Of a DNA stretch of 51,065 nt, positions 1 through 51,065 are shown one piece after another. Numbering within the stretch: the stretch's first letter is position 1; every line of letters starts with the position of its first letter. The notes beneath the pieces were generated by a model, which was not told the DNA's origin, made no database searches, and saw nothing but the letters and a program-made list of their open reading frames with translations. The position numbers and the translations under genes are program-made. Source of the stretch: Lachnospiraceae bacterium (GTDB lineage: Bacteria; Bacillota; Clostridia; Lachnospirales; Lachnospiraceae); the NCBI GenBank assembly GCA_017612555.1, contig JAGAFR010000063.1, forward strand, positions 1-51,065, written 5' to 3'.

Positions 1-40
1 AAAAGAGTCGGTTTTATGTTTGAAACCGGCTCTTTTGTGT
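1..40 (+). terminator. Intrinsic terminator of the upstream gene
   Basis: An inverted repeat pairs bases 1-14 with 23-36 (AAAAGAGTCGGTTT and AAACCGGCTCTTTT, allowing a G-T pair), and the right arm ends in a T run. It most likely ends transcription from a gene lying left of the window. Confidence 0.75.
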
Positions 41-52
41 TATTATATGCAC

Positions 53-1108
53 ATGGAAAAATCACGGGATAAGAATTATTCGGACAGATCATACCGGTTC
101 ATGATAGTGGGAACGGTCATAATGATCACGGCCGCAGTTGTGACGGGGATCCTGTTTCGATTTATATCAAAAACGATGGATAGCATACAGCCGGAAGAGA
201 CCGCCTCGTATGATAAGCATTACGCTTTCATAGCCGAGGATCCGCAGAGCGATCTGTGGGCGGAAGTTCTCAGAGCATCAAGCGACCAGGCAAAGGAATA
301 CGGTGCTTATCTTGAAGATTTCGGAAGCATTCTGGGAAGAGATTATTCGGCCGAGGATCTTCTTCGGATAGCGGTCAATTCCAAGGTGGACGGGATCATA
401 TACTCGGGCGGAAGCAGTGACAGGGTTGCAGGTCTTATCGATAAAGCGGTTGACGAGGGGATAGGTGTGGTCGTTCTGCAGAATGATGTTGAGGCATCCA
501 AGCGGCAGTGCTATGTAGGTCTCAATTATTATGAGCTGGGACAGATGTATGCCCTTCAGATAAAGAATCTCCTTGAAGCGGAGGATAAGGAGAATGTATC
601 TGTTGATATACTTGTGGACGGAGATATGTCTGAAGGCGCATCAAACCTTATAGTTATGGCCATAGAGGATTATCTTCGCAGCACGGAGTCCGACACGATC
701 CCTGACATCGCAGTCACCAGAATAGATGCTGAGGACATATTCAGCGCAGAGGAAAGGATAAGGAACATCTTCCTTGAGAAGGATAATCTGCCCGACATAA
801 TGCTGTGCGTGAACAGTGTATATACGCGATGCGCGTATCAGGCGGTAGTTGATTACAATCTGGTGGGACAGATACAGATAGTAGGTTATTTCGTAAACGA
901 TACAATACTTGAGGCAGTGGACAAACAGGTCATATATTCAACCGTATCTGTCGATACGGAAGAGATGGGCAGGTCATGCGTTCAGGCTCTCTATGAATAC
1001 AATAATATGGGTTACACCAACTCATATCTTCCGGTCAGGATAGAAGTCGTCGATCATGATAAGGCCAGCCGGATGATACGTGATAAATCAGGTGAGGCAA
1101 ACGGATGA
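53..1108 (+). CDS. Membrane-anchored sugar-binding sensor protein (XylFII-like)
   Basis: The protein has about 351 residues. One N-terminal membrane segment (about residues 15-38) is followed by an extracytoplasmic type-1 periplasmic-binding-protein fold (Peripla_BP_4-like), with a typical core around VDGIIYSGG. There is no lipobox, so it is probably held by its signal anchor. The frame is open from a TTG at 20, but that part lies in the terminator hairpin, so ATG 53 is preferred; no clear ribosome site precedes it. The stop overlaps the start of the histidine kinase gene by 4 bases. In clostridia, membrane-anchored XylFII works with a LytS kinase to sense D-xylose, and the order here is the same. 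The ligand (xylose or another monosaccharide) is inferred. Confidence 0.75.
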   Translation: MEKSRDKNYSDRSYRFMIVGTVIMITAAVVTGILFRFISKTMDSIQPEETASYDKHYAFIAEDPQSDLWAEVLRASSDQAKEYGAYLEDFGSILGRDYSAEDLLRIAVNSKVDGIIYSGGSSDRVAGLIDKAVDEGIGVVVLQNDVEASKRQCYVGLNYYELGQMYALQIKNLLEAEDKENVSVDILVDGDMSEGASNLIVMAIEDYLRSTESDTIPDIAVTRIDAEDIFSAEERIRNIFLEKDNLPDIMLCVNSVYTRCAYQAVVDYNLVGQIQIVGYFVNDTILEAVDKQVIYSTVSVDTEEMGRSCVQALYEYNNMGYTNSYLPVRIEVVDHDKASRMIRDKSGEANG

Positions 1109-2625
1109 AGACGAAAGCGTTTAAGAGAAAATGGAATAACGCTTCGGTCATGACCAAGATGCTGATCGCATTCATCGTTCCGCTTGTACTGATGCTCGTT
1201 GTTAACATCTATATGTATATAAGCATCAATACAATGATGGAAAGGGTTGATGAGATCTATGTCGTAAACGTCAGCCTCAATGAACTTGCCGATGATCTGA
1301 CTTTTCTTCAGAATTCCATGAAGGAGTATCTGGAGAGTAAAGGCACAAGTGCGCTTTATGATTACTATAAGGCCGAACAGGATTACAGGAATGAGCTTGC
1401 GGGACTGGATCTGTCGGATTCGGGAACTACCGTATATGCGCTGTTTGAGAACATCAGCAATCAATCCGAGAATTATCTTGCCACAGCCGGAGAGACTATC
1501 ACCGCCAAGCGCGGAAGGAACATAGAAAAGTACAAATCTTCCTACGAAGAGACGGTAAACATGTATTCCGATCTTCAGGCATGCATATATGCCCTCAACA
1601 ACAGTCAGTTCAAAAAGAATACATCGGATTACAGCGTACTGTTGTCATCGCTTCGATACATGGAACTCATCACTATATTGATCCTCTTCTTTATAGGGAT
1701 AGTAAATGTTATAGTCGTATTCCTCATGACGAAGAGCATGACGATGCCGCTTACCACACTGTCGCAGGCAGCCAATGAAGTTGCGGCGGGAAATTTTGAT
1801 GTGGAAGTTCCCGTTACGGAAGGCGGAGATGAGATAAGTGTCGTTTCCAAAGCGTTTGATCAGATGCTGGAGAGTATCCAGAGATATATTGCCGAGATCC
1901 GAAGCAGTGTGCTCCGTGAGAGCATGCTCAAGGAACATGAGCTTGTGATGGAGAACCGGATGAAGGAAGTTCAACTTCGCTCCCTTCAGGCACAGATCAA
2001 TCCGCATTTTCTGTTCAATACGTTAAATGCCGGTGAACAGCTTGCGATGATGGAGGGCGCCGAGAAGACGACCGAATTCATTGAGAACATGGCTGACTTT
2101 TTCAGATATAATATCAAGAAGATCGATAATGATGCCACCATCGAGGAAGAGATCGCCCTTGTCGATAAATACGTGTATATTTTAAACGTCAGGTTTACCG
2201 GCGAGATCCATTATTCAAAAGATATAGATGATGAAGTACTGAAAGTCCGGGTTCCGAGCATGATCATCCAGCCCATAGTGGAAAATGCGGTAAACTACGG
2301 TATAAGGGATATCGACTGGGAAGGGCATATCGACCTTCGGGTATTTCAGGATGATGAAAACGTATTGCTGTCCATAAAGGATAACGGTATCGGAATGAAA
2401 CAGGAGCAGATCGACAGGATATTGTCGGGAGAGGCAGCCGGGGAAGTGTCGGCAGATCATTCGGCATCAAACGGTGTGGGTCTCGGAAATGTAATAGAAA
2501 GACTGCAGATCTTTACGGGCAGAAGCGATGTTATGGATATCATCAGTGAGGGTGAAGGTTGCGGAACCGAGTTCGTGATCAAGGTTCCTAAAGATATTCA
2601 GACAGATACGGAAGATAAGAGGTAA
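1105..2625 (+). CDS. LytS/YesM-type sensor histidine kinase
   Basis: The 506-residue protein has a first membrane helix at about 18-40, an extracellular helical sensor of about 150 residues, a second helix at about 190-212, a HAMP linker at about 213-268, and a His_kinase (PF06580) core with the phospho-acceptor motif NPHFLFNTLN near residue 303. The ATPase domain follows, with an N box (VENAVNYG) and glycine-rich stretches (DNGIGMK, GVGLGNV). It should phosphorylate the adjacent YesN-type regulator. The 4-base ATGA overlap with the upstream binding protein implies translational coupling and suggests that the binding protein feeds the sensor domain. The family assignment is firm; the signal is inferred from context. 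Confidence 0.93.
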   Translation: MKTKAFKRKWNNASVMTKMLIAFIVPLVLMLVVNIYMYISINTMMERVDEIYVVNVSLNELADDLTFLQNSMKEYLESKGTSALYDYYKAEQDYRNELAGLDLSDSGTTVYALFENISNQSENYLATAGETITAKRGRNIEKYKSSYEETVNMYSDLQACIYALNNSQFKKNTSDYSVLLSSLRYMELITILILFFIGIVNVIVVFLMTKSMTMPLTTLSQAANEVAAGNFDVEVPVTEGGDEISVVSKAFDQMLESIQRYIAEIRSSVLRESMLKEHELVMENRMKEVQLRSLQAQINPHFLFNTLNAGEQLAMMEGAEKTTEFIENMADFFRYNIKKIDNDATIEEEIALVDKYVYILNVRFTGEIHYSKDIDDEVLKVRVPSMIIQPIVENAVNYGIRDIDWEGHIDLRVFQDDENVLLSIKDNGIGMKQEQIDRILSGEAAGEVSADHSASNGVGLGNVIERLQIFTGRSDVMDIISEGEGCGTEFVIKVPKDIQTDTEDKR

Positions 2626-2630
2626 GGAAA

Positions 2631-4238
2631 TTGTACAGGATACTACTTGCAGATGATGAAGGTATAGTGACCAACTCACTTACGATGATCATATCCAAGA
2701 ATTTTGAAGGGCAGTTTGAGATAGAGACCGCAAAGTCCGGAAGGATGGCTATTGAAGTGGCGGACAGGTTCAGACCTGATGTGATCTTCATGGACATCCA
2801 GATGCCCGGCATCAACGGAATTGAAGCCATGAAGGAGATAAGGATGATGCTGCCTTCGGTGATCTTCGTGGTGCTGACTGCCTACGATAAGTTCGATTAT
2901 GCCAAGGAGGCGATCGGACTAGGCGTTATAGATTACCTCAACAAACCGTATAATCAGAAATCCATCGTCGGTGTCATCGATAAAGTGATCGAACAGCTTG
3001 ACAGGAGACGCGAGAAGAGAAGACAGGATCTTCAGATCAAGGAAAGGCTCGAGACGGTCGTTCCGATAATAGAGAACGGTTTTGTATCGAGTATCATTTT
3101 TCAGGAGCCTTTTGAAGAGGAGATAGAAAACTATAAGAGCCTTATAGGGATCGATACGAACTACGGATATATGGCAGCGGTCATGTTCGGAGACATGCAG
3201 CAGGGTAATTTTCTGACGAATGCAGCGGGCTCGTCGGTTAAGGCCCAGACGGTGTATACGAAGGTCAGGGATATGATCAGGGAGACATTCCCGCAGGCGG
3301 TGGTAGGAAGCATCAGCTCCAATAAGATACCGGTCTTTGTTCCGAGAAATGACCTGTCAATGGAATATCAGGAGAGATCCGATCTGATCGAAAAATGCCG
3401 CATGGCCGCAAGACAGATGCGAAGCGCCACAGATATTCAATACCGTATAGGGATTGGCGGCATCAAGAAAATGAAGAACTGCTACGAGTCATACGAAGAA
3501 GCTTTAAAGGCTCTGTATTCGACACAGGGAAGCGTTGCTCATGTGGATGATCTTCCCATCGCGGTTTCGTACGAAGAAAGCTATCCGGCGGATCTTGAGA
3601 ATGAGCTGTTCGAAAAGCTCCAGGACGGAGAAGTCGATGCATGTCTTCTTAAAAGCGGTGAGTTTTTTGACTGGATGAGGGAAAAACACTCGGATGATAT
3701 AATGAGTATTAAGCTGAAAGCCCTTGAATTTGTTCTGCGTGCCGAAAGCGACATGTACCGCAGCGGCGGACATCTTTATGAATTTGAAAGCCGTAAGAAC
3801 TATCTGTCGGATATTAATGATCTGGCATCACTTGATGAGATCAAACAATGGTTCATGGACAAGATGAAGAACGCCGTGGCCAACATGACTACCGGAAGCA
3901 AGGACCGCACTCATTATCTTGTAAGAAAGGCACAGGATTATATAGAAGAAAACGTCAGCAGTGATATCTCATTAAACGAGATATCCGAAGAGCTCAACAT
4001 CAGCAGCTACTATTTCAGCAAGCTGTTCAAGGAAGAGACAGGCGAAGGGTTCGTTGAATACCTGACAAAGCGAAGGGTTGAAAAGGCCAAGGAGATGCTG
4101 AAGGACCCTTCAAAGAGCATCAAGGAAGTGGGAAGTGACTGCGGTTATTCGGATCCGAATTACTTCTCAAGGATATTTAAGAAGTCTACGGGTATGACAC
4201 CGACAGAGTATAAGGAGAGAGCAGGAAGTGGATTATAG
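2631..4238 (+). CDS. YesN-type response regulator with AraC output domain
   Basis: The 535-residue protein has an N-terminal receiver (about 1-120) with the acidic pair in LLADDE, the phospho-acceptor Asp in FMDIQMPG and the conserved Lys in NKPY. A long middle region follows, and the C-terminal 100 residues form two AraC helix-turn-helix motifs ending in the family signature (GYSDPNYFSRIFKKSTGMTP). The start is TTG 2631 behind AAGGAAA, 5 bases after the kinase stop. The predicted role is to activate the downstream sugar transporter when the kinase is stimulated. The coding end overlaps the next gene by 11 bases. Confidence 0.93.
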   Translation: MYRILLADDEGIVTNSLTMIISKNFEGQFEIETAKSGRMAIEVADRFRPDVIFMDIQMPGINGIEAMKEIRMMLPSVIFVVLTAYDKFDYAKEAIGLGVIDYLNKPYNQKSIVGVIDKVIEQLDRRREKRRQDLQIKERLETVVPIIENGFVSSIIFQEPFEEEIENYKSLIGIDTNYGYMAAVMFGDMQQGNFLTNAAGSSVKAQTVYTKVRDMIRETFPQAVVGSISSNKIPVFVPRNDLSMEYQERSDLIEKCRMAARQMRSATDIQYRIGIGGIKKMKNCYESYEEALKALYSTQGSVAHVDDLPIAVSYEESYPADLENELFEKLQDGEVDACLLKSGEFFDWMREKHSDDIMSIKLKALEFVLRAESDMYRSGGHLYEFESRKNYLSDINDLASLDEIKQWFMDKMKNAVANMTTGSKDRTHYLVRKAQDYIEENVSSDISLNEISEELNISSYYFSKLFKEETGEGFVEYLTKRRVEKAKEMLKDPSKSIKEVGSDCGYSDPNYFSRIFKKSTGMTPTEYKERAGSGL

Positions 4239-5262
4239 AAAGATAACAGTCATAATATGTACGATCCTCTCAGCGGTTCTGATAGCAGGGTGCGGATCCA
4301 CCGCATCCGGTAACGTGGAGTCTCCCATTCAGGAGGATGACAGGATACAGATCGGGTTGTCCATCGATTCTCTTCTTATAGAAAGATGGTCAAGAGAAAG
4401 AGATCTGTTCGTATCCAAGGCTCAGGAACTCGGGGCTGAGGTCAATGTACAGAACGCCAACGGAATAGTCGAGGAACAGATAAAGCAGATCCGCTACTTT
4501 ATAGATAAGAAGATGGATGTCATAGTGGTGATCGCGATAGACGACCTTGCACTGCGGGATATTATTGCCGAGGCCAAGAAAGAAGGGATCAAGGTGATCG
4601 CTTATGACAGACCCGTCAGAAATGCCAATGTGGACCTGTATCTGTCGGTGGACAATGAAAAGGTCGGAGAACTGATGGCGGAGTATATCAGGGATTACAT
4701 CGGTAATGAGGGTACGGTGATCCAGGTAAAGGGATCCCCGACAGATTATAATGTCCAGATGGTCCAGAACGGATTTGAAAGGATACTCTCCACCACCAAG
4801 ATAAAAGTGGATTATGCCAAGTTTTCCGAAGGATGGGTAGCTGAAAACGGTTTTATCGTTACGGATGAATACCTCAACACCGGAAAAGTCCCGGATGCCA
4901 TAATGTGCGGAAATGATAACCTGGCTGCCAATGCCATAAGAGCGCTCATTGAGCACAGGCTGGGAGGAAAAGTCTGCGTTGTCGGTCAGGATGCGGACCT
5001 TGAGGCATGTCAGAGGATAGTTGAAGGAATGCAGTACATGACAGTGTATAAGCCTGTCGAGAAGCTTGCGATAAAGGCAGCGGAGAGGGCTGTGGATATG
5101 GCTGCGGGGGTTCCGCTGGGGCTTAAGGATACGTTCAATGACGGAACATATGATGTTCCGTATGAGAAGCTGGAACCGATAGCCGTTACCAAGTCCAATA
5201 TGGATGAGGTGATCACGGGAAAATACCATCAGAAGAATGAGATATACTTAAACGTCCAATAG
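4228..5262 (+). CDS. Sugar-binding lipoprotein of the sensor operon
   Basis: The 344-residue protein has a lipoprotein signal peptide with lipobox LIAGC (Cys 22) and a Peripla_BP_4 fold like xylose- and ribose-binding proteins (core motifs IAYDRPVRNA, VDYAKFSEGW, CGNDNLAANA). The start is GTG 4228, inside the 3' end of the regulator gene, so the two are translationally coupled. A strong terminator follows, so this protein belongs to the sensor operon rather than to the transporter operon. It may present sugar to the sensor or to the importer; the choice cannot be made from sequence. Confidence 0.85.
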   Translation: MDYRKITVIICTILSAVLIAGCGSTASGNVESPIQEDDRIQIGLSIDSLLIERWSRERDLFVSKAQELGAEVNVQNANGIVEEQIKQIRYFIDKKMDVIVVIAIDDLALRDIIAEAKKEGIKVIAYDRPVRNANVDLYLSVDNEKVGELMAEYIRDYIGNEGTVIQVKGSPTDYNVQMVQNGFERILSTTKIKVDYAKFSEGWVAENGFIVTDEYLNTGKVPDAIMCGNDNLAANAIRALIEHRLGGKVCVVGQDADLEACQRIVEGMQYMTVYKPVEKLAIKAAERAVDMAAGVPLGLKDTFNDGTYDVPYEKLEPIAVTKSNMDEVITGKYHQKNEIYLNVQ

Positions 5263-5296
5263 CAAAAGCAGTGTAAATACAAGGGTTATAAGCGAC

Positions 5297-5349
5297 GGCT
5301 AGCATAATCTTGATGTGTCTGTAACAAGATTGTGCTAGCCTTTGTTTTT
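5297..5349 (+). terminator. Intrinsic terminator ending the sensor operon
   Basis: A 16-bp stem (5297-5312 with 5325-5340, GGCTAGCATAATCTTG against its complement with one G-T pair) is followed by TTTGTTTTT. It separates the sensor operon from the ABC transporter operon. Confidence 0.92.
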
Positions 5350-5371
5350 CCAAAAGAGCAAAGATAAAATT

Positions 5372-5400
5372 TTGAAGAAACTGACAAGTCTTTCTAGAAT
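5372..5400 (+). promoter_or_regulatory. Sigma-A promoter of the sugar ABC operon
   Basis: TTGAAG and TAGAAT are separated by 17 bases, about 70 bases upstream of the binding-protein start. A small inverted repeat CGGGTG/CACCCG (about 5424-5443) lies in the leader, and GGGAGG (about 5459-5464) is the ribosome site. No exact operator for the YesN-type regulator could be defined. Confidence 0.6.
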
Positions 5401-5470
5401 GCCTGGTGATAATGTGTTAGATGTCGGGTGACATGGTGCCACCCGGAAGAAAAATAAGGGAGGACAAAAA

Positions 5471-6634
5471 ATGTCTAGGAAAGTATTATCAGTATTACTT
5501 GCAACAGCAATGACAGCTTCTCTTCTTGTAGGTTGTGGCGGATCAGCAGCAGCTCCTGCAGCTGACGCAGCTCCTGCAGCAACAGAAGAAGCAGCACCGG
5601 CAGCAGATGCAGCTACAGAGGAAGCAGCTCCTGCAGCAGCAGATGAAGCAACAGCAGGCAAGAAGGTTGGCGTAGCAATGCCTACAAAGGATCTTCAGAG
5701 ATGGAACCAGGATGGTTCTAACATGGAAGAGCAGCTTAAGGCAGCTGGTTACGAAGTTGACCTTCAGTACGCTTCAAACGACGTTCAGACTCAGGTTTCT
5801 CAGATCGAGAACATGATCAACGGCGGATGCAACGTTCTTGTTATCGCTTCTATCGACGGTGAGTCACTTGGTACTGTACTTGAGACAGCTAAGGCTGCAG
5901 GCATTCCTGTAATCGCTTATGACCGTCTTATCATGAAGACAGACGCAGTTTCTTACTATGCAACATTCGATAACTACATGGTAGGAACAAAGCAGGGTCA
6001 GTACATCATCGATACACTTGACCTCAACAACGCAGCAGGACCTTTCACAATGGAAGTTACCGGTGGAGATCCCGGCGATAACAACGCTAAGTTCTTCTAC
6101 AATGGTGCAATGGATCTTCTTAAGCCTTTCATCGACGAGGGTAAGATCGTTGTTAAGTCAGGACAGGTTGACTTCGAGCAGGTTGCTACAGCTTCATGGG
6201 CTACAGAGAATGCTCAGTCAAGAATGGAGAACATCCTTTCAACCAACTATGCTGATGGAACAGACCTTGATATCTGCCTTTGCTCAAACGACTCTACAGC
6301 ACTTGGTGTTGAGAACGCACTTGCAGCAAACTACAAGGGCAAATATCCCATCATCACAGGTCAGGACTGTGACGTTGCAAACGTTAAGAACATGATCGAT
6401 GGTAAGCAGTCAATGTCAATCTTCAAGGATACACGTACTCTTGCAGCTCAGGTTGTTAAGATGGTTGGTCAGATCCTTAAGGGCGAGACAGTTGATGTTA
6501 ACGATACTACAACATACGACAATGGAACGGGCGTTATCCCTTCATTCCTTTGCGAGCCTGTATTCGCTGATATCAACAACTACAAAGAGATTCTTCTTGA
6601 CAGCGGTTACTACACAGAGGCAGATCTTCAGTAA
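5471..6634 (+). CDS. Monosaccharide ABC transporter, substrate-binding lipoprotein (ChvE/XylF-like)
   Basis: The 387-residue protein begins with a signal peptide and lipobox LLVGC (Cys 22). An Ala/Glu/Pro-rich linker of about 40 residues (AAPAADAAPAATEEAAPAAD) precedes a Peripla_BP_4 domain containing MPTKDLQRWNQDG, IAYDRLIMKTDAVSYY and CLCSNDSTALGVENAL, which resemble ChvE and XylF multiple-sugar binders. Codon choice is much narrower than in neighbouring genes (CTT, GCA and AAG dominate), which suggests very high expression. It is the first gene of the transporter operon. The substrate is probably an aldose such as xylose, glucose or galactose; this is inferred. Confidence 0.9.
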   Translation: MSRKVLSVLLATAMTASLLVGCGGSAAAPAADAAPAATEEAAPAADAATEEAAPAAADEATAGKKVGVAMPTKDLQRWNQDGSNMEEQLKAAGYEVDLQYASNDVQTQVSQIENMINGGCNVLVIASIDGESLGTVLETAKAAGIPVIAYDRLIMKTDAVSYYATFDNYMVGTKQGQYIIDTLDLNNAAGPFTMEVTGGDPGDNNAKFFYNGAMDLLKPFIDEGKIVVKSGQVDFEQVATASWATENAQSRMENILSTNYADGTDLDICLCSNDSTALGVENALAANYKGKYPIITGQDCDVANVKNMIDGKQSMSIFKDTRTLAAQVVKMVGQILKGETVDVNDTTTYDNGTGVIPSFLCEPVFADINNYKEILLDSGYYTEADLQ

Positions 6635-6662
6635 TAACTGTTGACAAAGTGATCTACATTAA

Positions 6663-6693
6663 AATAACAGGCGGGTTATTCCCGCCTGTTATT
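6663..6693 (+). terminator. Hairpin between binding-protein and ATPase genes
   Basis: A perfect 13-bp stem (6663-6675 with 6681-6693) has a TTATT loop but no T run after it. Such hairpins often allow partial read-through or protect the 3' end of an abundant binding-protein mRNA, so this one would keep the binding protein in excess over the membrane components. Confidence 0.7.
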
Positions 6694-6733
6694 AAATAAA
6701 GGTATCATATAATGGATTTAGGAGGGATACATT

Positions 6734-8275
6734 TTGGCTAAGATAATTCTTGAAATGAAAAACATAACCAAAACCTTCCCCGGTGTAAAGGCACTTGATA
6801 ACGTTAATCTGAAAGTTGAGGAAGGAGAGATCCATGCACTGGTCGGAGAAAACGGTGCAGGGAAATCCACCCTGATGAATGTACTGAGCGGTATCTATCC
6901 GTACGGAACATACGAAGGGGACATCATTTACAACGGAGAGGTATGTAAATTTAACAAGATAAAGGATTCCGAAGAAAAGGGAATCGTTATCATCCATCAG
7001 GAACTCGCACTTATTCCGTATATGTCGATCGGCGAGAACATGTTCCTCGGAAACGAGAGAGGTAAGGCAGCTGCGATCGATTGGAATGAGACATACGGCG
7101 AGGCAGACAAGTTCCTTAAGATGGTAGGGTTGTCAGACAGTTCCAGAACACTTGTCAAAGAACTCGGAACAGGTAAGCAGCAGCTGGTTGAGATCGCAAA
7201 AGCTCTCGCTAAGAATGCCAAGCTTCTTATCCTTGATGAGCCTACATCATCTCTTAATGAAAAAGATTCAAGAGCACTTCTTGATCTTCTTCTCCGTTTC
7301 AAGAAAGAAAACGGTTTAACATCGATCATCATATCTCATAAGCTTAACGAGGTTTCATATGTTGCGGATAAGATCACGGTAGTACGTGACGGATCTACGA
7401 TCGAGACTCTCGATAAGACAAAAGAAGAGATTTCAGAAGATAGAATAATAAAGGGAATGGTAGGACGTGAGATCACGGACCGTTTCCCGAAGAGACACGA
7501 CGTCAAGATCGGAGATATCAACCTCGAAGTAAAAGACTGGAGCGTATATCATCCTCTCTATCCCGAGAAGAAAGTTGTCGACAATGTATCTTTCAATGTA
7601 CGTAAAGGTGAGGTTGTCGGAATATACGGTCTTATGGGAGCAGGACGTACAGAGCTTGCTATGAGTATCTTCGGTAAATCATACGGTACCGGCATAACCG
7701 GACATATGATGCTCAAGGGCAAAGAAGTAAATCTTAAGAATGTCAAGGAAGCGATCAAGAATAAACTTGCTTACGTTACAGAGGATCGTAAGGGTAACGG
7801 ACTCGTACTCAACAATCCCATCAAGATCAACACTACTCTTGCAAACCTTGATGCGGTCAGCGCTAAGAGCATCATAGATAAGGATAAAGAGTATCAGGTT
7901 GCGGTTGAATACAAGGATAAGCTCCGCACCAAAACACCTACCGTTGAACAGAATGTAGGAAATCTTTCCGGTGGTAACCAGCAGAAGGTCCTTCTTGCAA
8001 AGTGGATGTTTGCTGAGCCGGATGTACTTATTCTCGATGAGCCTACACGTGGTATCGATGTCGGCGCAAAATACGAGATATACTGTATCATCAACGATCT
8101 TGTCAAAGAGGGTAAGTCAGTTGTCATGATATCATCCGAGCTTCCCGAGACCATCGGTATGAGTGACAGGATATATGTCATGAACGAAGGTAAGTTCGTA
8201 GGTGAGCTCAAGCAGGAAGAGGCCAGCCAGGAGTCGATAATGGCTTGCATCATGAGATCGGGAAGGGGTGAGTAA
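6734..8275 (+). CDS. Monosaccharide ABC transporter ATP-binding protein (XylG/MglA/MmsA family)
   Basis: The 513-residue protein has two fused nucleotide-binding domains. The first has Walker [10 protein letters not shown] (about 38-46) and Walker [12 protein letters not shown]. The second has the usual degenerate Walker A (GLMGAGRTE), an intact signature LSGGNQQK and Walker [13 protein letters not shown]. The length fits MglA/XylG/MmsA. The start is a TTG close behind GGAGGG. It powers sugar import with the two permeases encoded directly downstream (2-base gap to the first). Confidence 0.95.
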
Positions 8276-8277
8276 CG

Positions 8278-9459
8278 ATGGCAAAAGTGAATTATTCGGC
8301 AGTATTTAAAAAATATGCGATGGCGATCGTTCTTGTTCTTGTCATCATCCTGTTTTACATCCTGACAAACAAGGCAATCCTCTATCCGCAGAATATCAAC
8401 AACCTTCTTTCACAGAACGCTTATGTGTTTGTTCTGGCTACCGGTATGCTTCTGTGCATACTGACAGGTGGTAACATCGACCTTGCCGTCGGATCGGTCG
8501 TCTGTTTCGCAGGTGCCGTCGGTGGTGTGGTTCTTGATAAGGACATGAACTTTATCGTTGCATTTGCGATAATGCTTCTCATAGGATTGGCAGTAGGTAT
8601 GTGGCAGGGATTCTGGATCGCATTTGTCAACGTTCCTCCGTTTATCGCAACCCTTGCAGGTATGTACGCTTTCAGAGGACTGTCAAACGTTGTTCTGGGC
8701 GGACAGGCGATAAACCTTGCCAAGATGGATTCATTCCTTAATACATTCGGTGGCGGTGCAAACTGCTATATCCCCGGTTCCACCATAAGCCTTCTCGGTA
8801 ACGACGTTAACGTTACATGTATGGCAGCAGGTATAATTGGTATAGCAATTTATCTCATCATGACCATTAGCGGACGTATCAATACGAAGAAGCGCGGATA
8901 TGAGACGGCTCCTCTTGTGGGTGATGTTGCCAAGATGATCATCATTTCAGCCGTTGTATTATATCTGACATACAAGCTTGCTGCATATCAGGGTATTCCC
9001 ACATCCCTTATCTGGGTACTTCTTGTAGTCATCGCGTTTGGTTATGTGACTCAGAAGACAACGATAGGTCGTGACCTGTATGCGGTCGGCGGTAATAAGA
9101 AGGCAGCACAGCTTTCAGGTGTCAATGTTAAGAAGGTTTACTTCTTTGCATATTCGTTCATGGGACTTCTTTCGGGACTTGCCGGAACACTTACGATAGC
9201 AAGAGCAGCATCTGCTCAGCCTACATACGGTCAGGGCTACGAGATGGATGCCATCGGTGCATGCTTCATCGGTGGAGCCAGTGCTTACGGCGGAATAGGA
9301 ACAGTTCCCGGAGTCATAATCGGTGCACTTCTTATGGGTGTCATCAACCAGGGTATGTCCATTTGCGGTGTTGATGCCAACTATCAGAAAGCAGTTAAAG
9401 GTCTGGTTCTTCTGGGCGCGGTTATCTTTGATGTAGTATCAAAGAAAGAGAAAAAATAA
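8278..9459 (+). CDS. Monosaccharide ABC transporter permease 1 (XylH/MmsB-like)
   Basis: The 393-residue membrane protein has many hydrophobic helices and the BPD_transp_2 signature regions (LATGMLLCILTGGNIDLAVG near the N-terminus; GACFIGGASAYGGIGTVPG near the C-terminus). The length matches XylH. It starts 2 bases after the ATPase stop. It is clearly paralogous to the next gene, so the transporter probably has a heterodimeric channel. Confidence 0.93.
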   Translation: MAKVNYSAVFKKYAMAIVLVLVIILFYILTNKAILYPQNINNLLSQNAYVFVLATGMLLCILTGGNIDLAVGSVVCFAGAVGGVVLDKDMNFIVAFAIMLLIGLAVGMWQGFWIAFVNVPPFIATLAGMYAFRGLSNVVLGGQAINLAKMDSFLNTFGGGANCYIPGSTISLLGNDVNVTCMAAGIIGIAIYLIMTISGRINTKKRGYETAPLVGDVAKMIIISAVVLYLTYKLAAYQGIPTSLIWVLLVVIAFGYVTQKTTIGRDLYAVGGNKKAAQLSGVNVKKVYFFAYSFMGLLSGLAGTLTIARAASAQPTYGQGYEMDAIGACFIGGASAYGGIGTVPGVIIGALLMGVINQGMSICGVDANYQKAVKGLVLLGAVIFDVVSKKEKK

Positions 9460-9477
9460 CAAAGGAAGGATAGAGAA

Positions 9478-10644
9478 ATGGAAAAAGTAGGTAAGATTTT
9501 TAAAGAACATACTATGCAGATCATTCTGGTCCTTGTTGTTATTTTCTTCGCGATCACAACAAAAGGATCGATACTCTCTGCAATGAATTTTGAAGCTCTT
9601 ATAACACAGAATGCATACGTATTCATTCTTGCGACCGGTATGTTCATGTGTATGCTCATCAAAGGTAACATCGATCTTTCGGTAGGTGCTACGGTGTGTC
9701 TGGTAGATGCGATCGGTGCGTATATGCTTGTTAATATGGGATTTTCTGTTCCGGTTGCGATGTTATGTATGGTCATCATCGGATGCCTTATAGGTGCGAT
9801 ACTCGGATGGCTTATCGCATATCTTAATATTCCTCCGTGGATCGCAACACTCGGCGGATTCCTTGCATTCAGAGGTCTTGGAACGAAGCTTGTTACAACA
9901 GCATCATCGACATCATCCATATCGATAAATGATATCGAAGGATTTAAGAAACTGTTTAACAGTCATATTCCAAAGAGTCTGTGTATCCCGATAGGTATCA
10001 TCTGCTGTGTGCTCTATGTATTTCTTCAGATCAAGAGCAGAGCTACCAAGATCAAAAAAGGTTATGAAGCAGAGACAATGTCTGCTCTTATAGTAAGATG
10101 TATCATCATCAGTGCGGTCATCATGCTGTTTGCCATCAAGTATTCGGGAGCACTCGGCGAGACAGCTCTCGGTATCCCGATGGTACTTGTATGGGTTGCC
10201 GTAGTACTTCTGGTTTATGATTTTATCTCAAGCAAGACAGTGCTCGGACGTTACTTCTATGCAATGGGTGGCAATATGGAAGCAACGAGACTGTCAGGTA
10301 TAGACACCAAGATCGTTCTTTTCTTTGCATACCTTAACATGCAGTTCCTTTCGGTCATTGCCGGCTGGACAAGCCTTGCAAAGCTTTCAACGGCAAACGG
10401 CTTTATGGGACAGAACTATGAGCTGGATGCGATCTCCGCATGTATTGTCGGCGGTGTCAGCGCATACGGCGGATCCGGAACGATATTCGGAATGGTTGTA
10501 GGTGCTGCACTTATCGGTGTCATCAACCTTGGTATGTCGATCATGAGTATCGACCCTAACTGGCAGAAGGTAGTTAAAGGCGTTGTCCTTCTGGCGGCAG
10601 TTGTATTCGAGATCCTCAACAACCGTCCCAAGACAAAGGCCTGA
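9478..10644 (+). CDS. Monosaccharide ABC transporter permease 2 (XylH/MmsB-like)
   Basis: The 388-residue membrane protein is aligned throughout with the preceding permease (QNAYVFILATGMFMCMLIKG; ACIVGGVSAYGGSGTIFG). It is preceded by AAGGAAGG and lies 18 bases after permease 1. It ends the operon before a strong terminator. XylFGH-type systems usually have one permease forming a homodimer, so this second copy is a tandem duplication that has since diverged. Confidence 0.93.
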   Translation: MEKVGKIFKEHTMQIILVLVVIFFAITTKGSILSAMNFEALITQNAYVFILATGMFMCMLIKGNIDLSVGATVCLVDAIGAYMLVNMGFSVPVAMLCMVIIGCLIGAILGWLIAYLNIPPWIATLGGFLAFRGLGTKLVTTASSTSSISINDIEGFKKLFNSHIPKSLCIPIGIICCVLYVFLQIKSRATKIKKGYEAETMSALIVRCIIISAVIMLFAIKYSGALGETALGIPMVLVWVAVVLLVYDFISSKTVLGRYFYAMGGNMEATRLSGIDTKIVLFFAYLNMQFLSVIAGWTSLAKLSTANGFMGQNYELDAISACIVGGVSAYGGSGTIFGMVVGAALIGVINLGMSIMSIDPNWQKVVKGVVLLAAVVFEILNNRPKTKA

Positions 10645-10680
10645 CACATATCAATCAGCCCTTAATAAATCCATTATAAA

Positions 10681-10725
10681 GGGGAATCCTCCTTCTTCGC
10701 GCAAGCGGGAAGGGGGATTCTTTTA
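10681..10725 (+). terminator. Intrinsic terminator of the sugar ABC operon
   Basis: GAATCCTCCTTC (about 10684-10695) pairs with GAAGGGGGATTC (10709-10720) and is followed by TTTTAT. It ends the transporter operon. Confidence 0.88.
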
Positions 10726-10728
10726 TAT

Positions 10729-10825
10729 GTCACGATTGTAAAACAATCGTGACAGGCGGAGCGGATATCCTGCAATGAAATTGTAGGATGCTCCCGGCGA
10801 GGGCGCTTGAGCGGGGACGGTAACT
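10729..10825. repeat. Modular intergenic repeat, copy A
   Basis: The element starts with a hairpin GTCACGATTGT-aa-ACAATCGTGAC (10729-10753), then AGGCGGAGCG (10754-10763). A second hairpin follows with a GAA loop (ATCCTGCAAT / ATTGTAGGAT, 10767-10789), then CCCGGCGAGGG (10793-10803), and the element ends in CGCTTGAGCGGGGACGGTAA (10804-10823). The AGGCGGAGCG and CGCTTGAGCGGGNACGGTAACT modules recur at 22.6 kb and the CCCGGCGAGGG module recurs at 47.75 kb. It encodes no protein that I can support. Confidence 0.7.
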
Positions 10826-10842
10826 GATGTATCATAGTGTTT

Positions 10843-12711
10843 ATGGACAGGAATGACTTTAACATCGATGAAGAACTGAATAAGCTTCCGAAAAGACCCG
10901 GTGTATATATCATGCATGATTCAAATGATGAGATAATATATGTGGGTAAAGCCGTGATCCTTCGTAACAGGGTGAGGTCTTATTTTCGCGAGAGCACGAA
11001 AAAGAGTGTTAAGATCGAACAGATGGTAAAGCATATCGCATGGTTCGAGTATGTTGTTACCGATTCCGAGCTTGAAGCGCTCGTTCTTGAGAATAATCTC
11101 ATCAAGGAAAATCAGCCCAAGTACAATACCATGCTCAAGGATGACAAGACATATCCTTTCATCAAGGTGACCGTGGGGGATGATTTCCCGAGAATACTCA
11201 TGTGCCGCAGAATACAAAAGGACAACGCCAGGTATTTCGGACCGTTTACATCCGGGGAAGCCGTAAGAGAGACGATAGATCTTCTTCGAAGGATATACAG
11301 AGTAAGAGGGTGCAAGATCAGCATAGACGATAGGAGCAGTGCTCCCGATCCGGACAATGCCAGAAAATGCCTTTACTATCATATGGGGCAGTGCGATGCA
11401 CCGTGTGACGGAGGTATAGGAAGAGAAGAATACGCCAAGAATATTGCACAGGTACTGGGATTCCTGGGAGGAGATCATAATGACGTGATCCGCCTTCTTA
11501 CAAAAAAGATGGAGTCCGCATCGGAAGAGCTTGATTATGAACGGGCGATGGAATACAGAGATCTGATAACGAGTGTCAGGAGAGTATCCGAAAAACAGAA
11601 GATAACCGATACGGGCGGTGATAACAGGGATGTGATCGCGCTTGCCGCCGACAATGAATCGGTGATCATCCAGATGTTCTTTATAAGAGACGGTAAGATC
11701 GTCGGAAGAGAGCATTACTATATGAAGCAGGCGAAAGATGAAACGCCGGCGGATATTATGGCAGCGTTTCTGGTGCAGTTCTACATGGGAGCGCCTTTTG
11801 TACCGAAGGAGATACTGGTTAAGGATATGCCCTCAGGTCCTGAGTTGATCGAAGAGTGGATGAGTACGCAGAACGGATCAAAGGTTTCCATCATCGTTCC
11901 TCAAAAGGGCAGGAAGGAAAAGCTGGTGGAGCTCGCATATGAGAATGCTCTTATCAAGCTCAGCCGCGATGTGGAAAAGCTTAAGAGAAAAGAGGAGAGG
12001 ACTCTTGGAGCGGTAGAGGAGATAGCAGAACTTCTCGGGCTGTCCGATATCCACCGGATGGAGGCTTATGACATATCCAATATAAGCGGTTTTGAGTCGG
12101 TAGGGTCCATGGTCGTATATGAGGATGGAAGACCCAAGCCCAATGAGTACCGTAAGTTTAAGATAAAGTCCGTGGAGGGACCCGACGATTACGCAAGCAT
12201 GGAGGAGGTTCTTACAAGACGGTTCGAACACGGGATAAGAGAAATGGGATCACCGGATGACGACGGGAAGTTTTCGAAGTTCCCGGATCTTATATTGATG
12301 GATGGCGGAAGAGGACAGGTCAATATATGTAAAGACGTTCTCGATAAGCTCGGACTTGATATCCCGGTGTGCGGAATGGTAAAGGATGATAATCATCGTA
12401 CAAGGGGTCTGTATTTTGATAACGAGGAGCTGCCGATATCCCACTCATCACAGGGATTTCATCTGATTACGAGGATCCAGGATGAGGCTCACAGGTTTGC
12501 GATAACATTCCACCGGAATCTCCGTGGCAAGAGGCAGGTTCATTCGATTCTTGATGACATTCCCGGGGTGGGTCCCAAGAGAAGAAGAGCCCTGATGAAA
12601 GCTTTCGAATCTCTTGAAGATATAAGGAATGCGTCGCTCGATGACCTGAGCGGCGTGGAAGGATTAAACGCTGCCGCGGCAAAGAGTGTTTATGATTTTT
12701 TCCACAAATAA
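10843..12711 (+). CDS. uvrC: Excinuclease ABC subunit C
   Basis: The 622-residue protein makes the dual incisions in nucleotide-excision repair. It has an N-terminal GIY-YIG nuclease domain (PGVYIMHDS, IIYVGKA, about 18-45), a UVR motif (about residues 200-235, LDYERAMEYRDLI), the UvrC RNase-H-like nuclease domain (DISNISG; LILMDGGRGQ) and C-terminal helix-hairpin-helix motifs (IPGVGPKRRRALM). ATG 10843 is preferred to a GTG two codons upstream; neither has a good ribosome site. It stands alone between the modular repeat and the hprK promoter. Confidence 0.97.
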   Translation: MDRNDFNIDEELNKLPKRPGVYIMHDSNDEIIYVGKAVILRNRVRSYFRESTKKSVKIEQMVKHIAWFEYVVTDSELEALVLENNLIKENQPKYNTMLKDDKTYPFIKVTVGDDFPRILMCRRIQKDNARYFGPFTSGEAVRETIDLLRRIYRVRGCKISIDDRSSAPDPDNARKCLYYHMGQCDAPCDGGIGREEYAKNIAQVLGFLGGDHNDVIRLLTKKMESASEELDYERAMEYRDLITSVRRVSEKQKITDTGGDNRDVIALAADNESVIIQMFFIRDGKIVGREHYYMKQAKDETPADIMAAFLVQFYMGAPFVPKEILVKDMPSGPELIEEWMSTQNGSKVSIIVPQKGRKEKLVELAYENALIKLSRDVEKLKRKEERTLGAVEEIAELLGLSDIHRMEAYDISNISGFESVGSMVVYEDGRPKPNEYRKFKIKSVEGPDDYASMEEVLTRRFEHGIREMGSPDDDGKFSKFPDLILMDGGRGQVNICKDVLDKLGLDIPVCGMVKDDNHRTRGLYFDNEELPISHSSQGFHLITRIQDEAHRFAITFHRNLRGKRQVHSILDDIPGVGPKRRRALMKAFESLEDIRNASLDDLSGVEGLNAAAAKSVYDFFHK

Positions 12712-12729
12712 TGTTTATTGTGATATACT
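12701..12729 (+). promoter_or_regulatory. Promoter of the hprK operon
   Basis: TCCACA and TATACT are separated by 17 bases with an extended TG before the -10 (TGATATACT). It overlaps the 3' end of uvrC, about 45 bases ahead of the hprK ATG. Confidence 0.6.
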
Positions 12730-12772
12730 TTGTTGATGATAAGGATCAAAACAGTATCGTTTGGAGGTTTGT

Positions 12773-13708
12773 ATGGCATCGGTATCAGTCAGTGAATTGA
12801 TCGAAAAAATGAAACTCGTTAATCTGACGCCTGACATTGATGTTGAGAATATCAAGATCAATCAGCCGGATATCAACCGTCCCGCTTTGCAGATGGCAGG
12901 ATTTCTGGAGCACTTTGAAACGGGAAGAGTACAGATAATCGGTTTCGTTGAATATACATACATGGAAAAGCTTGATCCCAAGGTCAAGAAGGAACGTTAT
13001 GAACATATACTGTGTGATGACACTCCGTGCTATGTATTCTGCCGTGACCTTCAGCCGGATGAGCTGTTTTTGGAAATAGCGAGAGCTCATAACGTTGCGG
13101 TCCTTATGTCTCATAAGTCAACATCGAACCTGATGGCGGAGATAATCAGATGGCTGAACGTAAAGCTGGCACCTGTGATCTCAGTGCACGGAGTACTTGT
13201 TGATGTATACGGCGAAGGTGTTCTGATAACCGGTGAGAGCGGCATAGGTAAGTCCGAAGCGGCTCTGGAGCTTGTTAAGAGAGGACACAGACTTGTCAGC
13301 GATGATGTAGTTGAGATCAGAAAAGTCAGTGATGATACGCTGATTGGTACTGCCCCCGACATCACGAGGCATCTGATCGAACTTAGAGGTATCGGTATAG
13401 TGGATGTAAAGATGCTGTTCGGTGTATCGTCGGTAAGAGAGACACAGAGCATAGATCTGGTCATCAGGCTTGAAGAGTGGGATAAGGATAAGGATTATGA
13501 CAGGATCGGGCTTGAAGAGGAATACACGGAATATCTCGGTAACAAGGTAGTTTGCCACAGCATTCCGATAAGACCCGGACGAAACCTGGCTATCATATGC
13601 GAGTCGGCTGCCGTTAACTTCAGACAGAAGAAGATGGGTTATAATGCTGCTCAGGAATTGTATTCAAGATTCCAGAATTCGCTTAAGACTAGAGAAGAAG
13701 AGGAATAA
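12773..13708 (+). CDS. hprK: HPr kinase/phosphorylase
   Basis: The 311-residue bifunctional enzyme phosphorylates and dephosphorylates Ser46 of HPr and Crh, the central switch of carbon-catabolite repression in Firmicutes. It has an N-terminal domain of about 130 residues, a Walker A loop GESGIGKSEAAL (about 151-162) and the HprK signature region (LIELRGIGIVDV). The start is ATG 12773, behind GGAGGT. It is followed 2 bases later by a ROK glucokinase gene. A Crh-like substrate is encoded 3.7 kb downstream in the same gene group. Confidence 0.97.
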   Translation: MASVSVSELIEKMKLVNLTPDIDVENIKINQPDINRPALQMAGFLEHFETGRVQIIGFVEYTYMEKLDPKVKKERYEHILCDDTPCYVFCRDLQPDELFLEIARAHNVAVLMSHKSTSNLMAEIIRWLNVKLAPVISVHGVLVDVYGEGVLITGESGIGKSEAALELVKRGHRLVSDDVVEIRKVSDDTLIGTAPDITRHLIELRGIGIVDVKMLFGVSSVRETQSIDLVIRLEEWDKDKDYDRIGLEEEYTEYLGNKVVCHSIPIRPGRNLAIICESAAVNFRQKKMGYNAAQELYSRFQNSLKTREEEE

Positions 13709-13710
13709 CA

Positions 13711-14664
13711 ATGGGTAAGAAGGTTTTTGGAGTTGATATAGGCGGAACAACTGTCAAGATGGGATTGTTTACCGCAGAGGGAGAACTTCTTGACAAGTGG
13801 GAGATAACCACAAGAAAGGAAGATAACGGCGCTCACATCCTGCCCGACATAGCAGCATCCATCAAAGAGCGTATGGATAAGGAAGGACTGACGTTCGGCG
13901 ATGTTGAGGGACTTGGGATAAGCGTTCCCGGACCGGTAGATGACGAAGGTGTGGTCCACAAATGCGTTAATCTCGGATGGGGCCAGTTTGATATAGACGA
14001 AGAAATGAAAAAGCATATCGATCTTCCGGTATTTGCGGGAAATGACGCGAATGCCGCAGCTCTCGGAGAAGCCTGGAGGGGCGGTGGTAAAGGCTGCATA
14101 AATGTTGTTGTGGTGACGCTCGGAACAGGTGTTGGCGGCGGTATAATCGTAAACGGAAAGATACTGTCCGGTTCACACGGATCCGGCGGTGAGATAGGCC
14201 ATATACACATGAACGATAATGAGACGGAGCAGTGCGGATGCGGTAAATGCGGATGTCTGGAGCAGTATGCATCTGCCACGGGAATAGCAAGGCTTGCAAA
14301 AAGAAAGCTGGATGCGGATGACAGACCTTCATCCATGAGGGATGCAAGAAGCCTTAATGCCAAGGTTGTATTTGATGCGGCAAAGGCCGGCGATGAGCTG
14401 GCGATCGAAGTGACCGAGGAGTTCGGAGAGATTCTCGGGAAAGGTCTTGCAAATGTTGCCGATGTGATCAATCCGGAACTGTTCGTTATAGGAGGCGGTG
14501 TCAGCAAAGCAGGCCAGATCGTGATTGATCTTATTAAGAAGAATTATAAAAAATATGTATTTCACGGAAGCCGCGGAACTGATTTTGCGCTTGCAACGCT
14601 GGGAAACGATGCCGGGATATACGGTTCGGCAAAGCTTGTACTTGACGGAGTGAAGAATTCTTGA
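13711..14664 (+). CDS. ROK-family glucokinase
   Basis: The 317-residue protein has the ATP-binding motif DIGGTTVKMGLF at the N-terminus, the sugar-binding GNDANAAALGE, a glycine-rich loop TLGTGVGGGIIVNG and the zinc-binding ROK signature CGCGKCGCLEQYAS. It should phosphorylate glucose to glucose-6-phosphate. Co-transcription with hprK fits a role in generating the glycolytic signal for catabolite repression. Its 3' end overlaps the murB start. Confidence 0.92.
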   Translation: MGKKVFGVDIGGTTVKMGLFTAEGELLDKWEITTRKEDNGAHILPDIAASIKERMDKEGLTFGDVEGLGISVPGPVDDEGVVHKCVNLGWGQFDIDEEMKKHIDLPVFAGNDANAAALGEAWRGGGKGCINVVVVTLGTGVGGGIIVNGKILSGSHGSGGEIGHIHMNDNETEQCGCGKCGCLEQYASATGIARLAKRKLDADDRPSSMRDARSLNAKVVFDAAKAGDELAIEVTEEFGEILGKGLANVADVINPELFVIGGGVSKAGQIVIDLIKKNYKKYVFHGSRGTDFALATLGNDAGIYGSAKLVLDGVKNS

Positions 14665-15581
14665 ATGCGGATATCATTGAACTGTTAGGAAGTATTACCG
14701 ATCCGGTAAACATCCTTACAAACGAATATATGAATAAACATACGACCTTTAAGGTCGGTGGGCAGGCGGATGTATTTGTCATTCCGCAGAGCATAGAGGA
14801 GGCGGCAGATATCATCCGCCTTCTTTTGTCGAAGAATGAGCCGTATACAGTCATCGGAAACGGAAGTAATATCCTTGTATCGGACAGGGGTTACAGGGGA
14901 TGTATCGTCTGTATGGACAGGGGAACGGATTCGATTACCGTAAAAGGAACGTCGATCAGAGCAGAGGCCGGCGCAATGCTTTCGAAAGTGGCAAATGCCG
15001 CTTATGAAAACTCTCTTACAGGGCTTGAATTTGCGTCGGGAATACCCGGAACCGTAGGCGGAGCCATGGTAATGAATGCGGGTGCATACGGTTTTGAGAT
15101 GAAGGATGTAACGGTAAACGTGACATTGTTTGATGCGGTAACGGGGGAAGTAAAGACGCTTCCGGCCGCCGATATGGAGTTCGGTTACAGAACAAGTATA
15201 GTAAAAAAGCATCCGTACACGGTCCTTGCGGCAGAGTTTCTGCTTACAGCCGGAAACAGGGAAGAGATAAAAGCGCAGATGGACGAACTTGCGCAAAAAC
15301 GCAGACAGAAGCAGCCCCTGGAATACCCGAGCGCAGGCAGCACGTTTAAGCGTCCGGAAGGATTTTTTGCGGGAAAGCTCATCGAGGATGCGGGCCTGAA
15401 AGGATACTCTGTCGGTGGAGCGGCTGTGTCCGAAAAGCATTGCGGATTTGTCATAAATAAGGGAGGTGCCACGGCGACCGATGTGATACGGCTGATGAAT
15501 GACGTAAAAGATAAAGTTTATGAAAAGTTCGGAGTCTGCCTTGAGCCGGAAGTCGTAATGATCGGAGAAGAAAAGGAATGA
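14661..15581 (+). CDS. murB: UDP-N-acetylenolpyruvoylglucosamine reductase
   Basis: The 306-residue FAD-dependent enzyme carries out the second committed step of peptidoglycan precursor synthesis. It has the FAD-binding core (VIGNGSNILVSDRGYRG), the substrate loop (SGIPGTVGGAMVMNAGAYG) and the catalytic Ser region YPSAGSTFKRPEG. The start is TTG 14661, since the ATG three bases later is out of frame; GGAGTGAAG lies just upstream. The gene overlaps the genes on both sides by 4 bases, a tight translational chain. Confidence 0.95.
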   Translation: MNADIIELLGSITDPVNILTNEYMNKHTTFKVGGQADVFVIPQSIEEAADIIRLLLSKNEPYTVIGNGSNILVSDRGYRGCIVCMDRGTDSITVKGTSIRAEAGAMLSKVANAAYENSLTGLEFASGIPGTVGGAMVMNAGAYGFEMKDVTVNVTLFDAVTGEVKTLPAADMEFGYRTSIVKKHPYTVLAAEFLLTAGNREEIKAQMDELAQKRRQKQPLEYPSAGSTFKRPEGFFAGKLIEDAGLKGYSVGGAAVSEKHCGFVINKGGATATDVIRLMNDVKDKVYEKFGVCLEPEVVMIGEEKE

Positions 15582-16450
15582 GATTTGTTGTTGTCACCGG
15601 CCTGTCCGGAGCCGGAAAGAGTTCAGCACTGCGATTTTTGGAGGATGCGGGATACTACTGCGTTGACAATCTTCCGGTACAGCTGATCACTGAATTTGCA
15701 AAACTGCTGAAGGAAAACGGAGAGATCGAGCGTGCCGCTCTTGGCATCGATGTCAGGACGGGAGCGGGTTTTGACGAACTGGAGTCGTCTTTGGCGAGCC
15801 TTAAGGAAATGGGCATTGATTATGAAATACTGTTTCTTGAGTCTGATGATCTCGTGCTCGTCAAGAGATACAAGGAAACCAGAAGGGTTCACCCGCTTGC
15901 TTTCGGAGACAGGATCGAAGCCGGTATAGAAAGAGAACGTAAGAAACTGTCAAATATCAAGAAGCATTCGTCGCACATCCTTGATACGTCCCGGATGCTC
16001 ACAAGAGAGCTGAAGGCTGAGATCGATAAGATCTTTGTAAATGACAGGAAACATAAGAACCTTTACGTTACGATACTGTCATTCGGATTCAAATACGGGA
16101 TACCCGTGGACGCGGATCTTGTATTTGATGTAAGATTTCTTCCCAACCCGTATTATCATGACGATCTTCGTCCTCTGACCGGAAAGGATAAGGCGGTTTC
16201 GGACTATGTTCTCGGATTTGAAGAGGCCGGTGTGTTTCTCGATAAGCTCGAAGATCTTCTTCTGTTCCTTATACCGAATTATATTTCAGAAGGAAAGAAT
16301 CAGCTTGTAGTTGCGATCGGATGTACCGGCGGAAAGCACAGAAGCGTCACCCTTGCCGAGGCCGTATACGGCAGGATGTCAAAGAATGATGAATACGGAT
16401 CGAAACTTGAGCACAGAGATATAGACAAAGACAGAGCACGGGGAAAATAG
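15578..16450 (+). CDS. rapZ: RapZ/YvcJ nucleotide-binding protein
   Basis: The 290-residue P-loop protein of the RapZ (UPF0042) family has Walker A GLSGAGKSS at residues 7-15 and the conserved C-terminal CTGGKHRSV. In Proteobacteria RapZ is the RNase adaptor controlling GlmS; the Firmicute YvcJ is a nucleotide-binding protein with a less clear role. It starts on the ATGA overlap with murB and is followed 1 base later by whiA. Many Firmicutes have yvcK between rapZ and whiA, but it is absent here. Confidence 0.95.
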   Translation: MRFVVVTGLSGAGKSSALRFLEDAGYYCVDNLPVQLITEFAKLLKENGEIERAALGIDVRTGAGFDELESSLASLKEMGIDYEILFLESDDLVLVKRYKETRRVHPLAFGDRIEAGIERERKKLSNIKKHSSHILDTSRMLTRELKAEIDKIFVNDRKHKNLYVTILSFGFKYGIPVDADLVFDVRFLPNPYYHDDLRPLTGKDKAVSDYVLGFEEAGVFLDKLEDLLLFLIPNYISEGKNQLVVAIGCTGGKHRSVTLAEAVYGRMSKNDEYGSKLEHRDIDKDRARGK

Positions 16451-16451
16451 G

Positions 16452-17360
16452 ATGTCTTTTTCCGGAAAGATAAAAGAAGAACTGGTAAGAACGGTAACGC
16501 TTCCGAGGCATTGTCAGCTTGCCGAGATGGCTGCCATTTATGATTTTTGCGGTAAAAAATCGGAAGAGTCGGATGAAAAAATGGTCATTTCTTCCGAAAA
16601 TGAACTGGCGGTCAGAAAGTTCTTTACTTTGCTGACAAAAACATTTAATATGAATACGGCTTTTAAGGCTAACACAAAGGGATACGACAAATGGGGCGCA
16701 AATTACCATTTGGAGATCACAGGAAGTGATACGGTCGACAGTATCAGGTCGGCGATCAGAGTCACGACTGAGACGATGCGATCCTGTTGCAGACGTGCAT
16801 ACATAAGAGGTGCGTTCCTTGCCGCAGGTTCCGTAAGCGACCCGGAAAAGTCATATCATTTGGAGATCGTGTGCCAGGATGAAAGACAGGCACTTTTTTT
16901 GGCGGGATTGCTCTTAAGCTTCGAGATAGAAGCCAAGACGATAACCCGCAAGAAGTATTTTGTCCTGTACGTTAAGGACGGGACGAGTATTGTTGAAACG
17001 CTTAATGTCATGGGGGCGCATGTGGCCCTTATGGATTTTGAGAATACCAGGATACTCAAAGAGATGCGCAATACCGTGAACCGGAAGGTCAACTGCGAGA
17101 CAGCGAACATCGGTAAGACGGTAATGGCAGCGCAGAGACAGATAGATGATATCAGGTTTCTCATGGAGTGTGATTCTTACGATGAGTTGCCTTCGTCCCT
17201 TAAGGAGATGGCGGAACTTAGAATATCATATCCGGAAGCAACGCTTGCGGAACTCGGACAAATGAGCACACCACCGCTTGGCAAATCGGGAGTCAACCAC
17301 AGACTTCGCAAGTTGTCTCAGGCAGCCCGCAGCTATGGGTTCGATGTGTCAGGTTCATAA
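16452..17360 (+). CDS. whiA: DNA-binding protein WhiA
   Basis: The 302-residue protein has an N-terminal LAGLIDADG-like fold (YIRGAFLAAGSVSDP) and a C-terminal WhiA helix-turn-helix (PEATLAELGQ, PPLGKSGVNHRLRKL). WhiA controls sporulation in Actinobacteria and affects division and chromosome segregation in Firmicutes. The rapZ-whiA-crh order is the usual Firmicute arrangement. Confidence 0.96.
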   Translation: MSFSGKIKEELVRTVTLPRHCQLAEMAAIYDFCGKKSEESDEKMVISSENELAVRKFFTLLTKTFNMNTAFKANTKGYDKWGANYHLEITGSDTVDSIRSAIRVTTETMRSCCRRAYIRGAFLAAGSVSDPEKSYHLEIVCQDERQALFLAGLLLSFEIEAKTITRKKYFVLYVKDGTSIVETLNVMGAHVALMDFENTRILKEMRNTVNRKVNCETANIGKTVMAAQRQIDDIRFLMECDSYDELPSSLKEMAELRISYPEATLAELGQMSTPPLGKSGVNHRLRKLSQAARSYGFDVSGS

Positions 17361-17371
17361 GGAGGAGAATT

Positions 17372-17626
17372 ATGACAAAAAAAGAAACGGTCATCCGTCT
17401 CGAGAACGGATTGGAGGCAAGGCCGATCGCACTGCTCGTGCAGGTTGCCAGCCAATATGACAGTTCGGTATACATCGAGTACGGGGACAAGAGAGTAAAT
17501 GCCAAGTCGATCATGGGAATGATGACCCTCGTTCTGGTAGCGGGAGATACCGTTACGGTCACCGCGGACGGTTCGGATGAGGAAACAGCGGTAGATGCGA
17601 TCGTCACTTATCTGTCAGGAGAATAA
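17372..17626 (+). CDS. Crh-like HPr paralogue with Glu at position 15
   Basis: The 84-residue HPr-fold protein has the motif GLEARPIA where HPr has GLHARPA, so the phosphotransfer His15 is replaced by Glu15 and it cannot carry phosphate in the PTS. Ser46 with its context (KSIMGMM) is intact, so HPr kinase could phosphorylate it. These are the features of Crh, which has Gln15 in Bacillus. It lies after whiA in the hprK-led gene group, as crh does in Bacillus. Its likely role is as a regulatory co-effector, for example of CcpA. Confidence 0.88.
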   Translation: MTKKETVIRLENGLEARPIALLVQVASQYDSSVYIEYGDKRVNAKSIMGMMTLVLVAGDTVTVTADGSDEETAVDAIVTYLSGE

Positions 17627-17643
17627 GCCCATAAAAAGGGAGG

Positions 17644-17676
17644 ATGCCAAGTAGCAAAGCTACTTGGCATTTATTA
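17644..17676 (+). terminator. Terminator-like hairpin after the Crh-like gene
   Basis: ATGCCAAGTAG (17644-17654) and CTACTTGGCAT (17660-17670) form an 11-bp stem, followed by TTATTA rather than a full T run. It ends the hprK-crh operon. Confidence 0.75.
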
Positions 17677-17779
17677 TGAAAAAGTATTTGCAATGTAATT
17701 ACTTGTCTTTCTTGTGTTCAGTATAGTTCACATAAATGTATAAAAAATGTTCCTTAAATGAAAAGTTTTTAAACTAAAT

Positions 17780-17800
17780 ATGAACAAAACATGAACAAAA
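17780..17800 (+). promoter_or_regulatory. Direct repeat ATGAACAAA with 11-bp period, site 1
   Basis: Two copies of ATGAACAAA start at 17780 and 17791, one helical turn apart. They lie 16 bases upstream of the -35 box of the heptose operon. This arrangement resembles binding sites of OmpR/PhoB-type regulators. Three copies with the same period occur at 28831. Confidence 0.5.
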
Positions 17801-17816
17801 GCGCCTCAGACGGTTT

Positions 17817-17845
17817 TTGACCAAAAGCGAATATGATGATAAAAT
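17817..17845 (+). promoter_or_regulatory. Promoter of the degenerate-GGDEF/heptose operon
   Basis: TTGACC and TAAAAT have a 17-base spacer. It lies 45 bases upstream of ATG 17891. No other convincing promoter was seen before the transaldolase gene, so the following genes are likely one transcription unit. Confidence 0.75.
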
Positions 17846-17890
17846 ATACAGGTGTTTTGCACACGATCGGAGAGGATTTCGGAGAAGATT

Positions 17891-18772
17891 ATGGAAGAGG
17901 GAAAGACTAAAGTTAAAAAAACCGGTGACGGAAAGCTTGTTTCATTTATAGGGCTGGGACTTATGCTGATCGCATTTGTTCTTGCCGTGGCAGTCACAAA
18001 TTCCGCGGGTTCTGATTATTTTGCGGAGAACATTGCCATGACGATAGCTATGGCTGCGGCGGTGATCATTGCTGCGGCAGGATATCTGACGATAGCGATA
18101 GTGGTTGCTGCTGTTGCTACGGTCATTTTCGCAGGACTCAAAGTTTATTCGATCCTGTCGCTTCAAATGACTTTCCCCTTGATGTCTTTTTTGTGGATAG
18201 TTCTTCCGGCTATGTGTGTTGTTGGTATAGCACTGTATGTTAAGAGGTATTCGCCCCTTACTCTTGAGAACGCACTTTTAAAAAAGCAGATCGCGGAACT
18301 GTCTATGATAGATCCGGTAACGGGACTGTACAATCTGCGAAGCATGTTCATGGATATACAGACGCAGATATCCTATGCAGAGCGAAATAACAGCCCGATA
18401 TCCCTTATGATACTGAGGCTCCGTTATCCTGCGGAGATGAGGAAAGTCCTGAAGTCATCGCAGTATGAGAAGGTGATCAAACAGCTGTCGCTTCTTATCG
18501 TCGATACCGTCCGTCTGGAGGACAGGGTATACTCGATCGATGAGAACGGCGGATTCGGAATAATACTTACATGCGACAAAGAAGGTACCAAGCTTGTCGA
18601 AGGCAGACTTCGCAACAAGCTTGCCGATTCATCATGGTTTGAGGGCATTTCCGACAAACAGATCCGTACCGAGGTAAAGATCGGATACCTGCAGTATGAC
18701 AACACGAAATACAACCGTGATGCAAACACCTTCAGGGATGATGTGGAAGACGAAGTTACGTATGACATGTAG
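17891..18772 (+). CDS. Membrane protein with degenerate GGDEF domain (possible c-di-GMP receptor)
   Basis: The 293-residue protein has four predicted membrane helices (about 17-36, 47-65, 67-84, 97-117), a short linker helix and a GGDEF-type domain from about residue 134, opening with the family motif DPVTGLYNLRSMF. The metal-binding Asp motif is gone (LRLRYPAEM) and the GGDEF loop reads ENGGF, so it should not make c-di-GMP. An RxxD motif (RLED) remains at the position of the inhibitory I-site, where PelD-type receptors bind c-di-GMP. ATG 17891 behind GGAGAAG is chosen over an upstream in-frame GTG. It lies 13 bases before the heptose genes. The receptor function is inferred. Confidence 0.75.
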   Translation: MEEGKTKVKKTGDGKLVSFIGLGLMLIAFVLAVAVTNSAGSDYFAENIAMTIAMAAAVIIAAAGYLTIAIVVAAVATVIFAGLKVYSILSLQMTFPLMSFLWIVLPAMCVVGIALYVKRYSPLTLENALLKKQIAELSMIDPVTGLYNLRSMFMDIQTQISYAERNNSPISLMILRLRYPAEMRKVLKSSQYEKVIKQLSLLIVDTVRLEDRVYSIDENGGFGIILTCDKEGTKLVEGRLRNKLADSSWFEGISDKQIRTEVKIGYLQYDNTKYNRDANTFRDDVEDEVTYDM

Positions 18773-18785
18773 ATAGGAGTGCAAT

Positions 18786-19745
18786 ATGAAATATTTTATC
18801 ACCGGCGGAGCAGGCTTCATCGGCTCCAACATGGCCGACAGACTTCTGGCAGAGCCGGAAAACGAGGTCGTTGTTTACGACAATTTTTCAACAGGAAGAA
18901 GGGAATTCCTTGAGCAGGCGCTGAAGAATGGCAGATTCAGGCTTGTTGAAGGCGATACACTTGACCTTCCCGCACTTACGGATGCGATGAAGGGCTGTGA
19001 GATGGTATTCCATTTTGCTGCAAATGCCGATGTCAGGATGGGAACAAGCCATCCGCGCAAGGATCTGGAGCAGAACACGATAGCAACATACAACGTGCTC
19101 GAGGCTATGAGAGCAAACGGCATCAAGAGGATTGGTTTTTCATCAACCGGTTCCGTATACGGGGAAGCCGAGGTAATTCCGACGCCGGAAAATGCTCCGT
19201 TCCCGATCCAGACCTCTTTGTACGGCGCATCAAAGCTTGCGTGCGAAGGACTCCTTGCAGCATATGCGGAAGGGTTCGGTTTTACCGCTTATATATTCAG
19301 ATTTGTATCTATACTGGGAGAGCGTTACACACACGGTCACGTGTTTGATTTTTGCAGGAAGCTTTCTGACGACCCGACAAAACTTCATATACTCGGAGAC
19401 GGGCATCAGAAGAAATCATATCTGTACGTCAAAGACTGTCTTGAAGCTATACTGACTGTAGTAAAGAATGCAAAAGAAAAAGTGAACATCTACAACCTCG
19501 GAACGGACGAATATGTTGAAGTAAATGATTCCGTAAGGTTCATCTGCGGCAAGCTCGGAGTTTCTCCAACGCTGTCATATGAGGGAGGCGAGCGCGGATG
19601 GATCGGAGACAATCCGTTCATATACCTTGATACGGCAAAGATCAGATCTCTCGGATGGAAGCCGGCAGCTACCATAGAAGAGGGTGTGATAAAGACTGTG
19701 GAATACCTGCAGGCCAATCCGTGGGTATTTGAGTGTAGAGAATAA
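18786..19745 (+). CDS. NAD-dependent nucleotide-sugar epimerase/dehydratase
   Basis: The 319-residue extended short-chain dehydrogenase has a Rossmann motif TGGAGFIGSNM (residues 5-15), a catalytic Ser/Thr in GFSSTGSVYGE and the YxxxK pair in SLYGASK. It resembles UDP-glucose 4-epimerase and related nucleotide-sugar enzymes. Its position at the head of the GDP-heptose genes suggests that it modifies a nucleotide-activated sugar, perhaps the heptose itself. The exact substrate cannot be read from sequence. The ribosome site is AGGAG, 7 bases upstream. Confidence 0.88.
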   Translation: MKYFITGGAGFIGSNMADRLLAEPENEVVVYDNFSTGRREFLEQALKNGRFRLVEGDTLDLPALTDAMKGCEMVFHFAANADVRMGTSHPRKDLEQNTIATYNVLEAMRANGIKRIGFSSTGSVYGEAEVIPTPENAPFPIQTSLYGASKLACEGLLAAYAEGFGFTAYIFRFVSILGERYTHGHVFDFCRKLSDDPTKLHILGDGHQKKSYLYVKDCLEAILTVVKNAKEKVNIYNLGTDEYVEVNDSVRFICGKLGVSPTLSYEGGERGWIGDNPFIYLDTAKIRSLGWKPAATIEEGVIKTVEYLQANPWVFECRE

Positions 19746-19759
19746 TCAGGAGGGGTCAC

Positions 19760-20734
19760 ATGATCATCGCACGAAGTCCGCTTAGGATAACACTCGGGGG
19801 AGGGGGAACCGATCTTCCGTCATATTATGAGGAAAGAGAAGGATTCCTTATCTCGGCGGCAATCGACAAGTACGTATATATAACCCTTCATGAAACATTT
19901 GAAAAGGGCTATTTTCTCAAGTATTCCAAGTTTGAAAAATGCAATGAGATTGAAGAGATACAGCACCCGATAATCCGTGAGGCTCTAAAGCTCCTTGACT
20001 GGAAAAAACCGTGCCTGGAGTTGTGCTCGATGGCAGATATTCCTGCAGGCACAGGGCTCGGATCGTCGAGTTCATTTACCACGGCACTTCTGCGTGCACT
20101 CCATACCATGCAGGGAAATATCGTATCCACCAGGACTCTGGCGGAAGAAGCATGCGAGATAGAGATGAACAGGTTGAAAGAGCCTATCGGGAAGCAGGAT
20201 CAGTATATCGCCAGCTACGGCGGGATCACCTGTATGAACTTTCACAGAGACGGATATGTCTGGGTGGATCCTCTCAGGATATCAGATGAGGCACTGTACA
20301 ATCTGGAAGACAATCTTATCCTATATTTCACGGGCTTCTCGCGTTCTGCCGGAAACATATTAAAAGAGCAGAATGACAAGAGCAAAGAGCACAATGAAGA
20401 AATGCTGAAGAATCTGGACTTTGTCAAAGACCTTGGCTACCAGAGTAAAAATGCATTGGAAAAGGGAGACCTTGATACCTTTGCGGACATAATGAACGTT
20501 CACTGGCAGTACAAGAAGAAACGTTCGGGAGGAATGAGCAACCCGCAGATCGACGAGTGGTACGAACTCGCTCTTGCAAACGGAGCCCAGGGCGGCAAGA
20601 TGATCGGAGCGGGCGGAGGCGGATTCCTGATGTTTTATGTCAAGGATAAGGTTCGTCTTCGTGATGCCATGAGAAATACCGGCATGAGTGAAGTAAGATT
20701 CAGATTCGAAAAGGAAGGATCAAAGGTCTTATGA
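19760..20734 (+). CDS. hddA: D-glycero-alpha-D-manno-heptose-7-phosphate kinase
   Basis: The 324-residue GHMP-superfamily kinase has an N-terminal substrate motif RSPLRITLGGGGTDLPSYY, the ATP-binding PAGTGLGSSSSF (about 95-106) and a C-terminal GGKMIGAGGGGFLMFY. These match HddA, which makes D-glycero-alpha-D-manno-heptose-1,7-bisphosphate in the GDP-heptose route. The ribosome site is AGGAGGGG. The 3' end overlaps the next gene by 4 bases. Confidence 0.9.
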   Translation: MIIARSPLRITLGGGGTDLPSYYEEREGFLISAAIDKYVYITLHETFEKGYFLKYSKFEKCNEIEEIQHPIIREALKLLDWKKPCLELCSMADIPAGTGLGSSSSFTTALLRALHTMQGNIVSTRTLAEEACEIEMNRLKEPIGKQDQYIASYGGITCMNFHRDGYVWVDPLRISDEALYNLEDNLILYFTGFSRSAGNILKEQNDKSKEHNEEMLKNLDFVKDLGYQSKNALEKGDLDTFADIMNVHWQYKKKRSGGMSNPQIDEWYELALANGAQGGKMIGAGGGGFLMFYVKDKVRLRDAMRNTGMSEVRFRFEKEGSKVL

Positions 20735-22038
20735 TAAGTCCCGCAGACGTTATGGTCGTGGTACTTATGGGAGGCCTTGGTACCAGGTTAAAAGAATTTA
20801 CAAAAGAATGCCCGAAATCGCTTGTGGAAGTTTGCGGCAAGCCGTTCTTTGATTATCAGCTCGATCTGCTTACGGCATGGGGATTTAAAAAATTCGTATT
20901 CCTCATAGGATACAAAGCCGATATGATCGAGGATTACTACGGAAACGGCAGCGACAGGGGCATATCAATACAGTACAGCTATGATGGAGAAAAGCTTCTC
21001 GGGACGGGAGGTGCAGTGAGGCGCGCTCTGGATCTTCTTGAGGATGATTTTCTCCTTTTGTATGGGGATTCATTCATGGATATCGATTATGCACAGACGC
21101 TGTACCGGTATCAGAAAGGAAAAGCATCGGGCGCCAGAGCTCTTATGACGGTGCTTCGAAACAATAACCGTTTTGATAAGAGTAATGTCGTGATGAACGG
21201 TAACGATCTGATCCTTTATGACAAGAAGAATCCCACGGCGGAAATGGAATATATCGACTATGGCGTGTGCATGTATGAAAGATCCCTGTTTGAGGGATTT
21301 TCAAAAGATGAAGCATTTGATATCGCCGATATCCAGCACGACCTGTCCGTAAAAGGCCAAATGACGGCTCAGATAGTGACAAAAAGGTTTTACGAGATCG
21401 GGAGCCCCGCCTCGCTTGCCGAATTTACACAGTATGCAAAGCACAGGTTCTGCGAAAGTCATCCGGCGGTGTTTGTTGACAGGGACGGCGTCATCAACAG
21501 CATTGTCTGGAATGATGATACAGAGCAGCTTGACAGTCCGATGAAGGTGGAACAGTTTGAATTCCTTCCGGGCGCTTTAGAGGCGATCAGGACTTTTAAA
21601 GAAAAGGGATACTACGTATTCGTGATCACCAATCAGCCCGGAGCGGCAAAGGGCAAGACGGACCTGGCAACGCTTTACGATATCAACACATACATGATCG
21701 ACAGTCTGTCGCAGAAAGGTGCGGATATAGACGATCTGTTCATGTGTCCGCATTATCCGAAAGAACTTCCTCAGACAAAAGAGAAGTTCCTGATCAGAGA
21801 ATGCGATTGCAGAAAGCCCAAGCCGGGGCTTATATACAGAGCGATGCGCAAATATAACATCGACCTGTCGAAATCCTTTATGATAGGGGATTCGTGTACC
21901 GACATAATTGCAGGAAATACCGTTGGGATTCCAACGATATTCATAGGCGATCTGAAGTGCGATCTATGCAAAAAGCTCGGAGATATAATGCCGACATTCA
22001 TTGCAAAGGATCTTACGGATGCGTCAAACAATGTCTAA
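20731..22038 (+). CDS. Fused heptose-1-phosphate nucleotidyltransferase and heptose bisphosphatase (HddC-GmhB)
   Basis: The 435-residue fusion has an N-terminal nucleotidyltransferase (about 1-230) with LMGGLGTRLKEFTKECPKSL and a DS metal motif (LLYGDSFMDID), as in HddC. The C-terminal part (about 245-425) is a HAD-IIIA phosphatase like GmhB, with FVDRDGVIN, VITNQPGAA, the Cys-His/Cys-x-Cys zinc loop (CPHYP ... ECDCRKPKPG) and GDSCTDI. One polypeptide would therefore remove the 7-phosphate and activate the 1-phosphate with GTP. The genes are separate in most described organisms. Confidence 0.9.
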   Translation: MISPADVMVVVLMGGLGTRLKEFTKECPKSLVEVCGKPFFDYQLDLLTAWGFKKFVFLIGYKADMIEDYYGNGSDRGISIQYSYDGEKLLGTGGAVRRALDLLEDDFLLLYGDSFMDIDYAQTLYRYQKGKASGARALMTVLRNNNRFDKSNVVMNGNDLILYDKKNPTAEMEYIDYGVCMYERSLFEGFSKDEAFDIADIQHDLSVKGQMTAQIVTKRFYEIGSPASLAEFTQYAKHRFCESHPAVFVDRDGVINSIVWNDDTEQLDSPMKVEQFEFLPGALEAIRTFKEKGYYVFVITNQPGAAKGKTDLATLYDINTYMIDSLSQKGADIDDLFMCPHYPKELPQTKEKFLIRECDCRKPKPGLIYRAMRKYNIDLSKSFMIGDSCTDIIAGNTVGIPTIFIGDLKCDLCKKLGDIMPTFIAKDLTDASNNV

Positions 22039-22068
22039 TTGTAGGGAAGGGAAAAGGAGGAAACAATT

Positions 22069-22629
22069 ATGACAGCAGATTACATCAAGCGATACCTGGA
22101 GGAAACCAAGACTATCGCAGACACAGTTTCGCAGGAGGAGATCGAAAAGGGGATCAACATACTTCGCGAGACCAAGAAGAATGAAGGAAGACTGTTTATT
22201 CTCGGTGTCGGCGGAAGTGCGGCAAACGCATCTCACGCAGTCAATGATTTCCGAAAGATCGGCGGGATCGAGACGTATGCACCCACCGATAATGTATCCG
22301 AACTTACAGCCAGGACCAACGACGAAGGCTGGGAGACGACTTTTGCGGAGTGGCTGAAGTGCAGCCATTTGAATGGGAAGGATTCCGTAATGGTGTTCTC
22401 AGTCGGCGGTGGAAGCGAAACAACATCACTTAACATCGTTAATGCATTAAAACTTGCAAAAGAGCGCGGAGCAAAGGTCATATCCATAGTATCGCGAAGC
22501 GGCGGATATTCCAAGCAGGTCAGTGATGCATGCGTGCTCATCCCGGTCATCTGCGACGAGAGGATCACACCCCACGCGGAAGGATGGCAGGGAGTGATAT
22601 GGCACTTGATGGTTAATTCTTTGAATTAA
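22069..22629 (+). CDS. gmhA: Sedoheptulose-7-phosphate isomerase (SIS domain)
   Basis: The 186-residue SIS-domain protein has the phospho-sugar motif GVGGSAANASHAVNDF and the second SIS signature SVGGGSETTSLNIV, as in GmhA. It should convert sedoheptulose-7-phosphate to D-glycero-D-manno-heptose-7-phosphate, the first step of the pathway. ATG 22069 lies behind AGGAGG. The last codons and the stop lie inside the left and right arms of a 19-bp hairpin that begins repeat copy B, so the repeat has shaped the C-terminus (about 6-10 residues). Confidence 0.88.
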   Translation: MTADYIKRYLEETKTIADTVSQEEIEKGINILRETKKNEGRLFILGVGGSAANASHAVNDFRKIGGIETYAPTDNVSELTARTNDEGWETTFAEWLKCSHLNGKDSVMVFSVGGGSETTSLNIVNALKLAKERGAKVISIVSRSGGYSKQVSDACVLIPVICDERITPHAEGWQGVIWHLMVNSLN

Positions 22630-22674
22630 CCATCGAGTGCCAGGCGGAGCGCCGCTTGAGCGGGTACGGTAACT
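22601..22674. repeat. Modular intergenic repeat, copy B
   Basis: A 19-bp hairpin (22601-22619 with 22623-22641, loop TTT, one G-T pair) is followed by AGGCGGAGCG (22642-22651) and CGCTTGAGCGGG-T-ACGGTAACT (22653-22674). It has the same module order as copy A at 10.73 kb but lacks the inner hairpin and the CCCGGCGAGGG segment. It overlaps the end of gmhA and lies between gmhA and the transaldolase gene. Confidence 0.75.
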
Positions 22675-22705
22675 ATATCTAATAGAAAAACAGGAGGGGA
22701 TTTTA

Positions 22706-23425
22706 ATGAACGCAAGTGATCTTACAATTACCATATATGCAGACGGGGCCGACATCGAGGGGATGAAGGCCGAATACAAAAAGGGGATAGTGAAGGGATT
22801 TACGACCAATCCCACACTTATGAAGAAGGCAGGAGTCAAGGACTATGTAACATTCGCGAAGGAATGCGTAAAGGAGATCCCGGATCTGCCGCTTTCATTG
22901 GAAGTGTTCGCGGATGATTTTGACGGAATGGAAGAAGAGGCAAGGATAATATGCGGACTGGGAAAGAACGTGTATGTCAAGATCCCGATAACCAATTCCA
23001 AGGGGGAATCAAGCATACCTCTTATCAGAAAACTGTCTGCCGAGGGACTTCGGCTTAACGTCACAGCGATCCTCACAATGAAACAGGTCGAGGAGACAGT
23101 CGATGCATTTGCAGAAGGTACGGATAACATAGTGTCAATATTTGCCGGAAGGATAATGGATACAGGAGTGGATGCGGTTCCCATGATGAAGAAGGCAAAG
23201 GAGATCGCATCAAAGAAACCCGGAACTCTTACGCTTTGGGCAAGCTGCAGGGAAGTGTACAATATCATACAGGCGCAGGAGAGCGGATGCGACATAATCA
23301 CCGTCACAAACGCCATTCTTGCAAAGCTTCCGAACCTCGGAAAAGACCTTGCACAATTGTCGCTTGAGACGGTACAGATGTTTGTAAACGACGGCAGGAG
23401 CTTGGGTTACAGTATTCGTGCTTGA
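22706..23425 (+). CDS. Transaldolase family protein
   Basis: The 239-residue class-I aldolase has the family opening (GFTTNPTLMKKAG) and the Schiff-base lysine in VYVKIPIT. The size is that of short transaldolases and fructose-6-phosphate aldolases. At the end of the heptose operon it would supply sedoheptulose-7-phosphate, the substrate of GmhA; this is inferred from position. The ribosome site is AGGAGGGG. A strong promoter for the next gene overlaps its stop. Confidence 0.9.
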   Translation: MNASDLTITIYADGADIEGMKAEYKKGIVKGFTTNPTLMKKAGVKDYVTFAKECVKEIPDLPLSLEVFADDFDGMEEEARIICGLGKNVYVKIPITNSKGESSIPLIRKLSAEGLRLNVTAILTMKQVEETVDAFAEGTDNIVSIFAGRIMDTGVDAVPMMKKAKEIASKKPGTLTLWASCREVYNIIQAQESGCDIITVTNAILAKLPNLGKDLAQLSLETVQMFVNDGRSLGYSIRA

Positions 23426-23450
23426 CAAAACCGCATGTTTGCGATATATT
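23422..23450 (+). promoter_or_regulatory. Strong promoter of the Ala/Lys-rich protein gene
   Basis: TTGACA and TATATT are separated by exactly 17 bases, near consensus. The -35 box overlaps the transaldolase stop codon. About 70 bases of leader follow before AAAGGAGA and the ATG. Confidence 0.85.
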
Positions 23451-23528
23451 CTTTGTTGCGTATAAAAAAATTGCTTAATTTTACAGTGTTTTTGATGATA
23501 AAGAGAGCTTGAAAGGAGAATCATTATC

Positions 23529-24170
23529 ATGGCAGACATCAAGAAACCTACAGTAACAGTTAAGAAAACTGTTGTTACTGAGCCTGAGAAGGCAAAGGAA
23601 GTGCTTAAGGCAGCTGTAGCAGAGAAGAAGGCAGCAGCTCCTGTAAAGGCAGCAGAGCCTGCAAAGAAAGCACCTGCTAAGAAAGCACCTGCAAAGAAGG
23701 CAGCAGCAAAGAAAGCACCTGCAAAGAAGGCACCTGCAAAGAAGGCAGCTCCCGCAAAGAAGGCAGCAGCACCTGCAAAGAAGGCAGCTCCCGCAAAGAA
23801 GGCAGCTCCCGCAAAGAAGGCAGCACCTGCAAAGAAGGCAGCTCCCGCTAAGAAGGCAGCTCCCGTTAAGAAGGCAGCTCCTGCTAAGAAGGTTGCAGCT
23901 AAGAAGGCACCTGCTAAGAGGAAAGCAGCTAAGAAGACAGTTCTTAAGACAAGTGCAGTATTCGCTATCAGCGACAGCAAGAACGTTTCAGCTGAGGCAC
24001 TGTTCAAGCAGTACTATAAGACTGCAAAGGATCGTGCAAGATATGATCTTGGCATGAAGGTTTCAGAGATCAAGACCATCGATCTGTACCTCAACATTGC
24101 AGAGCAGAAGGTATACAGTGTCATCAACGGTGAGAAGAACGATTCATTTGATATGTATTTTGAATTCTGA
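23529..24170 (+). CDS. Histone-H1-like Ala/Lys/Pro-repeat protein with C-terminal DUF6465-like domain
   Basis: The 213-residue protein has a strongly basic N-terminal two-thirds (about 30-140) made of repeated AAPAKK/APAKKA units, as in eukaryotic H1 tails and bacterial AlgP or Hc proteins. A compact C-terminal domain of about 75 residues (KTSAVFAISDSKNVSAEALF ... SFDMYFEF) resembles the DUF6465 family seen in Lachnospiraceae; the family name is from memory. Codon use is narrow, and the near-consensus promoter and good terminator indicate high expression. Non-specific DNA or RNA binding is likely from the charge. The specific role is unknown. Confidence 0.85.
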   Translation: MADIKKPTVTVKKTVVTEPEKAKEVLKAAVAEKKAAAPVKAAEPAKKAPAKKAPAKKAAAKKAPAKKAPAKKAAPAKKAAAPAKKAAPAKKAAPAKKAAPAKKAAPAKKAAPVKKAAPAKKVAAKKAPAKRKAAKKTVLKTSAVFAISDSKNVSAEALFKQYYKTAKDRARYDLGMKVSEIKTIDLYLNIAEQKVYSVINGEKNDSFDMYFEF

Positions 24171-24197
24171 TCTGATCACGGAAAATGATAAATGTTC

Positions 24198-24225
24198 AAA
24201 GGGGACTAGTGATAGTCCCCTTTTG
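24198..24225 (+). terminator. Terminator of the Ala/Lys-rich protein gene
   Basis: AAAGGGGACT pairs with AGTCCCCTTT around loop AGTGAT and runs into TTTTG. Confidence 0.88.
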
Positions 24226-24279
24226 ATTCTCCGTTAACGGTAATTGACAGCTTTTTAAACATGGGAAGGAAGAAGAAAA

Positions 24280-26514
24280 ATGATCAAACTTTATGATGAA
24301 GGAGTATTCCTGGTCGATCAGACTGATATCAAAACGGCATCAGAGATGTCGGATCCCGGTGTTTCTGCCGAAGAGGCAAAAAAGAATACGATAGCCTATG
24401 GCATACTGAAGGAGCATAATACTTCGGATGACATGGAAAAGCTCAGGATCAGGTTTGATAAGCTGACCTCCCATGATATCACATATGTAGGTATCATCCA
24501 GACCGCAAGGGCATCGGGACTTGAAAAGTTTCCAATGCCGTATGTACTGACCAACTGCCACAACAGCCTGTGCGCTGTCGGAGGTACGATCAATGAAGAT
24601 GATCACATGTTCGGTCTTACATGTGCCAAAAAATACGGCGGGATCTATGTTCCTCCTCATCAGGCAGTAATACACCAGTTCGCGCGCGAGATGCTCGCCT
24701 GCGGCAAAAAGATGATACTCGGATCGGATTCCCATACAAGATACGGGGCTCTCGGAACAATGGCAATGGGAGAAGGGGGTCCGGAGCTTGTCAAACAGCT
24801 CCTGGGCAGGACATATGATATCCCCCGCCCTGAGGTTGTGGCTGTATATATGAAAGGCAGTCCCAAACCCGGCGTGGGACCTCAGGACGTGGCTCTTGCG
24901 ATAATAGGTGCTGTATTTGAGTGCGGTTACGTTAAGAATAAAGTAATGGAATTTGTAGGCCCCGGAGTATCTTCGCTAAGTGCCGATTTTCGTATCGGAG
25001 TGGATGTAATGACCACGGAAACAGCTTGTCTGTCATCTATATGGAGAACCGATGACGAGATCAGACAGTTCTATGAGATCCACGGTAGAAGTGAAGATTT
25101 CGTTCAGCTCGATCCCGGAAAGGTTGCATATTACGACGGGATGATAGAGGTAGATCTGTCAGAGATCGAACCTATGATCGCGATGCCTTTCCATCCGAGC
25201 AATACATATACGATAAGAGAACTGAACGCAAACCTTGAAGGGATCCTGCGGGATGTGGAAGAAAAAGCCAAGATCTCCCTGGGCGAAGATGTCTCACTAA
25301 AGCTTACCGATAAGATCAGGGACAACAGACTGTACGTTGAGCAGGGTATCGTTGCGGGATGTGCCGGTGGCGGATTTGAGAACATATGTGCCGTTTCCGA
25401 TATTCTTGACGGTAAAGATATAGGATCGGATGAATTCACGCTCAGTGTATATCCGGCATCCATGCCTGTATACATGGAGCTGATCAGAAACGGATGTGCT
25501 GCAAAGCTGCTCCAAACGGGAACGGTATTAAAGACAGCTTTTTGCGGACCGTGCTTCGGAGCCGGAGATACACCGGCAAACAATGCATTCTCAATAAGAC
25601 ACTCAACAAGGAACTTCCCCAACCGTGAAGGCAGCAAGCTTCAGAGCGGGCAGATCTCGTCTGTTGCACTTATGGACGCAAGATCCATTGCAGCTACGGC
25701 AGCCAACAAAGGATATCTGACAAGCGCAACGGATCAGATCGAAGCAGATACACTGAAAAAGTATAAATACAGCTTTGACAGCACGATATATGCAAACAGA
25801 GTGTTTGATTCAAAGGGTATCGCCGACAGCGAACAGCAGATCCATTTCGGACCGAACATCAAAGACTGGCCTTCGATGAAAGCACTTTCCCGGAACCTGT
25901 TGCTCAGAGTCGTTTCCGTGATACATGATCCGGTAACGACAACGGATGAACTGATCCCTTCCGGTGAAACATCATCTTACAGATCCAATCCTCTGGGACT
26001 GGCTGAATTCGCCCTGTCGAGAAAAGACCCGAAATATGTGGAAAGGGCAAAAGAAGTAAGAGACGGAAAACTTCCGGAGATCAAGGATATAATACAGACG
26101 ATAAATGAAAAGTTCCCGGGAACGGATACAACGAACACCGGTATCGGATCCACCATATTTGCCGTTAAGCCCGGTGACGGATCAGCCAGGGAACAGGCTG
26201 CGAGCTGTCAGAAGGTGCTCGGCGGCTGGGCAAATATAGCCAACGAATATGCTACCAAGAGATATCGCAGTAATCTGATCAACTGGGGAATGCTTCCGTT
26301 TTTGATCGATGAGGGAGATCTTCCTTTTGATAACCTCGACTATATCTTCATCCCTGAAATAAGAAGAGCAATAGAAGATAAACTGTCGGATATAGATGCT
26401 TATGTTGTCAAAGACGGCAAGATGACAAAGTTCACTCTCCATATAGCAGCGCTTACCGATGACGAAAGATCGATAATACTGAAGGGATGCCTGATCAATT
26501 ATTACGCATCATAG
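24280..26514 (+). CDS. Aconitase-family hydratase (YbhJ-like)
   Basis: The 744-residue protein of the aconitase superfamily has its general resemblance in length and N-terminal region to E. coli YbhJ, whose function is unknown. Likely [4Fe-4S] ligands are the Cys in VAGCAGGG (about residue 360) and the pair in CGPCFGAGD (about 421-424). The conserved [13 protein letters not shown] segment is also present. It probably hydrates or isomerises a carboxylic acid, but it is not a standard citrate aconitase and the substrate is unknown. The ribosome site is GGGAAGGAAG. The next small gene begins 8 bases after its stop. Confidence 0.85.
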
Positions 26515-26521
26515 GCTGAAA

Positions 26522-26785
26522 ATGAGGTTCTGGGCAAGATTGTTTAAAGACAACAGAATGACGGCCGATACCGTGATCGAAGATTTAAGCGCCGACACGC
26601 GTACTCACAAAGTCTTTAGGGCACTGGAGAATATCAGTTACGAATTTGATATTCCCCGCCCTATCTGGCTGGATTCCAATATAGCCGACTTCAAGAGGTA
26701 CTCCAAAGTCAGGTTTTATGCGGACAGCTTTATAGAAGAGATCCCTTTTGACTATATGGAATTTACCGTCCTCGAGGAGGACTGA
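26522..26785 (+). CDS. Small conserved protein of unknown function
   Basis: The 87-residue protein is acidic at the end (VLEED), with no membrane segment and no Cys motif. It starts 8 bases after the hydratase stop and must share its mRNA. Short proteins with the same plan (LFKDNRMTADTVIEDLSADT near the start, FDYMEFTVLEED at the end) are, as I recall, common in Lachnospiraceae, so it is probably real. I do not recognise a function. The tight coupling suggests a link to the aconitase-like enzyme. Confidence 0.75.
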   Translation: MRFWARLFKDNRMTADTVIEDLSADTRTHKVFRALENISYEFDIPRPIWLDSNIADFKRYSKVRFYADSFIEEIPFDYMEFTVLEED

Positions 26786-26792
26786 ACAGGGT

Positions 26793-26819
26793 TAAACATT
26801 TTTCATGTTTTACCGATAT
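26793..26819 (+). promoter_or_regulatory. SigD (sigma-28)-like promoter
   Basis: TAAA and CCGATAT are separated by 16 bases, fitting the flagellar sigma-D consensus of Firmicutes (TAAA-N15/16-CCGATAT). An inverted repeat TAAACAT/ATGTTTTA lies between the boxes. It precedes a structured leader and the EF-hand protein gene. Confidence 0.65.
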
Positions 26820-26820
26820 A

Positions 26821-26942
26821 ACAGATAGAAGATGATGCATCACGCATTATCTGTGTCCGTATTTAGTGGACGCACTGTCACGACAGCATGGAGGGGCAAC
26901 CAGGGGGAACGGATTCTCTTTATGAAGATCCGTTCTTTTTTT
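26821..26942 (+). ncRNA. Structured leader or small RNA ending in an intrinsic terminator
   Basis: Directly after the SigD-like promoter come a hairpin ACAGATA/TATCTGT (26821-26854) with inner ATGC/GCAT, a short stem GTCC/GGAC (26855-26871), a CTG/CAG stem, a GGGG-rich segment (26891-26907) and a perfect 8-bp terminator GAACGGAT/ATCCGTTC (26907-26935) with seven Ts. The layout is that of an attenuated or riboswitch-type leader for the gene at 26984, or of a free small RNA of about 120 nt. It does not match a riboswitch class I can name with confidence. Confidence 0.5.
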
Positions 26943-26983
26943 GTACCTTGATGCGGTGATACATTTTATGAAGGAGGGAATAT

Positions 26984-28009
26984 TTGATAATCGCAAACAG
27001 TACTATAGGAATGGAATCCGCCAGAACCTATAATTCTGTGAGCAGGTCCGGCTATCAGAGAGGAGGCAGTATAATCGCATTTCCGGGGTTACTTGATGAT
27101 GCGTGCCAGGCCGAAACAAAACAGGATGTTGAGCAAAATGCCAAAGATGACTTTGACGGTATCTTGGGCAGGATGAAGGCATTTGCCAAAAGCGGTCAGC
27201 TTGAAGACAAGATGCGCCGCGATGCGATGAACAGGATCAGGGTTGAGTGTATCCAGTTCCTGCTCTATATGCTCTTTGGGGCAAAGGGGCAGAGCGATAC
27301 GGCTCTGTCGACAGCCGGTTCTTCGGGAGAAAATCAGGTAGTGTCGGCTGTTACCGAAAGCTACCAATACTACCACTCCGAAAGCGAAGAGACAAGCTTT
27401 ACCACAACGGGATGCGTTGAGACTTCGGACGGACGCAGGCTGGAGTTCAATCTTGATCTGACAATGAGCAGGAGCTTTACCGAGTACTATGAGCGTAATG
27501 TTACGACAATGAAAACATTTACGGATCCGCTCGTGATCAATCTTGACTCTCCCATTGCGGAGGTATCGGATGTCAAGATAAGGTTCGATCTTGACTGTGA
27601 TGGGGAAGAAGAGGAGATAAGTCACCTTAATTCTTCAAGCGGATATCTTGCTCTTGATCTTAACGGAGACGGTGTTATAAACGACGGAAGTGAATTGTTC
27701 GGCACTTCTTCGGGTGACGGTTTTGCCGATCTGTCCCGGTATGATCTTGACAAAAACGGATGGATCGACGAAGCGGATGAGGTATTTGATAAGCTTGTCA
27801 TCGCGTTCATAAAAGAAGACGGCAGTCAGGAACTCGTAAAGTTAAAAGACAGAGATGTAGGCGCTATCTGTACGGGCAGTGCATCTACCGATTTTTCCTT
27901 AAATGATCTGTCGAGCAATGAGACGAGGGCACGTATAAGACGTACGGGAATCTTCCTGTATGAGAGCGGGATGATGGGTACGATCCAGCATCTCGATCTG
28001 GCAAAATGA
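26984..28009 (+). CDS. EF-hand-containing protein, probably flagella- or surface-linked
   Basis: The 341-residue protein has no signal peptide or membrane helix. The C-terminal half contains EF-hand/dockerin-like calcium loops DLNGDGVINDGSE (about 225-237) and DLDKNGWIDEADE (about 250-262). The N-terminal half is Ser/Thr-rich with a helical stretch (about 40-100). The start is TTG 26984, behind a perfect AAGGAGGG. It follows a SigD-like promoter and a terminator-bearing leader, so expression probably goes with motility genes. The function is unknown. Confidence 0.8.
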   Translation: MIIANSTIGMESARTYNSVSRSGYQRGGSIIAFPGLLDDACQAETKQDVEQNAKDDFDGILGRMKAFAKSGQLEDKMRRDAMNRIRVECIQFLLYMLFGAKGQSDTALSTAGSSGENQVVSAVTESYQYYHSESEETSFTTTGCVETSDGRRLEFNLDLTMSRSFTEYYERNVTTMKTFTDPLVINLDSPIAEVSDVKIRFDLDCDGEEEEISHLNSSSGYLALDLNGDGVINDGSELFGTSSGDGFADLSRYDLDKNGWIDEADEVFDKLVIAFIKEDGSQELVKLKDRDVGAICTGSASTDFSLNDLSSNETRARIRRTGIFLYESGMMGTIQHLDLAK

Positions 28010-28010
28010 C

Positions 28011-28039
28011 TTGGTAGCCCCTGTTGTTTATGGTATAAT
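28011..28039 (+). promoter_or_regulatory. Promoter of the small alarmone synthetase gene
   Basis: TTGGTA and TATAAT are 17 bases apart with an extended TGG before the -10 box. It begins immediately after the EF-hand gene stop. Confidence 0.8.
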
Positions 28040-28061
28040 CAGATCACGGGGGTAAGATTAT

Positions 28062-28718
28062 TTGGAAGTTGATTTTAACAGTAAAGAGCAGGATATAACG
28101 TGGGAGGAGATCATCCTTCTTCACAATTCCGCTCTTAAGGAAATAGGGACAAAGCTGGAGATACTTAATGATGAATTCCAGCATATCCATCAGTATAATC
28201 CCATAGAGCATATTAAGTCGCGTATCAAGTCGCCCGAATCCATTGTCAGAAAGCTTAAGAAAAAAGGATACGAGGTGACTCTTGAGAATATGGTCAAATA
28301 TGTGAACGATATTGCGGGCATACGTATCATCTGTTCGTTCACATCAGACATTTACCAGATCGCCAACATGCTGCGTAAGCAAAATGATATCAAGGTGCTG
28401 GCTACCAAGGATTATATTGAGAACCCGAAAGAGAGCGGGTACAAGAGTTATCATATGCTCGTCAGTATCCCTATCTATCTGTCGGATTCTGTTGTGGAAA
28501 CCAAAGTTGAGATACAGATCAGGACTATAGCCATGGATTTCTGGGCAAGTCTGGAGCATAAGATGAACTACAAGTTCGAAAGCGATGCTCCCGAAGAGAT
28601 CAAAAAAGAACTGTTCGAATGCGCGATGATGGTGGAGCAGCTTGATGACAGGATGCTGATAATCAATGATAAGATCCAGAGGGCAAAGAAAGAAGAGGCG
28701 ATCTGGAAGATAGTATAA
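28062..28718 (+). CDS. Small alarmone synthetase (RelQ/YjbM-like)
   Basis: The 218-residue protein carries only the RelA/SpoT synthetase domain: SRIKSPESIVRKLKKKGYEV, then DIAGIRIICSF, YKSYHMLVSIP, VEIQIRTIAMDFWASLEHKM. There is no HD hydrolase, TGS or ACT domain. Such proteins make (p)ppGpp from GTP or GDP under envelope or nutrient stress. The start is TTG 28062; in-frame ATGs come too late. It is a single-gene unit with its own promoter and a 3' hairpin. Confidence 0.92.
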   Translation: MEVDFNSKEQDITWEEIILLHNSALKEIGTKLEILNDEFQHIHQYNPIEHIKSRIKSPESIVRKLKKKGYEVTLENMVKYVNDIAGIRIICSFTSDIYQIANMLRKQNDIKVLATKDYIENPKESGYKSYHMLVSIPIYLSDSVVETKVEIQIRTIAMDFWASLEHKMNYKFESDAPEEIKKELFECAMMVEQLDDRMLIINDKIQRAKKEEAIWKIV

Positions 28719-28727
28719 AATGAGGAG

Positions 28728-28760
28728 TGGCCAGGTGGATGAGAGTCACCTGGCCAATAT
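28728..28760 (+). terminator. Hairpin after the alarmone synthetase gene
   Basis: TGGCCAGGTG (28728-28737) pairs with CACCTGGCCA (28747-28756). There is no strong T run, so it may be a weak terminator or a stabiliser. Confidence 0.65.
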
Positions 28761-28830
28761 TATGAAAAAATACATCTGGTTGTTTGGAGAATCCTCTCCA
28801 TTGGAGATATTGTTAATATACCATCGCTTT

Positions 28831-28863
28831 ATGAACAAATTATGAACAAACAATGAACATATA
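28831..28863 (+). promoter_or_regulatory. Triple direct repeat ATGAACAAA with 11-bp period, site 2
   Basis: Copies start at 28831, 28842 and 28853 (the third reads ATGAACATA). The unit and period match site 1 at 17780. It lies about 80 bases upstream of the -35 box of the coiled-coil protein gene. Confidence 0.55.
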
Positions 28864-28942
28864 GTAAATGTTTCTAAACAAACCCAAGAAACAGGCAAGG
28901 GATTTGTAGATAATGCACAATACATTTGCTCGCGCGCATATA

Positions 28943-28971
28943 TTGTGTTTTTTTGTGAAAAATGGTAAAAT
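28943..28971 (+). promoter_or_regulatory. Promoter of the coiled-coil/M23 peptidase genes
   Basis: TTGTGT and TAAAAT are 17 bases apart, about 50 bases before ATG 29022. The rest of the 300-base gap is AT-rich and holds the triple ATGAACAAA repeat; I see no gene in it. Confidence 0.6.
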
Positions 28972-29021
28972 TATGCACGATATTTGGTGTTTGATCAACA
29001 ATGATCATCATGGAGGTTGAA

Positions 29022-29978
29022 ATGGACGGATTTAGAGAGAGACTTGGGGGAAGATACGATCGTTCGGGTATGAGAGGCTCGGGATATGAACGCCAGGCGC
29101 CGGAAGATCGTTATGAAAGCGACAGATTTGAAAGGACTCCGAGAAGAAATGCTCCCGAAGGAGTTTCAAGAGATGAGATAAATGAATCGGTTAACGAAGC
29201 GATAACAAAGAGCAACAGAGAACAGCTTAATGTCATTGCGGATTTCTTTGATGAAGCCAAGGCAGACAGGATGGAATCCGAGAGAGCTATCATTGATGCC
29301 ATTTCACACAGCATAAATGATGCTTCCGCTGCACCTTCGCGTCGTGAACCTGCCGCACCCATTGCGGTTGTGGACGAGGCAAATGCCGAGACGCTTGCAA
29401 GGATAGAGAGGATAGCCGGTCAGAATGCCGAAGTTCTCTCTGAGAGCAATGAAATGCTCGTCAGGAATGTTGAGAGCCTCAGATCCAATGCGGAAGTATT
29501 GAATGAGTTAAAGAATTCATCATCCGAGCTCTCAGACAGGATCACAAGGAGCCTGCAGGAACTGTCAGCCAACCAGGCACCTCAGATGCAGGATCTTACG
29601 GTTGATTTTTCAAACGAAAAGAATGAGATCATCGGAGCCATTGGAGACAACAGGGCGATACTGAACATGATCCGCCAGGATGTTCTTAACGGCTTTGCCA
29701 AGAACTCCGAAGAGGAAGAGGAAGGTACGCCGACTCCGTTTACTGCCGAAGATGCGGAAAAGCTATATAAAGAACTTGAGGATCATGTACATAAGGAATG
29801 CGTAAAGTGCTACAGAAATGTTCAGTCGGCTCTTGCCGAGCAGAATACCGAAGAGAGTAACGGTCTTTCCAAGTCGGTTTCGGGACTTCGTATAATGGTA
29901 CTGGTAACGCTCATATTGAACGTTGTATCACTTATACTTTACATACTTTACGATGTTTTGGGTATTTTATCTTTCTGA
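29022..29978 (+). CDS. Tail-anchored coiled-coil protein
   Basis: The 318-residue protein has an N-terminal Arg/Gly-rich low-complexity stretch (about 5-50), long heptad-like helices (about 55-220), an acidic EEEEEG patch, a further helix with a HKECVKC motif, and one C-terminal membrane helix (about 290-312), so most of it lies in the cytoplasm. ATG 29022 behind GGAGG is chosen over ATG 29001. The next gene, an M23 peptidase, starts 11 bases later. A role in positioning or controlling the cell-wall peptidase is inferred only from this pairing. I recognise no family. Confidence 0.75.
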   Translation: MDGFRERLGGRYDRSGMRGSGYERQAPEDRYESDRFERTPRRNAPEGVSRDEINESVNEAITKSNREQLNVIADFFDEAKADRMESERAIIDAISHSINDASAAPSRREPAAPIAVVDEANAETLARIERIAGQNAEVLSESNEMLVRNVESLRSNAEVLNELKNSSSELSDRITRSLQELSANQAPQMQDLTVDFSNEKNEIIGAIGDNRAILNMIRQDVLNGFAKNSEEEEEGTPTPFTAEDAEKLYKELEDHVHKECVKCYRNVQSALAEQNTEESNGLSKSVSGLRIMVLVTLILNVVSLILYILYDVLGILSF

Positions 29979-29989
29979 TCTGATCTGCA

Positions 29990-31564
29990 ATGAGTTTTTT
30001 TACCAAGTACGTTAATATCATCAAATACTCACACTATTTAGCAATGCTGGGTACAGCATTGCTAATTTTTGTAATTGCGCCGGGGATCACACGGATAGAG
30101 GACACCGGAAGCAATATGGTCAGTGTCTTCATTAACGGAACACAGGTTGGAACGGTCAAGGATTCTTCAGAGGTTGACAGCATGATACTGGAAGCAAGAA
30201 GGAGGATCGCTGCGGAAAGCAGCGGTCTTGTGCTCGTCAACTCGGAAGTGGTGCTGTCAGGTTCGACGGATGTTGTGGGATCGGTAGATGACCGTGAAAC
30301 GATTGTGAACAATATCTATGAGGTCTTTCGCGAAAGCGTCATGAAGACCAAGCAGCCTGCCTACGAAGTCAAGATAAACGATTTTACCGTTAATCTTAAG
30401 AGCATTGAAGAAGTCATAGCCCTTCTTAACGCTTCCAAGGAGGAATACGATCCGGATTCCGAATGGAAAGTGTGGATGGTGACCGATAACACGCGGGAAC
30501 TTAATGTGTTGACGACCAAGATAGAGAGGGTTTCCAAACAGGAAGAAGAGAATGAAAAGACTTCGGTCTTTCCCGTAGGGGGAGCTCTTCTGAGAATGGA
30601 AGAGATCTATGAATCGGCATATAACGATAACGCTGAGGACCAGTATGAATTCGGCGTTAGGAACATTGATTTTGATGAAAATGTGGAAGTGGTCCAGGCG
30701 TACGTTGACGGTAACAAGATCAGTTCTCTTGAGGATGCGATAGAGGCTGTGACCAAAACAAGCCAAAAGAGTAAAAAGTACGAAGTCGTGGCAGGGGATA
30801 CGCTCGGAGCCATCGCACAAAAGAATGATATGTCCATCGCAGACATAATAAAGCTTAATTCAGCAAGCATCCCGGATGAAAAAGCAACACTTCGTGTCGG
30901 AGACGAGATAACCATTTCATCACCCGAGCCCGAGCTTTCCGTTGTGAGGACTGAGAGAAGGTATTACGAGGAGAATTATGATGCCGACGTCATCTACATA
31001 GATGAAGACAGCTGGTATACGAACCATACGGAAGTCCTGCAGCAGCCGGTGACCGGATACCGAAAGGTCGTTGCCGACATAACATACAGAAACGCGGAAC
31101 TGACAAATACCGATATCCTGTATGAGAATGTTACGGTCAAGGCTGTCGCCAAGATAGTAAAGAGAGGAACGAAGACCCCGCCTACATATATACATCCTGT
31201 GTGGGGAAGGTTATCATCGGGATTCGGAGCGAGAAAGGCTCCGAAAAAGGGAGCCAGCACGTATCATAGGGGTGTTGACTTTGCGGTTCCTATCGGTACA
31301 GCCGTTATGGCGTCCTGCGGCGGAACGGTAACAAGGGCCGGTTGGGGAAGCGGATACGGATACTGCGTATATATACAGCATCCGGACGGAAGGAGTACCA
31401 GATACGGACACCTCAGTAAAGTCCTGGTCAAGGTGGGACAGACCGTGTCACAGGGTCAGAAGATCGCTCTTAGCGGTAATACCGGCGTATCCACGGGACC
31501 TCACCTTCATTTTGAGATACTGATAGGCGGTTCACAAGTAAATCCGCTCAAATATTTGCAATGA
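29990..31564 (+). CDS. LysM-G5-M23 peptidoglycan peptidase
   Basis: The 524-residue exported protein has a membrane anchor or signal at about 15-32, an N-terminal region of about 220 residues, a LysM domain (about 262-305, YEVVAGDTLGAIAQ), a G5 domain (about 308-385) and a C-terminal M23 metallopeptidase (about 400-520). The zinc ligands are intact (YHRGVDFA and GPHLHFEI). It should cut peptide cross-links in peptidoglycan. A canonical terminator-like hairpin lies within codons about 17-27. It is likely co-transcribed with the coiled-coil gene. Confidence 0.93.
   Translation: MSFFTKYVNIIKYSHYLAMLGTALLIFVIAPGITRIEDTGSNMVSVFINGTQVGTVKDSSEVDSMILEARRRIAAESSGLVLVNSEVVLSGSTDVVGSVDDRETIVNNIYEVFRESVMKTKQPAYEVKINDFTVNLKSIEEVIALLNASKEEYDPDSEWKVWMVTDNTRELNVLTTKIERVSKQEEENEKTSVFPVGGALLRMEEIYESAYNDNAEDQYEFGVRNIDFDENVEVVQAYVDGNKISSLEDAIEAVTKTSQKSKKYEVVAGDTLGAIAQKNDMSIADIIKLNSASIPDEKATLRVGDEITISSPEPELSVVRTERRYYEENYDADVIYIDEDSWYTNHTEVLQQPVTGYRKVVADITYRNAELTNTDILYENVTVKAVAKIVKRGTKTPPTYIHPVWGRLSSGFGARKAPKKGASTYHRGVDFAVPIGTAVMASCGGTVTRAGWGSGYGYCVYIQHPDGRSTRYGHLSKVLVKVGQTVSQGQKIALSGNTGVSTGPHLHFEILIGGSQVNPLKYLQ
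30038..30070 (+). terminator. Terminator-like hairpin inside the M23 peptidase coding start
   Basis: A perfect 11-bp stem TTAGCAATGCT/AGCATTGCTAA with loop GGGTAC is followed by TTTTTG. It encodes part of the membrane segment of the peptidase. Its form is that of a working intrinsic terminator, so it could attenuate the gene when translation is slow. Confidence 0.65.
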
Positions 31565-31608
31565 TCGCTGTAAGATTTGTTAATAATCTCCGAAAAAATG
31601 CATAAATA

Positions 31609-31637
31609 TTGCATCGTATATTTGGGGGTATTATAAT
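31609..31637 (+). promoter_or_regulatory. Promoter of murA
   Basis: TTGCAT and TATAAT are 17 bases apart, about 45 bases upstream of the TTG start of murA. Confidence 0.8.
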
Positions 31638-31681
31638 TATTCTAATATGTTCGGATACAGAATAAAGCAGAGGAACAAGAG

Positions 31682-32974
31682 TTGGAGCAGTATATTGTAA
31701 AGGGCGGCAACCCCCTGGTCGGGGAAGTCGAGATCGGAGGCGCCAAGAACGCGGCGCTTGGTATTCTCGCGGCTTCCGTTATGACAAGCGAGCCCGTGAC
31801 AATTGAAAATCTTCCTGATGTTAGGGATACGGCCGTACTGATCCAGGCTATGGAGAGCATCGGAACGAAGATCACGCGCATTGACAGGCATACGGTAATG
31901 GTCAATGCTTCAAATATAGACTCTATGACCATCGACGATGGTTATATCAAGAAGATCAGAGCATCATATTATATGCTGGGATCCCTTCTCGGAAGGTTCG
32001 GGACCGCTCAGGTTGCTCTTCCGGGCGGATGTAATATCGGAAGTCGTCCGATAGACCAGCATCTGAAGGGATTCAGGGCTCTCGGAGCCAAGGTGGAAGT
32101 ATCAAGAGGTATGATCTCCGCTCAGACAGATGCACTGGTAGGCAATCATATATACATGGATGTGGTTACGGTCGGCGCGACCATCAATGTCATGCTGGCG
32201 GCGACCCTTGCAGTAGGAAAGACGATAATAGAGAATGCAGCCAAGGAGCCGCATGTCGTTGATGTAGCGAATTTCTTAAACAGCATGGGCGCCAATATAA
32301 AGGGCGCAGGTACCGATGTTATAAGGATAAAAGGAGTTGAGAGGCTTCACGGAACGACTTATTCGATAATCCCCGATCAGATCGAAGCCGGAACGTTCAT
32401 GTTTGCGGCGGCCATCACAAAGGGCGATGTGATGATCAGAAATGTCATCCCCAAGCACCTGGAATCAATAAGTGCAAAGCTTATAGAGATCGGGTGTGAG
32501 ATAGAAGAATTTGACGACTGTCTTCGTGTTGTTGCACCGAGGAGGCTTTCCAATACACAGGTCAAGACTCTGCCGTATCCCGGATTTCCTACCGATATGC
32601 AACCGCAGATAGCGACTACACTTGCACTTTCAGAGGGTATCAGTATAGTTACAGAGAGCATATTTGAGAACAGGTTTAAGTATGTTGGAGAACTCCTTCG
32701 AATGGGAGCCAATATCAAGGTTGAGGGTAATACGGCGATAATCGAAGGAGTCGACGGATTTACCGGGGCGATGATCTCGGCGCCGGATCTTCGTGCGGGA
32801 GCGGCACTTGTTCTTGCCGCACTTGTTGCAGACGGCTTTACAACCATAGATGATATCAAGTATATTGAAAGGGGTTACGAAGATTTCCCTGAGAAGATGA
32901 GGCAGCTCGGAGCCTGCATCGAAAAGGTTGAAACGGATAGGGACATTCAGAAGTTCAAGTTAAAGGTGGGATGA
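31682..32974 (+). CDS. murA: UDP-N-acetylglucosamine 1-carboxyvinyltransferase
   Basis: The 430-residue EPSP-synthase-fold enzyme carries out the first committed step of peptidoglycan synthesis. It has the N-terminal substrate motif GEVEIGGAKNAAL and the catalytic loop ALPGGCNIGSRPIDQH, which holds the reactive Cys that fosfomycin attacks. The start is TTG 31682, behind GAGGAACA. The length is standard. An HD-GYP gene follows within 20 bases. Confidence 0.96.
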   Translation: MEQYIVKGGNPLVGEVEIGGAKNAALGILAASVMTSEPVTIENLPDVRDTAVLIQAMESIGTKITRIDRHTVMVNASNIDSMTIDDGYIKKIRASYYMLGSLLGRFGTAQVALPGGCNIGSRPIDQHLKGFRALGAKVEVSRGMISAQTDALVGNHIYMDVVTVGATINVMLAATLAVGKTIIENAAKEPHVVDVANFLNSMGANIKGAGTDVIRIKGVERLHGTTYSIIPDQIEAGTFMFAAAITKGDVMIRNVIPKHLESISAKLIEIGCEIEEFDDCLRVVAPRRLSNTQVKTLPYPGFPTDMQPQIATTLALSEGISIVTESIFENRFKYVGELLRMGANIKVEGNTAIIEGVDGFTGAMISAPDLRAGAALVLAALVADGFTTIDDIKYIERGYEDFPEKMRQLGACIEKVETDRDIQKFKLKVG

Positions 32975-32992
32975 TCCCATAGGAGAAGGTTT

Positions 32993-34078
32993 GTGAAGAG
33001 GGTACGGGTTTCAGACCTCCGCCCCGGAATGAAAACGGCGGAGGATGTTTTATCTTACAATAATCAGATGATCGTACCAAAGGGTTCAACGCTTGATGAT
33101 AAGATGATCACGCGTCTTGAATTCTATTCGGTTCTTGCGGTCCGCATAATGGATGAAGCAGAGGATACTCCCGAACCCGTAAGCGGTGAGATCGCAGAAA
33201 ATTCCGCATATTCCCAAAAAGTCAAAAACAGTAAACAATTCAAAAAATTCGAAGAATCATTTCTTGCGACAACAGAGAGTTTCAAAGATAATCTTAAGAA
33301 TATCGCCGAGCTTGGCGGTGAGATAGACGGCGTACAAATGGTCAAAAGCGTTACCGATCTGATCACGGAGGATATGACCGGACTCAGCGTGTTTGACATG
33401 CTCCATAACATGAGGCAGTACGATGATTTTACATATATGCATTCAATGAACGTTGCACTTATATGTAATGTTTTCGGCAAGTGGCTTGGCATGCCGTCAA
33501 ATGAAGTGGACATACTGACGCTTGGGGCGCTCCTTCATGATATAGGTAAGCTCAAGATCCCCGATACGATAATAAGAAAGCCCGACAAGCTGTCTCCGGC
33601 AGAGTACAACATCATCAAGACACATTCTCTTCAGGGCTATAATATCCTCAAAGATAAGAACATCGATGACAACGTCAAGCAGTGCGCGCTCATGCATCAT
33701 GAGAGATGTGACGGATCCGGATATCCGCTGGGACTTACCGCAGATAAGATCAATTCGTATGCCAAGATCGTATCGATCGCTGACGTATATGATGCGATGA
33801 CGGCTGCAAGAGTGTATCGCGGACCTTTGTGTCCGTTCAAGGTTATCAGTATTTTTGAGTCCGAAGGTCTTCAGAAGTACGATGGCCATTACATCCTTAC
33901 ATTTCTCGAACATGTCGCAACAACATATATGAACAACAGAGTTCGTCTTAATAACGGTTTGGAAGGCGATGTGATATTCATGAACAGGAATCAGTATTCC
34001 AAACCGATGCTGCAGTGTGGAGACAGATTCATCGATCTGTCAAGGGAGCCTGAACTGTACATAGAGACTTTTGTTTGA
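32993..34078 (+). CDS. HD-GYP domain phosphodiesterase (probable c-di-GMP hydrolase)
   Basis: The 361-residue protein has an N-terminal region of about 130 residues resembling the DUF3391-type domain that precedes many HD-GYPs. The HD-GYP domain has LLHDIGKLKIPD, the downstream metal histidines in MHHERCDGSGYP, and SIADVYDAMTA, so the catalytic set looks complete. It probably degrades c-di-GMP, and it is the only likely c-di-GMP hydrolase in the window. The start is GTG 32993, behind AGGAGAAGG. The stop overlaps the LicD-fusion start by 1 base (TGATG). Confidence 0.92.
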   Translation: MKRVRVSDLRPGMKTAEDVLSYNNQMIVPKGSTLDDKMITRLEFYSVLAVRIMDEAEDTPEPVSGEIAENSAYSQKVKNSKQFKKFEESFLATTESFKDNLKNIAELGGEIDGVQMVKSVTDLITEDMTGLSVFDMLHNMRQYDDFTYMHSMNVALICNVFGKWLGMPSNEVDILTLGALLHDIGKLKIPDTIIRKPDKLSPAEYNIIKTHSLQGYNILKDKNIDDNVKQCALMHHERCDGSGYPLGLTADKINSYAKIVSIADVYDAMTAARVYRGPLCPFKVISIFESEGLQKYDGHYILTFLEHVATTYMNNRVRLNNGLEGDVIFMNRNQYSKPMLQCGDRFIDLSREPELYIETFV

Positions 34079-36300
34079 TGAAACCGGATTTTTATGAAGA
34101 CGAAGTGATAGAGGGATTTTATGTTCCTTCCATGCTTAAGAAAGCATGGGGAGTTCAGATGGATGTCCTGAGAGAAACAGACATCATCTGCAGGAGGCAT
34201 AATATCCCTTATTTTGCGGACTGGGGTACGCTTCTTGCCACCATCCGTCACAGCGGTTACATCCCCTGGGATGATGACCTTGACATATCCATGAAACGCA
34301 AAGACTATGAAAGGTTTTTGCGGTACGCCGAAAAAGAGCTTCCGGAAGGATTTAAGGTAATGCATTTTAAAAATCATCCGGGGCATCTGTTCTTTGTCGC
34401 CAGGATCGTCGGCAAACCGAGGATCTGTTTCGAGGAAGACCATCTTACTCGTTTCCACGGATTTCCCTATATAGCAGGTATCGATCTTTTCGTTCTGGAC
34501 AATGTGTGTTCGGATCGGGAGAAGGAATACTTAAGATCAAAGAAGGCCGAGTTTGTCCTCACGGTTGCCGACAATATAGCGGAGAACAGGACGGTCGGGA
34601 AGGAAGCGGAAGAACAGCTTAGGGATTGCGAAAAGTATACCGGACGCAGGATAGACCGTTCTTTAAAAGGCGAAGATCTGCGCGTCAGGATGTATGAACT
34701 GGTTGAAGAGCTGTTTGCGTCTGTTCCGGACGAAGAGTCTGATGCGCTCGTTCAGATGATGCCTTTCGGAATGTACGGAAACACACTCCATATACCAAAG
34801 GAGTATTATCGCGATACGGTAAGGCTTCCTTACATGGACACTGCGATGCCGGTCCCGATATGCTTTGATGCGGTCATGCGCAGAAAATACGGCAATTATA
34901 TGGAGATTCATAAGGCGTGGGGAGGACATGATTATCCGTTCTTCTACGGACAGCATGAGCAGCTCCTTGCTACCCTTGATTTTGAATACCCGGCTTACAA
35001 AGCAACGCCTTCGGATATAACCTGCATGACAGACAGGCTCCCGGGCATCAGTGAAAGATCGGAAGAATACCTTGCGATCATTAAGAATAAGTCATGTGCC
35101 ATAAAAGAAGGCGATAAAGAAGCGACGATCGATCTGCAGAAAGTCATGATCGAATTCGGAACGTCCATAGAGTCGGTTTACGGGGAGGGATACGGCCCGG
35201 TTCCGCTGCTGGAGAGTTCATGCGAGATATTGTATGACATATACTGCGGAAGTAAAGATCCCGACGTGTATGAGAAAACTGTTGAGCCGCTGAGCAGTGT
35301 TGTAAAGGACAGTATACTGGATCGGCACGATATAGTATTCATGCCCTTTGCCGCAAAGCATTGGAAGTATATGGAGCCTTTGTACCATAGATATAAAAGC
35401 GACGACAGGTTCTGTGTTCACGTGATTCCCGTTCCCTATTATTACAAGGCATATGACGGAGTGTTTACGGATGAGGTGTTTGATCCTGCGCAGTACCCTT
35501 CATCTGTCAATATAGAAGATTACAAAGAGGTCGATCTTGAAGGGATGCATCCCGATAAGATTGTCATTCAGAATCCGTTTGATGAATGGAATACCGTCAT
35601 GTCAGTCCTGCCGGAGCATTATTCGGTTGTATTGAAGAAGTATACGGATGAACTCATATATGTGCCTTTCTTTGTAACCGATGATTTTACGGATAAGAGC
35701 GAGCGCGATTATATCAATATGGATCACTATGTATGTATGCCGGGTGTGATAAATGCCGACAGCATCATACTTCAAAGCGATATCATCAGGGATACCTATA
35801 TTGAAAAGATATTGGAGTTTATCGGATCTGACAGTGAAGACATAAGAAGATCCCTTGAAAGAAAGATAACGGCAGATCCGGAGCTTATCATACACGATAC
35901 GGATGAATGTACCGATGGCAAAGACAGTGACGGAAGGAAAACAATACTGTTCTATACATCGATAAGCAGTCTTGCCGAGGGAGGAAGCCGGGCCGTTTGC
36001 AAGATACGAAGCGCTCTTGATGTATTTGCCGCAAGCAGTGACAGGATCAGGGTAGTCTGGATCACGCGATGTTGCAGCGAACTTCCGGGATCGATCGATA
36101 AGATCACGGCGGATGGGTTTAAGGATGAGGTAAAGAGGTTCCTTGATATGAACATCGGGGAATATGTACAGGACCCGGACCCCTGTGAAAATGATGCTTT
36201 TGCTGGATCGTGCGATGCATATTACGGGGAGCCGTCTTCTGTCGCACTTAGTGTATTTTACAGGCATAAACCGATAATGATAATGAATTTGGATGTTTAG
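34078..36300 (+). CDS. LicD-family phosphotransferase fused to a glycerophosphotransferase-like domain
   Basis: The protein has about 740 residues. The N-terminal 300 form a LicD domain (ADWGTLLATIRHSGYIPWDD with the metal-binding DDDLDIS, then MRRKYGNYMEIH), which in other bacteria puts phosphocholine or a related group on surface glycans. After a linker, residues about 410-600 (IVFMPFAAKHWKYMEPL, IPVPYYY, VIQNPFDEWNTV) resemble a domain found with CDP-glycerol glycerophosphotransferases; this part is from memory of similar proteins. The last 100 residues are unassigned. ATG 34078 overlaps the HD-GYP stop, so the two are coupled. The acceptor glycan is unknown. Confidence 0.78.
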   Translation: MKPDFYEDEVIEGFYVPSMLKKAWGVQMDVLRETDIICRRHNIPYFADWGTLLATIRHSGYIPWDDDLDISMKRKDYERFLRYAEKELPEGFKVMHFKNHPGHLFFVARIVGKPRICFEEDHLTRFHGFPYIAGIDLFVLDNVCSDREKEYLRSKKAEFVLTVADNIAENRTVGKEAEEQLRDCEKYTGRRIDRSLKGEDLRVRMYELVEELFASVPDEESDALVQMMPFGMYGNTLHIPKEYYRDTVRLPYMDTAMPVPICFDAVMRRKYGNYMEIHKAWGGHDYPFFYGQHEQLLATLDFEYPAYKATPSDITCMTDRLPGISERSEEYLAIIKNKSCAIKEGDKEATIDLQKVMIEFGTSIESVYGEGYGPVPLLESSCEILYDIYCGSKDPDVYEKTVEPLSSVVKDSILDRHDIVFMPFAAKHWKYMEPLYHRYKSDDRFCVHVIPVPYYYKAYDGVFTDEVFDPAQYPSSVNIEDYKEVDLEGMHPDKIVIQNPFDEWNTVMSVLPEHYSVVLKKYTDELIYVPFFVTDDFTDKSERDYINMDHYVCMPGVINADSIILQSDIIRDTYIEKILEFIGSDSEDIRRSLERKITADPELIIHDTDECTDGKDSDGRKTILFYTSISSLAEGGSRAVCKIRSALDVFAASSDRIRVVWITRCCSELPGSIDKITADGFKDEVKRFLDMNIGEYVQDPDPCENDAFAGSCDAYYGEPSSVALSVFYRHKPIMIMNLDV

Positions 36301-36317
36301 TACATATCTGAATATGA

Positions 36318-36323
36318 TATAAT
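36318..36323 (+). promoter_or_regulatory. Extended -10 promoter of the GH3 gene
   Basis: TGATATAAT forms an extended -10; the -35 region is weak. It lies about 35 bases before ATG 36359. Confidence 0.5.
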
Positions 36324-36358
36324 CATCAGTAGACCAAAGACAGTAAGTGAGGTGTTTT

Positions 36359-38614
36359 ATGGATTCCAAGATCAGATCGCTCGTGAAGAAACTTACTCTT
36401 GAAGAAAAAGTCAGTCTGTGTTCGGGATCGGATTTCTGGCACACAAAAGAGATAGAAAGACTGCAGATACCGTCTGTGATGGTAAGCGACGGCCCGAGCG
36501 GTCTTCGTAAGCAGGATCCCAGATCCGGTATACGTGAAGTCAATAACAGTATTGAATCGGTATGCTTTCCCGCGGCCGTAAACCTTGCGGCAAGCTTTGA
36601 TACGGATCTGGTAAGAACCGTCGGAGAGGCGATCGGAGATGAATGTCAGGCTGAAAATGTTGCGGCGATACTGGCACCCGGATGTAATATAAAAAGATCA
36701 CCGCTCTGCGGAAGGAACTTTGAATACTATTCCGAAGATCCTTATCTGTCAGGTAAGACAGCAGCCGCATATATAAAAGGTGTTCAGTCAAAGGGAGTCG
36801 GAACATCACTTAAGCATTTCTGTGCAAACAACCAGGAGTTCCGGCGCAACTCATACGATTCGAGGATGGATGAGAGAACCCTTCGTGAGATATATCTGAA
36901 GGGATTTGAGATCGCGGTAAAAGAGTCTTCGCCATGGACCGTGATGTGCGCATACAATATGGTCAATGGTATCCAGATGTCAGAGAACAAAAGGCTTCTT
37001 ACTGATATTCTGAGAAAAGAATGGGGATTTGAAGGCATTGTCGTCAGCGATTGGGGAGCCGTAAGAGATCGTGTGAAAGGTATCGCGGCAGGACTTGATC
37101 TGGAGATGCCGGGATCAGGCGGAACTTATGACCGGCTTGTGATCGAAGCCGTACGGAATAAAGAACTTGCAGAAGAAGATCTTGACGCATGTGTTGAGAG
37201 GATACTTGATTTTGTATTTAAGGCAGCAATGAACCATGATGAAGGTGCAACATGGGATAAAGGAAAGCATCACAGTCTTGTCAGGGATATTGCCGGAGAA
37301 TGCATGGTGCTCCTTAAGAATGAGAACAGGGTTCTTCCGATAAAAGGCAGTGATTATATCCTGCTTGTGGGAGGCTTTGCAAAGAATCCGCGTTATCAGG
37401 GCGGCGGTAGTTCTCATATCAGATCGGGAAATATCGATTCACTTCTGATCGGATACCAGTGGAACTCCAAGCTCATATACGAGGAAGGCTTCTCCGCCTT
37501 GGATGATAAATATGATAAAGCAAGATTCGAACGAGCTGTCGCAGCAGCCAGGGATGTTGATAAGGTCATCGTCTTTGCGGGGCTTCCGGAGTCGTATGAA
37601 TCAGAGGGCTATGACAGGAAGCATATGGATCTGCCGCAGGTTCAGAACGACCTCATCGATGCGATAGCAGCCATTAACAGGAACGTGATAGTGGTCCTGG
37701 AGAACGGGTCGCCTGTTACGATGCCGTGGGCTGACAAGGTTGAGGGAATACTTGAAACTTACCTGTCCGGTGAGGGAGTCGGGGTAGCAACCGCACTTGC
37801 GCTTTCCGGAAAGGTCAATCCTTCCGGTCGTCTGCCCGAGACGATACCGCTCAGACTGGAGGATAATCCGTCGTATCTTAATTTTGCCGGAGACAGTTCG
37901 GTTATCGATTACAGGGAGGGCATTTTTGTGGGTTACAGGTATTACTCCCGAAAGAAAATGCCGGTTCGTTTTCCTTTCGGTCACGGTCTGTCATACAGTA
38001 CTTTCTCATACGGCATGATGACAACGGATGCAGATAAGATGCTTGACAATGAAACACTTGAAGTGACCGTGGATGTCATCAATGAAAGTGATGTTCCGGG
38101 CAAGGAAGTTGTCCAGCTTTATGTTGAGGCCGATATCCCGAATACAAGGATCAGAAGGGCGGTCAGAGAGCTTAAGGGATTTTGCAAGGTATTTCTTGAT
38201 GCGCACGAAAGGAAAGCAGTGAGCTTTATCCTTGATAAGAGCGCATTTGCATATTATGACGAGGAACTGTCTGACTGGTATGTTGAGCCGGGAGATTATC
38301 GGATTGAGATATGCAGAAACGCCGATGAGGTCATAATGTACAAAACAGTGACGGTTACGCCCAAGAAGCCTAAAAAGCCCGTATATGATGAGAACTCCGT
38401 ATATAAGGATATAATGGAAGACAGCAGGGCAGCCAGGATCGCGAAACCGTTCTATGAAAAGCACCTTGGTTCCACCGAAGTCTTTGGAGAACATCCCGAG
38501 GACAGTCTGGCTGACATGACAATTCGAAGTGTGGTAAATCTCGGATTTGGTGATTTTTCTTACGAGGAGATGAGTGAACTCATAAACAGACTTAACGGGC
38601 GGAAAGAAGATTAG
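36359..38614 (+). CDS. Glycoside hydrolase family 3 beta-glycosidase
   Basis: The 751-residue protein has a GH3 N-terminal barrel with the nucleophile region GIVVSDWGAV and the substrate loop KHFCANNQEFRR, a GH3 C-terminal alpha/beta sandwich and a fibronectin-III-like domain (about 580-680). An extra 70 residues at the C-terminus are not assigned. There is no signal peptide, so it is probably a cytoplasmic beta-glucosidase or beta-xylosidase acting on imported oligosaccharides. It suits a plant-fibre-degrading gut or rumen organism. The next gene starts 12 bases later. Confidence 0.93.
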   Translation: MDSKIRSLVKKLTLEEKVSLCSGSDFWHTKEIERLQIPSVMVSDGPSGLRKQDPRSGIREVNNSIESVCFPAAVNLAASFDTDLVRTVGEAIGDECQAENVAAILAPGCNIKRSPLCGRNFEYYSEDPYLSGKTAAAYIKGVQSKGVGTSLKHFCANNQEFRRNSYDSRMDERTLREIYLKGFEIAVKESSPWTVMCAYNMVNGIQMSENKRLLTDILRKEWGFEGIVVSDWGAVRDRVKGIAAGLDLEMPGSGGTYDRLVIEAVRNKELAEEDLDACVERILDFVFKAAMNHDEGATWDKGKHHSLVRDIAGECMVLLKNENRVLPIKGSDYILLVGGFAKNPRYQGGGSSHIRSGNIDSLLIGYQWNSKLIYEEGFSALDDKYDKARFERAVAAARDVDKVIVFAGLPESYESEGYDRKHMDLPQVQNDLIDAIAAINRNVIVVLENGSPVTMPWADKVEGILETYLSGEGVGVATALALSGKVNPSGRLPETIPLRLEDNPSYLNFAGDSSVIDYREGIFVGYRYYSRKKMPVRFPFGHGLSYSTFSYGMMTTDADKMLDNETLEVTVDVINESDVPGKEVVQLYVEADIPNTRIRRAVRELKGFCKVFLDAHERKAVSFILDKSAFAYYDEELSDWYVEPGDYRIEICRNADEVIMYKTVTVTPKKPKKPVYDENSVYKDIMEDSRAARIAKPFYEKHLGSTEVFGEHPEDSLADMTIRSVVNLGFGDFSYEEMSELINRLNGRKED

Positions 38615-38626
38615 GGAGGAAGACAG

Positions 38627-40861
38627 ATGTTTCATCACGGATTATTGACAAAGAAGAGAATGATCGCGGCTATAGCACTCGTATGTACGTTTTCTTTTGC
38701 AGTACAGGGATGTGCAAACGTATCGGTGAACACACAGAATGCGGTGGAGGAACAATCAGAGGATTCTCAGGAAGCAAAGACATCTGACGGTGATATTTCC
38801 GGAGAAGTCAAAACGTGGACGAGAAAGAGTCTTCTTCCGCTTACCAATGATGAAAGTGAATTTGATGATCTTAAAGCTGCCGTTCCCGCAATAGAGATCG
38901 CGGATGACATGAGCAATATCATCAATAATGAAGACTATGAGTACTATGATAAGGAATGGAAGGATAAGATCAAAAATAACGGTTTTGTTGTATCGGACGG
39001 TGCGGGAAAGGAGTTCTTCGAACTCTATGAGATGAACCGTTACGTACAGACGCCCAACTTTGTGACTGTTGATTCCATGATGCATACTTATCATATTTAC
39101 TTTGCTTACCTGATGAGAGATATCGAGAAGGAACATCTGTATGACGGTCTTAGTAAGCTTACAAAGGGTATGCTGGAGATCTCCTGTGATCAGTATGACA
39201 AGCTGAAGGGAAGTGAATGGGAGTCTGCATCACAAAGAAGTGTTGCACTTTTTGCCGTTGCGGATAAGCTTCTTGACGATTCGGCAAAATGCCCTTCAGA
39301 GGTCGAGGATATAGTTAAGACCGAGTATGATCATATAATGAGCGCCGAGGGGATCGATACATCCGCTCTGACGGAAGAGGATGAAGATTACAGCCAGTAC
39401 AAGCCGCGTGGATACTATGAAGGCGATGCTGTTCTGGAAAAGTATTTCCGGGCTATGATGTGGTACGGAAGACGTCAGTTCACTCAGAATAAAGAAGACA
39501 TGGACAGGACTGCTTTTCTGATCACTCTTGCACTTGATAAAGGTGATCATGATCTGTGGAGCGATATATATGAGGTTACTTCCTTCTTTGCGGGAGCAAG
39601 TGATGATCTGGGATACTATGAATACATGCCGGCGATCATCGAAGCGTACGGTGAATCGGTTGATGTATCGTCCGTTGCAGGTAATGAAGATGCATGGAAA
39701 AAATTCCATGATCTTACCGGGAAAATGAGAGCCCCGAGGATCAATTCCATACCTATAGAAGATTCAGACGACGAAAGTAATGTGATACCCGGATACAGAT
39801 TTATGGGTCAGCGCTTTACGATAGATGCGACCATCATGCAGGAACTCACATACAGAAGAGTGGGTGAATTCGAGGATGAAGACAAGAGACTGCTTCCGGA
39901 TTTTCTTGATGTTCCGGCAGCCCTCGGATCTGATATGGCATATTCCATACTTAAAGATATGGGAGCGACCAAATACAAGAACTATGATAAGAACATGGAG
40001 ACCATGAGACAGGAGTTTTCCGGAAACGAGCTTACGATCTGGAATGCGAGCCTGTATGCGGGATGGCTTAATACACTTCGCCCGCTTCTTGAGAAAAAGA
40101 CAGATGGTTACCCAACATTCATGCAAAATGATGAGTGGATCAAAAAAGATATCGAGACGTTTGCAGGAAGCTATACCGAGCTTAAGCATGATACAGTGCT
40201 TTATTCAAAACAGGTAATGGCCGAGATGGGCGGCGGCTGGGATGATGAAAAGGATTTCAGAGGATATGTTGAGCCCGAGCCTCTTGTATTTTCAAGATTC
40301 GAGAATCTGGCAAAGAATACCGCGCAGGGACTTGATGAACTCGGATACCTGTCGCCGGCAGACAAAGATAATCTTGAAAAGCTTGCGGATCTGGCAAATA
40401 AGTTAAAAACCATATCCGTCAAAGAGCTTAAGGATGAGAAACTTACGGATGATGAATTTGAGCTTATTGAGACATACGGCGGCGAGATAGAGCATTTCTG
40501 GCTGGATGCCATGAAGGCACAGACCGGAGATGAGTATCCCTCATCCGAAAACTATCCTGCCGCACTCGTTGTCGACGTGGCGACCGATCCCAACGGACGC
40601 GTGCTTCAGATGGCAACAGGCGATCCCGCGATTATCTACGTTGTCGTTCCGGTGGAAGGAAAGCTGCGTATAGCTGAAGGAAGCGTATACAGTTTCTATG
40701 AATTTGAACAGCCTATATCCGACAGATTGACCGATTCCGAATGGAGAAAGAAGATGGGATTTTCCGTCGAGGATTATGATAACATGGTTCCTTACGGGAA
40801 GGCATACGATCATCCCGACTGGGCGACCGGTTACAGGTATGTCTATAAATACGAAGAATAA
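38627..40861 (+). CDS. DUF3160-like lipoprotein
   Basis: The 744-residue exported lipoprotein has a signal peptide with the lipid-linked Cys in VQGCAN (about residue 29), an acidic Ser/Glu-rich linker, then a large mostly helical domain (NFVTVDSMMHTYHIYFAYLM; RAMMWYGRRQF; AGWLNTLRPLLE) that matches the DUF3160 family as I know it. No enzyme activity is established. The ribosome site is GGGAGGAAG. It is co-transcribed with the GH3 gene and with the small protein gene that overlaps its stop. Confidence 0.8.
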   Translation: MFHHGLLTKKRMIAAIALVCTFSFAVQGCANVSVNTQNAVEEQSEDSQEAKTSDGDISGEVKTWTRKSLLPLTNDESEFDDLKAAVPAIEIADDMSNIINNEDYEYYDKEWKDKIKNNGFVVSDGAGKEFFELYEMNRYVQTPNFVTVDSMMHTYHIYFAYLMRDIEKEHLYDGLSKLTKGMLEISCDQYDKLKGSEWESASQRSVALFAVADKLLDDSAKCPSEVEDIVKTEYDHIMSAEGIDTSALTEEDEDYSQYKPRGYYEGDAVLEKYFRAMMWYGRRQFTQNKEDMDRTAFLITLALDKGDHDLWSDIYEVTSFFAGASDDLGYYEYMPAIIEAYGESVDVSSVAGNEDAWKKFHDLTGKMRAPRINSIPIEDSDDESNVIPGYRFMGQRFTIDATIMQELTYRRVGEFEDEDKRLLPDFLDVPAALGSDMAYSILKDMGATKYKNYDKNMETMRQEFSGNELTIWNASLYAGWLNTLRPLLEKKTDGYPTFMQNDEWIKKDIETFAGSYTELKHDTVLYSKQVMAEMGGGWDDEKDFRGYVEPEPLVFSRFENLAKNTAQGLDELGYLSPADKDNLEKLADLANKLKTISVKELKDEKLTDDEFELIETYGGEIEHFWLDAMKAQTGDEYPSSENYPAALVVDVATDPNGRVLQMATGDPAIIYVVVPVEGKLRIAEGSVYSFYEFEQPISDRLTDSEWRKKMGFSVEDYDNMVPYGKAYDHPDWATGYRYVYKYEE

Positions 40862-41376
40862 TGAAACTAAGAAACACCATTCTCATTATAATCGCAGTTT
40901 TGATCACAGCAGCAATCGCTGCTGTGATTTTTAACAGATTGTCCGTGCTGCCGCCTGTCTGCAAAACCGTCATATCGCAGGACGGTAAGATCTGCATAAC
41001 GGAAGACGGAAGACGGATCACCGTTTCGGAAGAAGACGAGGTGATCTGGCAGCTTCCGAAGGAAGTTCTTGCCCAGGACTTTCTGTTTGAAGATGTGGAT
41101 CATGACGGACGCGATGAACTCATTATACTGTGCTGGAAGAGAGGCAGATTCGGAAAGAGAAGACCTTCTTGGGTTAAGAGGGATGAGATAGGCTGGTCGC
41201 AGCATATATTTATATATGAAGTTGAAGGAGACACGGTAAAGCCCAAGTGGATGGCTTCCGATATAGGAATGAAAGCGGTATCGTGGAAATTCGATGACGG
41301 GAAGCTGATCATTACAGACACCGACAATGTTACTACAGAGTGGGTTTGGATATCATGGGGATTGGAGAAACTGTAG
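40861..41376 (+). CDS. Membrane-anchored protein with an FG-GAP-like motif
   Basis: The 171-residue protein has one N-terminal membrane helix (about 6-26) and a small outer domain. DVDHDGRDELIILCW (about 79-93) resembles an FG-GAP/VCBS calcium-binding repeat unit. Its ATG overlaps the stop of the DUF3160-like lipoprotein by 1 base (TAATG), so the two may act together at the cell surface. The function is unknown. Confidence 0.75.
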   Translation: MKLRNTILIIIAVLITAAIAAVIFNRLSVLPPVCKTVISQDGKICITEDGRRITVSEEDEVIWQLPKEVLAQDFLFEDVDHDGRDELIILCWKRGRFGKRRPSWVKRDEIGWSQHIFIYEVEGDTVKPKWMASDIGMKAVSWKFDDGKLIITDTDNVTTEWVWISWGLEKL

Positions 41377-41396
41377 ATTTTATTAAAATGCTGTGA

Positions 41397-41436
41397 TATA
41401 ATTAATAACAGCGTAAACACGGATGTTTACCGATAT
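41397..41436 (+). promoter_or_regulatory. Dual promoter region: extended -10 and SigD-like -10
   Basis: TGATATAAT (TATAAT at 41397-41402) is a sigma-A extended -10. Downstream, CCGATATAAC (CCGATAT at 41430-41436) matches the SigD -10 seen at 26813, with TAAA only 12 bases upstream, 3-4 short of the optimum. An inverted repeat TAAACA/TGTTTA lies between them, as at 26.8 kb. Confidence 0.45.
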
Positions 41437-41478
41437 AACTTTTAGTTATCGTATTGCATGGAAGCATGGGGGTACAAA

Positions 41479-41844
41479 ATGGAAGCTATAAGAGAACAGA
41501 AGTTAGAAGCACTTAGGACGGCATCGGATTATCTTGACAGACTGATCCCTGCCATGGAACAGGTTATTTCAGAGATCAAGGGTGAAATGCAGGAGGATAC
41601 GATAGATTTTCTTCTGCATATCATGGACGGATTCAATTTTATGATCGAGACATATAATGTTACGAGAGATATGATCAATGATCCGGAGCCTTTGATCAAT
41701 GATGAGCAGCTTGAAAAGGTTGTCAATTCCCTCAGTGACAGTTTTTCGAAGAAGGATTATCCGGCGATATCGGATGAGCTGGAAAGCGATATAATACCTT
41801 TCCTGAAAGTGTTCAAGGAAGCAGCACATAAGAAGACTTCGTGA
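41479..41844 (+). CDS. Small helical protein of unknown function
   Basis: The 121-residue, acidic, almost wholly helical protein has no signal peptide or membrane helix. ATG 41479 behind GGGGG is preferred to ATG 41458. The upstream region carries a SigD-like -10, and the gene faces a FliD-like gene, so a part in flagellar assembly (for example as an export chaperone) is possible. That is inference from context; I recognise no family. Confidence 0.7.
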   Translation: MEAIREQKLEALRTASDYLDRLIPAMEQVISEIKGEMQEDTIDFLLHIMDGFNFMIETYNVTRDMINDPEPLINDEQLEKVVNSLSDSFSKKDYPAISDELESDIIPFLKVFKEAAHKKTS

Positions 41845-41859
41845 TAATGAGTAAGCAGA

Positions 41860-41906
41860 TATAAGAAATAAGCAGCCCTGCAATTGCAGAGCTGCTTATT
41901 TCTTAT
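41860..41906. terminator. Long symmetrical hairpin between convergent genes
   Basis: TATAAGAAATAAGCAGC pairs perfectly with its complement 13 bases away (17-bp stem), and the loop itself contains CTGCAATTGCAG. AT-rich arms flank the GC core on both strands, so it could terminate transcription from both sides. Confidence 0.7.
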
Positions 41907-41962
41907 AAGGGGGCTCGGGAGAACAAGGACGCTCGCCCATTAGAAGCCTGTTTTGCGGGATG

Positions 41963-42001
41963 GACATGAGGACTCCGTCTGCTTTGCAGACACCTCATGT
42001 C
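41963..42001 (-). terminator. Two-part hairpin after the FliD-like gene
   Basis: GACATGAGG/CCTCATGTC (9 bp) encloses GTCTGC-ttt-GCAGAC (6 bp). It lies 2-3 bases past the stop of the minus-strand gene and has no clear T run on that strand. Confidence 0.6.
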
Positions 42002-42003
42002 AG

Positions 42004-43311
42004 TTAACAATAACTCGAAAACATCATTCCGCTGTAGTTGCTTGTTACGTACGGGGTTGCAAATCCATGTCCGGGATTCTTGTATGCAACTATTGTCTTC
42101 TGAGTATATTCCATCGGATCAAGAGCCACTTTGTTGGCACGTGCAAGAACTCCCTCGGTAAACTTCTTGATGGGTGCGAACTGATTCATGGCATCATCTT
42201 CACGGGCTGTCTGCGTGAGGAGATTATTGTCAATATTGATCGTTCCGTCCTCAGCAAAGTTAAGACCGATGGATTCGAGTTCAGACGAATACAACTGTGC
42301 AACCTTGTTCATCTCGCGTACGAGCTTCTTCGAGTAAGGCTGCGACTCGGCGTAGGAGTTGATATTATTGATGAATGAGTTGTAACCGTTCACAAGGTTT
42401 GAGATATTCTCCGTGACGGATTCAACGTCTGTCTTAAGACCGATGCTTGCAACGGATCCTTCTTCGCTGACCCCTTTGAGATTGATATCATACATCTTCT
42501 CGATCGAGAAGTGGTTGGAGAAGGTACTGCGCTGTTCCCCGTTCAAAGTAAACAGAGAGTTCTGCGGGTACTCTGTAACATCTCCTATACCGAAATAGTC
42601 AACCGTACCTGCGGTCTTATGCGTATTATTATCGGAAATAATGAAGTTCACGCCTTCAGAGGTCCTTACACCGGTGTCATCGGACTTGATCGAAAGGGCA
42701 ACCCTGCCGTTGTCGTCGGTAAGGACGGAGGCATTGACTCCTATATTGGAACGTGTGATAAGCCTTGACAGCTTTTCTTCCACGATCTTGTTCGTATCGT
42801 TCTCTCCTATATTGAACTGGAATTCGTAGTCCATATCTCTTGCATGGATATCGAATGAATATGTTCCGGGTTCGAGTCCCATCTCATCAGGCTCCAGGAA
42901 CTTACCGCGGTTTTCCTGAACTCCGGCAAGCTGTTCGACAGAGATCTCAAGTGTGGGTATTGAATCGGGATCCAGGTCGGCTCCGCCGATGAACGAAGCC
43001 TGAACAACGTCTTCATCACTGGATGCTACTGCCTTCTGATCGAGGTAGCTGTCCGAATCATCCATCGAAAGAGAAGAGATAACATTCTTAAGAGATCTTG
43101 CATTCTCTTTAAGACCCACTGCAAACTCCTGAGTAGACGGAGAATTGTCAAGCAGGAACAGGGGCGCTTCTTTATTCATCTTAACAATGGAATTATACAG
43201 ACCACGAAGCTCGCTCTTCTTATGGGTATCATACTTGCTGTTGGTACCCGTCGGCGCATACGTGGTCAGGAAATGATTATAGACCGTAGAAATAGTTGTA
43301 TTGTCAGCCAT
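42004..43311 (-). CDS. FliD-like flagellar cap/hook-associated protein
   Basis: The protein has about 435 residues and is the only clear minus-strand gene. The C-terminal third has the FliD signature pattern (VNGYNSFINNINSYAES, LYSSELESIGLNFAEDGTIN), and the middle has the FliD-type domain where the fold GTYSFDIHARDMDYEFQFNI occurs. It is shorter than many FliD proteins, and no other flagellar gene adjoins it. The start at 43311 follows a good AAAGGAGGGG; an in-frame ATG 16 codons upstream is less likely. Orphan FliD-like proteins occur in motile Lachnospiraceae, so it may be a variant cap or a secreted relative. Confidence 0.78.
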   Translation of the reverse strand: MADNTTISTVYNHFLTTYAPTGTNSKYDTHKKSELRGLYNSIVKMNKEAPLFLLDNSPSTQEFAVGLKENARSLKNVISSLSMDDSDSYLDQKAVASSDEDVVQASFIGGADLDPDSIPTLEISVEQLAGVQENRGKFLEPDEMGLEPGTYSFDIHARDMDYEFQFNIGENDTNKIVEEKLSRLITRSNIGVNASVLTDDNGRVALSIKSDDTGVRTSEGVNFIISDNNTHKTAGTVDYFGIGDVTEYPQNSLFTLNGEQRSTFSNHFSIEKMYDINLKGVSEEGSVASIGLKTDVESVTENISNLVNGYNSFINNINSYAESQPYSKKLVREMNKVAQLYSSELESIGLNFAEDGTINIDNNLLTQTAREDDAMNQFAPIKKFTEGVLARANKVALDPMEYTQKTIVAYKNPGHGFATPYVTSNYSGMMFSSYC

Positions 43312-43626
43312 TGTTGCCCCTCCTTTCCTCCTTGAATGGTAAAGCTTCCCCGGATTCATTTCCGGGTCCTGTTCACAAGGAAATGAACAGACGCTCGGGC
43401 ATAAAATGCTACTTTTATGCCTTTATACTACTCTCAAAGCTACAGAAAATCAAGGGTTTTTACCAAAAAACAGGGCAAAAAAGCGCCTAAAAAGCAACAA
43501 TTATCAGTCATATTAATTGTTCATTATCACAATAAAACAAAAACAGCCCCAATATGTTGTGGAAAACGACAAAAACATTTCATTATCTGCCGGTTTTTCT
43601 TTTTTTTCGTAAACAGCAAAAACTCA
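43312..43626. other. Intergenic region upstream of the FliD-like gene
   Basis: This is the divergent gap between the FliD-like gene and the rpmG operon. It holds two hairpins in what would be the FliD-like leader: CTGTTCA/TGAACAG (about 43371-43390) and GCATAAAA/TTTTATGC (43399-43420). On the minus strand, TAAA-N14/15-CCCGAGCG is a weak SigD-like candidate. From about 43440 to 43620 the DNA is AT-rich with no supported gene. Confidence 0.5.
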
Positions 43627-43655
43627 TTGACGAGCGATATGTACTGTGGTATATT
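43627..43655 (+). promoter_or_regulatory. Promoter of rpmG-secE-nusG
   Basis: TTGACG and TATATT are 17 bases apart with TGG before the -10, about 90 bases upstream of rpmG. Confidence 0.8.
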
Positions 43656-43747
43656 ATTCCGGCGAGACGAGAGAAGTCTTTTTTTTGTGCTACAAACATT
43701 CTCGCATACAGTTACAGACAAATCTCAAATCCAGAGAGGTGGAAGAC

Positions 43748-43897
43748 ATGCGTACCAGAATCACACTTGCCTGCACAGAGTGCAAGAACAGAAATTACGA
43801 TACAAAGAAGGATAAGAAAACACATCCCGATCGTATGGAAACAAAGAAATATTGCAGATTTTGCAAGAAGCATACATTACATAAGGAGACTAAGTAA
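43748..43897 (+). CDS. rpmG: 50S ribosomal protein L33
   Basis: The 49-residue protein has two zinc-binding Cys pairs (CTEC, CRFC), so it is the C+ zinc form of L33. It starts behind GAGGTGGAAG. Its TAA overlaps the secE ATG by one base. Confidence 0.96.
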
Positions 43898-44115
43898 TGG
43901 CAGAGAACAATAACGGAACAGAAGTTGTCACAAAAAAGGGCAAAGACTGGTTTAAAGGTCTTAAGGCTGAATTTCATAAGATCAGCTGGACGACAAAAGA
44001 TGATGTGACAAAGCAGACGGTTGCTGTTGTCGTTGTATCTGTCATTCTCGGCCTGCTGATCGCAGTAATAGATTTCCTTCTTCAGACGGGGATCAATTTC
44101 CTTGTTAAACTGTAA
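43897..44115 (+). CDS. secE: Preprotein translocase subunit SecE
   Basis: The 72-residue protein has a short N-terminal cytoplasmic helix (WFKGLKAEFHKISWTTKDDV, the SecE signature) and one C-terminal membrane helix (about 42-66). It is part of the SecYEG channel. The rpmG-secE-nusG order is the usual one. Confidence 0.96.
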   Translation: MAENNNGTEVVTKKGKDWFKGLKAEFHKISWTTKDDVTKQTVAVVVVSVILGLLIAVIDFLLQTGINFLVKL

Positions 44116-44127
44116 GGAGGTATTGCC

Positions 44128-44733
44128 ATGGCAGAAACGAACAACATGGAGCTTTCGGAAGAAAAGATAGAAGAAAACGCAGAATTTGCCGAGGACGCTG
44201 CAGAGGATAAGGGCCCCAAGGCAAATTGGTATGTTGTCCATACATATTCCGGATACGAGAATAAGGTAAAAGCCAATATAGAAAAAACGATAGAGAACAG
44301 ACATCTTGAGAATGAGATACTCGAAGTACGTGTTCCGATGCAGGATGTTACCGAGGTTAAGAACGGTGTCAGAAAGACAAGCGCCAAGAAGATGTTCCCC
44401 GGTTATGTTCTTATCAACATGATAATGAATGACGTAACATGGTACGTGGTTCGAAATACCAGAGGTGTCACAGGATTTGTAGGACCGGGAAGTAAGCCGG
44501 TTCCCCTTTCGGACGGTGAGATGAAGCCGCTCGGCATCAAGACGGAAAATGTCTTCATCAATTTCACCGAAGGAGATACGGTCAACGTTATCGCCGGTGT
44601 CTGGAAAGATACGGTCGGCGTTGTTCAGCGTATGGATATGGGTAAGCAGACAGCTACGATCATGGTGGAACTGTTTGGTCGTGAGACGCCCGTTGAGATC
44701 AGCTTTGACGAGATAAATAAAGCAAACTACTGA
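44128..44733 (+). CDS. nusG: Transcription termination/antitermination protein NusG
   Basis: The 201-residue protein has an N-terminal acidic extension of about 30 residues, then the NGN domain (WYVVHTYSGYENKV, RNTRGVTGFVG) and the C-terminal KOW domain (GDTVNVIAGVWKDTVGVVQ). It binds RNA polymerase and modulates pausing and ribosome coupling. AAGGAGG precedes ATG 44128. Confidence 0.96.
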   Translation: MAETNNMELSEEKIEENAEFAEDAAEDKGPKANWYVVHTYSGYENKVKANIEKTIENRHLENEILEVRVPMQDVTEVKNGVRKTSAKKMFPGYVLINMIMNDVTWYVVRNTRGVTGFVGPGSKPVPLSDGEMKPLGIKTENVFINFTEGDTVNVIAGVWKDTVGVVQRMDMGKQTATIMVELFGRETPVEISFDEINKANY

Positions 44734-44739
44734 TGATAA

Positions 44740-44951
44740 GGTCGAAAGGTTATATGGCGATTACGCTTGCGTAAATCGCATAGTAACCTTGAGACCAAGA
44801 AGATATGAGGAAGTAGCAATTTACGAAGTGAATATGCGGATTCCGAATATCTTCAGAATTGCGAGAGTTTCGAAGAAACGGAGCAATTCGTATCATCAAG
44901 ATGGATAAATATGAGTTCCATGCGGAACTGTGGGAGGGATTGTCCCGCCAC
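44740..44951 (+). ncRNA. Run of five hairpins in the nusG-rplK gap (putative structured RNA)
   Basis: Five hairpins follow one another: 44740-44796 (GGTC/GACC, AAGGTTA/TAACCTT and GCGATTACG/CGTAAATCGC), 44800-44853 (AAGATAT/ATATCTT and GGAA/TTCC with GA-GA mismatches and an inner GAA-loop hairpin), 44856-44889 (GAATTGC/GCAATTC with inner GTTTC-GAA-GAAAC), 44914-44929 (AGTTCC/GGAACT) and 44930-44951 (GTGG/CCAC with GGGA/TCCC). There is no T run and no convincing promoter for rplK, so the RNA would lie inside the nusG-rplK transcript. It is either a regulatory leader or a cluster of palindromic elements. Confidence 0.6.
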
Positions 44952-44980
44952 TACCACATTTATATTTACAGGAGGCTATT

Positions 44981-45406
44981 ATGGCTAAGAAAGTAGAAGG
45001 TTATATCAAACTTCAGATTCCTGCCGGAAAAGCAACACCGGCACCCCCGGTTGGCCCTGCGCTTGGTCAGCACGGTGTGAACATCGTTGAGTTCACAAAG
45101 CAGTTCAATGCAAGAACAGCAGATAAGGGCGATGTCCTTATTCCTGTTGTTATCACAGTTTATGCAGACAGAAGCTTTTCTTTTATTACGAAAACACCCC
45201 CTGCTGCAGTTCTTATCAAGAAGGCTTGCAATATCAAGTCAGGTTCGGGCGTTCCCAACAAGACAAAGGTTGCAACACTTTCGAAAGAGAAGTGTCGTGA
45301 GATAGCTGAAATGAAGATGCCGGATCTTAATGCAGCATCTATTGAAGCAGCTATGAGCATGGTAGCAGGAACAGCCAGAAGTATGGGCGTAACAGTTGAG
45401 GAGTAG
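44981..45406 (+). CDS. rplK: 50S ribosomal protein L11
   Basis: The 141-residue protein, exactly the usual length, starts at ATG 44981 behind AGGAGG. It has the L11 N-terminal domain ([20 protein letters not shown]) and the C-terminal rRNA-binding domain. An open frame runs further upstream but covers hairpin DNA and lacks similarity. Confidence 0.97.
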
Positions 45407-45418
45407 GAGGAAGCTTAA

Positions 45419-46108
45419 ATGAAACACGGAAAGAAATATGTCGAAGCTGCTAAGCTTGTGGATCGTGCAACTTCCTACGAGCCCGCTGAAGCTATAGCGC
45501 TTGTTAAGAAAACAGCAACAGCAAAGTTTGATGAAACGGTTGAAGTTCATATCCGTACAGGATGTGACGGAAGACATGCCGAGCAGCAGATAAGAGGAGC
45601 GGTTGTTCTTCCCAACGGAACAGGTAAGACAGTAAGAGTTCTTGTATTCGCAAAGGGCGACAAGATCACTGAAGCGGAAAACGCAGGAGCTGATCATGTC
45701 GGAGGCGATGAGCTCATTCCCAAGATCCAGAATGAAGGATGGCTTGATTTTGACGTAGTTGTTGCCACACCTGATATGATGGGTGTTGTAGGTCGTCTCG
45801 GTAAGGTGCTCGGACCTAAAGGTCTTATGCCCAACCCCAAGGCAGGTACGGTCACAATGGATGTAGCAAAGGCTATCGCCGATATCAAGGCAGGTAAGAT
45901 CGAGTACAGACTTGATAAGACCAACATCATCCACTGTCCTGTCGGCAAGGCAAGCTTTTCGGAAGAGAAGCTCAATGAGAACTTCAATGCTCTCATGGAA
46001 GCCATTGTAAAGGCTAAGCCCGCAGCACTTAAGGGACAGTACTTAAGAAGCATCAGCCTTTCCACGACAATGGGACCCGGCGTAAAAGTTTCTACAGCAA
46101 AGTACTAA
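45419..46108 (+). CDS. rplA: 50S ribosomal protein L1
   Basis: The 229-residue protein has the L1 signature region ([20 protein letters not shown]). It lies 12 bases after rplK. L1 often represses its own operon; no L1 site was defined here. A terminator follows, which splits the usual rplKAJL series. Confidence 0.97.
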
Positions 46109-46122
46109 AATATGTTATCATG

Positions 46123-46154
46123 AACCCGACAGGTAACTGTCGGGTTCTTTTTTT
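46123..46154 (+). terminator. Terminator after rplA
   Basis: AACCCGACAG/CTGTCGGGTT (10 bp, loop GTAA) is followed by CTTTTTTT. It stops the rplKA transcript just before the CapA-like gene. Confidence 0.95.
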
Positions 46155-46165
46155 GGTAATGAGAT

Positions 46166-47614
46166 ATGAAGACCGGATCGAATAAAAACAGAATACGGAT
46201 CGTATGCGTGCTGACGATGTCAGTGCTGCTTCTTGCCGGTTGTGATATTAAGATAACCGGGGTATTTCCGCTTCCCAAAGTGACTGAAGCATCTAAAACT
46301 GCAGAAGAAGTATCGCCTCAGGAACAGGACTTTATCGGTCCCCCTCCGGTGATCTCGATAAATGACGACACAGAATCCGTGATAACCGAACATGAAGACG
46401 CAGAGGACGAGGCCGGGTTCGAGGAGATATATGATCCCGAAGGAAAAGAGTACTCGGTCATGACTGCTTCGCCTGATCAGATAACGCTGTCCTTTGTGGG
46501 GGATGTGGGTTTTGCAAAAGGCTATGCGACGATAAACAAGTATCACGGTAACGGAGATGATATTCACAAGAGCATTGATGACGGTGTACTGTCGATGATG
46601 CAGTCGGCCGATATAATGATGGCAAACAATGAGTTCCCGTACAGTGACAGAGGAACTCCTACTCCGAACAAGACATATACGTTCCGTGCAGACCCGAAGG
46701 ATGTCCATATAATGAAAGATATGGGTGTTGATATCGTGGGTCTTGCCAATAACCACGCTTATGATTACGGCCCGGACGCTCTTATCGATACGATAGATAC
46801 TTTAAATGATGCGCATCTTCCTTTTGTCGGAGCAGGGAAAAACATCGATGAAGCCATGCGGCCGGCGTATTTTCATGTAAACGGAAATGTTGTATCGATA
46901 GTGGCCGCAACGCAGATAGAGAGGCTGGGAAGCCCGGATACCAGGGAAGCCACCGCTGATTCTCCCGGTGTTCTTCGTACACTCGATCCGGCCAAAGCGG
47001 TACAGGCCATTAAAACTGCATCGGAAAACAGTGATTTTACGGTAATGTTCGTTCACTGGGGAACGGAGAGCACGGATCTGGTCGAAAAGAGTCAGCGTGA
47101 TCTTGCAAAGGCATATGTTGAAGCGGGAGCCGATCTTGTGATAGGAGCGCATTCGCACTGCCTTCAGGGGATCGATTATATAGATGATGTACCCGTGTTC
47201 TACAGTCTCGGAAACTTTTGGTTCAATTCCAAGACACTGGATACATGCATAGTAACCGCTACACTTAACAAGGATTGTCAGCTTTCAAGTGTTCGGTTCA
47301 TACCCTGCATCCAGCGCGGATCGGGGGTTGTAACCGCAAGTCAGGCTGAACATGACAGGATCATCGAGTACATGAGAGGCATATCCAATTATGCCGAGAT
47401 AGATGACGACGGCTTTGTTACGAAGTCTGACAAGGATCATAATACCCAGAACGGCAAGAATACATCTCCCGCCCGAAAAGCAGAAGAGCCTGAAGATGCA
47501 GCAGTACAATCAGAACCTGCAGGAGAACAGGCTCCGGCAGCACAGACTCAGCCCGCACAGGAACAGGCTCCGAAGGAGGAAGCCCTTCCCGACTGGGCGG
47601 TTGATACGAATTGA
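46166..47614 (+). CDS. CapA/PgsA-type metallophosphatase lipoprotein
   Basis: The 482-residue protein has a lipoprotein signal with lipobox LLAGC (about Cys 26), an acidic linker, a PGA_cap domain (about 110-380: SFVGDVGFAKG, ANNEFPYSDRG, GLANNHAYDYG, FVHWGTE, IGAHSHCLQG) with the metal-binding Asp, Asn and His residues in place, and a Gln/Ala/Pro-rich tail. Related proteins take part in poly-gamma-glutamate or other surface polymer work. It lies between rplA and rplJ, where most Firmicutes have nothing. Its start is only 11 bases past a strong terminator and has no good ribosome site, so expression may be low or depend on read-through. Confidence 0.88.
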   Translation: MKTGSNKNRIRIVCVLTMSVLLLAGCDIKITGVFPLPKVTEASKTAEEVSPQEQDFIGPPPVISINDDTESVITEHEDAEDEAGFEEIYDPEGKEYSVMTASPDQITLSFVGDVGFAKGYATINKYHGNGDDIHKSIDDGVLSMMQSADIMMANNEFPYSDRGTPTPNKTYTFRADPKDVHIMKDMGVDIVGLANNHAYDYGPDALIDTIDTLNDAHLPFVGAGKNIDEAMRPAYFHVNGNVVSIVAATQIERLGSPDTREATADSPGVLRTLDPAKAVQAIKTASENSDFTVMFVHWGTESTDLVEKSQRDLAKAYVEAGADLVIGAHSHCLQGIDYIDDVPVFYSLGNFWFNSKTLDTCIVTATLNKDCQLSSVRFIPCIQRGSGVVTASQAEHDRIIEYMRGISNYAEIDDDGFVTKSDKDHNTQNGKNTSPARKAEEPEDAAVQSEPAGEQAPAAQTQPAQEQAPKEEALPDWAVDTN

Positions 47615-47626
47615 TACAATAAACTA

Positions 47627-47655
47627 TTGACATGAAAGCGTCATTATGATAGTTT
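47627..47655 (+). promoter_or_regulatory. Promoter of rplJ-rplL
   Basis: TTGACA and TAGTTT are 17 bases apart with TGA before the -10. It lies about 365 bases before rplJ, so the mRNA has a very long leader. Confidence 0.7.
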
Positions 47656-47664
47656 AGACAAGGT

Positions 47665-47870
47665 CGCTTAAGCGGCCGGCCGAAGACAGCAGGTGCGGAT
47701 TTGCTGATAGGAGGGGCCCACGAGCTATCTTGCACGAAGTGCGAGATGCCACCCGGCGAGGGTTGGGAGGAACCTGTCTGCACCGCGAGCCCCCACAACA
47801 TCCTCTTTGAGGATGTCGCTGCGACTCGATTGCTTCGCAATCAAGTCATTAAATGGGCGAGCGTCCTTCC
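47665..47870 (+). repeat. Structured repeat-bearing leader upstream of rplJ (copy C modules)
   Basis: The stretch holds CGCTTAAGCGG (47665-47675, like the CGCTTGAGCGG module), ATAGGAGGGGCCC (47707-47719, repeated at 48643), a GAA-loop hairpin ATCTTGCAC/GTGCGAGAT (about 47726-47746), CCCGGCGAGGG (47752-47762, as in copy A), hairpin ACATCCTC-ttt-GAGGATGT (about 47799-47817), hairpin GATTGC-ttc-GCAATC (about 47827-47842) and AATGGGCGAGCGTCCTT (47852-47868), which recurs inverted at 41925. It should be transcribed from the promoter at 47627. I see no supported gene. Confidence 0.6.
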
Positions 47871-47887
47871 GTGTAAGTAATAGTTTT

Positions 47888-47963
47888 ATTCGCCTGCCGA
47901 GGAGATTACGAGTAGTATCACTATGATCTTATGCCCTCTCCGTCTTCGGAGCGGGCTTTTTTA
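47888..47963 (+). promoter_or_regulatory. L10-leader attenuator of rplJ-rplL
   Basis: A segment with TGCCGAGGAGATTACG is followed by a terminator hairpin GCCC-t-CTCCG / CGGAG-c-GGGC (47933-47956) and TTTTTTAT. In Firmicutes the L10(L12)4 complex binds the rplJ leader and controls a terminator at this place. The assignment rests on position and the hairpin plus a short motif recalled from L10 leaders. Confidence 0.7.
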
Positions 47964-48017
47964 TATCAGAAGAGCCTCGTTTTCGGTCAAACGAAAAATC
48001 TGTAAAGGAGGTAAAAA

Positions 48018-48638
48018 ATGGCTAAGGTAGAACTTAAGAAACCTGTTGTTGATGAGATCTCAGAAGTAGTCAAGGACGCACAGGGTCTTGTGCTCGTTGA
48101 TTATCGCGGACTTACCGTTGAGCAGGATACCGTATTGCGTAAGCAGCTTCGTGAAGCAGGGATCACTTACAAGGTTTACAAGAACACAATGATGAACTTT
48201 GCATTTAAGGGAACCGACTTTGAGGCATTATCACCTCATCTTGAAGGCCCCAGTGCCATCGCCGTATCAAAGGATGATGCAACGGCGCCCGCACGTGTTA
48301 TCGTCAAGTTTGCCAAGGATGCTCCCCAGTTAGAGCTCAAGGCAGGCGTTGTAGAAGGCGTGCTTTATGATGCAAAAGGAATCACAGAGATTGCCAAGAT
48401 CCCTTCAAGGGAAGAGCTTCTTTCCAAACTGCTTGGATCACTGCAGTCTCCTATTTCAAATCTTGCCCGTGTGCTCAATCAGATCGCACAGAACGGTGGC
48501 GGAGAGTCAGCTAAGGAAGCAGCACCCGCTGAGGAAGCTGCAGCACCTGCTGAAGAAGCCGCACCCGCAGAAGCAGAAGCACCCGCAGAAGCAGAAGCAC
48601 CTGCCGAGGAAACAGCACCTGCTGAAGCAGAAGCATAG
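48018..48638 (+). CDS. rplJ: 50S ribosomal protein L10
   Basis: The 206-residue protein has the L10 core (LVLVDYRGLTVEQDTVLRKQ, VYKNTMMNFA) and an unusually long C-terminal tail of about 35 residues made of AEEAAPAEAEAPAEA repeats, whereas ordinary L10 is about 165-175 residues. It anchors L7/L12 dimers on the ribosomal stalk. AAAGGAGG precedes the ATG. Confidence 0.95.
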   Translation: MAKVELKKPVVDEISEVVKDAQGLVLVDYRGLTVEQDTVLRKQLREAGITYKVYKNTMMNFAFKGTDFEALSPHLEGPSAIAVSKDDATAPARVIVKFAKDAPQLELKAGVVEGVLYDAKGITEIAKIPSREELLSKLLGSLQSPISNLARVLNQIAQNGGGESAKEAAPAEEAAAPAEEAAPAEAEAPAEAEAPAEETAPAEAEA

Positions 48639-48718
48639 GCAAATAGGAGGGGCCCGCTTGGCGAGTCTCAATTAAAAAATCAAGTATAGTTAAACATAAT
48701 AAGTAGGAGGAAAATAAA

Positions 48719-49099
48719 ATGGCAAAAATGTCAACAGCAGAATTTATTGATGCTATAAAAGAGTTAACCGTTTTAGAGCTTAACGATCTTGTTAAGGCTT
48801 GTGAAGAAGAGTTCGGCGTATCTGCAGCAGCAGGCGTTGTAGTTGCAGCAGCAGGTGCAGCTGACGGCGGCGCAGCAGGCGAAGAAAAGAGCGAGTTCGA
48901 TATCGAGCTTACCGATGTAGGTCCCAACAAGGTTAAGGTTATCAAAGTTGTTCGTGAAGCAACCGGTCTTGGCCTCAAGGAAGCAAAGGATCTCGTTGAT
49001 TCGGCTCCCAAGATCCTCAAAGAGGGCGCTTCCAAGGAAGAAGCTGACGATATCAAGGCTAAGCTCGAAGCAGAAGGCGCAAAGGTTACTCTTAAGTAA
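48719..49099 (+). CDS. rplL: 50S ribosomal protein L7/L12
   Basis: The 126-residue protein has the N-terminal dimerisation helix region, an Ala/Gly-rich hinge ([18 protein letters not shown]) and the C-terminal factor-binding domain ([20 protein letters not shown]). The 80-base gap after rplJ holds the repeated ATAGGAGGGGCCC (48643-48655), and AGGAGG is the ribosome site. Confidence 0.97.
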
Positions 49100-49133
49100 T
49101 CGATATTGTTCATTAAAAATCTAAATATTTTTC

Positions 49134-49162
49134 TTGACTCAAAAAAGAGCTTGTGTTACCAT
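49134..49162 (+). promoter_or_regulatory. Promoter candidate for rpoB
   Basis: TTGACT and TACCAT are 17 bases apart, about 140 bases upstream of rpoB. It overlaps the left arm of the rplL terminator-like hairpin. Confidence 0.45.
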
Positions 49163-49200
49163 GGATAACGCACTATTGTGGTTCCATAGGCTCTTTTTGT
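49142..49200 (+). terminator. Terminator or attenuator between rplL and rpoB
   Basis: AAAAAGAGC (49142-49150) pairs with GCTCTTTTT (49190-49198) across a 39-base loop that has further weak pairing. It fits the partial termination that lowers rpoBC expression relative to ribosomal proteins. Confidence 0.65.
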
Positions 49201-49302
49201 GCGCCTTTTTTCGGAAAAACCGCTAAATATGGGGGTTTCGAAGGATGCGTCCACAATTGTGCTGTGTTGAAATTTAAATAGAAAAACGGGGTGAAAACGT
49301 CA

Positions 49303-51065
49303 ATGGAAAAGAACAGGATACGTCCGGTCACAGTTGGCAAGAGCACAAGGATGAGCTTTTCGCGTCAGAAAGAAGTTCTCGAGATGCCAAATCTCATCGA
49401 AGTACAGAAAGACTCTTACCAATGGTTTCTGGATGACGGTCTGAAGGAAGTCTTTGCGGACATCTCTCCGATCACTGACTACAGCGGACAGTTAAGTCTG
49501 GAGTTTGTTGATTTTAAATTATGCGAAGAAGATGTCAAGTATTCTATTGAGGAATGTAAGGAACGTGACGCAACATACGCAGCCCCCCTTAAGGTCCGTG
49601 TACGTCTTTACAATAAGACGGATGACAAGATCATAGAACACGAGATCTTTATGGGTGACCTTCCTCTTATGACAGCAACCGGCACATTCGTTATCAACGG
49701 AGCAGAGCGTGTTATCGTCAGCCAGCTGGTTCGCTCCCCCGGAATCTATTACGGAATAACTCATGATAAATTCGGTAAGAAGCTGTACTCATGTACGGTG
49801 ATACCAAACAGAGGTGCATGGTTGGAGTATGAAACGGACTCCAATGATGTGTTTTTTGTGCGCGTGGATCGTACCAGAAAGGTACCGGTTACGGTACTGC
49901 TCAGGTCACTCGGGCTTGGCACCAATCAGGAGATACTTGATCTGTTCGGTGATGAGCCGAAGATAATGGCATCTTTTTCAAAGGATGTTGCTACCAACTA
50001 TCAGGAAGGTCTTCTTGAGTTATATAAGAAGATAAGACCCGGTGAGCCTCTTGCGGTTGAAAGCGCAGAGAGCCTCATCAATGCCATGTTCTTTGATCCG
50101 AGAAGATACGATCTGGCTAAGGTCGGTCGTTATAAGTTCAATAAGAAGCTCATGCTCCGCAACCGTATCAGAAACAGGGTACTTGCTGAGGATGTTGTGG
50201 ATCCCAACACAGGAGAGATCCTGGCAGAAGCAGGTGCGACGGTCAGCGTTGAACTCGCCGACAGGATCCAGAATGCCGCAGTTCCTTATGTAGTGATACA
50301 GGGCGAAGAGCGTAACGTAAGAGTTCTTTCCAACATGATGGTAGACATTACGAGCTTCATAGATTGTGATCCGAAGGAGCTTGGTATTACAGAGCTTGTT
50401 TATTATCCTGCTCTTCAGGCACTCCTTACGGAATATGCCGACAGACCGGAGGAGCTTGCGGAAGCAATATCCGAATCTGTTCATGCGCTTATACCGAAGC
50501 ATATCACTCCGGAAGATATTTTTGCTTCCATTAACTACAATATGCATCTTGAGTACGGTTTCGGAAACGACGATGATATCGATCATCTTGGTAACCGACG
50601 TATCCGTGCGGTCGGAGAGCTGTTACAGAATCAGTACAGGATAGGTCTTTCAAGACTTGAGAGAGTCGTTCGTGAGAGAATGACAACACAGGACCTTGAA
50701 GGAATTTCCCCTCAGCAGCTTATCAATATCAAGCCCGTAACGGCTGCCGTTAAGGAGTTCTTCGGTTCATCACAGCTGTCACAGTTCATGGACCAGAACA
50801 ACCCTCTTGGTGAGCTTACTCATAAGAGAAGACTCTCAGCACTCGGTCCCGGAGGTCTTTCAAGAGATCGTGCCGGATTCGAGGTCAGAGACGTTCATTA
50901 TTCCCATTACGGAAGAATGTGTCCCATCGAGACACCCGAAGGTCCCAACATCGGTCTTATCAACTCGCTTGCATGTTATGCGAGGATCAAAGAGTACGGG
51001 ATTGTTGAGGTACCATACAGAAAGATAGACCAGTCCGATCCGGAGAATCCCACGGTTACGGATGA
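49303..51065 (+). CDS. rpoB: RNA polymerase beta subunit, N-terminal half (runs off the window)
   Basis: There are 587 codons, open to the window edge. The start ATG 49303 lies behind GGGGTGAAAA. It contains the beta-subunit lobe/protrusion regions ([31 protein letters not shown]-like) and the rifampicin-binding cluster at about residues 488-519 ([18 protein letters not shown], then [14 protein letters not shown]). The usual resistance positions carry the sensitive residues Gln, Asp, His and Ser. The rplL-rpoB order is standard. Confidence 0.98.

Follow-up and report, generated by a model that had tools for sequence, protein, structure and literature searches.

A degenerate GGDEF, putative membrane protein encoded at the head of a predicted heptose-nucleotide operon in Lachnospiraceae, and a candidate route to c-di-GMP-switched surface glycosylation

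What is a gene for a putative c-di-GMP receptor doing at the head of an operon whose gene content points to the probable synthesis of an unusual seven-carbon sugar for the cell surface? The operon lies in contig JAGAFR010000063.1 of a Lachnospiraceae bacterium (assembly GCA_017612555.1), the whole 51,065 nt of which were analysed and are referred to here as the window. The closest relatives of this bacterium are from rumen and gut samples. Six open reading frames proposed in an initial annotation are present on the forward strand between 17891 and 23425, in the order degenerate GGDEF protein, epimerase, HddA-like kinase, HddC-GmhB fusion, GmhA-like SIS protein and transaldolase, with one promoter in front. 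The junctions are, in order, 13, 14, -4 (an overlap), 30 and 76 nt. The 76 nt between gmhA and the transaldolase gene are not seamless, as a strong 20-bp hairpin without a T-run (22600-22642, forward strand, z -5.3) spans the gmhA stop codon.

The predicted promoter (17817..17845, forward strand) is of the sigma-70 type, TTGACC-17-TAAAAT, with an extended -10 (TG before the -10). It ranks second among 16 matches, and shuffled sequence gives a mean of 12.0, so the motif match alone is little proof. The element TTGACC-17/18-TG-TANAAT is, however, found in all 12 loci compared (the window and 11 relatives, L002-L012, the more distant clade of L013-L015 and L019 being left out), where it starts 59-91 nt upstream of the start codon of the GGDEF gene, and this conservation bears out a single promoter ahead of the six genes. 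A separate promoter before the epimerase had been named as evidence against the initial proposal; no promoter-like site occurs on the forward strand of the window from 18334 to the epimerase start, and only a weak one (9/12) at 18305, within the GGDEF gene. Scanning of the corresponding gap in relatives covered gaps >60 nt, at four loci. An Rfam scan of positions 16000-25000 returned no riboswitch, and one chance-level mir-553 match under its cut-off, so that control through a known c-di-GMP riboswitch is unsupported.

The epimerase (18786..19745, forward strand as are all six genes) is a predicted NAD-dependent, GalE-like extended SDR (Pfam Epimerase; best PDB match 3ehe, E 2e-86). It is followed by a GHMP kinase (19760..20734; PDB 4usm, 3k85 and 4n3o) resembling the heptose-7-phosphate kinase HddA, and by a fusion (20731..22038; Pfam NTP_transferase and HAD) of an HddC-like nucleotidyltransferase (residues ∼1-235) with a GmhB-like HAD phosphatase (∼240-435). 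A divergent GmhA-like isomerase (22069..22629; Pfam SIS) and a transaldolase of the TIGR02134 type (22706..23425; TAL_FSA, 355.3 bits against a cut-off of 281.95) complete the set. All four enzyme types of the GDP-D-glycero-D-manno-heptose pathway, GmhA, HddA, GmhB and HddC, are therefore found together, as the proposed route from sedoheptulose-7-phosphate to GDP-heptose demands, but each of the four falls below its NCBIfam equivalog cut-off (in bits, HddA 188/600, HddC 111/300, GmhA 55/209 and GmhB 140/178). The models passed in the operon are TIGR02134, the only equivalog, and two broad HAD domain models. The operon also differs from the known pathway in the fusion of HddC and GmhB, in the added epimerase and transaldolase, and in the receptor-like gene at its head. 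Inclusion of the transaldolase in the heptose set was upheld, as its gene stays with the cassette in three relocated copies outside the genus (L017, L018 and L113).

The first gene (17891..18772) predicts a 293-aa protein with a strongly hydrophobic N-terminal region (residues 12-119, four overlapping windows by hydrophobicity only; YdaK has 4 TM helices) and a GGDEF domain (Pfam, 38.0 bits; cut-off 23.8). As originally read, the domain is degenerate and retains an RxxD I-site: DENGG replaces the GGDEF motif, RxxD occupies residues 208-211, and Arg239 (R+31) is also present. Every one of 48 aligned homologues (35 distinct) has a degenerate motif (DENGG, DSEGS and similar) together with RxxD. 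R208, D211 and R239 belong to the 19 columns that do not vary over the 35 distinct sequences, and are unchanged even in a homologue of 27-28% identity. The same genome has 33 GGDEF-matching stretches, a sign of much GGDEF signalling. By comparison, of 17 distinct domains with a catalytic motif found in it, 3 have RxxD. The protein thus looks like a membrane sensor of c-di-GMP.

Lack of conserved linkage between this gene and the heptose genes had also been named as a refutation, but the linkage is upheld in 31 genomes of the genus. The next gene 3′ is the epimerase in 28 of them, usually with the whole cassette, and a contig edge intervenes in the other 3, though this is one locus in one genus and represents few independent events. 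The nearest recognised gene on the 5′ side is of five kinds (hpr, GNAT, PPIase, GT2 or YdjC). The pair formed by the GGDEF and epimerase genes is intact where hddA lies elsewhere (G262, G263 and G280), where hddA is missing (G260) and where a different contig carries the hdd genes (G255). Against a strict association, the cassette occurs without the GGDEF gene at L017 and L018 (within ∼21 kb in each case) and in genome G079, and the GGDEF gene occurs without a comparable hddA in G144 (at E 1e-60) and G221.

The genes for assembly of the glycan had been expected to lie elsewhere, and a candidate pair was found in the same genome, a GtrB-like GT2 gene (here GT2b; at G000:C87, downstream of gyrA) with a gene for a YfhO-family GT-C protein (PF09586, 589.7 bits) nearby. 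GT2b matches 5ekp (sll0501), which we take to be GtrB, with E 1.4e-64, and also ArnC-type transferases. In the family it is present in 3 of 250 genomes, and precisely these have hddA at 82% or above; within the genus it is present in 19 of 37 genomes, all 19 with the core hddA. In 11 of those 19 a yfhO gene is at most 340 nt from GT2b, and in another 6 the distance is 1.8-4.2 kb, counts to be read with no background rate. GT2b is not obligatory, as 15 of the 34 genus genomes with the core hddA lack it at E 1e-70, three of these (G274, G277 and G280) being well assembled; so does G079, the one further family genome in which a near hddA (71%) occurs. Paralogous GT2 genes of the same genome (C33, C83, C22 and C24), only 25-36% like the cassette-linked GT2s, were set aside.

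Taken together, these features are consistent with a pathway in which transaldolase would supply sedoheptulose-7-phosphate, and the SIS isomerase, the HddA-like kinase, the GmhB phosphatase domain and the HddC domain would convert it to an NDP-heptose. The GtrB-like GT2 would then transfer the sugar to undecaprenyl phosphate, and YfhO would move heptose outside onto a surface polymer. Binding of c-di-GMP at the RxxD of the degenerate GGDEF protein may switch a glycosyltransferase step at the membrane, in the way proposed for YdaK and YdaMN; relatives in which a GT2 gene abuts or overlaps the GGDEF gene point to such a partner. To this reading as a whole, c-di-GMP-switched surface heptosylation, we give a probability of about one half. 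What it draws from sequence is the gene order, the promoter, the linkage, an I-site kept where the catalytic motif is lost, the neighbourhood of GT2b and YfhO, and the co-occurrence of GT2b with the cassette; from these we infer c-di-GMP binding, the exact sugar, its acceptor and the direction of control. A more far-reaching version is tentative and rather doubtful. In it the receptor, parted from its exopolysaccharide synthase, would have been joined to the supply of nucleotide sugar and its lipid-linked transfer, giving c-di-GMP direct control over whether a wall polymer is heptosylated. Such a switch of surface glycosylation in Gram-positive gut bacteria would differ from the known receptors, which activate a polymerase.

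The analogy first drawn was with PelD, a membrane-bound protein with a degenerate GGDEF domain and RxxD. No Pel genes were noticed in the window, and the closest described relatives are, rather than PelD, the Gram-positive I-site receptors YdaK of Bacillus subtilis (ydaJKLMN) and PssE of Listeria monocytogenes (pssA-E). By description, YdaK is a membrane protein of similar size (its constructs end at residue 283) with a degenerate GGDEF domain and an RxxD I-site (R202/D205, against R208/D211 here). In YdaK, R202 and D205 are required for EPS (PMC5422440), the I-site is required for c-di-GMP binding (PMC7064775), and PssE binds c-di-GMP with a Kd of 0.79 uM (PMC4125290). PssE, needed for exopolysaccharide, is also similar by description: its GGDEF motif is ruined, and RxxD lies five residues ahead of it. 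Its gene comes at the end of a synthase operon, however, and not at the start of a precursor operon. The neighbours of the GGDEF gene in the window are sugar-nucleotide enzymes, and on reading its surroundings no DUF2334, BcsA-like GT2 or BcsB gene was found beside it, unlike in ydaJKLMN. For the assembly step, the nearest parallel is teichoic-acid glycosylation by CsbB/GtcA/YfhO (PMC8035078), which also combines a GtrB-like GT2 with a YfhO-family protein but uses GlcNAc, not the heptose predicted here. Within the partial texts searched on c-di-GMP, degenerate GGDEF, YfhO, heptose, GDP-heptose, Lachnospiraceae and Butyrivibrio, an arrangement of receptor and heptose genes was not seen described, in agreement with the initial annotation, and those on Lachnospiraceae and Butyrivibrio gave no study of a glycan or receptor of this kind. 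The genes of YdaK and PssE are neighbours of the polymer synthase that these proteins switch on, whereas the gene of the GGDEF protein here has stayed beside those of a heptose-nucleotide pathway. If this protein works as a receptor, what c-di-GMP controls in this lineage of the gut and rumen would be a sugar decoration instead of a polymer. The linked GT2 and YfhO genes make the question of the acceptor directly testable.

Other explanations differ from this one over the enzymes, the receptor or the destination of the sugar. The product of the enzymes may be a sugar nucleotide of another kind, such as one derived from a ketose phosphate other than sedoheptulose-7-phosphate, since the HddC domain fits the HddC model (111.4 bits) and the MurU model (110.6 bits) equally well and the GmhA score is low; this appears unlikely given that phosphoheptose isomerases account for all 11 PDB matches of the SIS protein at E 0.001 (the best at 1.8e-9), that the best matches of the HAD domain are heptose bisphosphate phosphatases (GmhB 2gmw, E 6e-27), and that those of the kinase include two annotated heptose kinases. 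It is similarly improbable that RxxD has a structural role and that the GGDEF protein serves the epimerase, or a glycosyltransferase, as a scaffold. The segment RLEDRVY does sit in a block of general conservation, but the invariance of R208, D211 and R239, the rarity of RxxD in the other GGDEF domains seen and a layout matching two proven binders speak for c-di-GMP recognition.

Alternatively, the protein may control an unlinked exopolysaccharide synthase and share only its promoter with the heptose genes, as a relic of an ancestral combined cluster resembling that of G241. Homologues in two other genera (G144 and G241) do lie within ydaKLMN-type exopolysaccharide clusters, with DUF2334-type, GT2 and BcsB genes after the GGDEF gene (confirmed by Pfam and tblastn for G241). 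G144 has these without hddA, and on a 22-kb contig of G241 the cluster continues into GT2-GT2b-epim-hddA-hddC. However, BcsB/YdaN was not found by PF03170 in the window's own genome (90% complete) or in 36 of 37 genus genomes, control genomes giving matches, nor in the own genome with the G241 protein as query, a search without a positive control. A BcsB gene in G268 was rejected as part of a YdaLMN set, as no GGDEF gene of this type adjoins it and its neighbour is a GT2 whose matches to MshEN and DUF4388 are weak and under their cut-offs. The receptor gene thus stays with the heptose genes although BcsB/YdaN was not found, and its adjacency to the epimerase outlasts rearrangement on both sides, so control of such a synthase is not a likely reading. 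Surface heptosylation is also preferred over transfer of the heptose to flagellin or another secreted protein, with c-di-GMP tuning the change between motility and attachment through flagellar glycosylation, which we consider quite unlikely. At L018 an epim-gmhA-tal-hddA-hddC cassette follows genes for a flagellin-domain protein (read as FlgL), FliW, FlaG and FliD, together with a weak match to FlgN, suggesting another use of the sugar there, but this is one distant locus and it lacks the GGDEF gene. The window itself carries a FliD_C-domain gene (42004-43311, reverse strand) 18.6 kb past the operon, with many unrelated genes between them.

The six genes and the promoter claimed in the initial annotation are present in the window, as ORF and promoter checks confirmed, and the anatomy of the operon (genes at 17891-23425, forward strand) is real. 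Pfam and NCBIfam matches are to GGDEF, an NAD-dependent epimerase, a GHMP kinase for which HddA is the top model, a nucleotidyltransferase-HAD phosphatase fusion whose leading models include HddC and GmhB, a SIS isomerase with GmhA as its top model, and a TIGR02134 transaldolase. For each of the four heptose enzymes the top model scores below its curated cut-off, so that 'HddA-like' and equivalent terms are the honest wording. PDB sequence searches concur, returning heptose kinases, heptose bisphosphate phosphatases, phosphoheptose isomerases and transaldolases. The transaldolase motif SIFAGRIMD carries a Phe, as does 1vpx at the aligned place, where fructose-6-phosphate aldolases have Tyr, and this fits a true transaldolase activity that would yield sedoheptulose-7-phosphate. 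Median identities to close relatives (11 for most genes, but 10 for RapZ and the transaldolase and 8 for aconitase) are 90.6% for the epimerase, 95.7% for HddA, 91.4% for the SIS isomerase, 92.3% for the transaldolase, 77.6% for HddC-GmhB and 75.8% for the degenerate GGDEF membrane protein encoded by the first gene (GGDEF*). Those of neighbouring genes are 67.6% (MurB), 76.0% (WhiA), 82.1% (RapZ), 81.2% (aconitase) and 96.4% (HPr); hence four of the five enzymes are more conserved than the neighbours, HPr excepted. The function of the operon is predicted, and its composition appears to be a new arrangement of known parts, a candidate I-site receptor accompanying a sugar-nucleotide operon and not a synthase. 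No description of such a pairing was found in the literature searched, at the level of listings.

All 12 loci compared for the promoter (the window and L002-L012) have TTGACC-17/18-TG-TANAAT starting 59-91 nt upstream of the start codon of GGDEF*, although the upstream gene and DNA vary. The gap between GGDEF* and the epimerase gene measures 13-214 nt across the 11 loci read for it, and a promoter scan of the four gaps >60 nt with their flanks gave a single weak site (9/12, L008), which begins within the GGDEF* gene. A 16-nt overlap replaces the gap in G260 and G280. The gap between gmhA and the transaldolase gene contains a 20-bp hairpin (z -5.3), and expression of the transaldolase could therefore differ in level from the rest of the operon. 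This strong hairpin spans the gmhA stop codon and is followed, within 22600-22672, by GAGCGGGTACGG, a 12-mer also found 3′ of gmhA in L002, L005 and L008. Palindromic repeats occupy several intergenic gaps in relatives; with the hairpin and GAGCGGGTACGG, they perhaps form a REP-like intergenic repeat family. By reading, the GGDEF*-epimerase gap of L004 (7829-8041) is filled by four near-identical tandem palindromic units. Between the operon and the aconitase gene, 23529-24170 encodes a Lys/Ala/Pro-rich protein with AKKAAP repeats, histone-H1-like by reading, and is preceded at 23422 by the highest-ranking promoter match in the region scanned.

Taken as query against a genome collection covering 84,980 species, the HddC-GmhB fusion found 21 loci, with the cassette in 18 (L002-L019, of which 17 carry the title Lachnospiraceae and one that of Bacterium C-53; a single isolate is the source of both L012 and L016). 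GGDEF* accompanies it in 15 of the 18; it was not seen in the 21 kb of either L017 or L018, and L016 starts inside hddC. In the window's genus, GGDEF* is present in 34 of 37 genomes (17/17 good ones) and HddA in 35 (16/17 good ones), 34 being of the core type with at least 78% identity. GGDEF* neighbours were read for 31 of these 34 genomes, through the window, L023, L056-L083 and, for G275, L124; G253, G267, G283 and an additional G273 copy were left out. Linkage, the test set in the initial annotation, held: the epimerase gene directly follows GGDEF* in 28 of the 31, and the other three reach a contig edge at 0, 2 or 363 nt. The nearest recognised gene on the other side is hpr (9), GNAT (7), PPIase (5), GT2 (5, overlapping GGDEF* by 8 nt in L124) or YdjC behind a GT2 (2), with none in reach in 3. 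The pairing persists where hddA lies elsewhere (G262, G263, G280) or is missing (G260), and in G255, where hddA and the other hdd genes are on another contig. The tight unit is therefore GGDEF*-epimerase, with the remaining cassette usually behind. This evidence represents one locus in one genus, and not many independent events.

Every GGDEF* homologue aligned has lost the catalytic motif, and RxxD is kept in all 48 rows (35 distinct), even in the 27-28% identical protein of G221. An Arg at +31 from the first RxxD Arg, corresponding to PleD R390, is invariant as well. Among 17 distinct GGDEF domains of the window's genome with an intact catalytic motif (taken by a fixed-spacing pattern from 30 of 33 matches), only three have RxxD, so its presence in GGDEF* is not mere background. 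By description, GGDEF* shares the layout of YdaK of B. subtilis, which has 4 TM helices and an I-site needed for EPS production and c-di-GMP binding (excerpts of PMC5422440, PMC7064775), and is comparable to the I-site receptor PssE of Listeria, which binds c-di-GMP at 0.79 µM (excerpt of PMC4125290).

Outside the genus, a draw of 250 Lachnospiraceae genomes gave GGDEF* in G144, G221 and G241. The genes after it in both G144 and G241 encode a DUF2334-type protein, a processive-type GT2, BcsB and a UDP-GlcNAc 2-epimerase-type protein (the last assigned in G144 by reading only), an order that matches the ydaKLMN plan. The G241 contig continues to two GT2 genes and epimerase-hddA-hddC, then ends. 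The G221 homologue has neither ydaKLMN-type nor heptose genes beside it. BcsB was found in only 1 of 37 genomes of the window's genus and in none of the 17 good ones, by a search that was positive in its E. coli and B. subtilis controls. The simplest history would be that the synthase was lost and the candidate receptor and heptose genes were retained. In G268 (L121:6913-11359), BcsB adjoins a GT2 whose MshEN match is weak and below the cut-off; this is perhaps another c-di-GMP-dependent polymer synthase.

The second GT2 of the G241 contig, GT2b, is immediately 5′ of the epimerase gene. Its counterpart in the window's genome, 82-83% identical, follows gyrA, with a gene for the GT-C protein YfhO 1.8 kb downstream. 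This GtrB-like gene (L133:4181-5140) is flanked by gyrA and fumarase genes, unusual surroundings for an envelope gene. GT2b matches 5ekp (sll0501, a GtrB; E 1.4e-64) and ArnC-type undecaprenyl-phosphate transferases. In a survey scoring the best 9 candidates in many of the 250 family genomes, GT2b at E 1e-85 occurred in three, the same three with hddA of at least 82% identity; G079, a fourth genome whose hddA is near (71%), lacks it. Within the genus, GT2b is present in 19 of 37 genomes, all with core hddA, and absent from 15 others with core hddA, including the well-assembled G274, G277 and G280. Among the 19, yfhO is 45-340 nt from GT2b in 11 and 1.8-4.2 kb off in 6, and it was not seen nearby in G278 and G250. 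A GtrB-like transferase with YfhO is a known plan by which sugars are added to teichoic acids from outside (excerpt of PMC8035078). Given this plan and the GT2b-YfhO evidence, the odds are about even that GT2b would make Und-P-heptose, with YfhO-type transfer following.

L017 and L113 carry the cassette within what read as glycan clusters, whereas in L018 (29-8166) it adjoins flagellar genes (flagellin-domain protein, FliW, FlaG, FliD), which suggests that flagellin is glycosylated in a different lineage. Acceptors of the same activated heptose may thus differ between genera. A transaldolase gene accompanies the cassette in all three, supporting a place for it in the heptose pathway. In the window, a gene upstream of nusG (42004-43311, reverse strand) encodes a protein with a FliD_C domain (33.7 bits against a cut-off of 25.4), and a similar gene is likewise upstream of nusG in L018 (15033-16343, reverse strand).
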